Source: Oscillospiraceae bacterium | Lineage (GTDB): Bacteria; Bacillota; Clostridia; Oscillospirales; Acutalibacteraceae | Assembly (NCBI GenBank): GCA_015066465.1 | Contig: SVOI01000018.1 | Span: forward strand, 1-39,676 | Reading direction: 5' to 3' | DNA: 39,676 nt | Shown here: in pieces, positions 1 through 39,676 of the stretch | Position numbering within the stretch: position 1 is the stretch's first letter | Layout: each line of letters begins with the position of its first letter | Made by a program: the position numbers and the translations under genes | Notes under the pieces: generated by a model | Told to the model about the DNA's origin: nothing | The model's input: only the letters and a program-made list of their open reading frames with translations | Databases searched by the model: none

Positions 1-2
1 GA

Positions 3-152
3 AACGTTTATCAGGCGTGGATGCAAATTTGCTATCAGAAAAAGCATGTTTTTCCAGGATTATATGTTGTTGGTAGCAAGACGTTAGATTGGTTCTCATC
101 AGGCGATTTATCGATGATTAAACCAGAATTCAGATATACAAGTAAAATTTAA
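3..152 (+). CDS. 3' end of an unknown gene, cut by the window edge
   Basis: An open frame enters from the left edge and stops at 150-152, giving the last 49 residues of a protein (ending PEFRYTSKI). I do not recognise the family. Just past the stop, the next frame reads RITDFTEFCNDIFGDG and stops at 202-204. Removing one base from the AAAATTTAAAAG run near 144-155 would join the two into one protein-like C terminus, so the gene may end at 204 and carry a one-base frameshift, real or from sequencing. There is no start in the window. It lies on the same strand as the ATP-grasp gene, 77 bp upstream of it (25 bp if it ends at 204), and could share its transcript. Confidence 0.45.
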   Translation, partial: NVYQAWMQICYQKKHVFPGLYVVGSKTLDWFSSGDLSMIKPEFRYTSKI

Positions 153-228
153 AAGAATTACAGATTTTACAGAGTTTTGTAACGATATTTTCGGTGATGG
201 TTAAAATGTTATAAAAAGAAACGAGTAG

Positions 229-1092
229 ATGAAAATGATAGACACAATTTTATTTCCTTCAAGCTACTTTAACAAAAAGCAAGTAGATGAAGATTTGAAG
301 AAAGAATATAATGCAGCAAAAGATACAGGACTTTACAATGGAATTATAATATTTTCTTATGAGGATTGGTTTCATAATGAGAAGATAGTGCTTAATACAT
401 ATCCTGAAAATAAAATTACTGCGGTTTATCGTGGTTGGATGATGCAACCAAAACAATATGAAAAGTTTTATAATACGCTTAAAGAATGTAATATTGAATT
501 AGTTACAACACCTGAGGAATACAAGCTTTTTCACGTGTTTCCTAATATTTATGAATATATAAAAATTGATACACCAAAGACTCTTATATATCCCAAAGGA
601 ACAGAAATTGATTTATCGACTGTAAAGAAAACGTTTAATAGGTTTATGGTAAAAGATTATGTAAAATCAGCTAAAGGAACTGATTTCCCGGTTTTCTTTG
701 AGAATTCTGTTTCACAAGAAGAGTTTGATAGCTGGATGAATAAGTTTTACGAGTATCGTGGCAATTTGTTTACTGGCGGTATTTGTGTAAAAGAGTTTGT
801 TGATTTAAAACGATATGGTAACGCTAAAAATGAATATCGTGTGTTTTATATAAATGGCGAAATAGCAACAATCAGCCGAAACTCTGGTCAACCAGATTCT
901 GCTTTAACTCCACCAAGTGAGCTGATAGAAAAGTATAATAAGCTTAACAGTAAATTTTATACTATTGATTATGCTGAACTTACTGACGGCTCGTGGATAA
1001 TAATCGAAGCAGGTGACGGAAGCGTGTCAGGTCTATCTGATTTTCAGGACTACAACGCATTCTTCAGAAGTTTGTATTACAGCTTTTTATAA
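229..1092 (+). CDS. ATP-grasp domain protein, R2K-type (R2K_3/DUF4343-like)
   Basis: A 287-residue protein that looks like an ATP-grasp enzyme of the R2K clade. Such enzymes use ATP to join a carboxylate, or another acid, to an amine or nucleic-acid end; the substrate of this one is unknown. An N-terminal alpha/beta half (1-115) is followed by the ATP-grasp core: VKDYVKS around 141-147 for the nucleotide lysines, VKEFVD at 187-192, EYRVFY at 202-207, D247 in TIDYAEL, and a C-terminal metal-site segment with E260 and GDGSVSGL (262-269). Length is normal for the family and no signal peptide is seen, so it should be cytoplasmic. The ribosome site is weak (AGAAACGAG). A second ATG two codons in (235) is possible. 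A HAD phosphatase follows after 19 bp, so the two are probably co-transcribed. Confidence 0.7.
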   Translation: MKMIDTILFPSSYFNKKQVDEDLKKEYNAAKDTGLYNGIIIFSYEDWFHNEKIVLNTYPENKITAVYRGWMMQPKQYEKFYNTLKECNIELVTTPEEYKLFHVFPNIYEYIKIDTPKTLIYPKGTEIDLSTVKKTFNRFMVKDYVKSAKGTDFPVFFENSVSQEEFDSWMNKFYEYRGNLFTGGICVKEFVDLKRYGNAKNEYRVFYINGEIATISRNSGQPDSALTPPSELIEKYNKLNSKFYTIDYAELTDGSWIIIEAGDGSVSGLSDFQDYNAFFRSLYYSFL

Positions 1093-1111
1093 ATCAGAAA
1101 GTGGGTGAATT

Positions 1112-1594
1112 ATGAAGGTTATATTTTTAGATATAGATGGAGTTCTCAATAATACTTCAACCGAAGAAACGTTTGAAGATTATTATTTTGTTGAAGATGA
1201 AAAAGTAGAGTTGTTAAAACAACTCGTCACTCGTACGAATGCAAAATTAGTTCTTTCATCTACGTGGCGCGAGGGTTGGTATGCAAGGGAGCGCATAGAA
1301 AATCCATCGAAATCATTTCAGAGTGCAATAAGGTTATTTGAGGCTTTAGAGAAAAAATTATCTGAGTATGATTTAGAATTTCTTAGTTATACAGAAGATT
1401 TTGGTACTCGTGGCGAAGAGATTGATTTGTGGCTGAAGAACTGGAAAGGTGAGCAGGTAGAAAGCTTTATAATTTTAGATGATATGTATCCTGAGGACCT
1501 TAAGCTTCACACTGAGCGTTTAGTACAAACCTCAGAATCCCTCGGCTTAACACAAGAAGACATAGAAAAGGCTATCGATATGCTTGAGGTTTAA
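1112..1594 (+). CDS. HAD-superfamily phosphatase, Swiss-Army-Knife RNA-repair type (HAD_SAK_2-like)
   Basis: A 160-residue HAD protein. Motif I is FLDIDGVLN with the nucleophile D7 and acid D9. Motif II is the SSTWR stretch at 49-53, a signature of the HAD domain found in Swiss Army Knife RNA repair proteins. R100 in the GTRGEEI segment may supply the motif III base. Motif IV is ILDD at 121-124. The tail LVQTSESLGLTQEDIEKA fits the usual LVxTd..GLT ending of this family. It probably removes phosphate from a nucleic-acid end or a small phosphoester; the substrate is inferred from family only. The start follows a clear GTGGGTG ribosome site. It sits 19 bp after the ATP-grasp gene and ahead of a strong hairpin (1633-1669), which closes a two-gene operon. 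Confidence 0.72.
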   Translation: MKVIFLDIDGVLNNTSTEETFEDYYFVEDEKVELLKQLVTRTNAKLVLSSTWREGWYARERIENPSKSFQSAIRLFEALEKKLSEYDLEFLSYTEDFGTRGEEIDLWLKNWKGEQVESFIILDDMYPEDLKLHTERLVQTSESLGLTQEDIEKAIDMLEV

Positions 1595-1632
1595 AAGTTA
1601 TAATCAAGTGTTTTGTAAAACATACAAAATCA

Positions 1633-1669
1633 AACAACCACTCACAACAAATTGTAGTGAGTGGTTGTT
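1633..1669. terminator. Hairpin ending the ATP-grasp/HAD operon
   Basis: A perfect 13-bp stem (AACAACCACTCAC / GTGAGTGGTTGTT) encloses a short loop that is itself partly palindromic (ACAAATTGT). It lies 38 bp after the HAD stop codon. The U tract is weak, so termination efficiency is uncertain. Confidence 0.6.
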
Positions 1670-1676
1670 ATCGCTA

Positions 1677-1865
1677 TTATCTCTTGTTACAATGCTTATC
1701 AAAACTTGGGTTGAACGCATAGAAGTTCTTAGCATCCAACTTGTCACTGGCAATCCTTAAGCCTTCCCCTTGAAGTAAATCCTGAAAAAAACGACACACT
1801 AAGCCGATTTCAGACAAATTCAAAAAATTTAATCCAAAAAGGGACACGTGCGTCGATAAATTCAA
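1677..1865 (-). other. Possible gene remnant in the 1595-2091 intergenic region
   Basis: A 62-codon leftward frame starting at TTG reads like protein in its second half (GEGLRIASDKLDAKNFYAF and onwards) but has no recognisable ribosome site or family. It may be the decayed end of a mobile-element gene, or chance. A separate small hairpin (GGAAATC / GATTTCC, about 1875-1899) lies just to its right. The rest of the 1595-2091 gap is AT-rich and I see no other gene in it. Confidence 0.2.
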
Positions 1866-2091
1866 TTTTATAGTGGAAATCTAACTCAAAAGATTTCCTT
1901 GTTATGTACATATATTAACATCATAAAAACATTTTGTCAACACAAAACAAGTGAAAAAATTTTAAATTCATAAACAAAGAGAAAGGATGATAAAAAATCA
2001 GTAGTATTTTTATGGGATTAGTTTGAAAAAATTTCTGGACTTCCTAAAACTTCTGTGGTATACGTTGTGTTGCATGAAAGGGGTGCAATAT

Positions 2092-2355
2092 ATGAAAATG
2101 ATAGAAGATTTATACTTAGGCAAGATAAGTCCGTGTGAGAATATGATTCGTTGTAATGATAAGTACAAAGATCTACTACGATTGTATTCGAGCAACCAGG
2201 AAAAGTTATTATCAACGCTTACAGAAGAACAGAAAGAACGATATGAAAAAATACACGATTGTGCAGATGAATTGTGTAACGAGCTTGCAAAACAATCTTT
2301 CGTAAAAGGTTTTAGTTTAGGCGTTCAACTTGTGATAGAATCACTGACAAAGTAG
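2092..2355 (+). CDS. DUF6809-like small protein
   Basis: An 87-residue protein starting MKMIEDLYLGKISPCENMI. The opening IEDLYLGKISP and the later KERYEKIHDCADELCNELA helix and FVKGFSLGVQLVIESL ending match the small DUF6809 family of Clostridia as I remember it. That family is common in and near integrative elements and its function is unknown. An in-frame ATG at 2023 exists, but the start at 2092 has the ribosome site GAAAGGGG and begins at the conserved motif. There are no membrane segments. It looks like a single-gene unit at the edge of the accessory block. Confidence 0.65.
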   Translation: MKMIEDLYLGKISPCENMIRCNDKYKDLLRLYSSNQEKLLSTLTEEQKERYEKIHDCADELCNELAKQSFVKGFSLGVQLVIESLTK

Positions 2356-2425
2356 TATGATACAAAGCATAAAAATTACATTAATTAAAATGAAAAAAGA
2401 ATATTAATAAAATATTTAAAAATGC

Positions 2426-2454
2426 TTTAAGATAGCAGTAACTAAGAATATAAT
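2426..2454 (+). promoter_or_regulatory. Candidate promoter for the membrane protein/GNAT pair
   Basis: A perfect TATAAT (2449-2454) stands 17 bp after TTTAAG (2426-2431), a weak -35. It would start transcription about 65 bp before the ATG at 2528. Confidence 0.35.
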
Positions 2455-2527
2455 ATAGCTCTCTTTCTTGACGAAAAAGTGTTGTTATGGTAGTATAGGT
2501 ATGAAATCTGTCGAAAAGAGTGTTAAT

Positions 2528-3130
2528 ATGAAAAGTAAAGTGAAAATTATAGCATATGCTTTAATAGTAATTACAAGTTTGGGGATAGTTTTAGTTTCGG
2601 TAAAAAATGGTGTTGATACTATTCAAATCGTTTCATTATCGGCTGCTGTATTAGGTGTTATTCTCTTGGCTATCGAAATATTTCAATCAAGGAAAATAAC
2701 TGAAGCGGGTTTTTTAGCTGATCTAAATGCATCTTTTGTAACCAACGATGATTATAAAAAGGCATATACCATGTTTGAAAATTATGATTTCGAAAATTTG
2801 CCGGAATTAGATATGGAAAATATACACATTTCCAATTATCTTACATTTTTCGAGATATTTCAATTGCTTATAGATCGTGGTACATTATCAATAGAAATGC
2901 TTAATGATTTGTTTGGATATCGTTTTTTTATTGCGGTACATAATCCTTATGTACAACAGAAAAAACTTGTTGCATTTCCGGATAATTTTGTTAATCTTTA
3001 TCTATTAGAAAGAGATTGGATAAAATATCGTAAGAAAAAAGGATTGCCAATTTTTCATGAAGAGTATTCCTTGGAAAAAGTTGTAGATAAAGATGTTTAT
3101 GAAAGGATAATAAAGCGAAAAAGGAAGTAG
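2528..3130 (+). CDS. Membrane-anchored protein of unknown function (DUF4760-like layout)
   Basis: A 200-residue protein with two close N-terminal transmembrane segments (about 5-26 and 30-50) followed by a cytoplasmic, mostly helical domain. Charged and aromatic runs such as TEAGFLADLNASFV and NYLTFFEIFQLLIDRG, and the basic tail ERIIKRKRK, resemble DUF4760-type proteins, but I cannot confirm the family. An upstream TTG (2468) and ATG (2501) are in frame; I chose 2528 because GAAAAGAG lies just before it and the membrane segment then starts near the N terminus. It ends 7 bp before the GNAT gene, so the two form an operon. Confidence 0.55.
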   Translation: MKSKVKIIAYALIVITSLGIVLVSVKNGVDTIQIVSLSAAVLGVILLAIEIFQSRKITEAGFLADLNASFVTNDDYKKAYTMFENYDFENLPELDMENIHISNYLTFFEIFQLLIDRGTLSIEMLNDLFGYRFFIAVHNPYVQQKKLVAFPDNFVNLYLLERDWIKYRKKKGLPIFHEEYSLEKVVDKDVYERIIKRKRK

Positions 3131-3137
3131 TATTTAT

Positions 3138-3659
3138 ATGAAATTGAAAAGTTCCGATATTATATTCAAAAAGTGTGATTTAAAGAACATAGAAGAAATT
3201 TGTGAATTGCAGGAAATAGCTTTTTTGAATTTAGATAACAAAAATCTATTAAGGCGGAATACAAGGGAAATGTTGGAAAACTGCTTAAGTTTTCCTCATT
3301 ATACATTAGGAGCTTTTTTTAAAGGGGAACTTATAGCTTTTGGAATTTTGTTTGATGCAGGGGAAACTGAAGAAAATATTGGGTTAGATATTGGACTAAC
3401 GGGTAGTGACCTTAATAAAGTAGCTAATATCAAACTTATAATAGTTTTACCTGAATACAGAGGAAACGGACTACAACGAAGATTGATGACGTTTCTAGAG
3501 GGTATCGCTAAAAGGAATGGAAAGGAAATTGTATGCGGGACAGTATCCCCAGAAAATCTACATAGCTGTAATAATTTTACTGCACTTAGTTATAATTTGG
3601 AAACTACAAAAATTAAATATAATGGATTAGAGCGTAATATATATTATAAAAAAATCTAA
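3138..3659 (+). CDS. GNAT-family N-acetyltransferase
   Basis: A 173-residue GNAT enzyme that would transfer an acetyl group from acetyl-CoA to an amine on an unknown substrate. The acetyl-CoA pyrophosphate loop is visible in motif A: IKLIIVLPEYRGNGLQRRLM (about 98-117) with R108-G-N-G111. Motif B follows in KEIVCGTVSPENLHSCNNF and the final strands in LSYNLETTKIKYNGLERNIYY. The N-terminal helices (14-50) and the strand FKGELIAFGILF are also as expected. The length is that of a single-domain GNAT. The ribosome site AAGGAAG precedes the start, which lies 7 bp after the membrane protein gene, so the two are likely translated from one message. No signal sequence. Confidence 0.8.
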   Translation: MKLKSSDIIFKKCDLKNIEEICELQEIAFLNLDNKNLLRRNTREMLENCLSFPHYTLGAFFKGELIAFGILFDAGETEENIGLDIGLTGSDLNKVANIKLIIVLPEYRGNGLQRRLMTFLEGIAKRNGKEIVCGTVSPENLHSCNNFTALSYNLETTKIKYNGLERNIYYKKI

Positions 3660-3686
3660 AGCATAATAAAGTATATAATAAGAATT

Positions 3687-3726
3687 AATACCACATATCT
3701 CGACATATTCCGAGATATGTGGTATT
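3687..3726. repeat. Perfect 16-bp inverted repeat upstream of the WYL gene
   Basis: AATACCACATATCTCG, an 8-bp loop ACATATTC, then the exact reverse complement. It sits 35 bp before the WYL start and overlaps its -10 box. It may act as a terminator for the GNAT gene (leftover hairpin), as an operator, or both. The inner TCTCG...CGAGA is shared with the promoter at 5926-5959. Confidence 0.75.
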
Positions 3727-3731
3727 ATAAT
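3698..3731 (+). promoter_or_regulatory. WYL-gene promoter with palindromic operator, copy 1
   Basis: TCTCGACATATTCCGAGA (3698-3715) is followed by TATAAT at 3726-3731. The same 18-bp element, differing at one base, occurs at 5926-5943 with exactly the same 28-bp offset to its own TATAAT. There is no good -35, which suits an activated or tightly regulated promoter. The WYL protein is the obvious candidate binder; this is inferred. Confidence 0.6.
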
Positions 3732-3760
3732 AATGTCAGAAAAAATAGAAGGAGAGCGTT

Positions 3761-4957
3761 ATGGCTGGAAAAAAGAGAAAAGAGTTGCCTAAGCAGTTTG
3801 AACGGTGTTATAAAATTCTTGAATATCTTAGAAAGCATACAGACGAAAATCATAAAATGTCACAGGCACAGCTTCGTCGTCAGGATGAGCTTAAGGAATG
3901 CCTTGGTACGTCTGAAACTTTTAATGAATATATAAATACAATTGCTTCTACAGTTAATTCTGATGCAAGTGGTAAGATTCTTGATGAAGCTGAATGGAAG
4001 ATTGTTTTCGATGCTTACAAAATGAAAAATGGTAAGGGAAGCGAATATGTAGATGATGCAGAAATTCCTCGAGACAACAATGACCAGTTGAAAGTCAAAA
4101 ATCTTTATTATCAACACGAATTTTCTTATGATGACCTTGAAAGAATGATTGAAAGTCTTTACTTTTCAAAGACTGTTACAAAGAAAGAGGCAGATGAAAT
4201 ATCTGAAAAAATCATAAAGCATCTGGCAAGTGATTTTTATAAGAAAAAGCAAAAGAATATCTTAAAAGTCAGTGATGATATTACTGAAGCCGAAAGAACT
4301 GTTATTGCTGATAATCTTGATATAATTCAGGAAGCAATAGAAAATGGTGTACAGATTTCATTTTATTTTAACGGCTACAACCGAAAGAATGAACTCGTAA
4401 AAACACGGAACGAAAAGCACACAGTCAGTCCGTATTACATAGTTGCTGATGATGGTAAATATTATCTTCTTGCTTGTAACGAAGCATACGAAGAAAAGAA
4501 AACCTGGATTTACAGAATTGACCTTATGTCAGAAATTGAAATTCCAAACAAGATTGATAGATTAAAGATTTACGGCGATAGGGTTACAGATAAAAAGAAT
4601 GTAAAAAATCTACCACTTAAATGGGATGAAAAATTTCAGTTTGAGCATCTTAATATGTCTTATGACGAGCCAGTTATGGTTAAAGTGAAAATTTATAGTC
4701 CTAAAGGCGAAGACAAAAAGACAAGCAAAAAGCCTGACTACACATTTTTGCACGATAGCTTCGGCAGTACGTTCAGGTATTCTGAAACCGATAAAGCTGA
4801 CCCTGACTACGATATATTCTGGGTTAAATGTAGTCCATACGGTATAACCAACTGGGCATTGCAGTTCTCTGACCGAGTTGAAATTTTAGAACCGCAGGAT
4901 GTAAGAGAGCGGGTTGTTGAGAAGATTAAGAATTTGAATAAGAAATACGAGGTTTAA
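3761..4957 (+). CDS. WYL-domain transcriptional regulator
   Basis: A 398-residue regulator. The N terminus (about 11-65, QFERCYKILEYLRKH then QAQLRRQDELKECLG) looks like a winged-helix DNA-binding region. The WYL domain spans about 187-262, with VSPYYIVADDGKYYLLACN and WIYRIDLMSEIEI. A C-terminal WCX-like extension (290-398) ends in DRVEILEPQDVRERVVEKI. WYL regulators often sense nucleic acid or nucleotide ligands and repress or activate defence and stress operons, usually including their own. Here the promoter holds a palindrome that is repeated before the operon at 5990. The ribosome site GAAGGAGAG is strong. The next gene follows after 17 bp in the same direction. Confidence 0.85.
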   Translation: MAGKKRKELPKQFERCYKILEYLRKHTDENHKMSQAQLRRQDELKECLGTSETFNEYINTIASTVNSDASGKILDEAEWKIVFDAYKMKNGKGSEYVDDAEIPRDNNDQLKVKNLYYQHEFSYDDLERMIESLYFSKTVTKKEADEISEKIIKHLASDFYKKKQKNILKVSDDITEAERTVIADNLDIIQEAIENGVQISFYFNGYNRKNELVKTRNEKHTVSPYYIVADDGKYYLLACNEAYEEKKTWIYRIDLMSEIEIPNKIDRLKIYGDRVTDKKNVKNLPLKWDEKFQFEHLNMSYDEPVMVKVKIYSPKGEDKKTSKKPDYTFLHDSFGSTFRYSETDKADPDYDIFWVKCSPYGITNWALQFSDRVEILEPQDVRERVVEKIKNLNKKYEV

Positions 4958-4974
4958 CAAAGGAGATTGTTACT

Positions 4975-5793
4975 ATGGAAAATAAAGAATTAAAAGACAA
5001 ATTCAAAAAATTTAATGTTAACCAAAGGCGAGCTCTGCAAAAAATTATTGATAATCTCAATGGTTTGGAGAATGTGGAATTTTTTGTTGGTTACTGGCTT
5101 GATAGCAATGAATTTATAGTAAGTCAAGATTTCAATATAAATGAACATAAATTCTTAAATTATTATTGGTGTGAATATAAAAAAGATAATAAAAATTATA
5201 AAATTACTATGTTTTATAAAGATTTCGATTGTGGTTCTGGGAATATCCATGTTTTACCAGGAGCAATTCAAATTTGGCAGAAAAAAGGTTGTTGTGCTTG
5301 TGCCGATAAAGGTTTTTGTGAAAAAGAGTTAAAAAGACCAAGAATTAAAGATGGAAAAATAGAATATTGGTGTTCGGGTGGAAAACCTTATACAGAATTT
5401 GGATGGGAACCATTGATTGAAAATCTTCAGCTTTGGAATAATAAGGTATTGGAAGATTTGATTAATAATTTGAATAATAATTTGAATAAAGGTTCGTTTA
5501 AAGTGATTGAGAGTGACATAGATAGCAAGAGTTTTTATAAAAGTGTAATAGGATACCCTAAGGAATCTGTTTCGTCACAAAGCAGAGGAAAATACATTTT
5601 ATTGCAATTCAATAAGGCGTTTTTATATTATAAAACAATGTATATAAAAGGGTATGGTTATTTTACAAAATTTGATGGAGAAAAAATAGAATTTAAAAAA
5701 TATGAAGGTGATGAGAAAAACATGAATGAAAAAGGTCCTAATCACTATGATTTGGAAGAAGGTAAATGGATAATAGAAGAAAAACTTTTTTAA
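4975..5793 (+). CDS. Cys-rich protein of unknown function, co-transcribed with the WYL regulator
   Basis: A 272-residue protein that I cannot assign. A central cysteine group, GCCACADKGFCEKEL followed about 25 residues later by YWCSGGK, could hold a metal or an Fe-S cluster. The flanks are rich in aromatic and charged residues (YYWCEYKKDNKNYKITMFYK; YILLQFNKAFLYYKTMYIKG). There is no signal peptide or membrane segment. It begins 17 bp after the WYL gene behind GGAGATTG and is followed by a strong terminator, so it forms a two-gene unit with the regulator and may be its effector or sensor partner. The base composition is very AT-rich, more so than the core genes. Confidence 0.55.
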   Translation: MENKELKDKFKKFNVNQRRALQKIIDNLNGLENVEFFVGYWLDSNEFIVSQDFNINEHKFLNYYWCEYKKDNKNYKITMFYKDFDCGSGNIHVLPGAIQIWQKKGCCACADKGFCEKELKRPRIKDGKIEYWCSGGKPYTEFGWEPLIENLQLWNNKVLEDLINNLNNNLNKGSFKVIESDIDSKSFYKSVIGYPKESVSSQSRGKYILLQFNKAFLYYKTMYIKGYGYFTKFDGEKIEFKKYEGDEKNMNEKGPNHYDLEEGKWIIEEKLF

Positions 5794-5800
5794 GAAAATT

Positions 5801-5835
5801 AAAACCAAACTCGGTACAAAATCGAGTTTGGTTTT
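5801..5835. terminator. Intrinsic terminator after the WYL operon
   Basis: A 13-bp stem AAAACCAAACTCG / CGAGTTTGGTTTT with a 9-nt loop, followed by T residues, directly after the Cys-rich gene. Nearly symmetrical, so it could work on both strands. Confidence 0.85.
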
Positions 5836-5925
5836 TTATACAAATAAAACTTGTTTATATATAGGGATAAAACCAAATTTGTTGTTCTTAAATCAAAATC
5901 TATGCAACTATTATAACAAACAAAA

Positions 5926-5959
5926 TCTCGTCATATTCCGAGAAAATTATTGTTATAAT
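5926..5959 (+). promoter_or_regulatory. Promoter with palindromic operator, copy 2 (acidic protein/phosphoesterase operon)
   Basis: TCTCGTCATATTCCGAGA (5926-5943), then TATAAT (5954-5959). Element and spacing match the WYL promoter at 3698-3731, while the bases between element and -10 differ. This points to one regulator acting on both operons. Confidence 0.6.
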
Positions 5960-5989
5960 ATAGCTGTAAACGAAGAAAGGAGAATTAAT

Positions 5990-6667
5990 ATGAACGAATT
6001 AAGCAGACAAAACCAAGACTACCTTGTAGAAGAAATTATTGCGTTTTGTGAAAAATGGGGGATGTGGAAAGATGTAAGTATTCATTTCAAAGATTTGTGT
6101 TATGCAGACAGGTATTATAAAGATGATGAAGCAAAAGAGTTGTTTGAAGAAGTCGGCGGAAAACTGAGTCCAAGGTGTTATTGTTATAAAACTGATGTGA
6201 AATTAAAAGAAAACAGTGCATTCAAAATGCTTTTTGATTCTACATTAGCCGAAGTTTTCGGTATGGGTGTTTATGAGATGGATTGGGATGATATCTCTTT
6301 AGAGGGTAAGCTTTATATAGCAAGAAATACCAATGTTTTAGAAGAAAACGGCTACGATGAAGATGATTATAAAGTGTATCTCGACAAAACAGAGTTTGAC
6401 TCTTACGAAGAGTATAAGGAGATGCTACTTGAAGAGAATGACAAAGAGTTTATAAAATTTTTAGAGACTGTTTCTCTCGGATTTATTAACCTTGATGTTA
6501 AGGTTGCCGACCACATAGAAGAAGAGTTTGTTGATATTTTAGACAGATATGGGTTATGGTACGAGCCACAGGATGTGTGCGAATTAAATTGCTATTATTC
6601 TGATGATTTTGATGATAAAAAAGTAAAACCAGCAGAATGGGTTGTTAAAAAACTTACTTTAAATTAA
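5990..6667 (+). CDS. Acidic protein of unknown function
   Basis: A 225-residue, strongly acidic, soluble protein (MNELSRQNQDYLVEEIIAF...) with many Asp-Glu-Tyr runs such as DADRYYKDDEAKELF-like and YDEDDYKVYL segments. I recognise no family. Many acidic, aromatic proteins of this kind are found next to mobile genes; some are inhibitors or nucleic-acid mimics, but that is speculation here. The start at 5990 follows AAAGGAG; a longer in-frame reading from 5828 lacks one and would run through the promoter. It is the first gene of an operon with two phosphoesterases, 17 bp before the next gene. Confidence 0.55.
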   Translation: MNELSRQNQDYLVEEIIAFCEKWGMWKDVSIHFKDLCYADRYYKDDEAKELFEEVGGKLSPRCYCYKTDVKLKENSAFKMLFDSTLAEVFGMGVYEMDWDDISLEGKLYIARNTNVLEENGYDEDDYKVYLDKTEFDSYEEYKEMLLEENDKEFIKFLETVSLGFINLDVKVADHIEEEFVDILDRYGLWYEPQDVCELNCYYSDDFDDKKVKPAEWVVKKLTLN

Positions 6668-6684
6668 TGAAGAGGGAAAATTAA

Positions 6685-7383
6685 ATGTACTACATAACAG
6701 GTGATACACACAGAGAGTTTGAAAAGGTTTACGAGCTTTGTGAAAATAACGATACTACCGAGAATGATGTTTTAATTATCTTAGGTGACGTTGGAATAAA
6801 TTTTTATTGTGATTCGAAAGATGTGGCTTTAAAAAACGAGTTATCTCAGCTACCTATAACCTTATTCTGCATTCATGGTAATCACGAAGAGCGACCGTTT
6901 AATCTCGATTACGAAGAAAAAGAATGGAATGAGGGTGTTGTTTACTACGAAGAAGAATACCCTAATTTGTTGTTTGCTAAGGATGGTGAGATTTATAATA
7001 TTGATGGGAATAAATGCATTGTGTTAGGTGGTGCGTATTCAGTCGATAAATATTATAGATTGGCTAACCATCTTGAATGGTTTGAGGATGAGCAACCATC
7101 TGACGAAATTAAAGAATATGCAGAGCAAAAGTTAGATGAAATTGGTTGGTCAGTTGATTTCGTTTTCTCTCATACTGTTCCGTATGATTACAGACCGACC
7201 TGGAATTTTATACCTGGTTTGGATGAAAGCAGGGTAGATAATTCAACAGAAGAATGGTTACAGGAAATTGAGAATAAATTGTCATACAAAGAGTGGTTTG
7301 CAGGACATTTTCATGTTGATTCAACAGAGGGTCCTATAACTCTTATGTTTGATGAAATAAGTGAACTTATGTGGTATGAGTAA
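6685..7383 (+). CDS. Calcineurin-like metallophosphoesterase
   Basis: A 232-residue enzyme with all the motifs of the calcineurin-like phosphoesterase fold, which binds two metal ions: GDTH (6-9), GDVG (34-37), GNHE (65-68), FSH (161-163) and GHFH (207-210). It probably hydrolyses a phosphomono- or diester; the substrate is not evident. It is complete and single-domain with no signal peptide. The ribosome site GAAGAGGGAAAA precedes the start. It is followed after 11 bp by a second phosphoesterase of the same fold, so the operon makes two related hydrolases. Confidence 0.85.
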   Translation: MYYITGDTHREFEKVYELCENNDTTENDVLIILGDVGINFYCDSKDVALKNELSQLPITLFCIHGNHEERPFNLDYEEKEWNEGVVYYEEEYPNLLFAKDGEIYNIDGNKCIVLGGAYSVDKYYRLANHLEWFEDEQPSDEIKEYAEQKLDEIGWSVDFVFSHTVPYDYRPTWNFIPGLDESRVDNSTEEWLQEIENKLSYKEWFAGHFHVDSTEGPITLMFDEISELMWYE

Positions 7384-7394
7384 AGGAGAATTAA

Positions 7395-8693
7395 ATGAAA
7401 TTATATGCTATAAGTGACGTTCATGGATGTTATGCCGAATTTAAGAAAACACTTGAAGAGTTGAATATTATTGACCAGCTAAAAAATAAAACCGCTAAGT
7501 TGATATTACTCGGCGATTACATTGATGGCGGTATAAACAGCTTTAAAACACTTGATTACATATATAACCTTCAAAATGAATTTGGTAATGAATACGTTAT
7601 CGCCCTTAAAGGTAACCACGAACAATGGTTTTTAGATTTTCTCTCTAAAGAAGAATTCGTCTGGCTTGAGGGTGATAAAGGCTTTCTCACAACCGAGTCA
7701 TTCTTAACAGAAGAACAATCGGCGGATTTAAGAAAGAAACTCGTAACTAAAGTTTTGCCGTTTGCTATGGCAGATAATTATAATGGGTATGGTGTTGTCG
7801 GTACAAATGCAGAGTTTCTTGAAAACAAAACTCTTGCACAAGGTGAAATGTTTAAAAATGATAGTACTATGCAGGCAGTTATTGGTTCAAATATTGCAAA
7901 ATATAACGAGCTTCAGGTTGGCGATGTGATTTATACAAGTCATTCTGCCAACAGTTCGGAAACTCACGCACAAGGTATTACAATCGTAGGTATTTTGAGC
8001 GAAAGTTACTCTTCTTACGACAATGTAGTTTTTACACAAATAAAAACTCTATGGGATATGCATAATCACGAAGAAGTAGACGAAGAGCATAGCAAAGAAA
8101 CTGAGGAGCATAGCGAAGAAGAGCATCATCATACACATGGTACAGTTTGTGCAGTATTGGTAAACACCAAAAATCCTGGTTTTGCAATGCAACTTGTTGA
8201 GCAATATGATGGTAAAATTGTAATTAGTGATGATGGCGATACTTTTACTTTACAGGCTATTGAGCCTATGTCGGTTGTTCGTGATATTTTAAATGATGCT
8301 GACGATACAAAATATATAGTTTTTGTACTTTGTGCAGTCATTCTTGTAATGAATATTATGGTTATTTCAATAATCACACTTCTCAATATGTATCATTCTG
8401 CAAAAGAAATTTCGTTGATGAGACTTATTGGTGTAAGTATGAAGAAAATCAATCTTCTTTATATCATTCAGAATAGTCTGATGGGAATTGGTTCTGTAGT
8501 TCTGGCATTTGTTGTGTCAAGAGTTCTTATGTTATTTATGAATGATTACGTTGAAAATATGGGCGTTGTTTTAAATATGTCAACTGTTTATCCTTTAGAA
8601 TTGGTGATTCTTCTTGGTGTATTTATAATAAGTGTTTTGCCAACAGTAATCTGGACTTTTATAATGTCACGAAAGGATAGTATTGCAGATTGA
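7395..8693 (+). CDS. In-frame fusion: truncated metallophosphoesterase + C-terminal half of a MacB/FtsX-type ABC permease
   Basis: The 432-residue frame joins two unrelated parts. Residues 1 to about 105 are the N-terminal half of a calcineurin-like phosphoesterase with SDVHG (7-11), GDYIDGG (40-46) and GNHE (73-76), but its later metal-binding histidines (the GHxH region) are absent. From about residue 112 the sequence is the periplasmic part of an ABC permease (LPFAMADNYNGYGVVGTN; ELQVGDVIY), with a His-rich metal-binding-like loop at 222-249, three transmembrane segments (about 306-333, 353-382, 401-424) and the typical KEISLMRLIGVSMKKI cytoplasmic loop. The permease lacks its N-terminal membrane helix and its ATPase partner is not adjacent, so neither half is likely to work normally. 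The join, near 7710-7750, is either a deletion or a misassembly. Confidence 0.75.
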   Translation: MKLYAISDVHGCYAEFKKTLEELNIIDQLKNKTAKLILLGDYIDGGINSFKTLDYIYNLQNEFGNEYVIALKGNHEQWFLDFLSKEEFVWLEGDKGFLTTESFLTEEQSADLRKKLVTKVLPFAMADNYNGYGVVGTNAEFLENKTLAQGEMFKNDSTMQAVIGSNIAKYNELQVGDVIYTSHSANSSETHAQGITIVGILSESYSSYDNVVFTQIKTLWDMHNHEEVDEEHSKETEEHSEEEHHHTHGTVCAVLVNTKNPGFAMQLVEQYDGKIVISDDGDTFTLQAIEPMSVVRDILNDADDTKYIVFVLCAVILVMNIMVISIITLLNMYHSAKEISLMRLIGVSMKKINLLYIIQNSLMGIGSVVLAFVVSRVLMLFMNDYVENMGVVLNMSTVYPLELVILLGVFIISVLPTVIWTFIMSRKDSIAD

Positions 8694-8694
8694 T

Positions 8695-9669
8695 ATGAAA
8701 AAGTATAATAAAATTTTAAAAATTACTTCGTTGTTAATGATAACTTCAATTCTTATGCTCTGTTTTGCCGGGTGTAAGGGTGGCGAAAATAAAGCTAATG
8801 ATGGAAACATCACTAAATTAAGCTTTAAAGAAGCATCAGGCTATGACTACCTTAAAACGCTTGATGGTGAGCAGGTAACAATAAGTGGTTATATGGCGAC
8901 AAGCTCACCGGTAGATGGTTCTTTTATGTTTTTAATGAACTTGCCTTATCAGAGTTGTCCGTTCTGTGTTCCAAATACATCTGAACTTTCTAATACAATG
9001 GAGGTTTATCCAAAAGCTAATGAAACGTTTTCATATACTTCTCAGGCAATTAAAGTTGTTGGAACACTTCAGGTTGCCGAAAATGAAGATGAGCCGTTTA
9101 CTGACGAATATGGTTATGAGTTTAATTATAAAATAGTTGATGCAACTTACACAATCATTAAGGCAGAAGAATTATCAAATGATATGGCGTTATGGCAAAA
9201 AATTGCTGAAAGTGATGTTATAAATGATATTTATGCTATGTATGATTATGTGAACTTCCTTTGCTATTGGAATACATATTTCGTTGAAGCTCATACAACC
9301 GAAGATGGTCAACAGGTACCTGGTTATTACTTGTACCCAGCTGATGCCGAAAACTTTATTTATAAAGATGGTGCACAATATAACTACGGCTATAAAGATG
9401 GTTATTTTGATGGTATTGTAGCTAAAATTGAAGCAGTTGATAAAGATGCGTTTTCTGACCTTGTAGAAAACGTAAGAAAAGCAGAAAAACTTGCCAATAA
9501 AGCGTTAAAAGAACTTGAAGGTAAAAACTACACCAACGAATATAAATATATCGAAAAATTTGACACAGAAGATTACGTTTATACCTTGAATAATGAAGCA
9601 GAACTAACTAAAGAAATGGAAACTCTCTACACCGAATTTGCAAATTGGTTAGGCAGTTGGGAGATGTAG
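8695..9669 (+). CDS. Secreted lipoprotein, possibly metal-linked
   Basis: A 324-residue lipoprotein. The signal peptide MKKYNKILKITSLLMITSIL ends in a lipobox LCFAGC with the lipidated C27. After this comes a beta-rich domain (about 40-155) holding SCPFC (C88-P-F-C91), which could bind metal or be redox-active, and then a helical C-terminal half. I do not recognise the family. It starts one base after the fusion gene stops, so it probably belonged to the operon of the permease with the His-rich loop; metal handling is inferred from that. A TTG at 8683, closer to the AAAGGAT site, could add four residues. A strong terminator follows. Confidence 0.65.
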   Translation: MKKYNKILKITSLLMITSILMLCFAGCKGGENKANDGNITKLSFKEASGYDYLKTLDGEQVTISGYMATSSPVDGSFMFLMNLPYQSCPFCVPNTSELSNTMEVYPKANETFSYTSQAIKVVGTLQVAENEDEPFTDEYGYEFNYKIVDATYTIIKAEELSNDMALWQKIAESDVINDIYAMYDYVNFLCYWNTYFVEAHTTEDGQQVPGYYLYPADAENFIYKDGAQYNYGYKDGYFDGIVAKIEAVDKDAFSDLVENVRKAEKLANKALKELEGKNYTNEYKYIEKFDTEDYVYTLNNEAELTKEMETLYTEFANWLGSWEM

Positions 9670-9673
9670 TTAG

Positions 9674-9812
9674 TTCAGTGGTCAGTAAGTCAGTGGTCAG
9701 TTGATAGTTAAAATTTAAAACTACATTCTCTCATTTAATTGTAAATCTAAGAATGAGAGAATGTAGTTGTTTTTATAATACTGACCACTAACCACTGAAT
9801 TACTGACCACTA
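9674..9812. repeat. Inverted TGACCACT-type repeats around a terminator
   Basis: AGTGGTCAGT motifs at about 9676-9700 face ACTGACCACT motifs at 9780-9812, and a long hairpin lies between (CTACATTCTCTCATT 9721-9735 / AATGAGAGAATGTAG 9752-9766, followed by GTTTTT). The same short words occur at 23250-23457. The central hairpin probably terminates the lipoprotein transcript. Confidence 0.65.
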
Positions 9813-9907
9813 TTTTTCTTAATATTCTAATTCGGAATAATATATATAGAAATATATGGTAAAATATATGAAATATATTATGCCTTACGGTGTGAAAGGG
9901 TGTTATT

Positions 9908-11749
9908 ATGAAAACTACGCTTAAAAAAAGAATGCTACGACTTTCTTGTATCAGCGTTGTTGTTGCTTCTTTAATTGTAACAATCGCAGCCGAAATCGGA
10001 GTGTTTTCACTTTCAAGTGCAAATACTGAGCAGAATGGCAAAACAGTTACTTCTATTGCAGAAAAAACATTTGATGAAGAAATTATTTATCTTTCAGAGT
10101 GCCTTTTAGAAGCAGAAGAAAATCTTGAAGGCGATGCAACCTTCGAAAAAGTTTTCTTCCATGGTTCATTTGATGGTTACGATTATACTGCTGTTAAAGA
10201 TATAGTTGAATCAGCGAATACAGAGTTTATGGTAGTAACGCCTTACGTCACAAATGAAGCTGGTGACTACGTTACACTTGTTGCTTTGAAACGTGACGAC
10301 GGAATAATCATCGGTGAATTGGCAGAGGATTATTTTAGTGCTATTTTAGGAGCATTGAAATTAGGCGAAACAGATATAGGTTTTGTTGTAGATGCAACAG
10401 GGAGAATAATTCTTTCAGCAGATTATGATGTTGATACAACCAATAATAATTTAGTAGAGAATTTTGGTTTGGCAACTGTAGTTGATAATTTGTTGAATAC
10501 AGATGCAAGTGTTTCTACAACAAAAATTAATGGCGAAAAAATGACAGTTGCTCAAACTGCACTCTCAGAATATGGTTATGCAATGGTTTATGGAACAAGT
10601 GAAAATGCTACATATAGTCAGGCTGTGTCAATAGGTATTGCCTTGGTTGTTATTGTTATTGTTCTTTTCTTCCTTGCTTACTGGGTTGGTCAGTTAATTG
10701 CAAAACAAATTGCGGCTCCGATTGTTGCTACAACAAACAGACTTGTTAAAGTTGTTGAAGGTGATTTACACGGCGAAACACCAGTTACACATCGTGGTGA
10801 CGAAACCCAGGTTCTTAACGATGCGATGGTTAATACTATTAAAGATTTTTCTGCATATATTAAAGATATTGAGCGTTTCTTATCTGAACTTAGTGATGGC
10901 AACTTGAACGTTACAAGTGATTTGGAATATAATGGTGACTACAGAAAAATCAGAGAAGCTCTCACCAAAATACGTGATAATTTAAAAACAACAATTTCTG
11001 GTATTAAAGAAGTTAGTGAACAGGTTGCTTCTGGTTCAGATGCTCTTTCTACATCTGCTCAGCTTTTAGCTCATAATACATCACAAGAGGCTTCTACTCT
11101 TGAAGAAATCAGCTCAATGACAAACGATATTCAGACAAATGTTGGTAAGAATGCAAGTGCTACTATTGAAGCTTCTGAGGTTCTTAAAAACATTGTTGCT
11201 ACTGTTGAAACTGGTAGCGCTAAAATGACAGAAATGAAAGAGTCTATGGATGAAATTCAGCGTTCATCAGATGAAATTGAAAAAATCGTTAAGATGATTG
11301 ATGATATTGCGTTCCAGACAAATATTCTTTCACTCAACGCTGCAGTTGAGGCTGCTCGTGCGGGTGCAGCAGGTAAGGGCTTTGCAGTTGTTGCTGATGA
11401 AGTAAGAAACCTTGCAGCAAAATCTGCAGAAGCGGCAAAAAATACAATGCAACTTGTTGAAATGAGCTCTCGCTCTGTTAAAGTTGGTGGCGAGTTAACT
11501 AACGAAACAGATGAATCTCTCAAAGCAATTCACTCTTCAATTGGTCAGTTTGCTGACCTTATGGATGGCATTACTGAGGCTTCTAAAGAGCAGGAGGGTG
11601 CAATTAAGCAGATTACTTTAGGCATCGAACAGCTTGCAAATGCAGTTCAGTCTAACTCTGCAACTGCAGAACAAAGTGCATCTTCTACAAATGAACTTAA
11701 CAGACTTGCTGGAACACTTAAAGACGAAGTAGAACACTTCAACGTGTAA
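9908..11749 (+). CDS. Methyl-accepting chemotaxis protein
   Basis: A 613-residue chemoreceptor. TM1 is at about 12-35, an extracellular sensor of about 200 residues follows (36-236, Cache-like by size and position), TM2 is at about 240-262 (VSIGIALVVIVIVLFFLAYW), and a HAMP domain lies at about 262-315. The cytoplasmic signalling rod has a typical tip: FQTNILSLNAAVEAARAGAA then GKGFAVVADEVRNLA (about 468-503), which contacts CheA and CheW. The ligand is unknown. The cell must therefore have a chemotaxis pathway, though no other chemotaxis gene is near. The start is behind GAAAGGGTG. The gene is a single unit, closed by the terminator at 11782. Confidence 0.92.
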   Translation: MKTTLKKRMLRLSCISVVVASLIVTIAAEIGVFSLSSANTEQNGKTVTSIAEKTFDEEIIYLSECLLEAEENLEGDATFEKVFFHGSFDGYDYTAVKDIVESANTEFMVVTPYVTNEAGDYVTLVALKRDDGIIIGELAEDYFSAILGALKLGETDIGFVVDATGRIILSADYDVDTTNNNLVENFGLATVVDNLLNTDASVSTTKINGEKMTVAQTALSEYGYAMVYGTSENATYSQAVSIGIALVVIVIVLFFLAYWVGQLIAKQIAAPIVATTNRLVKVVEGDLHGETPVTHRGDETQVLNDAMVNTIKDFSAYIKDIERFLSELSDGNLNVTSDLEYNGDYRKIREALTKIRDNLKTTISGIKEVSEQVASGSDALSTSAQLLAHNTSQEASTLEEISSMTNDIQTNVGKNASATIEASEVLKNIVATVETGSAKMTEMKESMDEIQRSSDEIEKIVKMIDDIAFQTNILSLNAAVEAARAGAAGKGFAVVADEVRNLAAKSAEAAKNTMQLVEMSSRSVKVGGELTNETDESLKAIHSSIGQFADLMDGITEASKEQEGAIKQITLGIEQLANAVQSNSATAEQSASSTNELNRLAGTLKDEVEHFNV

Positions 11750-11781
11750 AAACTGTTCTTTTTGCGCATAAGTCATAAAAC

Positions 11782-11809
11782 AACCCCTGATGTCAATGCA
11801 TCAGGGGTT
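11782..11809. terminator. Bidirectional intrinsic terminator
   Basis: AACCCCTGATG / CATCAGGGGTT, 11-bp stem, between the convergent chemoreceptor and glycosidase genes, followed on the plus strand by ATATTTTTTA. It should serve both. Confidence 0.85.
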
Positions 11810-11816
11810 ATATTTT

Positions 11817-13601
11817 TTATTCTATTTCAAAAATTGCAGTGTCGTATTTTTTCATATTTAATTTTATTACATCTGTTTTACAATCTAATAAATCAGTACC
11901 AAAAAGCGATTTGATTTTATATTTTTGAGGTAAGGTGATTTTCACTTCACCATCATTTATAGTGTGTATACCTAAAAAGCCATTACCACAATAAATTACG
12001 TTATCATCTTCATTGTAACAGTGAACACCATTAGAAATTAAAATTTCGCGAAGCTCATTCTTTTTATAAAAATGTTTTTCTGTAGTTGTTTCCAAATATG
12101 GTATATTAAGCTTTTTACATAACTCAACTGCATTTTTGCCACTTTCAGATGGAAGAGGTGCGGTGAAAATTGCGAATTTATACTTTGATAGAATTTTCTC
12201 TGCATCTTCTACCATACATTGCTTAAAAGGAATACCGCTGTTACCCATTTCAGTTCTTGTTATGTTTACAGAGTGACAAAATTCACTTTGTCTTGGGTTA
12301 TTTAAGTAGGCTTTTTCATCTATGAACATAATAACTTCTGCATTGGGGGAATTGTTGCTGTTTTTATTTTTGGAAGACTCGGCAATTTCTTTCATTTTCT
12401 TTAAATCTTCCATAATCTCTTTATCTTCGTACCAGCCACCCCACATATCAAACCACCATACACCAGAGCCTTTTGCTAACTGGTGAATATATGCTTTACG
12501 AATTGCAGAAAGTGAAAGCTCTTTTGTAGGAGGTCCACTCCATACGGTTTTATTACCATTATTATCTGTAAGTAAAAGAATATCATCAGGGTATTTTCCT
12601 GGTCTTGAGTCTTGCATTCTTTTGGTGAGGTGCGTTCTTATATCACATTCAACAAAATAAAGTTTATTATGAATTTTTAAAGACTCATTTGCAATCATAT
12701 CGCCCCAGTCAATGCCTAAAGCTCTGTTGTAATCATAAGCACAAGGTGAAGAAAAGAAATCTATAAAAGGTGAGTCTATTATAAATCTTAAGCCGTGCAA
12801 TCCGAGAAGTATATCGTTAACAAAAGCGTTGTAACCATAAAATGTGCCGACTATCTGCTCGTTATTTACACATTCTTTTAAAACCTTTGCAAAATGCTCA
12901 ATTGTTTTTGCAGTCATTTCAGAATAAAATTCACCGTAATAACTTACAGTTTCATTGAAATCAGGGCAATTCAAATCATTTTTTGTTAATAAGGTTGTAT
13001 TTGTTTTACCATATTTTTCTTTTAGCCATTTATTGAATTTTTTAAGTCCCATTTCTGAAAAAGAACCAGTGTAATCAAAAGGCATCCATTCTTGTGTTAG
13101 ACCACCGCAGAATTGATAGCCGGCGATATTATCAGCGTAAAAAGATGAACGTATATGAGAAACAAGCTTTTTTAAAAGTAAGGCACCATCGTTTAAGAAT
13201 TTATCTGAAATCAAGGACTCTCTGTTACCGTTTGGTGTCTCAACAGTTTCATAAATGTTTTCGTTAATCCACCTTTTAGGCATAGCAATATTTATTCTCG
13301 GAAAAATCAAAGCATCTGGACACTCTTTTAATATCTTTCTGATAATACCCTCAAATTCACTGTAATCGGGTTCATCATTTTCAAAAACACCTGTATAAAA
13401 GGGTGAAAAATTTGAGGTGGTGTTTATTGCTAAATCTGTAAAAGAGATATTTATAAAAAACATTTTGTAGTCGTGTTTTATGAAATCCGAAAATCTGCCA
13501 CATTCCTCAAAATATGTAGTGTAAGCAAGAGGGTAATGAAGCTTACCGTTTACAGATATAAATGGTTTTCCGTTTTTGTATTCAATATGAGTTTTCAGCA
13601 T
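11817..13601 (-). CDS. GH42-like glycoside hydrolase (putative beta-galactosidase-type)
   Basis: A 594-residue cytoplasmic protein with the layout of a GH42-like (clan A) TIM-barrel glycosidase. The likely acid/base is E171 in GYQFCGGLTQEWM and the likely nucleophile E318 in YFVECDIRTH. The barrel is followed by a flavodoxin-like domain (about 375-500, VIMFIDEKAYLNN...KFAIFTAPLP) and a beta-sandwich end (545-594), as in GH42 enzymes. The substrate is probably a galactoside or another small glycan, by family only. There is no signal peptide and no sugar transporter beside it. The start follows GAGGTGATT. It has its own promoter, divergent from rubrerythrin. Confidence 0.65.
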   Translation of the reverse strand: MLKTHIEYKNGKPFISVNGKLHYPLAYTTYFEECGRFSDFIKHDYKMFFINISFTDLAINTTSNFSPFYTGVFENDEPDYSEFEGIIRKILKECPDALIFPRINIAMPKRWINENIYETVETPNGNRESLISDKFLNDGALLLKKLVSHIRSSFYADNIAGYQFCGGLTQEWMPFDYTGSFSEMGLKKFNKWLKEKYGKTNTTLLTKNDLNCPDFNETVSYYGEFYSEMTAKTIEHFAKVLKECVNNEQIVGTFYGYNAFVNDILLGLHGLRFIIDSPFIDFFSSPCAYDYNRALGIDWGDMIANESLKIHNKLYFVECDIRTHLTKRMQDSRPGKYPDDILLLTDNNGNKTVWSGPPTKELSLSAIRKAYIHQLAKGSGVWWFDMWGGWYEDKEIMEDLKKMKEIAESSKNKNSNNSPNAEVIMFIDEKAYLNNPRQSEFCHSVNITRTEMGNSGIPFKQCMVEDAEKILSKYKFAIFTAPLPSESGKNAVELCKKLNIPYLETTTEKHFYKKNELREILISNGVHCYNEDDNVIYCGNGFLGIHTINDGEVKITLPQKYKIKSLFGTDLLDCKTDVIKLNMKKYDTAIFEIE

Positions 13602-13618
13602 ATAATCACCTCAATTTA

Positions 13619-13646
13619 ATTATGCACATTGATTTTTTAGTGTCAA
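13619..13646 (-). promoter_or_regulatory. Promoter of the GH42-like gene
   Basis: On the minus strand, TTGACA (13646-13641), 16 bp, CATAAT (13624-13619). The -35 is only 8 bp from the -35 of the divergent rubrerythrin promoter, which together make a TGTCAA-N8-TTGACA palindrome. Confidence 0.7.
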
Positions 13647-13654
13647 TAAAAAGT

Positions 13655-13682
13655 TTGACATTTTCAAAATTTTGGTTAAAAT
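13655..13682 (+). promoter_or_regulatory. Promoter of rubrerythrin
   Basis: TTGACA (13655-13660), 16 bp, TAAAAT (13677-13682). I see no clear PerR box (TTATAATnATTATAA), although rubrerythrins are often under PerR. Confidence 0.7.
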
Positions 13683-13716
13683 AAAAGTATAAGTTATTAT
13701 TAAAGGAGTGTTTACT

Positions 13717-14250
13717 ATGGAACTTAAAGGTTCAAAAACAGAAAAGAATTTAATGGAAGCATTTGCAGGTGAAAGCCAGGCAAGAAATAAGTATACTTAT
13801 TTTGCTTCTGTTGCTAAAAAAGAGGGCTACCAACAGATTTCTGCTATTTTTGAAGAAACTGCAAATAACGAAAAAGAACACGCTAAAATGTGGTTTAAAG
13901 CTTTAGGTGAATTAAGCGACACTGCTAAAAACCTTGCAAAAGCAGCAGAGGGCGAAAATTACGAGTGGACTGATATGTATGACCGTTTCGCTAAAGAAGC
14001 TGAAGAAGAAGGCTTTTTTGATTTAGCCGAAAAATTCAGAAAAGTTGGCGAAATTGAAAAGGCTCACGAAGAGCGTTACAGAGCTTTACTCAAAAATATC
14101 GAAATGCAACAAGTTTTTGAAAAAGCAGAAGAAACAATGTGGGAATGCAGAAATTGCGGACATCTTGTAATGGGTAAAAAAGCACCAGAAATCTGCCCTG
14201 TATGCGCTCATCCACAAAGCTACTTTGAGGTTAGAAAAGAAAATTATTAA
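13717..14250 (+). CDS. rbr: Rubrerythrin
   Basis: A 177-residue non-haem iron protein that reduces hydrogen peroxide to water in anaerobes, with electrons from rubredoxin or a reductase. The N-terminal four-helix di-iron domain has E19 in [11 protein letters not shown], the ExxH pair E52/H55 in NEKEHAKMW, Glu residues around 94-98, and E115-xx-H117 in [11 protein letters not shown]. The C-terminal rubredoxin-like iron site is C144, C147, C160 and C163 (WECRNCGH...ICPVCAHP). Length is normal. The start at 13717 follows AAAGGAG; an in-frame ATG at 13708 is too close to that site. It is monocistronic. Its presence fits a strict anaerobe. Confidence 0.95.
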
Positions 14251-14277
14251 TTTACTTGTAACTAAATAAAAAAATAA

Positions 14278-14297
14278 AGCCACTCAAAAGAGTGGCT
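14278..14297. terminator. Bidirectional intrinsic terminator
   Basis: AGCCACTC-AAAA-GAGTGGCT followed by GTTTTTTATT, between the convergent rubrerythrin and DUF4234-like genes. Confidence 0.9.
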
Positions 14298-14305
14298 GTT
14301 TTTTA

Positions 14306-14785
14306 TTATTCAACTTCTTCAGATCCGTCTAAATCTAAAACTTCGTTTTCTGCGAAAATATCAATGTATTCATCTTCTGGTTCAGGGAGCTCATTATAAG
14401 CGTTATAAGCTTCTGCAATCATATTGTAGTTTTTAATAATTATGAAGCTTGAAATCGGAATACCAGCACCAAGAGCAATAATACCTAACGTGCTGAAAAG
14501 AGCAACTTCAGTTCCGCCTTCTGGAATCATAAGCTCATAACGTTCAGCATTAACCTTAAGTCTTTCTGCAAGCTTTACTTTCCATATAATACCATAAATG
14601 CCAACAGTAATAACACTAAGGAAGAAAGCAAAACCATATTTCATAGTTCTCTTGCCATCGCCTTCACAAAGAGCGTTAACGTTTTTACCTAACTTATGCC
14701 AGAAAACAATAGCATAAATGCCGAGAGTTATAATTGATAATAAAAAGAACTTAAATACACTTTTCTTAGGAATTCTTGCGTCCAT
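14306..14785 (-). CDS. DUF4234-like integral membrane protein
   Basis: A 159-residue membrane protein with four predicted transmembrane segments. Paired SIITLGIYAIVFWHKLG and SVITVGIYGIIWKVKLAERL repeats are the mark of the DUF4234 family, whose function is unknown. A third hydrophobic stretch (LFSTLGIIALGAGIPISSFI) follows, then a very acidic cytoplasmic tail (PEPEDEYIDIFAENEVLDLDGSEEVE). The start follows AAAGGGG. The gene has its own promoter (14826-14854) and shares a terminator with rubrerythrin. No functional partner is evident nearby. Confidence 0.75.
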   Translation of the reverse strand: MDARIPKKSVFKFFLLSIITLGIYAIVFWHKLGKNVNALCEGDGKRTMKYGFAFFLSVITVGIYGIIWKVKLAERLKVNAERYELMIPEGGTEVALFSTLGIIALGAGIPISSFIIIKNYNMIAEAYNAYNELPEPEDEYIDIFAENEVLDLDGSEEVE

Positions 14786-14825
14786 AATAAAACCCCTTTT
14801 TTACCAGTTTTTGTAACTAAAGATT

Positions 14826-14854
14826 ATTATATATCATTGTTTCAAAAAAATCAA
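14826..14854 (-). promoter_or_regulatory. Promoter of the DUF4234-like gene
   Basis: Minus strand: TTGATT (14854-14849), 17 bp, TATAAT (14831-14826), about 40 bp before the start. Confidence 0.7.
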
Positions 14855-14914
14855 GTGTATTGAAATTATCGTTGCTTTATTTATTACAGTTTCGTAACAA
14901 ACAATAAAAATTTA

Positions 14915-14943
14915 TTGACAAACGATAAAAATTGGCGTAATAT
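14915..14943 (+). promoter_or_regulatory. Promoter of the small membrane-anchored pair
   Basis: TTGACA (14915-14920), 17 bp, TAATAT (14938-14943), 33 bp before the start codon. Confidence 0.55.
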
Positions 14944-14976
14944 GATGCTAAAATATGGTTTTGGGAGAGTAAACAA

Positions 14977-15375
14977 ATGAAAAAATTGAAAGTCGCAGTA
15001 ATTGTTGAAAGTATTGCCATTATACTTTTATTTCTGATTGTATTTATAACTAATTCAGAATTTTTAAAAAGTGATACTAAACTGATAAAATACGAAGAAG
15101 AATCACAAAATCGTATTTATAAGGCTCAGGTTATTCAGATGGGTGAGCCTGTTGGTGCTTTTAGTTCTGTACAATATAAAGTGGTTGTCTTTAAAAATGA
15201 AGATAATAGTTTTTTGTGTATAAACGAATCATTTTTTAATATAAATGATGATGGTGGTGTTGGCGATTTTGAAGCAGAAATAACAAATGATTGTTTTACA
15301 GTAACTTTTTATGGTAGTGAGCAAGAACCTTATAGCGTAATTATTCCATTTGATAGGGAGAATCTTAATGAATAA
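14977..15375 (+). CDS. Small membrane-anchored extracytoplasmic protein, unknown
   Basis: A 132-residue protein with one N-terminal transmembrane segment (about 6-27, VAVIVESIAIILLFLIVFI) and no lipobox, so it is probably anchored with the rest outside the cell. The domain is beta-rich (YKVVVFKNEDNSFLCINESFF; CFTVTFYGSEQEPYSVIIPF). I do not recognise it with confidence; DUF5412-type proteins have a similar plan. The start follows GGGAGAG. Its last codons overlap the next gene by 8 bp (ATGAATAA), so the two are translationally coupled. Confidence 0.6.
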   Translation: MKKLKVAVIVESIAIILLFLIVFITNSEFLKSDTKLIKYEEESQNRIYKAQVIQMGEPVGAFSSVQYKVVVFKNEDNSFLCINESFFNINDDGGVGDFEAEITNDCFTVTFYGSEQEPYSVIIPFDRENLNE

Positions 15376-15829
15376 AAAGCGTAAAAAAGTATTAGCTGTT
15401 TTTCTTATAATCGTTGTTTTTTTCGGGGTTTTGACTTTTATTTTCAAAGCAAAATATGAGAATATAAAAAACAGCTATGTGTCAGAAACAGGAGTTTATA
15501 CACCAGGTGGTATTCCCCAAGAATACCACATTGATTTAAGTATTGATACATTCGAGTATTGGGTTTATGAACTTAATAAATCAGAACAAAAAGAAATTGA
15601 AGAAGATTTAAAATCTGGATATTGGCTTTCTGGTGATTATAATAACATTAGAAAATTTGGTTTTGAACAAGAAACTGATGGTGTAAATGAATGTTATATC
15701 TGTTGTTACGATGTTTATAACGAATGTTTTGTAAGTGTCATAGATACCGAAAATTATCCGAGCCCATGTGTTATTTATTTTTATGATGCAGTAACACATT
15801 ATTATTACTGTATACATTGGAGTATGTGA
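15368..15829 (+). CDS. Small membrane-anchored extracytoplasmic protein, partner of the gene before
   Basis: A 153-residue protein with an N-terminal transmembrane anchor (about 8-26, VLAVFLIIVVFFGVLTFIF) and an external domain rich in Tyr and Cys (NECYICCYDVYNECF; FYDAVTHYYYCIHWSM). The family is unknown. The four cysteines may form disulfides outside the cell, or bind metal. The start at 15368 follows TAGGGAGAA and lies inside the end of the upstream gene. The operon ends at a hairpin directly after the stop. Confidence 0.55.
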   Translation: MNKKRKKVLAVFLIIVVFFGVLTFIFKAKYENIKNSYVSETGVYTPGGIPQEYHIDLSIDTFEYWVYELNKSEQKEIEEDLKSGYWLSGDYNNIRKFGFEQETDGVNECYICCYDVYNECFVSVIDTENYPSPCVIYFYDAVTHYYYCIHWSM

Positions 15830-15834
15830 AACGG

Positions 15835-15879
15835 AAAATAACTTTTTAAGGTAATTTGTTTGCTTTAAAAAGTTATTTT
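15835..15879. terminator. Intrinsic terminator
   Basis: AAAATAACTTTTTAA / TTAAAAAGTTATTTT with a 15-nt loop and a following T run, just after the small membrane-protein pair and just before the valS promoter. Confidence 0.75.
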
Positions 15880-15882
15880 TTA

Positions 15883-15911
15883 TTGACAATTTTTGTCTTA
15901 TGTGGGATAAT
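15883..15911 (+). promoter_or_regulatory. valS promoter
   Basis: TTGACA (15883-15888), 17 bp, GATAAT (15906-15911). The inverted-repeat element begins at the very next base, so transcription should start within or beside its left arm and give a leader of about 310 nt. Confidence 0.65.
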
Positions 15912-16187
15912 AGAGCGAATGTATTCGAACCAAATATGGTTTAATACAGTCACTTTTCCCTGTAACATCGTTAAAACTCTTGAAATACGACAGTATTCCT
16001 GCGAATTTTGCCTTGTTACAGAAAAAATTGCCAAGTATTAAACTTCGCAGAACCTGAAATGTCCGAGTTTGCGTGCATTTTGGATTTTCTTTGACGAAGT
16101 TATACTGGTGTATATCAAGGCAAAAAAATACAAAAGGTGCGTGAAATCGGACATTTAAGGCATATTTGGTTCGAATACATTCGCTCT
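15912..16187. mobile_element. 276-bp MITE-like element with 27-bp perfect terminal inverted repeats
   Basis: The left arm 15912-15938 (begins AGAGCGAATGTATTC) and the right arm 16161-16187 (ends GAATACATTCGCTCT) are exact reverse complements over 27 bp. The roughly 222 bp between holds no credible gene; long minus-strand frames across it are chance products. I see no clear target-site duplication. It fills almost the whole valS leader and would let that RNA fold into one long hairpin. It may be a non-autonomous mobile element or a clade-specific intergenic repeat. Confidence 0.7.
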
Positions 16188-16230
16188 TTGAGAATTTTAA
16201 ATACAACTATAATATAAGGAGGAGTTTCTT

Positions 16231-18933
16231 TTGAAAAAAGAACTCGCAAAGCAATACGACCCGAAAAACGTTGAAGATCGTATTTATAAAACTTGGCTTG
16301 ATGGTAAATACTTCCACGCTAAACGTGAAGAGGGTAAAGAAACTTACACAATAGTTATTCCACCACCGAACATCACAGGTCAGCTTCATATGGGACATGC
16401 TCTCGATAATACTTTGCAAGATATTCTTATCCGTTGGAAGAGAATGTCTGGCTACGATACTTTATGGCTTCCTGGTACAGACCACGCTTCAATCGCAACA
16501 GAAGCCAAAATTGTTGAAGCAATGCGTAAAGAAGGTATCACAAAAGAAGACCTTGGCAGAGAAAAGTTCCTTGAGAGAGCTTGGGACTGGAAAGCACAAT
16601 ATGGTGGCAGAATTGTTGAACAGTTAAAGAAAATGGGTTCTTCTTGCGACTGGGACAGAGAACGCTTCACTCTTGACGAAGGTTGTAACAAAGCGGTTAA
16701 CGAAGTTTTCTGCCGTCTTTATGAAAAAGACCTTATTTATCGTGGTAACCGTATGGTTAACTGGTGCCCTTGCTGTAATACTTCAATTTCTGATGCAGAG
16801 GTTGAGTATGAAGAAAAAGATGGTAGCTTCTGGCATCTTTTATATACAGTTAAAGAAACAGGCGAAAAGTTAGAGCTTGCAACAACACGTCCTGAAACAA
16901 TGCTCGGTGATACTGCAGTTGCAATCAATGCGGAAGATGAACGTTATAAACATCTTCACGGCTGTCACGTAATTCTTCCATTATTAAATAAAGAAATTCC
17001 TATTGTTTGTGATGAACATGCTGATATGACAAAGGGTACAGGTGTAGTTAAAATTACTCCTGCTCACGACCCTAACGACTTTGAGGTTGGTAAGCGTAAT
17101 AACTTGCCAGTAGTTCGTACTTTTACTTACGATGGTCATCTCACAGGTGCAGAAGATAAGCGTATTGCAGATGAACTTATTAAAAGTGGCAAAGCCGCAG
17201 CAGATGAACCAGAAGTTCTTGATTGCGGTAAATACGCCGGTATGACAACTCTTGAAGCTCGTAAAGCTATTCTTGAAGATTTAAAGGCTGGCGGCTACAT
17301 TAAAGAGATTGAACCATTAAAGCACGAGGTTGGTACTTGCTACCGTTGTCACTCAACAATTGAGCCAATGGTTTCTAAACAATGGTTCGTTCGTATGGTT
17401 CCACTTGCAGAGCCAGCAATTGAATCTGTTGAAAAAGGTGAAATTACTTTCGTTCCTGAAAGATTCACTAAAAACTACCTTAACTGGATGCGCGGTACTC
17501 GTGACTGGTGTATTTCACGTCAGTTGTGGTGGGGTCACAGAATTCCTGCTTGGTACTGTGAAGATTGTGGCAATATGGACGTTTCAAGAGAAGCAGTAGA
17601 AAAATGTTCAAAGTGTGGTAGCACAAATCTTAAACAAGATGAAGATACACTCGATACTTGGTTCAGTTCTGCTCTCTGGCCATTCTCAACACTTGGTTGG
17701 CCTGAAGAAACAGCAGATTTAAAGCATTATTACCCAACAAATACACTCGTAACTGGTTATGATATTATCGGTTTCTGGGTTAGCCGTATGATTTTCTCAG
17801 CGTTAGAATACACAGGCAAACCACCTTTCGATACTGTTCTTATTCACGGTCTTGTTCGTGATGCTCAGGGCAGAAAGATGTCAAAATCATTAGGTAATGG
17901 TATTGACCCACTTGAGATTATTGACACTTACGGCGCAGACGCTTTAAGATTTGCACTCGCAACAGGTAACAGCCCTGGTAACGATATGCGCTTCTCAGAT
18001 GAAAAGATTGAAGCAAGCCGTAACTTTGCAAATAAGCTCTGGAATGCTAACCGTTTCATTCTTATGAATCTTGATGAAGATGAATTAGCACCACACATTC
18101 CAGCAAATCTTGCAATAGAAGATAAATGGATTTTAAGCACGTTCAATAACCTTGTTAAAACAGTTACAAACTCACTCAATAACTTTGAGTTAGGTATTGC
18201 AGTTCAGAATCTTTATGATTTTATCTGGGATGTTTTCTGCGACTGGTATATTGAAATTGCAAAAATTCGTCTTAATGGTGAAGATGTTGAGGCTAAAAAG
18301 ACAGTAAAAGCAGTTCTTGTTTACGTAATGTCAAATACACTTAAGTTACTTCACCCATTTATGCCATTTATTACAGAAGAAATCTGGCAGGCACTTCCAC
18401 ACGAAGGCGAAACAATAATGCTTTCAGCTTGGTGCAAATATGATGAAGCTCTTAACTTCACTGTAGAAGTTGAAGCTATGGAAAGAATTATGACTGCAAT
18501 TAAGGCTATTCGTAACCGCCGTGCAGAAATGAACGTTCCGCCATCAAAGAAAGCTAAGCTTTACATTGAAACAAAATATACAGAAGACTTCAAAAATGGT
18601 TCTGCATTCTTCACAAGACTTGCTTCTGCTTCAGAAGTTGAGGTAGAAGAAAAATATGAAACAGAAATTGAAGGTGCAGTTTCAGTTATTACAGAAGCAG
18701 CAAGAATTTATATTCCTCTCAATGAGCTTGTTGACTTTGAGGCTGAAAAAGCAAGACTCAATAAAGAATTAGAAGCAGTTAAAAAGGATTTAGAGTTTGT
18801 TGAAAATAAACTCAATAACCCTGGCTTTATGGCAAAAGCACCTGAAAAAGTTGTTGCAGCACAACGTGAATCTCAGGAAAAATATAAAGCAAAAATAGCT
18901 ATGCTTCAGGAAAGTCTCGCTAAACTTCAATGA
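16231..18933 (+). CDS. valS: Valyl-tRNA synthetase
   Basis: A 900-residue class I synthetase that charges tRNA-Val. The HIGH-type motif is in PPPNITGQLHMGHALDNT (HMGH 53-56) and the KMSKS loop in GRKMSKSLGNGIDPLEIID (about 549-553). Between them is the large editing domain (about 190-345, with TTRPETMLGDTAVA and GTGVVKITPAHDPNDFEVG) that clears mischarged Thr-tRNA. Cys pairs in VNWCPCC, CYRCH and CEDC/CSKC may bind zinc. An anticodon-binding helical domain and a C-terminal coiled coil (about 835-900, EKARLNKELEAVKKDLEFVE) complete it. Length is usual. The start is TTG behind AAGGAGGAG. The leader shows no T-box motif. folC overlaps the stop codon. Confidence 0.97.
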   Translation: MKKELAKQYDPKNVEDRIYKTWLDGKYFHAKREEGKETYTIVIPPPNITGQLHMGHALDNTLQDILIRWKRMSGYDTLWLPGTDHASIATEAKIVEAMRKEGITKEDLGREKFLERAWDWKAQYGGRIVEQLKKMGSSCDWDRERFTLDEGCNKAVNEVFCRLYEKDLIYRGNRMVNWCPCCNTSISDAEVEYEEKDGSFWHLLYTVKETGEKLELATTRPETMLGDTAVAINAEDERYKHLHGCHVILPLLNKEIPIVCDEHADMTKGTGVVKITPAHDPNDFEVGKRNNLPVVRTFTYDGHLTGAEDKRIADELIKSGKAAADEPEVLDCGKYAGMTTLEARKAILEDLKAGGYIKEIEPLKHEVGTCYRCHSTIEPMVSKQWFVRMVPLAEPAIESVEKGEITFVPERFTKNYLNWMRGTRDWCISRQLWWGHRIPAWYCEDCGNMDVSREAVEKCSKCGSTNLKQDEDTLDTWFSSALWPFSTLGWPEETADLKHYYPTNTLVTGYDIIGFWVSRMIFSALEYTGKPPFDTVLIHGLVRDAQGRKMSKSLGNGIDPLEIIDTYGADALRFALATGNSPGNDMRFSDEKIEASRNFANKLWNANRFILMNLDEDELAPHIPANLAIEDKWILSTFNNLVKTVTNSLNNFELGIAVQNLYDFIWDVFCDWYIEIAKIRLNGEDVEAKKTVKAVLVYVMSNTLKLLHPFMPFITEEIWQALPHEGETIMLSAWCKYDEALNFTVEVEAMERIMTAIKAIRNRRAEMNVPPSKKAKLYIETKYTEDFKNGSAFFTRLASASEVEVEEKYETEIEGAVSVITEAARIYIPLNELVDFEAEKARLNKELEAVKKDLEFVENKLNNPGFMAKAPEKVVAAQRESQEKYKAKIAMLQESLAKLQ

Positions 18934-20216
18934 CGTTTAATGAAGCGTTAGATTATATTCATTCTTTACTAAAATTTGGTATCCATCCAGGGCTTTCCAG
19001 GATGGATACCTTGTTGCAAATTTTAGACAATCCACATAAAAATATAAAATGTGTGCACGTTGCAGGTACAAATGGTAAGGGCTCAACATCAACTGCGATT
19101 TCGAATGTATTGATTGAAGCGGGTTATAACGTTGGACTTTACACTTCACCATATGTAACCGATTTTCTTGAAAGAGTGCAATATAACGGCAAACCGATTG
19201 ATAAAGAATTGTTTTCACAGTGTGTAGAAATTATAAAGCCTGAGATTGAAAAAATGTCAGCAGATGGTGCTCAAATTACTGAATTTGAAGCACTTACGGC
19301 TACTGCATTTTTATGCTTTTCAAAACTCAACGTTGACGTGCTCGTTTTAGAAGTAGGGTTGGGTGGCAGACTTGATGCAACAAACGTAATACCTACACCG
19401 CTTGTAAATGTAATAACGTCGCTTTCTTTAGACCATACTGGTGTTTTAGGCGATACAATAGAACAAATTGCATTCGAAAAGTGTGGTACAATTAAGAGTG
19501 GCGGTACGCTTGTTTGTTCATATGGTCAAACAGAAAATGCTATGAATGTTATCAATACTATCTGTGACGAAAAATGTAATTCTGTTATTGTACCCGACAA
19601 ATCTTCCGTATCAATAAAAAGTCAAGATATCTTCGGTACTAACTTTATTTATAACAAACAAGAGTACCATATTTCGATGTCTGGCACACATCAGGTGCAG
19701 AATATGACTACTGTTATTGAAGCGGTAAATGTTTTAAAAAATAAAGGCTATAATATTACAGAGCAAAATATCAAAGATGGTATAAAGAAAACTGTTTTGC
19801 CCGCAAGGGTAGAGGTTATTTCAAAGAAGCCTTTAGTAATTCTTGATGGCGGTCATAATGAAGATGGTGCAAAAGCCTTTTATGAAGCAGTAAAAGAATG
19901 CTTTGACAAAAACATAAAACTCTTTGTTATTGCTGGTATGATGAATGACAAAGCAGTAGAGGAGTCTTTAAAACCGCTTATCAGTAAAGCAGACAAATTT
20001 GTTGCCGTAACTCCAGAAAACCCAAGAGCTATGAAAGCCGAAGCTCTTTCTGAAATAGCAAAAAAATATTGCCACAACGTTATTTGCTGTGACAATGCAA
20101 ATTCTTCACTTGATTTAATAAAACCTGAGATTACAGAGAATGATATGTTATTTGTAGTCGGCTCACTTTATTTGGCAGGGGAAGTAAGAAATAAGCTTAT
20201 AAAAATATTTGACTGA
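18930..20216 (+). CDS. folC: Bifunctional folylpolyglutamate synthase/dihydrofolate synthase
   Basis: A 428-residue Mur-ligase-fold enzyme that adds glutamate to dihydropteroate or folates with ATP. The P-loop is HVAGTNGKGSTS (about 43-54). LEVGLGGRLDATN, SLDHTGVLGDTIEQIAFEK (the carbamylated lysine region) and the C-terminal VILDGGHNEDGAKAF are all typical of FolC. Its ATG overlaps the valS stop (ATGA), so the two are coupled. The pairing valS-folC is common in Firmicutes. It is complete, cytoplasmic and feeds one-carbon metabolism. Confidence 0.96.
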   Translation: MTFNEALDYIHSLLKFGIHPGLSRMDTLLQILDNPHKNIKCVHVAGTNGKGSTSTAISNVLIEAGYNVGLYTSPYVTDFLERVQYNGKPIDKELFSQCVEIIKPEIEKMSADGAQITEFEALTATAFLCFSKLNVDVLVLEVGLGGRLDATNVIPTPLVNVITSLSLDHTGVLGDTIEQIAFEKCGTIKSGGTLVCSYGQTENAMNVINTICDEKCNSVIVPDKSSVSIKSQDIFGTNFIYNKQEYHISMSGTHQVQNMTTVIEAVNVLKNKGYNITEQNIKDGIKKTVLPARVEVISKKPLVILDGGHNEDGAKAFYEAVKECFDKNIKLFVIAGMMNDKAVEESLKPLISKADKFVAVTPENPRAMKAEALSEIAKKYCHNVICCDNANSSLDLIKPEITENDMLFVVGSLYLAGEVRNKLIKIFD

Positions 20217-20271
20217 AAAGTTTAATTGTGTTAAAATAACTATCAGTATTTTAAACGAAAGGAGCGTTTTT

Positions 20272-20832
20272 ATGGTTGAGTTTGATGCTTTTGCAGGGGA
20301 TATTGCCCTCGGCGGTCTTCGTAATATGTTAGAGATTAAAATCCTCGTTTGTTATATGCTCTCACGTGTGAAAGAACCAATGACAAGAAAACAACTTTGC
20401 GACTGCCTTCAGGAAGAAGGTCTTGTTAATTTCTTCGATTTAAACGAAGCTATTGACGATTTATTAAAGCAAAAAATGTTACAGGAAGAAGAGTATCTTA
20501 ATGAAACTTGTTTAACAGTAACAGAAGCTGGCAGAAGCAACGCAGAAACCTTAGAAACCACTCTTACCAATACGTTGAGAGAACGCTCCGTAAAATCTGC
20601 TTTAAAAATGCTCGCAAGAGCAAAAGCAGAAAGAGAAACCAATGTGGATATTGTTAAAACCGAAACTGGCTATAACGTAACATTTAAAATAGATGGCCTC
20701 GGTGAAAATCTTTTAACCCTTTCTCTTTATGTTGCCGATATTTTACAGGCAGAACAACTCCGTGAAAGCTTCCTTAACAATCCATCAGGGGTTTATTCGC
20801 AGATTATTGATTTATTGACCAGTGGGCAGTAG
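20272..20832 (+). CDS. DUF4364 family protein (winged-helix)
   Basis: A 186-residue protein of the DUF4364 family, found in Clostridia. The N-terminal half is a winged-helix fold like those of PadR-type regulators (ILVCYMLSRVKEPMTRKQLCD, then LNEAIDDLLKQKMLQEEE, then LTVTEAG), and the C-terminal half is an alpha/beta domain. It may bind DNA, but no target is known to me. The start at 20272 follows AAAGGAG; an upstream frame from 20209 overlaps folC and has no support. Its last codons (TSGQ) run into the short GACCAGTGGGCAGT repeat-like stretch. It continues the valS-folC operon. Confidence 0.8.
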   Translation: MVEFDAFAGDIALGGLRNMLEIKILVCYMLSRVKEPMTRKQLCDCLQEEGLVNFFDLNEAIDDLLKQKMLQEEEYLNETCLTVTEAGRSNAETLETTLTNTLRERSVKSALKMLARAKAERETNVDIVKTETGYNVTFKIDGLGENLLTLSLYVADILQAEQLRESFLNNPSGVYSQIIDLLTSGQ

Positions 20833-20875
20833 GGCTTAAGCTTAGTCACCCGTTTAACAGTGTGAGGTAGTAAAT

Positions 20876-21049
20876 ATGATTTGTGATATGTGTCAGAATT
20901 ATTGCTATGATGAAGAATTTGACGAATATTATTGTGACATAAATCTTGATGAAGATGAATATTTAAGATTTTTAAGCACAGTAACAGAAACAAAATGTCC
21001 ATACTTCAAAAATGGTGATGAATATAGTATTGTAAGAAAACAGAATTAA
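20876..21049 (+). CDS. DUF6472-like small Cys protein
   Basis: A 57-residue protein, MICDMCQNYCYDEEFDEYYC and onwards, ending CPYFKNGDEYSIVRKQN. The layout CxxCxNYxYDEE...C...NLDEDEY.RFL...CPYF...DEY.IVRKQ is that of the small DUF6472 family. Four conserved cysteines (3, 6, 20, 41) suggest a zinc or Fe-S site, and the molecule is otherwise very acidic. It has a GAGGTAG ribosome site and lies 43 bp after the DUF4364 gene, so it is probably the last gene of the valS operon. Its function is unknown. Confidence 0.8.
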   Translation: MICDMCQNYCYDEEFDEYYCDINLDEDEYLRFLSTVTETKCPYFKNGDEYSIVRKQN

Positions 21050-21084
21050 TCGGGTAGTGTAGCTCGTATTATAACAATAAAATC

Positions 21085-21116
21085 CTATCATTTTTAAATT
21101 GATTTAGAAATGATAG
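21085..21116. terminator. Terminator of the valS-folC operon
   Basis: CTATCATTTTTAAAT / ATTTAGAAATGATAG with a T run. The start of the stem (CCTATCATTTTTA) recurs at 23307-23344, so these two terminators are probably copies of one intergenic repeat. Confidence 0.75.
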
Positions 21117-21265
21117 TTTTTTTACTTTAATAATAACAGTATTCCCCTTAAATTCGCTTTTTGAGGGATGTAAAAAAACGAAGAAATTTTATAGAATACT
21201 TAGCATAAATAAAAATAAACTCTTCATTTTATAAATGCAACAGGTTTATTAAAAAGGAGTATACG

Positions 21266-21838
21266 ATGAGAAAGCAAATTTTTGGTATGGTTTTTGTCTT
21301 GTTGTTCATATTTAACAGTTATTCATGCGGAACAGTAAACAATACATCGTATTTATCTGATACAAATCCAAACAATATAATAAAAAAAGTTTCTCTTCAA
21401 GAATTAAGAAATTCTTCGGAATTATGTGTTTATATAGCAACTGATAAAATTTACAAACCTCAAAGGAAAGAAACAAAAGTTTATACAAAAGTTGAAACTA
21501 TACCTATAAGTGAATGGCAACTTGAACATCTCGAAGACAATATTACCATAATTGAAGATGATATTTCTTATATAGAACCTGAAAGAGTGTATATTGTGTT
21601 TTTATCTAAGAGCGAAAATGGGGATGATTATTATTTAAGTTGTGGTAAAAGTAGTATTTTTATCCTTGACTATGGTAAAATTAAACCACTTGATTACAAA
21701 ATGAAAAATGAAGTTAAAACACACTGGAATAATGATATTAATACTTTTGAAGTGTGGTTCAATGAAAATTACAAAGACCCTGCTCTAACCACAGATAATC
21801 CACCAGAAAGTTCAACAATATCATCTGATATTTCATAA
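21266..21838 (+). CDS. Putative lipoprotein, paralogue 1 of 3
   Basis: A 190-residue secreted protein. The signal peptide MRKQIFGMVFVLLFIFNSYS ends at SYSC, a lipobox with C21. The mature part begins with a Ser/Asn-rich linker, then a domain with SLQELRNSSELCVYIATDKI, NITIIEDD, YIVFLSKSENGDDYYLSCGKSSIFIL and EVWFNENYKD, and ends in a Pro/Ser/Thr-rich tail. The same order of motifs occurs in the next two genes, so they arose by tandem duplication. The family is unknown to me. The start follows AAAAGGAG. About 200 bp of AT-rich sequence before it could hold its promoter. Confidence 0.65.
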   Translation: MRKQIFGMVFVLLFIFNSYSCGTVNNTSYLSDTNPNNIIKKVSLQELRNSSELCVYIATDKIYKPQRKETKVYTKVETIPISEWQLEHLEDNITIIEDDISYIEPERVYIVFLSKSENGDDYYLSCGKSSIFILDYGKIKPLDYKMKNEVKTHWNNDINTFEVWFNENYKDPALTTDNPPESSTISSDIS

Positions 21839-21918
21839 AAGTTTTGAGTTTAATTAGAAAATCATTTACATAAGATGAAATTAATCACTTATTACAATTA
21901 TATAGCAAGGTGAGTTAA

Positions 21919-22542
21919 ATGAACAAAAAATTTATATCTGTTTTTCTTATCGCAATCACATTTCTTTCAATTTTCATCTCGTGCAATAGGAATGACGTTA
22001 CAAACCAATTTAGTAATACAAACCCTATCACTTCTGAAAACACCTCAAACGGTAATTGGAATTTTCAAAAACTCGCTGAAGAATCTGATTGTTGTTTAAT
22101 TATCGGGGTTATTCAAGATGAAAAAGAAAATTGGAATTCAAAGGTTGTTGACGGTGAATACTACAGCACTTTCAAATTAAGCAAGCCACAATATATACCT
22201 CAGTTTTTGAGTTTCCCGGATGAAATTACGATAATTCAAAAAGAAAGTGCTTTTTTAGAAAAGCGAAAAATTGGCGAAAACGTAAGATTTTACATTGTTT
22301 TTTTGAATGAAACGGAAGTTGATAGTACCTACTACATCACAGGAAATACTTATGGTGTAATTGAAATAGAGAATGCTTTTAACCTCGTTCCGCTTGAAAA
22401 ATCATTTAAATCTGAAATTAACCAAAAATTCCCTCCTGGTGATACGCAAGAACAGTTTGTTATATTTAAAGAGTGGCTTACCGAAGAGTATTATAAAGAT
22501 TTTGAATACACAACCGTTCACTACGATAATATAACATTCTAA
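21919..22542 (+). CDS. Putative lipoprotein, paralogue 2 of 3
   Basis: A 207-residue secreted lipoprotein. The signal peptide MNKKFISVFLIAITFLSIFI ends at FISC. The mature protein has FQKLAEESDCCLIIGVI, EITIIQKESAFLEKR, FYIVFLNETEVDSTYYITGN, YGVIEIENAF and FKEWLTEEYYKD, which line up with the genes on both sides. The paired CC in ESDCC is shared with paralogue 3 and may be structural. The start follows AAGGTGAG. It ends 11 bp before paralogue 3, so these two are co-transcribed. Confidence 0.65.
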   Translation: MNKKFISVFLIAITFLSIFISCNRNDVTNQFSNTNPITSENTSNGNWNFQKLAEESDCCLIIGVIQDEKENWNSKVVDGEYYSTFKLSKPQYIPQFLSFPDEITIIQKESAFLEKRKIGENVRFYIVFLNETEVDSTYYITGNTYGVIEIENAFNLVPLEKSFKSEINQKFPPGDTQEQFVIFKEWLTEEYYKDFEYTTVHYDNITF

Positions 22543-22553
22543 AGGCGGTACCT

Positions 22554-23246
22554 ATGAAACATAAGAAGATTATTGTTTTTTTGATAGTACTTATCTTTTT
22601 AGTCACTTGTTCAACAGCAATTTTGATATCACAAAAATCTCTTGGAAAGGTAAATTTAACTTTTAACGAATTAATTGAAGAATCTGATTGTTGTGTTTTT
22701 GTTTCTTTGTTTGGTCCTTTTGCTTACGATGAAGAAGCAATTTCTAAAAAGGTTGGTAATAACTATTACATTGATATGTGGGTAGTACATTCTTCTGAAC
22801 GTGATTGGAATTTTTTCCTGGAAAGAATAACAATAATTCAAGAAGATGAACCATTTTTAGAAACAGTAGATCCAGAATTCAGTAGTTCGATGTATCTTCT
22901 TTTTCTTACAAAAGCTGATGAAGAAAATACTTATTATGTAACTGGCGGTAAAAATGGTGTTATTCGAATAAGTAACCCATTTTTCAAGGCGAAAAACGAT
23001 AATTTAAACTCTGAGTTACAAGAAAAATTTAAAGACACAGAAGCTTTAGAGAATTGGTTAGAAAACAACTATAAATTTTCTTATGATATGATACCTGATG
23101 ACAGCACGTGGGAATACACCACATTCCCTCCAGACACTACTTTTTCTTGGGATATTCTATCGCCATCTTACACAGAGTCAAATACAAATACAAATACAAC
23201 AGAAACACCTATAGAATCCACAACTGCTCCAGCAGATAATAATTAA
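22554..23246 (+). CDS. Secreted or anchored protein, paralogue 3 of 3
   Basis: A 230-residue protein. The N-terminal hydrophobic segment (about 5-26) has LVTCSTA, a poor lipobox, so it may be either a lipoprotein or simply membrane-anchored. The shared domain follows: FNELIEESDCCVFVSLFG, RITIIQEDEPFLE, MYLLFLTKADEENTYYVTGG, NGVIRISNPF and ALENWLENNYKF. The C-terminal 45 residues are a low-complexity Ser/Thr/Pro/Asn linker (about 185-230). The start follows AAAGGCGG. Closely related to paralogue 2, more distantly to 1. Confidence 0.6.
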   Translation: MKHKKIIVFLIVLIFLVTCSTAILISQKSLGKVNLTFNELIEESDCCVFVSLFGPFAYDEEAISKKVGNNYYIDMWVVHSSERDWNFFLERITIIQEDEPFLETVDPEFSSSMYLLFLTKADEENTYYVTGGKNGVIRISNPFFKAKNDNLNSELQEKFKDTEALENWLENNYKFSYDMIPDDSTWEYTTFPPDTTFSWDILSPSYTESNTNTNTTETPIESTTAPADNN

Positions 23247-23249
23247 AAC

Positions 23250-23457
23250 TTATATCAGTGGTTAGGTGTTGGGTGATAGTTGCTAGTATTGTAACAAAAA
23301 ATACATCCTATCATTTTTAGTTTACAAAAACTTTAAATGATAGGACTTTGTTGTTTTATTAAAATAATTCTGCACTCTGCCTTCCGCATTCTGCATTCAA
23401 TAGCGGGCGACCGAAGGTCTGCCCCTACACTGACTTACTGACTCACTGACCACTACT
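23250..23457. repeat. Composite intergenic repeat with terminator and REP-like hairpin
   Basis: Between two convergent units lie CAGTGGTTAGG-type words (about 23256), a hairpin CCTATCATTT / AAATGATAGG (23307-23344) that should end the lipoprotein operon, a REP-like GCGGGCGACC...GGTCTGCCCCTACA hairpin (23403-23429), and ACTGACTTACTGACTCACTGACCACT (in two blocks, about 23430-23455). The same TGACCACT words flank the terminator at 9674-9812. The rlmH stop codon lies inside the last block. Confidence 0.55.
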
Positions 23458-23932
23458 TATGATACTTCCCATTATTATTAATCTGAAATGCTCTGTAAAT
23501 CTGCTCTAAAAGCATAACTCTCATAAGCTGGTGGGGGAATGTCATTTTAGAAAATGAAAGTCTTAAATGAGCCTGTTCTTTAATAATATCTGCAAGTCCA
23601 TAGGAACTGCCTATTATAAAAACAATGTTGCTCTTTCCTGAAAGTGAAATTTTTTTGAATCTATAAGCTAATTCCTCGCTTGAAAGCAAGTCACCTTCAA
23701 TACATAAAGGTATAATAAAAGCATTTTGAGGAGTCTTTTTAATAATCTCAATAGCTTCTTTTTCAAGAGCAGTTTTAATTTCAGCTTCCGATGGATTTTC
23801 TGAAAGCTTAACAGGAGTTAATTCAATAATATCTAACTTGCCGTAAGGTGAAATTCTTTTTGAATATTCTTTTATCGCATCACTTAAATATTTTTCTTTT
23901 AATTTCCCTAAACAAATTACTGTAATGTTCAT
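23453..23932 (-). CDS. rlmH: 23S rRNA pseudouridine-1915 N3-methyltransferase
   Basis: A 159-residue SPOUT methyltransferase that methylates pseudouridine 1915 in helix 69 of 23S rRNA, using S-adenosylmethionine, on the assembled 70S ribosome. The trefoil-knot region is plain: NIVFIIGSSYGLAD, then LSFSKMTFPHQLMRVMLLEQ, then IYRAFQINNNGKYHK, the nearly invariant RlmH C terminus. Length is exactly that of the family. The start is one base after the stop of the M23 peptidase gene, so they form a two-gene leftward operon. Confidence 0.97.
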   Translation of the reverse strand: MNITVICLGKLKEKYLSDAIKEYSKRISPYGKLDIIELTPVKLSENPSEAEIKTALEKEAIEIIKKTPQNAFIIPLCIEGDLLSSEELAYRFKKISLSGKSNIVFIIGSSYGLADIIKEQAHLRLSFSKMTFPHQLMRVMLLEQIYRAFQINNNGKYHK

Positions 23933-23933
23933 A

Positions 23934-25304
23934 TTATTCCAATCCTATATACCACGCTGGGTTAACTCTTGTACCATTTATTCTTACTTCAAAGTGAAGG
24001 TGGGCACCGAATGAATAACCAGTGTTACCAACTCTGCCTATTGCATAACCTTTTGTTACGTGGTCTCCGGCGCTTACCATAAGTGAATCGTCGAGCATAT
24101 GAGCGTAAAGCGTTTCAACGCCGTTGCCGTGGTCAATCATTACGTAATTACCATAACCACCAGTGCTCCAGCCAGCCTCTGTAACAACGCCTGAAGCACC
24201 TGCAACAACAAGTGAGCCAGAAGCGTTTGCACCAGAAATATCAATACCTTTGTGGTTACCAAGACTACGCCAGCCGAAAGGTGAGGTAACTGTGTGAAGA
24301 CCAACAACAGGCCAGCAGAAATAACCACTTGTCTGAGTAACTGTGTAGCCACCCATTGAAATACTTTCAGCTCTCATACCTTTTTCAACAACCTGAGAAA
24401 CAGGCGCTTTTATCTGAAGACTTGTAAGGTTTTGTGAAAGAACCTTTTTCTTGTCTATATAAGTAACAAGGTCAATAACGTATTCAGAGCCTTTTTTACC
24501 TTTTCTTCTTACTCTTGAGTCACCAATAAAAAGGGTGTTTGTTTCAATATCTACAGTGTCAAATGGAACAGAAGCAATCTTTGTTTCACATTCAACGTGT
24601 TGAGGAGTCAAAAGCTCAAATGTCTTTAAAGCAAGATTTAAACGCTCTTTGTTCCAGATGTTTTCGTCACTGCTTTTGTAATAAGCGTATTTGTAAGAAA
24701 TTGTTTCGGCAAATGAAACAGAAGCTTTTTTGTTTTTCTTCTTTTCTGCTTCCAACAATTCATTTATAACACTGTGAGCAGTTAATTGCTCTTCAACTGC
24801 ACAAATTAATCTGTCATCAATGTAAACCTCGCAAACCTTTATATAATCTGGTGCGATTTTTTGCACGAGTAAATCGCTGAGTGCTTCATCAGATAATATA
24901 TTGTAAGGCTCGGTTTTTGCTGTTTTAAATTCTATTTCATAATCAGTTTTTGTGTTGAGCTTTTTGAGTGTTGATTTTTCTATTTTTTCAGCACTTTCTT
25001 CAGATTTTATGTAACCAACGGTGTCACCATTTAAAATAACCTTAGTAGCCTCAACTTTTGTGCTTCTTGTGTTTATAAATACCGCTACACCAGAAATTAC
25101 AGATGCAATAAGAATAAAAACAATAGCTCTCACTAAAAAAGTCTTAACAGAAGAAAAAGACTTTTTGTTGTAGTTTATAAAGTAAATCGAAAGATTTTTA
25201 AGCGTGAATAAAATATATCTTTTATAAAAACGAATAGCACCTGTTACGAGACCTGTAACAAATGCACCTAAAGCGCTTATTAAATTGTAAATAGGGTTAT
25301 TCAT
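23934..25304 (-). CDS. Membrane-anchored M23 (LytM) peptidase with G5 domain
   Basis: A 456-residue cell-wall hydrolase of the M23 family. A transmembrane helix at about 60-82 (VRAIVFILIASVISGVAVFI) anchors it. Next come an extracytoplasmic region like those of clostridial spore and wall peptidases, a G5 domain (about 255-325, with RVRRKGKKGSEYVIDLVTYIDKK and VVEKG) that may bind wall sugars, and the LytM domain (about 340-456). The zinc ligands are in HKGIDI (H and D) and HLHFEV (H); HGNGVETLYAHM precedes. It should cut peptidoglycan cross-links. It has its own promoter (25338-25366) and rlmH follows. Confidence 0.9.
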   Translation of the reverse strand: MNNPIYNLISALGAFVTGLVTGAIRFYKRYILFTLKNLSIYFINYNKKSFSSVKTFLVRAIVFILIASVISGVAVFINTRSTKVEATKVILNGDTVGYIKSEESAEKIEKSTLKKLNTKTDYEIEFKTAKTEPYNILSDEALSDLLVQKIAPDYIKVCEVYIDDRLICAVEEQLTAHSVINELLEAEKKKNKKASVSFAETISYKYAYYKSSDENIWNKERLNLALKTFELLTPQHVECETKIASVPFDTVDIETNTLFIGDSRVRRKGKKGSEYVIDLVTYIDKKKVLSQNLTSLQIKAPVSQVVEKGMRAESISMGGYTVTQTSGYFCWPVVGLHTVTSPFGWRSLGNHKGIDISGANASGSLVVAGASGVVTEAGWSTGGYGNYVMIDHGNGVETLYAHMLDDSLMVSAGDHVTKGYAIGRVGNTGYSFGAHLHFEVRINGTRVNPAWYIGLE

Positions 25305-25337
25305 TTAATCACCACATTACAAAATATATCACTATGA

Positions 25338-25366
25338 ATTATAACACAAACTTTTTCTATAAACAA
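25338..25366 (-). promoter_or_regulatory. Promoter of the M23 peptidase-rlmH operon
   Basis: Minus strand: TTGTTT (25366-25361), 17 bp, TATAAT (25343-25338), about 34 bp before the start. Confidence 0.6.
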
Positions 25367-25405
25367 GATTAAAAACTTTAAGTTTTATTAAATTTGTGTA
25401 AACTA

Positions 25406-25434
25406 TTGTTTATTCAGGCAAAATATGTTAAAAT
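25406..25434 (+). promoter_or_regulatory. Candidate promoter of alr
   Basis: TTGTTT (25406-25411), 17 bp, TAAAAT (25429-25434), 36 bp before the TTG start. The -35 is weak. Confidence 0.4.
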
Positions 25435-25470
25435 AAACTGATAAAATTTTGTTTGTGAGATGTTAAATAG

Positions 25471-26598
25471 TTGGAAAATCAAAAATATTACAGGACTTAT
25501 GCTTCTATAGATTTGTCTGCAATCGAAAATAATATAGCAGAGCTTAAGAAAAAACTTAATAAAGGTGTTCTGACTCTTGCAACTGTAAAAGCGGATGCTT
25601 ATGGTCACGGAGCTAAAGGCGTGGCACTTCATATTCAGAATATGGTTGATTATTTTGGTATTGCAGAGCTCGGCGAAGCAGTTGAACTCCGTGAAGCAGG
25701 GGTTACTAAACCTATTTTAGTTCTCTCTTACACTTCACCGTATCAATATGAAACTCTTATTGAGAATGAGCTTACTCAGACGATTTTCAATTACAGTGAT
25801 GCTGTGGCACTTTCATCTGCCGCAGTAAAGCTTAACAAAATAGCACGAGTTCACATTGCAATAGATACTGGTATGTCAAGAATAGGCTTCTTCTGTAATG
25901 ATGAAAGCATTGAAGTTGTTAAAAGAATAAATGATTTACCAAATATTTATATTGAGGGTATTTTCAGTCACTACGCTTGTGCTGATTGTGAGAATAAAAG
26001 CGTTACTCAGAAGCAAACAAAGCTTTTTAAAGAATTTAACGAGAAATTATTGAATCGCGGAATAAAAATTCCTATTAAGCATATCTGTAACAGTGCTGGT
26101 TCTCTGAGTTTAGATGAGCAGTTTGATATGGTCAGACTCGGTCTCGTTATGTATGGTCTTTACCCGGACCCTTGTGTTAATGATGGCACAGTGAATTTAA
26201 AACCAGCAATGAAAATCGTAAGTCACGTAATTCACGTGAAAGAAGTGCCAGCGGGTAGTGGTGTCAGCTATGGTCACACTTATCATTCAGAAAGACCAAC
26301 TAAAATTGCTACAATTTGCATAGGCTATGCCGATGGTTATTCAAGGCAGTTTTCCAATAAAGGTAAAGTGCTTATAAACGGCAAATTTGCAAATGTAATC
26401 GGCAGAGTTTGTATGGACCAGCTTATGGTTGACGTAACAGACCTTGAAAATGTTAATGTTGGTGATGAAGTTGTAATTTTAGGCAGAGATAAAGAAAATG
26501 AAATTACAGCCGAAGAATTAGCCGAAATGACAGGTACAATAAATTATGAAATTATTTGTCAGTTCCAGAAGAGAGTGACAATAATACAACATAAATAA
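25471..26598 (+). CDS. alr: Alanine racemase
   Basis: A 375-residue PLP enzyme that interconverts L- and D-alanine for peptidoglycan (and for D-alanylation of teichoic acids). The PLP lysine is K40 in TVKADAYGHGAKG. The other signatures are HIAIDTGMSRIGF, HICNSAGSL, VRLGLVMYGLYP, GVSYGHTY and GRVCMDQLMVDVTD near the catalytic tyrosine of the partner subunit. It begins at a TTG; ribosome-site bases are poor (GTGAGATG), so translation may be modest. An exporter operon follows 27 bp later. Confidence 0.95.
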   Translation: MENQKYYRTYASIDLSAIENNIAELKKKLNKGVLTLATVKADAYGHGAKGVALHIQNMVDYFGIAELGEAVELREAGVTKPILVLSYTSPYQYETLIENELTQTIFNYSDAVALSSAAVKLNKIARVHIAIDTGMSRIGFFCNDESIEVVKRINDLPNIYIEGIFSHYACADCENKSVTQKQTKLFKEFNEKLLNRGIKIPIKHICNSAGSLSLDEQFDMVRLGLVMYGLYPDPCVNDGTVNLKPAMKIVSHVIHVKEVPAGSGVSYGHTYHSERPTKIATICIGYADGYSRQFSNKGKVLINGKFANVIGRVCMDQLMVDVTDLENVNVGDEVVILGRDKENEITAEELAEMTGTINYEIICQFQKRVTIIQHK

Positions 26599-26625
26599 TT
26601 TATAAAAAATTAAGGGTTTTGATTT

Positions 26626-27447
26626 ATGAGTTATATTAATCTTTTGAAAGAAAATTTAAAAGAACATAAAGATAATTATGTTCAGATTTTTAGACTTTCT
26701 ATTGCAGATTTAAAAAAGACTTACCACGGTGCAGCACTTGGCTGGTTCTGGGCAATAGTAAAGCCTGTAGTTTCAATATTTGTTTATTGGTTTGCTATAG
26801 AAATCGGACTCCGTAAGGGTGGCGATGTTGGAGATTATCCTTTTATTCTCTGGCTTATTGCGGGTATGGTGCCGTGGTTCTATATGAATGAGCTTATAAC
26901 TGGTGGTACTGAATGTATAAGAAAATATAGCTACCTCGTTACAAAAATGAAGTATCCTATTATGACCATTCCTACTTTTACTAATATTTCAAAATTCTTA
27001 GTGAATGCAATTTTAGTAGTTGTAGTAGTTTTAATATTCTGGATTTGTGGCTATCCACCATCAATTTATCTTTTACAATTGCCATTTTATATGATTTTAA
27101 TGTTCTTGTTCTTTAATGCCTGGGGCCTTTTCGCTGGGATGGTTTCTGCAATAGGTAAGGACTTTTCAAACCTTGTAAAATCATTTGTTACAGCGGTTTT
27201 CTGGCTTTCAGGTGTGTTGTGGGATGTGGAAAAATTAGCACACTCAAATTTGTTTTTTAAAATTTTCTTTATGATTAATCCCATTACATATTTCTGCTAC
27301 GGATTCAGGAATTGCTTTGTTTATAAAAAATGGTTCTTTGAAGATATTGAAAGTTTGTGTTGTATTTTAGGTCTTTACTTAATTTTAGGCTTCCTTTCAC
27401 TCTGGGCTTATAAGAAATTAAGAAAAGAAATTCCTGACGTGTTATAA
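26626..27447 (+). CDS. ABC-2 type polysaccharide/teichoic acid export permease (TagG/Wzm-like)
   Basis: A 273-residue membrane protein with six predicted transmembrane segments, of the ABC-2 family that exports lipid-linked polymers. The amphipathic start (IADLKKTYHGAALGWFWAIVKPV) and the segment GMVSAIGKDFSNLVKSFVTAVFWLSGVLWD are hallmarks of TagG/Wzm-type permeases. With the ATPase in the next gene it should form the transporter that moves a teichoic acid or other glycan across the membrane. The two CDP-glycerol transferases 6-8 kb downstream make a glycerol-phosphate polymer a likely cargo, which is inferred. Gap to the ATPase: 14 bp. Confidence 0.88.
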   Translation: MSYINLLKENLKEHKDNYVQIFRLSIADLKKTYHGAALGWFWAIVKPVVSIFVYWFAIEIGLRKGGDVGDYPFILWLIAGMVPWFYMNELITGGTECIRKYSYLVTKMKYPIMTIPTFTNISKFLVNAILVVVVVLIFWICGYPPSIYLLQLPFYMILMFLFFNAWGLFAGMVSAIGKDFSNLVKSFVTAVFWLSGVLWDVEKLAHSNLFFKIFFMINPITYFCYGFRNCFVYKKWFFEDIESLCCILGLYLILGFLSLWAYKKLRKEIPDVL

Positions 27448-27461
27448 GAAAGGCTTTGTAT

Positions 27462-28208
27462 ATGAATAACGACGTAGTAATCAGTTTTCAGAATGTTTCA
27501 AAAGAATATAAGCTTTATTCAAGTAATCGTGCAAGGCTTCTTGGTATCTTTTTTAAAAGAGTGCCATATAAAAAGAAATTAGCGGTTAATGATGTGAGCT
27601 TTACTGTAAAACGTGGCGAATCTGTTGCGCTTTTCGGCAAGAATGGTGCAGGTAAATCTACAATTTTAAAAATGATTACAGGTGTTACTTATCCTACAAC
27701 AGGTGAAATCAGGGTTAATGGTAGGGTAAGTGCACTTTTAGAGCTTACAAGTGGCTTCGACCAGGAGTTTTCTGGTAGAGAAAATATTTATTTAAAAGGT
27801 CATATTTTAGGGCTTAAAGATAGTGAAATTTCCGCTTTAGAAGAAGAAATTATCGAGTTTTCAGAGCTTGAAGAATATATAGACCAACCGGTGAGAACAT
27901 ATTCAAGTGGTATGAAATCTCGCTTAGGCTTTGCTATAAACGTTAATATAAGACCAGAAATTCTTATAGTTGACGAAGCATTAAGCGTTGGTGATGCAGA
28001 TTTCAAAAACAAGTGTAAAGAAAAGGTTAACGAGATAATAAATAACGAAAACGTTACACTCCTTTTCGTTACTCACCAGAAGTCTGTTGCCGAAGAATTC
28101 TGCAAACGTGGTATTGTGCTTAAAAAGGGTAAATTAAAATTTGATGGCGAAATCAACGAAGCTATAGAAAAATATGTTTCGATTTATAAGAAGAAAAAGA
28201 ATAAGTAG
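27462..28208 (+). CDS. ABC transporter ATPase, teichoic acid/polysaccharide export (TagH/Wzt-like)
   Basis: A 248-residue ATPase. Walker A is FGKNGAGKST, the signature is YSSGMKSRLGFA, Walker B is ILIVDEAL, followed by SVGDADF (D-loop) and the switch histidine in FVTHQ. The stretch LELTSGFDQEFSGRENIYLKG is specific to polysaccharide-export ATPases of the TagH/Wzt class. The C-terminal extension of TagH or carbohydrate-binding Wzt proteins is missing, so this is the short form. I chose the ATG at 27462, with AAGAAAGG 8 bases before it, over the TTG at 27456. Partner of the permease just upstream. Confidence 0.9.
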   Translation: MNNDVVISFQNVSKEYKLYSSNRARLLGIFFKRVPYKKKLAVNDVSFTVKRGESVALFGKNGAGKSTILKMITGVTYPTTGEIRVNGRVSALLELTSGFDQEFSGRENIYLKGHILGLKDSEISALEEEIIEFSELEEYIDQPVRTYSSGMKSRLGFAINVNIRPEILIVDEALSVGDADFKNKCKEKVNEIINNENVTLLFVTHQKSVAEEFCKRGIVLKKGKLKFDGEINEAIEKYVSIYKKKKNK

Positions 28209-28241
28209 TTGTTAGACAATAGCTATCAGGGAGCAGATTTT

Positions 28242-29153
28242 ATGAAAAAGATTATTCTCATTATAACAAGCATTATTTTATCTTTGGTTTTAGTAGTCGC
28301 TATTGCTTTAGCAGGTAACACGTTCTTTTATTACCCGCACTATAAAGAAAATAAGCAAGAAGTAAATATAAAAATAGAAGATACAAGCAAAATCAAAATG
28401 ATGAGCTATAATCTTCGTTGCATAAGTCCTACCGATTTCGGGAAAAAAGCGTGGTTTTACAGAGCAGATTTAGTAATAGCTGATATTGAAGAGCAAAAGC
28501 CTGGAATTATTGGTTTTCAGGAAGCTACTAAATGGCATTACTCATACCTTGTAGATTGTTTAAAAGGTTACGATTCAATTATTACTTATCGTGATGAAGC
28601 CTTTAACTCTGAGGGGTGTCCTGTTTTTTATAATACAGAGCTTTACACTTTGGTAGATAAGGGTTCATTCTGGCTTTCAGAAACACCAGACGTTATGAGT
28701 AAATCCTGGGGTGCGCAGTTTAATCGTGTTTGCAGCTACGTGATTTTAAGTGATAAAGCTACAAATGAAAACTTTGTTGTTTTTAATACACATTTAAGTC
28801 ACGTCAGTGATGAAGCAAGAATTAAGGGCATAAATGTTGTACTCGATAAAATCAAAGAGTTCGGTGGATATCCAGCTGTTATTATGGGTGACTTCAATGC
28901 TCTTGAGGGTTCTGAAACATATAATAGTGTTACTGAAAACTTTCTCGATGCACAAAAGGTTGCATTAAAATCAATAGCTTCACACACATATCAGAACTGG
29001 GGTAACCCTGAAAGCTTTAAGAGAATTGACTATTTTATGGTCTCAAAAACAGGCTTCAAGGTGGAAGGCTATAATGTTCTTTCGGGGCTTCGTAATGGCG
29101 TTTATACGAGCGACCATTGTCCGATTGTGCTTGAATTACAAATAGAAAAATAG
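28242..29153 (+). CDS. Membrane-anchored endonuclease/exonuclease/phosphatase (EEP) family hydrolase
   Basis: A 303-residue protein with an N-terminal membrane segment (about 2-24) and an extracytoplasmic EEP domain. Fold motifs: MMSYNLRC, GFQEAT (metal-binding Glu), VVFNTHLSHVS, IMGDFNALEG, RIDYFMV and SDHCPIVLEL (final catalytic His). These enzymes cleave phosphodiesters in nucleic acid, sphingomyelin or inositol phosphates; position after a polymer exporter and outside the membrane suggests a wall polymer or lipid substrate, which is conjecture. The start at 28242 follows AGGGAGC; an in-frame TTG at 28209 has no site. A bidirectional terminator follows. Confidence 0.85.
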   Translation: MKKIILIITSIILSLVLVVAIALAGNTFFYYPHYKENKQEVNIKIEDTSKIKMMSYNLRCISPTDFGKKAWFYRADLVIADIEEQKPGIIGFQEATKWHYSYLVDCLKGYDSIITYRDEAFNSEGCPVFYNTELYTLVDKGSFWLSETPDVMSKSWGAQFNRVCSYVILSDKATNENFVVFNTHLSHVSDEARIKGINVVLDKIKEFGGYPAVIMGDFNALEGSETYNSVTENFLDAQKVALKSIASHTYQNWGNPESFKRIDYFMVSKTGFKVEGYNVLSGLRNGVYTSDHCPIVLELQIEK

Positions 29154-29166
29154 GTTTTATAATTTA

Positions 29167-29204
29167 AAAAATCTACCATTTGTGATGAATAATGGTAGAT
29201 TTTT
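29167..29204. terminator. Bidirectional intrinsic terminator
   Basis: AAAAATCTACCATT / AATGGTAGATTTTT with a 10-nt loop and flanking A and T runs, between the convergent EEP and Cof-type genes. Confidence 0.92.
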
Positions 29205-29208
29205 TGTT

Positions 29209-30003
29209 TTAGTATATTTCATCGAGTATCTCAATCGCATTAGCAATACAACCATTGTTATTGGAACGGGTAACGTATTTAGCTACTGATAATGCTTCTT
29301 TTGAGCCGTTTTCTGGTACAAACCCTGCATTTGCGGCAACAAGCATTTCAACGTCGTTGTAGCCGTCACCCGCAGCATAGGTGTCTTTCTTATCACAACC
29401 AAGACTCTCTGCGAGTCTTAAAAGTCCAACGCCTTTGTCAATTCCTTTTCTCATAATTTCAATGTATTCGCCGTCATTTCTTAAAAAGTTCACTTCTGGG
29501 TAATTTTCAAGAAAATCCTGAACCTCTTTTGACTGCTCATTGGCTAAAATCATAACCTTAGTCCAGGGACGAGGCGCATCAGTGACTTTCTTTACCTGTG
29601 TGAATGGAATATTCTGACTCGTAAAATGTCTTTCTGATTTTTCGTTTATATTAATTGAACAGACCTTGTTAAAATTATAAAATTCAAATGCAACCTCAGG
29701 GAATTTTTCTAAAACAGCTTCAAAAGGCTTGATGCCTTCATCACCAATGGCGTCATTAAAAATAATTTCGTTTTTTACGTAATCATAAGCCATAGCACCA
29801 TTTCCTAAAAGCACTGGTGCATTTATGTATTCTGGGTCGTAAAGGTGAAACCCTTGGTGAATTCTACCAGTGCAAACAGTAAAAAATCCACCTTCACTTA
29901 TAAAATATTTGATTTTTTCAATTACGTCTGGTGTAATAATTCCATTATCATTCTTAAGTGTGCCGTCAAAATCACTTGCCAATAAAACATTTTTGAATTT
30001 CAT
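29209..30003 (-). CDS. Cof-type HAD hydrolase (sugar/nucleotide phosphatase)
   Basis: A 264-residue HAD phosphatase of the Cof (IIB) subfamily. Motif I is LLASDFDGTLKND, motif II is FTVCTGR, the motif III lysine is in RKGIDKGVGLLRLAE, and motif IV is AAGDGYNDVEML. The cap domain lies between about 85 and 190. Such enzymes dephosphorylate sugar phosphates, flavin or PLP precursors; the substrate here is open. I chose the ATG at 30003, preceded by GGTGATT, over an upstream in-frame ATG at 30048 which would add 15 residues and overlap the promoter. Confidence 0.88.
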   Translation of the reverse strand: MKFKNVLLASDFDGTLKNDNGIITPDVIEKIKYFISEGGFFTVCTGRIHQGFHLYDPEYINAPVLLGNGAMAYDYVKNEIIFNDAIGDEGIKPFEAVLEKFPEVAFEFYNFNKVCSININEKSERHFTSQNIPFTQVKKVTDAPRPWTKVMILANEQSKEVQDFLENYPEVNFLRNDGEYIEIMRKGIDKGVGLLRLAESLGCDKKDTYAAGDGYNDVEMLVAANAGFVPENGSKEALSVAKYVTRSNNNGCIANAIEILDEIY

Positions 30004-30019
30004 AGTAATCACCAACTGA

Positions 30020-30048
30020 ATTTTAGCAAAATGTATAATACTTTTCAA
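30020..30048 (-). promoter_or_regulatory. Candidate promoter of the Cof-type gene
   Basis: Minus strand: TTGAAA (30048-30043), 17 bp, TAAAAT (30025-30020). It would leave a very short leader before the ATG at 30003. Confidence 0.45.
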
Positions 30049-30089
30049 TAGTTTTTAGTTATTTTCTATCAAAAAAGAGATGAAAAATC

Positions 30090-30118
30090 TTGATATTACG
30101 CTAAAAAAGTGGTATAAT
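30090..30118 (+). promoter_or_regulatory. Promoter of asnA (and probably typA)
   Basis: TTGATA (30090-30095), 17 bp, TATAAT (30113-30118), 29 bp before the start codon. One of the best promoter matches in the window. Confidence 0.75.
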
Positions 30119-30147
30119 TTTACGGTATTTTGTTTGGAGGTAATCCT

Positions 30148-31155
30148 ATGCTCGTTTTAAAAGATGATTATAAACCAACTCTTTCTATGAGAGATACTCA
30201 GAAAGCTATAAAAATAGTTCGTGACACCTTTGAAGATAATTTAGCCGCAAGGCTTAATCTTGAAAGAATTTCAGCACCGCTTTTCGTTACAAGAAAAAGC
30301 GGTATCAATGATGACCTTAACGGTGTAGAACGAGCAGTTTCTTTCGATGTTAAAGAAATGCCCGAAGCAGGCGACGTTGTTATTGTTCACTCACTTGCAA
30401 AATGGAAAAGGTTAGCACTCAAAAAATATGGCTTTATGAGTGGAGAAGGCTTTTATACCGATATGAACGCTATCCGTCGTGATGAGGATATGGATAACCT
30501 TCATTCTATTTACGTTGACCAGTGGGATTGGGAAAAGGTTATAAATAGAGAAGACAGAAATATAGATTATTTAAAAAATACAGTTAAGAGCATAATTAAT
30601 GCTTTGGTTGATACACTCGAATTAGTTAAAGAAAAATTCCCACAGGTAAAAACAGAATTTACACGTGATGTTTTCTTTATAACTACTCAGGAATTGGAAG
30701 ATATGTATCCTGATTTAACTGCTAAAGAACGTGAAAAAGCAATCACCAAAGAAAAACAGATTGTTTTCCTTATGCAGATTGGTGGCAAGTTAAAAAGCGG
30801 TAAGCCACATGATGGCAGAGCGCCTGACTATGACGATTGGTCTTTAAATGGTGATATTTTAGTTTACAGCGATGTTTTAGAAGATGTTATCGAAATTTCT
30901 TCTATGGGTATAAGAGTTGATGAAAATTCACTTGATAACCAGCTCAACATTGCAGATAAAAACGAACGTAGAGAATTCGATTATCATAAACAGATTTTAA
31001 ATGGTACTCTTCCACTTACAATCGGTGGCGGTATCGGTCAGTCAAGAGTTTGTATGCTTTTACTTGGTAAGTTACATATCGGTGAGGTTCAGGCTTCATT
31101 GTGGTCAGATGAAATGATAAAAACTTGTGCAGAAAAGAATGTAAATTTACTTTAA
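30148..31155 (+). CDS. asnA: Aspartate-ammonia ligase
   Basis: A 335-residue AsnA-type asparagine synthetase, which forms asparagine from aspartate, ammonia and ATP through an aspartyl-adenylate; it is related to class II aspartyl-tRNA synthetases. Clear marks are [54 protein letters not shown] and the class II motif 3-like [19 protein letters not shown]. Length is standard. The start at 30148 is preceded by TTGGAGG. typA follows after 28 bp without a terminator. Confidence 0.97.
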
Positions 31156-31183
31156 TTTTTATATTGTGAAAAGGTGAAGGATT

Positions 31184-33004
31184 TTGAAAAGCAGAGAAGA
31201 TATAAGAAACGTCGCAATTATTGCCCACGTTGACCACGGTAAAACAACACTTGTTGACCAGCTTTTACACCAGAGTGGTATTTTCCGTTCAAATGAACAG
31301 GTTGACGAGCGTGTTATGGACTCAAACGACTTAGAAAAAGAACGTGGAATTACAATTCTTTCAAAAAATACTGGTATTCATTACAAAGATGTAAAAATCA
31401 ATATTGTTGATACCCCAGGCCACGCCGATTTCGGTGGCGAGGTTGAGCGTATTATGATGATGGTTGACGGCGTTCTTTTGCTTGTTGATGCATTTGAAGG
31501 TTGTATGCCACAAACTCGTTTCGTTCTCAAAAAAGCACTTGCTTTAGGTAAAAAAGCAATTGTTGTTATTAATAAAATTGACCGCCCTGGTGCAAGACCA
31601 AGCGAGGTTATTGACGAGGTTTTAGATTTATTTATAGATTTAGGTGCAAACGAAGAGCAGATTGAATTCCCAGTAGTTTACGCTTCAGGTAGAGATGGTT
31701 ATTCTTCGCTTGACCCAGAAGCAAGAGAGGGCGATATGAGACCTCTTCTTGATGCAATTCTCACGCATATCGATGCACCTCAGGGTGACGTTGACGGTCC
31801 TTTACAGATTCTCTTCTCAAGCCTCGATTATGACGATTATCTTGGTAGAATTGGTGTCGGTAGAGTTGAGCGTGGTAGTGTAAAAGCAGGGCAGACAGTT
31901 TCTCTTTGTAAGCAGGATGGCACTCACCAGAACGTAAAGGTAGTTAAGCTTTATCAGTTCGACGGACTCAAAAGGGTAGAGGTTGAAAGTGCAAAAATGG
32001 GTGACCTTATTGCAGTTTCTGGTATCAGTGAACTCAATATTGGCGAAACTGCATGTGACGTTGAGCACCTTGACCCACTCCCATTCGTTAAAATTGATGA
32101 ACCAACAATTTCAATGAACTTTATGGTTAACGACAGCCCATTTGCAGGTAAAGAGGGTAAGTTCGTTACTTCAAGAAATATTCGTGCAAGACTCTTTAAA
32201 GAAGTTGAAACAAACGTTAGTATGAGAGTTGAAGAAACTGAAAGCACAGACTCTTTCAAGGTTTCAGGTCGTGGCGAATTGCATTTATCAATTCTTATTG
32301 AAACAATGCGCCGTCAGGGTTATGAATTTCAGGTTTCTCGTCCACAGGTTATTTATAAAAAGGATGAAGCTGGCAACGTTTTAGAGCCAATGGAATTACT
32401 TATTGTAGAAGTTCCAGAAAGCTACGTTGGTGCAGTTATGGAAAAAATCGGTTCACGTAAGGGTGAACTCGAAAATATGGATGTTCGTGATGGCGGTTCA
32501 ACTCATATTGAATTTAAAATCCCAGCTCGTGGACTTATCGGCTATCGTTCAGAGTTTATGACCGATACAAATGGTAACGGTATTATGAATAACCTTTTCT
32601 TAGGTTATGAGCCTTATAAGGGCGATATTCAGATGCGTGAACGTGGTTCTATCGTTGTTCACGAAACTGGTGAAAGTACAGGTTATGGTCTTTTCAATAC
32701 ACAAGACCGTGGACGTCTTTTCATTGGCCCTGGTGTTCCAGTTTATGAAGGTATGATTGTCGGCGAATGTGCAAAGAATGAAGATATTGTTTGTAACGTT
32801 TGTAAGAAAAAGCAAATGACAAACACACGTGCTTCGGGTAGTGACGATGCACTCCGTTTAGTGCCTCACACAACATTGAGCCTTGAGCAATCAATGGAAT
32901 TTATAGGTGATGACGAATTAGTAGAAATCACACCTGAAAGCATCCGTTTAAGAAAGAAAATTCTTTCAAAAGAAATGAGAATGAAACAACAGTTTAAGAA
33001 ATAA
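31184..33004 (+). CDS. typA: Ribosome-associated GTPase TypA/BipA
   Basis: A 606-residue translational GTPase linked to ribosome assembly and stress or cold adaptation. The G motifs are G1 [11 protein letters not shown]2 ERGITI, G3 [10 protein letters not shown] and G4 NKIDRPGA. After beta-barrel and EF-G-like domains comes the TypA-specific C-terminal domain ([40 protein letters not shown]). The start is TTG behind AAGGTGAAGG. It is complete and closely follows asnA. Cell-wall genes are next downstream, 27 bp away. Confidence 0.97.
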
Positions 33005-33031
33005 AATCAGAAAGCAGAAGGAGGTAAAGCT

Positions 33032-34564
33032 ATGATAAAAATTACAAATGCAAATTGGGATAGAGTCAATCTTTACCTCACTGTTGAAAAGTCATTTATA
33101 AATGAAGCCTATCTTCTCGATGAAAAGAATAATAAATTCTTTCTTCCGTTAAAAGAAAATGAAATAACAGTAAACATTTCAAATCTTTCAAAGGGTGAAA
33201 TGATTGAGGATGGAAAATACTATCTTTTTGTAGATGGTGAAGCAGTAACGCTTGAAACAGATTTGTTGAAAAATATTGATTCTCTTTCAAAGGTTTTTAA
33301 ATATCGCTCAGAGTATTATGCTCTTATTATTGAACTTGGAATAACAGAAGATTTTAAATTCTTTATTTCTGCTTCATATATGATGAAAAATAAAAAATAC
33401 AAAAGGAATTTTATGCTCAGAGAGGGCAAGGGCTTAAAAGGTAAAATCAAGGTCTTAATAAAAATTCTTTTTCCATTTTTTATTAACATCTTTTATTCTT
33501 GTTTAAGAGTGTTAAAGCCAAAATCTACAGACAGAATTCTCTTTTTATCAGAAAATGATGATGAACCACGTGGCAATTTAAAGGCACTTTATGATTATTT
33601 TATAGAAAATAATTTAGGTAAAACAAAAGGTGTGTTTTACAATAAATTTAAGAAAAAATCAATTCTGGTTCTTGTGAAATCTGTTGTGTCTATTGCACTC
33701 AGTGACGTAATTGTTGTTGATAACTATGTACCTTTGATTAACACGTTGAATATTGCAAAAAACCAGAGAGTTGTTCAGCTCTGGCACGCTGGTGTTGGCT
33801 TTAAATCGGTAGGCTATGCCCGTTTTGGTGAAACTGGTAGCCCACATCCGTTTAAATCAAGCCACAGAAAATACACAACCGCAATAGTAGATGATGAAAG
33901 ACTCATAGATATTTATAAAGAAGTTTTTGCTACAAGTGGCGAGATTTTCAAAGCTTATGGAATGCCTCGTTTAGATGGTTATTTATCAGAAGAGAAAATT
34001 GCTTCTGCAACAGAAAAGCTTTTTAATGATAATGAACTTTTAAGAAATAAAAAGGTTATCCTTTTTTCGCCAACCTATCGTGGTATTGGTGCTTCAAAGG
34101 CAACTTATGATTATAGTAAACTTGATTTTGATGCGATTTATAAATTCTGTAAAGAAAACAACTTTGTTTTCTTAATTAAAATGCATCCGTTTATTAAAGA
34201 AAAATATGAAATTCCTGAAGAATATAAAACGGTTATATTTGATTATTATGATTACGATATAAATGAGCTTATTTATATTGCTGATATAATGATTACCGAT
34301 TATTCTTCCTGTGCTTATGAATTTTCTTTCTTTAACAGACCTCTTATATTTTTCAGATATGATAAAGAGCTTTATGAGTACGAAAGACCTGTTCATACGC
34401 TTGATGCTTTTACAGAAAAGCAGTATGAAGTAAAAACCTCAGAAGAACTCATAAACGTTTTAACTGAAATTAAGGATATTGATATAAATTCAAGGTTTTC
34501 AAATTTGAGAGAACAAAAAACTGACTGTTGCAAAAAAATTGCAGAAGAAATATTAAGTTTTTAA
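33032..34564 (+). CDS. CDP-glycerol glycerophosphotransferase family protein (TagF/TarB-like), long form
   Basis: A 510-residue GT-B-fold transferase that adds glycerol-phosphate (or another polyol-phosphate) from a CDP donor to a lipid-linked acceptor at the inner face of the membrane. An N-terminal beta-rich domain (1-125), as in TarB/TarF-like proteins with an accessory region, precedes a basic hydrophobic membrane-binding segment (about 140-162, KVLIKILFPFFINIFYSCLRV). The catalytic half has RVVQLWHAGVGFKSVGYARF (acceptor-base His), FSPTYRG, FLIKMHPF and MITDYSSCAYEFSFFNRPLI. The start follows AAGGAGG. The second transferase is 9 bp downstream. Confidence 0.9.
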   Translation: MIKITNANWDRVNLYLTVEKSFINEAYLLDEKNNKFFLPLKENEITVNISNLSKGEMIEDGKYYLFVDGEAVTLETDLLKNIDSLSKVFKYRSEYYALIIELGITEDFKFFISASYMMKNKKYKRNFMLREGKGLKGKIKVLIKILFPFFINIFYSCLRVLKPKSTDRILFLSENDDEPRGNLKALYDYFIENNLGKTKGVFYNKFKKKSILVLVKSVVSIALSDVIVVDNYVPLINTLNIAKNQRVVQLWHAGVGFKSVGYARFGETGSPHPFKSSHRKYTTAIVDDERLIDIYKEVFATSGEIFKAYGMPRLDGYLSEEKIASATEKLFNDNELLRNKKVILFSPTYRGIGASKATYDYSKLDFDAIYKFCKENNFVFLIKMHPFIKEKYEIPEEYKTVIFDYYDYDINELIYIADIMITDYSSCAYEFSFFNRPLIFFRYDKELYEYERPVHTLDAFTEKQYEVKTSEELINVLTEIKDIDINSRFSNLREQKTDCCKKIAEEILSF

Positions 34565-34573
34565 GGTGATGTT

Positions 34574-35689
34574 TTGAAAATATTAGTTTTAAAAATATTT
34601 ATCTTAGCAATGAATATAGCTTACTTACCATTCAAGCTTTTAAAAACAAAAAAGCGAGTGGTAATGATGAGTCGTCAATCAAATGAAATAAATGACGATT
34701 TTCGTTTACTTGGTGCCGAGTTAGAGAAAAAGGGCTATGAGGTAAAATATCTTTGCAGGACTCTTGATGGTGGCGTTAACTCAACACTTTTTACTAAAAT
34801 CGGTTACGGATTTCATATGTTTACTCAGATGTATTATTTAGCAACCTCTGAGATTTGTGTTTTAGATACATATTGCCTTGTTGTCAGCATTTTAAATCAT
34901 AAAAAAAGCCTTAAGGTTGCTCAGATATGGCACTCAATAGGCACTTTAAAACAGTTCGGTTGGCAAATTTTAGAACGTGCAGAAGGCAGTAATCCTGAGA
35001 TTGCAAAAACTATGAAAATGCACGAGAATTACGACGTTGTTTACTGCGCTGGTGAAGCGTACAAGGAAGTTTTAGCAGAAGGCTTCAATATGTCACCCTC
35101 AAAATTTCACGTGTGTACTTTACCAAGAATAGATTTACTTTTTGACGAAAAATATCAGAATGATATTAAAGAAAAAATATATAAAAAATATCCCGTTTTA
35201 AAAGAAAAAACAAACGTAGTTTATGCACCTACCTTCAGAAAAGACGAAAGCGAATTTCAAAAGTATTTTAATGAGCTTGTTAACGAATTTGATTTTGATA
35301 AATACAATCTCATTGTTAAGCTTCATCCACTTTCAAAAGTAACAGTGAATGATAGTCGTGTGGTTTATGATACTGATTTTTCAACTTTCCAGATGATTTC
35401 TGTTGCGGATAAGTTTATAAGTGACTATTCCTGTGTTGTTTATGAAGCAGGGGTAAAAAATATTCCACTTTATTTTTATAATTACGATATGGAAACCTAT
35501 GAAGATGTCAGAAGTCTTACAATAAACTACAATGACTTACCAGGCTTTAAAGAACAAACGGCAAAAGGACTTGTAGAAAGTCTCGAAAAGCCTTATGATT
35601 ATGATTATCTTAAAAGCTACATAAATAAATATATAGAAAATACAGCCGATTGTGCAAAGAAAATGGCTGAAGATATAATAAAAAAATAA
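34574..35689 (+). CDS. CDP-glycerol glycerophosphotransferase family protein (TagB-like), short form
   Basis: A 371-residue relative of the gene before, without its N-terminal domain. An N-terminal hydrophobic, basic segment binds the membrane. The catalytic motifs are KVAQIWHSIGTLKQFGWQ, YAPTFRKDE, LIVKLHPLSK and FISDYSCVVYEAGVKNIPLYF. It may add the first glycerol phosphate (priming), with the long form extending the chain, or the reverse; sequence alone cannot say. Translation starts at TTG behind AAGGTGAT. A terminator follows directly, then the array of cassettes on the other strand. Confidence 0.88.
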   Translation: MKILVLKIFILAMNIAYLPFKLLKTKKRVVMMSRQSNEINDDFRLLGAELEKKGYEVKYLCRTLDGGVNSTLFTKIGYGFHMFTQMYYLATSEICVLDTYCLVVSILNHKKSLKVAQIWHSIGTLKQFGWQILERAEGSNPEIAKTMKMHENYDVVYCAGEAYKEVLAEGFNMSPSKFHVCTLPRIDLLFDEKYQNDIKEKIYKKYPVLKEKTNVVYAPTFRKDESEFQKYFNELVNEFDFDKYNLIVKLHPLSKVTVNDSRVVYDTDFSTFQMISVADKFISDYSCVVYEAGVKNIPLYFYNYDMETYEDVRSLTINYNDLPGFKEQTAKGLVESLEKPYDYDYLKSYINKYIENTADCAKKMAEDIIKK

Positions 35690-35690
35690 T

Positions 35691-35720
35691 AAAAGGCAAT
35701 CCAAAACGAGATTGCCTTTT
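35691..35720. terminator. Bidirectional intrinsic terminator at the core/array boundary
   Basis: AAAAGGCAATC / GATTGCCTTTT with an 8-nt loop, T-rich on both sides. It ends the teichoic-type gene pair on the plus strand and the first tRNA-like cassette on the minus strand. Confidence 0.9.
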
Positions 35721-35725
35721 TTCTT

Positions 35726-35803
35726 TGGAGCTGGAAACGTGACTCGAACACGCGACCTGGGGTTGTAATTAAGGAAATGTTTTAATTGTTGAGCTATCAT
35801 CGC
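35726..35803 (-). repeat. tRNA-like sequence A (degenerate, near full length, ends in CCA)
   Basis: Read leftwards it is 78 nt: a 7-nt start GCGATGA, a D-arm-like TAGCTCAA, CCTTAATTACAAC in the anticodon region, AGGTC, a paired T arm (GCGTG-TTCGAGT-CACGT), TTCCAGC, an unpaired T and an encoded CCA. The 3' end resembles tRNA-Thr (acceptor CCAGC, then T, then CCA). The acceptor stem pairs at only four positions (one of them G-U), and the D and anticodon stems do not form, so it is not a working tRNA. It starts 9 nt after the stop of the 133-residue gene. Confidence 0.65.
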
Positions 35804-35812
35804 AGTTTTATC

Positions 35813-36214
35813 TCAAAAGCATTGATACATTGCTGCCACGGTAATAACAGGCGAAACAACTGATAAAATTAAATTAATAAAGAATATGCCACTTATTTTT
35901 TTGCTTTTTACTGCACCGATAATTTGAGCTATTACAGAAACCAAGAGATATGGTAAATAAGTAAACCAAATCATAACATCAAAAAAGAGTAGGATTTCCT
36001 CAAAAAAAACGCTTAATGCAAAACTATCTATATACAAAATATTTCCCCAAATCCAAAACGCCAAGTTTGAAATAAAATAGAAAAGATTTATTGCCAAAGT
36101 AATATAAGCGTGGATTCCGTATCCGTTTAGTTTACCGTCTTCGTCTTTTAGACCACTTAGCCAACCAAAATCGGTTTTGTTCTTCTTAGATTCTATATAT
36201 TCCGGTACAGCCAT
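35813..36214 (-). CDS. Small integral membrane protein, cassette 1
   Basis: A 133-residue protein with three or four membrane segments (about 35-58, 63-80, 80-100, 107-130), such as AYITLAINLFYFISNLAFWI and MIWFTYLPYLLVSVIAQIIG. A soluble N terminus of about 30 residues carries SKKNKTDFGWLSGLKDEDGK. The family is unknown. The start follows AAGGAG at a 10-base distance. It has its own promoter (36253-36281) and is followed by tRNA-like sequence A, so it forms a complete transcription unit. Its strand is opposite to the core genes on its left. Confidence 0.6.
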   Translation of the reverse strand: MAVPEYIESKKNKTDFGWLSGLKDEDGKLNGYGIHAYITLAINLFYFISNLAFWIWGNILYIDSFALSVFFEEILLFFDVMIWFTYLPYLLVSVIAQIIGAVKSKKISGIFFINLILSVVSPVITVAAMYQCF

Positions 36215-36252
36215 ATAACATAATCTCCTTTTCTAAATATTATACTACAAAG

Positions 36253-36281
36253 ATTATATCAACAATTATGTAGTAAATCAA
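36253..36281 (-). promoter_or_regulatory. Promoter of cassette 1
   Basis: Minus strand: TTGATT (36281-36276), 17 bp, TATAAT (36258-36253), about 38 bp before the start. Confidence 0.7.
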
Positions 36282-36318
36282 GGAAGCTGAATTAAAATCA
36301 CGGCTTGCTGTGTATATC

Positions 36319-36435
36319 GTTTAAAGAATAAATAATAAAGAATAACACAAAAGCGGTGGTAGGCACAACTCTTTATTATTTCTTGTTTTTTCTCTATTCT
36401 TTATTCTTTTAGGCGAGTTTATCTCGCCGCTTTTG
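36319..36435. repeat. AT-rich inverted repeats between cassettes 1 and 2
   Basis: This 328-bp gap (36215-36542) holds no gene. It contains AAAGAATAAATAATAAAGAA (about 36323-36342) facing TATTCTTTATTCTTT (about 36395-36409), an outer pair CAAAAGCGG (36348-36356) / CCGCTTTTG (36427-36435), and a GGCGAG / CTCGCC hairpin just left of tRNA-like sequence B. One of these may end the cassette 2 transcript. Confidence 0.5.
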
Positions 36436-36490
36436 GAGCTGGAAACGTGACTCAAACACGCGACCTATTGTTGTATTTAAGGGTGCTTTT
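36434..36490 (-). repeat. tRNA-like 3' half B
   Basis: Leftwards: CCTTAAATACAAC, AATAGGTC, a T arm GCGTG-TTTGAGT-CACGT, TTCCAGC, T, CCA. Its last 32 nt differ from copy A at one T-loop base. Only a CCTCAA trace of a D arm remains upstream. It lies about 60 nt after the stop of the cassette 2 gene. Confidence 0.65.
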
Positions 36491-36542
36491 TGAGGTAAGA
36501 AAACTAAGTGCGGATTCGTTTTCATTTTTTGGAGTGAATATT

Positions 36543-37913
36543 TTACCACTCCTCTGAAATTTGTTTATACGAAATTTTATCATTGATAGCAATGATTTCA
36601 ATATCATAAAAATAATTTTCAGAATCAGGATTATAACCAAACAAGAAATCATAAAAATTAACTTCAAGAGGGTAACAGCACTGTAATATGATTTTATAAG
36701 TGTTTATTTTTTTATCGCCTTCATATTTTTCATCTTCAAATATAACGGCGTCTGTGTTCCTGATAAATTCTAAAGTAGAGTCAGAGTTATCGCCTTTGTT
36801 TATATCGTCAAACCATTTTCTGGTCTGTTCTCCATGTTCATAATTCAAATAATAACAATCTATGCCGCAACCATCTGCATTAGGAATAAAGAGTTTATAA
36901 TTGATTTTACCATTGGAATCGTATGAAATAATTATACAACTGATAATATCATCCCAACTATCCGGGTCTTCCATTCCATTAGTGTAACAATATATTGCAT
37001 ATTGGCTTGTAAATGTATTTTCAGGATTCTTTGTAGTTAAGTAATCATCTACATAGCACGGGAATAAGCAGTCCCAGATATAGTCTTCGTAATTTTTCTT
37101 TTGCTTTACAAACCCTTTTTCTACTAGTTCTTTTTCTGTTAAACTTGTATCGTCTCCGATTTTAATGTCGGCATACACATTCCTTTGTTCTGATGTGATT
37201 TCTGAAAGATAATATTCCTGCGGTGTTTCTGTATAATATTCATCATTAAAATATTCATATTCATATTTTGCAAAAGCAAATCCGTAAATAACAAGAAACC
37301 CTGTAAAAACAACAGAAAGAATTGCTGCAATTTTAACTAATGACAAACGATATTTTTTTGTCGTACATTTTTTTACATATGCACGGAACACAAAACAAGT
37401 GTAAGCAATGAGAAAAACAAGATTTGCTATATAGGGAATTATGCCACTTAAAGTATTTTCGTGTTCAGGACTATTTATTAAGAAATTAAATACAAGAGTA
37501 GCGGCATTGAATAAAGGGAAAAATAAACCGCTTGTAATAAAAGAGCCAAGGATAATTAATACTAATGCAGATGTTATAGCAAGCAATTGCTTTTTTAAAT
37601 TGTACCTACAGCACATTATCGTGTAAACAGTAAAAAATATAAATCCAACAAGGTAAAAAGCTAACTCAACAATGCTGGGATAAACGGGTGTTAAAGGCTC
37701 TACAAAATACCAATAACCCAAACTCAAATCAAATACAGACACTATGTTTATTGTGCACAATGCAATAAATATTACCCCCGCCATGATGATACTGTCTTTA
37801 CAAATCACATTGTTCCATATTGTTTTACAAACGTCATTAAAAGATGTTTTACTATTTTCTACAATCTCTAAGTTAGTAGAGTCGTTAAAATTATTGTTAT
37901 CCGAATTACACAT
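36543..37913 (-). CDS. Polytopic membrane protein with large C-terminal domain, cassette 2
   Basis: A 456-residue protein. A polar N terminus (about 30 residues, Asn-rich) precedes five predicted transmembrane segments between about 40 and 220 (for example IVELAFYLVGFIFFTVYTIM, AITSALVLIILGSFITSGLF and KIAAILSVVFTGFLVIYGFA). A soluble, probably external, C-terminal domain of about 230 residues is rich in Tyr, Asp and Glu, with a few cysteines. The family is unknown. The ATG at 37913 is preceded by AAAGGAG, which favours it over the upstream GTG at 37931. A leader hairpin (37935-37972) and a TATAAT further upstream suggest its own promoter. tRNA-like half B follows. Confidence 0.6.
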   Translation of the reverse strand: MCNSDNNNFNDSTNLEIVENSKTSFNDVCKTIWNNVICKDSIIMAGVIFIALCTINIVSVFDLSLGYWYFVEPLTPVYPSIVELAFYLVGFIFFTVYTIMCCRYNLKKQLLAITSALVLIILGSFITSGLFFPLFNAATLVFNFLINSPEHENTLSGIIPYIANLVFLIAYTCFVFRAYVKKCTTKKYRLSLVKIAAILSVVFTGFLVIYGFAFAKYEYEYFNDEYYTETPQEYYLSEITSEQRNVYADIKIGDDTSLTEKELVEKGFVKQKKNYEDYIWDCLFPCYVDDYLTTKNPENTFTSQYAIYCYTNGMEDPDSWDDIISCIIISYDSNGKINYKLFIPNADGCGIDCYYLNYEHGEQTRKWFDDINKGDNSDSTLEFIRNTDAVIFEDEKYEGDKKINTYKIILQCCYPLEVNFYDFLFGYNPDSENYFYDIEIIAINDKISYKQISEEW

Positions 37914-37934
37914 GGTGTTATCTCCTTTCACCGA

Positions 37935-37972
37935 ATGGGTTTATAATTAATATTCAAATATTCATAACCCAT
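37935..37972. repeat. Hairpin in the leader of cassette 2
   Basis: ATGGGTTTATAATTAATATT facing AATATTCATAACCCAT, an imperfect stem just upstream of the ribosome site of the 456-residue gene. It could influence translation or be a remnant repeat. A TATAAT on the minus strand lies just beyond it (about 37980). Confidence 0.5.
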
Positions 37973-38055
37973 CTGTTAATTATACTATAGCAAGGAAATA
38001 TTAAAAATTGTGTGATATGTAATTTTTGGACCGTTTTTTGTAATATTTGGGCTAA

Positions 38056-38243
38056 AAAATAAAGACCACAGTTTCCTATAGTCTCTTTGGAGCTTGTGAC
38101 GGGATTCGATGGGCTTTGCCCATCATTCGCTACGCGAACACCCGATTGTGTTCGGCTTCGCCGAGAGGTTCGAATCCCTGTGTTATTATTCAATTTAGTT
38201 TCTCCAAAAAATAAAGACTACAGTTTCCTGTAGTCTTTGGAGC
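38056..38243. repeat. ~186-bp direct repeat, copy 1 (terminator, interrupted tRNA end D, terminator)
   Basis: Nearly identical to 39491-39676, with about four base differences. It contains AAAGACCACAG-type terminators at both ends (38060-38088 and 38213-38238) and, between them, a leftward tRNA 3' end (TGGAGCTTGTGACGGGATTCGA, in two blocks, from 38088) that is broken in the T loop. The break is filled by 60 bp of small hairpins (GGGCTTTGCCC, TTCGCTACGCGAA, CCGA..TCGG, CGGCTTCGCCG), after which TCGAATCCC (38170-38178) mirrors GGGATTCGA (38101-38109). Confidence 0.8.
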
Positions 38244-38290
38244 TTGTGACGGGATTCGAACCTGCGACCTGACGTTGTAGTTAAGGATAA
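38238..38290 (-). repeat. tRNA-like 3' half C
   Basis: Leftwards: CCTTAACTACAAC, GTCAGGTC, T arm GCAGG-TTCGAAT-CCCGT (one mismatch), CACAAGC, T, CCA. The anticodon-region word CCTTAAnTACAAC is shared with A and B; the acceptor strand differs. It is followed at once by an intrinsic terminator on the minus strand (AAAGACTACAG hairpin, then ATTTTTT) and lies 32 nt after the DUF4241-like gene. Confidence 0.65.
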
Positions 38291-38322
38291 GTTTTTTCTG
38301 TTTATAGACACTTTGTCATTTT

Positions 38323-39390
38323 TCAGCAACCAAATATTTCAGGGTTGACCATTGGTATTATTATTTCACATATCTCATCATTACAATCGTAACCATAATA
38401 ACTATTATAAAAGCCATCGCCCAATCCCGAAGCAATCATAACAAATTTATTTCCTGTTTCAGGATTAGCCCATTCGATAAAGTCTCCACCTTCTCTTTGG
38501 TAAGCAGGTGTTTTCTGATAACTTTCCTCAAAATATTTTGCAAAATAATCATCGTAATGGTTTTTATCAGGATTTTCGGAATACCATTTATCGAGAAAAG
38601 TCCTGTATTCATTTGCTATTTGGGCATCACAAAAACAAATCATTCCGGCATCCACAGGGAAACCTTCAAGAACATCCCCGTTTTTAAGTTCTACAACAGT
38701 TTCTTTTGTTGCTCTAGTTTTTTTATAAACAACAACCTTTGAGTCTTTTATTTTTAGTTTTGCAGTACACATACGAACACCAATTTCCTCTTGTCTGCAT
38801 ACAGAAACTTCAACAGAATATGTACCACTCGGAACAGATTCTGCAAGAAGAGGACAAAACTTTGAACTTGGGAGATACGCTAAAGGATCAGCCACAACAA
38901 TTTTTCCTGTTGGACAATCAATTTGTCCAACATTCAGATAAAAGCGATTCTCATTTTTAATAAATTGAGTTTCAATATCTTCAACGGGTATTTCATCTTG
39001 TGTTCTGAAAGTTGTATTCTTCTTTATTTTTGTTTGCAAATCGTCCTGTTTATTTGATTTTTCTATTTCAGTTGCTTTATTCATCCAATATGCGCGTATT
39101 TTCTCAACAATTTCGATTGATTCCTCAAGAGCGTTTTTATCATTGTATTTATTAAAATTACTAAAAATATGACCGCAATGTTCAAGAGAATCATTTTCAT
39201 AACCACCACAAACTCCAAGTTTCCATTCACCCAACATTTTTTCTTTAAAGCGAAAAATATAATAATGTAAATTATGAAGATCAAATTCTTTTGTACAATC
39301 TATTTGAAAAGGCTTTTTACCTAATTCATTAGGATGAGACAACCACGCTGTCATAGCATTCTGGGCTGCATTAAGTTGTTCTTTATTCAT
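38323..39390 (-). CDS. DUF4241-like protein with N-terminal extension, cassette 3
   Basis: A 355-residue soluble protein. The C-terminal two-thirds fit DUF4241: VADPLAYL, VPSGTYSVEVSVCRQEEIGV, VDAGMICFCD, then GGDFIEW, KFVMIASGLGDGFYNSYYGYD and IIIPMVNPEI. The N-terminal part (1-95, KEQLNAAQNAMTAWLSHPNE...) is a separate domain with GVCGGYEND. DUF4241 proteins often occur near polymorphic-toxin immunity genes; the biochemical role is not known to me. I chose the ATG at 39390, behind GGTGGAGG, over a longer reading from 39459, which overlaps the -35 box. tRNA-like half C follows. Confidence 0.75.
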   Translation of the reverse strand: MNKEQLNAAQNAMTAWLSHPNELGKKPFQIDCTKEFDLHNLHYYIFRFKEKMLGEWKLGVCGGYENDSLEHCGHIFSNFNKYNDKNALEESIEIVEKIRAYWMNKATEIEKSNKQDDLQTKIKKNTTFRTQDEIPVEDIETQFIKNENRFYLNVGQIDCPTGKIVVADPLAYLPSSKFCPLLAESVPSGTYSVEVSVCRQEEIGVRMCTAKLKIKDSKVVVYKKTRATKETVVELKNGDVLEGFPVDAGMICFCDAQIANEYRTFLDKWYSENPDKNHYDDYFAKYFEESYQKTPAYQREGGDFIEWANPETGNKFVMIASGLGDGFYNSYYGYDCNDEICEIIIPMVNPEIFGC

Positions 39391-39430
39391 AACTACCTCC
39401 ACCAAATTATCCACGTTTATATTTTTCTTT

Positions 39431-39459
39431 AATATATCATGTTCTTTTGAATTTTTCAA
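39431..39459 (-). promoter_or_regulatory. Promoter of cassette 3
   Basis: Minus strand: TTGAAA (39459-39454), 17 bp, TATATT (39436-39431), about 40 bp before the start. Confidence 0.6.
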
Positions 39460-39490
39460 CTAATAGGTTTATTTTAGTTTTGTTCTCTGA

Positions 39491-39676
39491 AAAATAAAGA
39501 CCACAGTTTCCTGTAGTCTTTGGAGCTTGTGACGGGATTCGATGGGCTCTGCCCATCATTCGCTACGCGAACACCCGATTGTGTTCGGCTTCGCCGAGAG
39601 GTTCGAATCCCTGTGTTATTATTCAATTTAGTTTCTCCAAAAAATAAAGACTACAGTTTCCTGTAGTCTTTGGAGC
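39491..39676. repeat. ~186-bp direct repeat, copy 2 (interrupted tRNA end E), running off the window
   Basis: Copy of 38056-38243: terminator (39496-39521), leftward tRNA 3' end from 39521 broken after GGGATTCGA (39534-39542), the same palindromic insert, TCGAATCCC (39603-39611), a second terminator (39646-39671), and the first bases TGGAGC of a further tRNA-like end at 39671-39676. The array therefore continues to the right. Confidence 0.8.

Follow-up and report, generated by a model that had tools for sequence, protein, structure and literature searches.

According to an excerpt of Guerrero-Bustamante and Hatfull (2024, PMC10865867), tRNA-dependent lysogeny is found in tyrosine-integrase phages of Actinobacteria, which split a tRNA gene and bring a spare. 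The ssrA islands of Dehalococcoides, as excerpted from PMC3146451, are served by a serine recombinase and lie in tandem, each ending in a copy of the 3' end of the target RNA gene; a conserved 15-bp motif stands beside each repeat, and 15 of the islands are without an integration module. Serine recombinases also act at tRNA-Leu in AICEs of Mycobacterium (excerpt of PMC3218068, where the targeting of tRNA genes by such enzymes is called rare) and at tRNA-Met in a Paracoccus phage (excerpt of PMC6536676). The excerpted open-licence literature on serine integration at tRNA genes and on tRNA replacement held tyrosine cases, the ssrA islands and a few serine integrations at tRNA genes, and not the combination described here.

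Here, we have analysed a stretch of 39,676 nucleotides from an Oscillospiraceae bacterium (the window), in which three tRNA 3' halves, A, B and C, stand behind protein-coding genes. We argue that the three are very likely attR scars of tRNA-splitting elements that carry a large serine recombinase (LSR) and insert at one tRNA-Thr gene of gut Clostridia.

tRNA 3' halves in the window

All three halves lie on the minus strand, each behind a different, unrelated gene, and in each of them CCTTAAnTACAAC-N3 precedes AGGTC. The motif CCTTAAnTACAAC-NNN-AGGTCGC has exactly three matches in the window at up to three mismatches, namely A, B and C, and none in 100 shuffles. An earlier note on this DNA had placed the halves past the stop codons of three different leftward genes, and both the coordinates and the motif search bear this out. 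The features are as follows.

31184..33004, plus strand: typA/bipA (Pfam)
35720-35691, minus strand: terminator-like hairpin after scar A (terminator scan)
35726..35774, minus strand: scar A, attR-like; arm CCTTAATTACAAC, CCC, AGGTC and tRNA-Thr 3' half to CCA; acceptor of the TTTCCAGC type
35813..36214, minus strand: cargo gene 1, 133 aa; no family at E ≤ 1 in Pfam or NCBIfam
36434..36482, minus strand: scar B, attR-like; CCTTAAATACAAC, AAT, AGGTC and tRNA-Thr 3' half to CCA; acceptor of the TTTCCAGC type
36543..37931, minus strand: cargo gene 2, 462 aa; no family at E ≤ 1 in Pfam or NCBIfam
38088..38109, minus strand: tRNA-Thr 3' end cut at the T loop and fused to a run of small palindromes; same layout in G018 and G021
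38238-38213: terminator-like hairpin at scar C (terminator scan)
38238..38286, minus strand: scar C, attR-like; CCTTAACTACAAC, GTC, AGGTC and tRNA-Thr 3' half to CCA; acceptor of the CACAAGC type
38323..39459, minus strand: cargo gene 3, 378 aa as listed; DUF4241 (PF14025)
39521..39542, minus strand: second T-loop-cut tRNA 3' end with palindromes
39671..39676, minus strand: first 6 nt of another tRNA 3' end, GCTCCA on the minus strand, where the contig stops

The motif follows the stop codon at 38 nt in A, 60 nt in B and 36 nt in C. The earlier description of A as nearly full length does not hold: like B and C, A spans just the 3' half, AGGTC to CCA, behind the same motif. No complete tRNA was found in the window (ARAGORN, 0 genes; Rfam, 0 matches at the gathering score) and no tRNA match at E ≤ 5 within 35600-39676, in agreement with the statement of that note that no full cloverleaf forms. 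At 39671, where it had seen a fourth half, tRNA 3'-end bases are indeed present, but there are only six of them; the window is an entire contig and stops after these bases. From a by-eye comparison with the heads of G018 and G021 (G and L numbers denote the genomes and loci compared), we infer that the contig ends at a head tRNA-Thr(CGT), as in those two, or else at another scar. The two T-loop-cut ends sit in a 160-nt block whose two copies are 99% identical.

Scars A and C lead into a terminator-like site after CCA and B does not in the same scan; such sites exceed chance in the window (7 versus 1.7 in shuffles, sd 1.7). Promoters had been claimed for cassettes 1 and 3. Extended -10 matches (10/12) do stand before genes 1 and 3, but promoter-like sites in the window are at chance level (20 versus 19.3 in shuffles, sd 4.9).

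Whole elements in other genera

Intact elements of 11.1 kb (G319), 9.1 kb (G787) and 12.1 kb (G474) are found in other genera, each with an LSR, attL, attR and a complete tRNA-Thr(CGT) beside attL. In these whole elements, halves like those of the window are the attR junctions, the scar motif forms an inverted arm, and the tRNA gene is split at AGG(TC). Joining the flanks restores a canonical tRNA in all three two-ended elements, tRNA-Thr(CGT) twice (G319, G787) and tRNA-Ala(CGC) once (G474), so that they show the clean empty site and the very short shared core, AGG(TC), of an LSR element. The attP arms have no resemblance to tRNA, and AGG or AGGTC is common to attP and attB; in G319, attL reads AGGCC and attB reads AGGTC. 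The LSR domains PF00239, PF07508 and PF13408 lie between attL and attR, as identified by Pfam in G319 and G474 and by 98% identity in G787. The LSR of G319 is 38% identical to proteins annotated TndX and shows less than 60% identity in each of the 641 phage and 340 plasmid records that it matched. MobC and a relaxase are carried by G474, and a relaxase lies near the LSR of G221; no relaxase or mobilisation gene was found among the nine G319 proteins scanned or the three cargo genes of the window.

Related layouts extend beyond the three elements. In G221, of another family and with an LSR 61% identical, a tRNA-Thr(CGT) 5' half cut after AGGTC is followed by a complete tRNA-Thr(CGT). In G001 and G011, of the window's genus, the arm of G007 and G008 stands behind the split tRNA in exact reverse complement, and a substitute tRNA comes next. 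The element thus encodes a tRNA of the split isotype in G319, G787, G221, G001 and G011 and not in G474, where the target is tRNA-Ala and the carried tRNA-Thr is therefore no replacement for it. G790 gave an LSR and attR, and neither attL nor a tRNA within the 30 kb examined; near the LSRs of G233 and G097, which are less than 50% identical, no arm site was found within 20 kb with one mismatch allowed.

Arrays in the genus and their cargo

Ten of 22 genomes of the window's genus have the half-tRNA pattern, against none of 126 others, and the assemblies with the site come from three or more naming series (RGIG, SIG, SRR8387719). An order-wide pattern search matched 3 of 394 genomes, the window's own included, and a family-wide search matched 5 of 398 (G000, G006, G013, G319 and G689). 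One order-wide match, in G432, was set aside as a chance hit, since the sequence beyond it is not that of a tRNA. A viral origin of the site was also considered and rejected: viral contigs gave 0 matches to the arm with AGGTCGC, 16 stretches with a looser arm pattern of which 0 continue as tRNA, 0 matches each to the attL pattern and to a palindromic attP, and 0 matches to the LSR of G319, so that the att patterns yielded no tRNA junction.

In 7 of the 10 genus genomes with halves, the array contig carries an intact tRNA-Thr(CGT) at the head of the array; L099 has such a head too, and the acceptor strands match in all nine heads typed. An array unit spans about 0.7-8 kb and contains a single gene or a few, and units recur in other species in different combinations. 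Stepwise accretion at a tRNA gene, which the earlier note had proposed, is borne out by these heads and recombined units. The sequence shared between arrays stops at the arm or the tRNA half. Some halves are degenerate (the second of G007, the third of G008), some genes between scars are reversed in G006, G007 and G008, and the terminator behind the third half of G006 resembles the head terminators of G007 and G008. The 11 arm positions average 1.96 bits versus 0.41 for the flank in 26 distinct attR-like sites passing a strict filter, a conservation that is partly built in, as the sites were chosen by the arm pattern, and armless or degenerate halves (the first of G006, the third of G008 and the T-loop ends) were excluded.

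The shared cassettes indicate that cargo has moved laterally between species. Ten pairs were picked by hand, eight of which had a core gene to compare; in six of the eight, the cassette genes are 94-99% identical and the core genes 79-90%, and in the other two the cassette genes are no closer than the core genes. Homologous recombination between arrays could likewise move units. Cargo gene 2 has homologues inside the arrays of G006 (73% aa), G008 (59%) and G005 (56%). Cargo gene 3 is 98% identical in amino acids to a G018 cassette gene between head and half; judging from its sequence, it probably starts at the ATG at 39390 rather than at the listed start. PADLOC, run on ten cargo proteins, matched AbiH at E 2.2e-4 in G007 and regulator and candidate (PDC) models in one G006 and one G013 protein; the remaining seven, all three window genes included, had no match. 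The cargo of the gut Clostridia arrays includes barnase/barstar and AbiH-type genes; Pfam covered a subset of the array cargo. In G005, G007, G008, G013, G015 and G018, a typA/bipA homologue lies on the array contig, with the halves between it and the head (in G013 and G015, whose contigs lack the head, the side was deduced from the strand); in the window, two glycerophosphotransferase genes separate it from scar A.

LSR C-terminal remnants are found in the arrays of five genus genomes (G002, G005, G007, G008, G013) and near the half of G689, of another genus. When compared with 15 genus LSRs and that of G319 (L190, one of the 16 genus loci, was left out as a non-recombinase ORF), they are 63-77% identical to the G319 LSR over 22-45 residues. 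Several of the remnants start near the same codon, and one old deletion derivative thus fits better than repeated decay. Neither an LSR nor a remnant of one is present in the window, where the best tblastn match has E 0.018. Eight of the 22 genus genomes have an LSR match at E ≤ 1e-40, none of them more than 39% identical to that of G319. No attL was found in the window or in the ten genus genomes with halves, and among the genus loci the arm search met reversed arms (attL) in G001 and G011 alone. As a result, the loss of attL is not directly visible in the genomes with halves.

Discussion

We propose that an element LSR, composed of Resolvase, Recombinase, zinc ribbon and DUF4368 domains, would recombine its attP, in which two inverted arms CCTTAnnTACAACC flank a short core, with AGG(TC) of the tRNA-Thr(CGT) gene, at about positions 44-48 in the variable loop. 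The tRNA gene would be split, with its 5' half and one arm becoming attL and the other arm and the 3' half becoming attR, and the whole tRNA-Thr(CGT) just inside attL would be an intact new target. Since the carried tRNA is such a target, the next element could insert there and displace the older cargo and 3' halves from the head. Later decay of the LSR and loss of attL with the tRNA 5' half would leave an intact head tRNA, cargo and attR scars. The enzyme was presumably an LSR of the G319 type. We lean slightly towards deletion between repeated tRNA 5' halves as the event that removed attL. The head tRNA would by some such route have become intact again, and single-gene units may still be moving.

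The intact heads could also be explained if circular single-gene units, each an arm, AGGTC and a tRNA 3' half, recombined with the intact tRNA as attB and restored it each time. Such arrays would amount to integron-like capture with a serine recombinase acting in trans, comparable to the Dehalococcoides ssrA islands that keep the end of their target and that provide a precedent in the excerpt of PMC3146451. The seven genus array contigs and L099, with intact heads and no attL, are in line with this, and so are the small units, the limits of the shared sequence at the arm or tRNA half, and the terminator shared by the third half of G006 and the heads of G007 and G008. However, the attL side is arm-like sequence and not a tRNA half in the three two-ended elements and in G001, G011 and G221, and the mixed acceptor types (C versus A and B in the window, and those in G008) would need mismatched head tRNAs in between. 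We consider this explanation possible but doubtful. We think it rather unlikely that recombinase-free units of one gene, with a single element arm and a tRNA 3' half, enter at tRNA-Thr(CGT) by capture in trans, leave the tRNA working and stack into an integron-like array whose cargo gut Clostridia have in common.

The main reading of the earlier note was that of ordinary islands at a tRNA 3' end, where an integrase recombines and rebuilds that end, the tyrosine integrase having since been lost. The tRNA target, the repeated 3' halves and the intact head agree with it, and a PF00589 match at E ≤ 1e-6 is present in 21 of 22 genus genomes (G002 has none). Array contigs, C62 of G000 included, have no such match at that threshold, and the tyrosine recombinase suggested at the array was thus not found. 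Moreover, the LSR is the sole recombinase among the whole-element proteins scanned (nine of G319, four of G474), attP and attB share AGG or AGGTC and not the whole 3' half, and in the intact relatives the tRNA is split, not rebuilt, while a whole tRNA is carried. The reading is largely refuted and very improbable. Even less credit can be given to a function of the tRNA-like 3' ends on the mRNAs, be it recognition by RNase P/Z or CCA enzymes, as that note also suggested, or protection of the 3' end. In the window the halves do follow closely after the stop codon on the strand of the upstream gene, and T-arm pairing is retained in A and B; but there is no cloverleaf and no Rfam match, the reversed genes and degenerate halves speak against such a role, and the repeat reaches beyond the tRNA into the inverted-arm motif of recombination. 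An assembly or chance artefact could be suspected from fragmented metagenome assemblies and a contig that ends in a repeat, and is refuted by the several assembly series, the absence of the motif from shuffles and the genome counts (10/22 in the genus versus 0/126 others).

If the scars are indeed those of LSR elements, then serine-recombinase elements of another phylum follow the strategy known from tyrosine-integrase phages, splitting a tRNA gene and supplying a spare, and a single tRNA gene becomes a landing site that renews itself and gathers cargo. The succession of earlier insertions may be readable from the scars and perhaps also from the terminators that follow them. That no close intact LSR was found in the 22 genus genomes bears on how the small units keep spreading. 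With att sites this short and clearly delimited, the LSR clade is readily testable as a tool for integration at a tRNA gene.

Among described systems, the ssrA islands excerpted in PMC3146451 share the serine recombinase, the tandem repeats of the target 3' end, the motif beside the repeat and the units free of an integration module. The target there is tmRNA, cut in the T loop, the repeat is only 20 bp and the excerpt describes no target replacement; here, the target is tRNA-Thr or tRNA-Ala, cut at AGG(TC). Integrative and mobilizable elements of the Tn4451 type (excerpt of PMC5704250) resemble ours in the LSR, the very short end repeats, the insertion inside a gene and, for G474, MobC and relaxase, but they disrupt dispensable genes, and tRNA targets in that excerpt belong to tyrosine enzymes. 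Additive flexible genomic islands (excerpt of PMC10872708) likewise have variable genes beside a tRNA whose 3' end is repeated, there tRNA-Lys; the repeats are of 20 bp in Methylophilaceae, and that excerpt describes no element arm or serine recombinase. The Mycobacterium AICEs (PMC3218068) and the Paracoccus phage (PMC6536676) are of other hosts and element types, with no tRNA replacement or scar arrays described in the excerpts.

The attL of G319, G787, G474, G001 and G011 is an arm and not a tRNA half, which sets them apart from tyrosine-integrase tRNA islands and tycheposons. A CIME keeps attL and attR after losing its recombinase, whereas the arm search of genus loci gave no attL in the window. 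Integrons hold ordered cassettes, the newest adjoining a fixed site, and the arrays look alike in this respect. The attC site of integrons has an R'/R'' core, GTTRRRY, but the plus strand reads GTTGTAA (A), GTTGTAT (B) and GTTGTAG (C), and by PF00589 at E ≤ 1e-6 on array contigs there is no IntI-type tyrosine recombinase by the array; the enzyme class is different.

Likeness to tRNA-dependent lysogeny lies in the element-encoded tRNA of the split isotype, as in G319, G787, G221, G001 and G011. In place of the tyrosine integrase of a temperate phage, as excerpted from PMC10865867, there is an LSR on Clostridia elements of 9-12 kb, with arrays of scars, and G474 has mobilisation genes and sits in tRNA-Ala yet carries tRNA-Thr. 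The system is the equivalent of tRNA-dependent lysogeny for a serine recombinase, and its tandem scars resemble the ssrA islands of Dehalococcoides.

Partial tRNAs in the window

Three tRNA 3' halves were located in the window, which is the entire contig C62 of a genome of 2.53 Mb (92 contigs, 80.6% complete):

35726-35774, minus strand: tRNA-like site A, CCTTAAnTACAAC-NNN-AGGTCGC, then T arm, acceptor 3' strand, CCA
36434-36482, minus strand: tRNA-like site B, CCTTAAnTACAAC-NNN-AGGTCGC, then T arm, acceptor 3' strand, CCA
38238-38286, minus strand: tRNA-like site C, CCTTAAnTACAAC-NNN-AGGTCGC, then T arm, acceptor 3' strand, CCA

The site motif matched the window three times (A, B and C) at ≤3 mismatches and had 0 matches in 100 shuffles. 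Each site follows the stop codon of one of three unrelated genes at a distance of 36-60 nt, so that the claim of the earlier note that each half follows a different gene is borne out. The sole Pfam family among these cargo genes is DUF4241, to which gene 3 belongs. That sites A-C hold no full tRNA, as also claimed, agrees with the searches of the window by ARAGORN and Rfam, neither of which found a tRNA. The start of one more tRNA 3' end lies at the right edge. A 160-nt block, present in two copies of 99% identity (window 38084-38243 and 39517-39676), contains a series of small palindromes that runs into a tRNA 3' end truncated in the T loop; such a series with its truncated tRNA end is also found in two of the genomes compared (G018, G021), and a similar-looking one in the stretch L096.

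Heads and surroundings of the arrays

In seven contigs of the genus (G002, G005, G006, G007, G008, G018, G021), one end of the array is occupied by an intact tRNA-Thr(CGT) gene (the head), and such a gene likewise heads the array in the stretch L099; head and halves lie on the same strand. The tRNA-Thr(CGT) of G013 is close to the end of a contig other than the array contig. No head was found for G015 or for the window's genome. In the latter, a search with the CGT gene returned the partial copies of C62 and, apart from these, just one weak hit to a different tRNA; of its 37 tRNA matches, the 30 that were examined include tRNA-Thr(GGT) and tRNA-Thr(TGT). The his operon adjoins the head in G002, G005, G006, G007, G008 and G013, and not in G018. 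Across the halves from the head, the contig also carries a typA homologue in G005, G007, G008, G013, G015, G018 and the window, often with further genes intervening; in G013, G015 and the window, where that contig lacks the head, the side is judged by strand.

Runs of short hairpins follow the head tRNA in G002, G005, G007, G008 and L099, past its terminator and ahead of the recombinase tail or cargo; the runs vary by genome and the tail is conserved. As a terminator behind a scar (e.g. the third half in G006:C70) is similar to those that follow the head in other species, scar terminators may preserve a record of earlier heads and of the order in which insertions happened.

Whole elements and recombinase traces

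In G319, a genome of the same family and a different genus, two halves lie 8.9 kb apart and a whole element follows beyond the second. Its order is host tRNA 5' half, reversed arm (the conserved motif that precedes AGGTC), ~40 nt, complete tRNA-Thr(CGT), cargo, and arm with host tRNA 3' half. The tRNA-Thr(CGT) that it carries differs in sequence from the host tRNA, and its cargo comprises a GHKL kinase, a LytTR regulator, two ABC proteins, a large serine recombinase (LSR), an IrrE-type protein and DUF4411. Searching 395 relatives of G319 with this LSR gave seven genomes at E<=1e-140, G319 included.

Table. Sites found with the LSR in other genomes (attR, arm with tRNA 3' half)
Genome; LSR identity to that of G319; sites
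G787; 98%; both element ends, complete tRNA-Thr(CGT)
G790; 97%; within 30 kb, attR only
G474; 75%; both element ends, complete tRNA-Thr(CGT)
G221; 61%; split tRNA-Thr(CGT), diverged arm, replacement tRNA; attR not found
G233; 49%; no such att site seen
G097; 47%; no such att site seen

Joining the flanks in silico restored tRNA-Thr(CGT) for G319 and G787, and tRNA-Ala(CGC) for G474. That tRNA-Ala(CGC) is split by an element carrying tRNA-Thr(CGT) (G474:C12 17461-29526) suggests that what is recognised is an anticodon-arm region common to several tRNAs, and not one tRNA. MobC and a relaxase lie inside the G474 element.

In the window's genus, G001 and G011 have a tRNA 5' half ending after AGGTC, then a reversed arm that is the exact reverse complement of the G007/G008 arm, and then a tRNA-Thr(CGT) as substitute. 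An island comes next in G011, where a phosphopantetheinyl transferase is accompanied by adenylation and condensation domains; the genes behind the split tRNA-Thr(CGT) (G011:C27 14786-22953; L134, L174) encode phosphopantetheinyl transferase, AMP-binding and condensation/reductase domains. An LSR C-terminal remnant of 22-45 residues is found in the block behind the head in G002, G005, G007, G008 and G013, and in G013 such a block is also found behind a half. These remnants are 63-77% identical to the G319 LSR, and a peptide read from the remnant block showed 77.5% identity to it versus <=51% to the genus LSRs compared. G689, from another genus, has a remnant and a half on one contig; the window has no LSR remnant.

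Mechanism of insertion

The att sites and the LSR fit serine integration with a central dinucleotide: two inverted arms surround a short core, attB is like attP only at AGG(TC), and the LSR lies inside the element. By symmetry, the central dinucleotide is probably GT; the attL of G319 (tRNA 5' half with arm) has GC in its place, which we read as a later change. Behind the arm statistics are 26 attR-like sites, of which the genus and L099 supply 18, G319/G787/G790/G474/G689 supply 6, and L096 and L103 supply 2; the conservation of the arm is partly built in by the site-picking pattern.

Since a whole tRNA arrives with the element, the target is renewed at every round of insertion. Scar types are mixed: C differs from A and B in the window, and the scars of G008 differ among themselves or from the head. 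Despite this, the acceptor strands match in 9 of the 9 head tRNAs typed, and replacement of the whole tRNA fits this better than a swap of halves. Loss of attL, itself not observed, may proceed by deletion between repeated tRNA 5' halves. Units without a recombinase may also be mobile in trans.

Distribution and movement of the units

The TTAANTACAACNNNAGGTCGC pattern (1 mismatch) is present in 10 of the 22 genus genomes, among them that of the window, and absent from the 126 others searched with it; read in reverse, the pattern matched 2 of 148. A longer pattern found 13 stretches in genome records, all metagenome assemblies titled Clostridia, Oscillospiraceae or Eubacterium. Ten are contigs already in the genus count, and L096, L099 and L103 are additional. 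The RGIG assemblies with the pattern come from gut samples of sheep, goat, water deer and roe deer.

We compared the nucleotide identity of cassettes in ten pairs with that of hisD or typA where present. The cassette exceeded the core gene in six pairs and did not in two, and two had no core gene.

Table. Nucleotide identity of cassettes and core genes
Pair; cassette; core gene
G006/G008; 96.2%; hisD 80.1%
Window/G018; 98.8%; typA 90.2%
G002/G005; 95.3%; hisD 80.4%
G007/G013; 97.1%; typA 86.2%
G008/G015; 93.9%; typA 79.4%
G005/G015; 95.4%; typA 80.8%
G002/G008; 80.5%; hisD 82.5% (not above core)
Window/G008; 71.2%; typA 80.7% (not above core)
G002/G015; 97.2%; no core gene
Window/G006; 79.4%; no core gene

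These identities indicate that cassette units move between genomes. The unit that carries the 1680-aa gene occupies position 1 in the G006 array and position 3 in that of G008. On the right, the arm or the tRNA half marks the limit of the sequence that units share: G008 and G015 agree as far as CATAGGT, G002 and G005 as far as CCA, and each pair diverges beyond that point. The left limits are less regular: in G006/G008 they follow the terminator, and in G002/G005 they fall at the recombinase tail. A barnase-like (ribonuclease-family) gene and barstar form one unit (G007:C4 14874-15830; G013:C30 16043-16933), with 97% nucleotide identity between the two species.

Comparison with known systems

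Serine integration at tRNA genes is termed rare in the relevant passage of PMC3218068, and a Paracoccus phage is one case listed in PMC6536676. The scar array is like the Dehalococcoides ssrA islands, as outlined in PMC3146451, and like additive islands, as sketched in PMC10872708. The logic is the same as that of tRNA-dependent lysogeny in the account excerpted from PMC10865867; relative to it, what differs here is the enzyme class and the element type.
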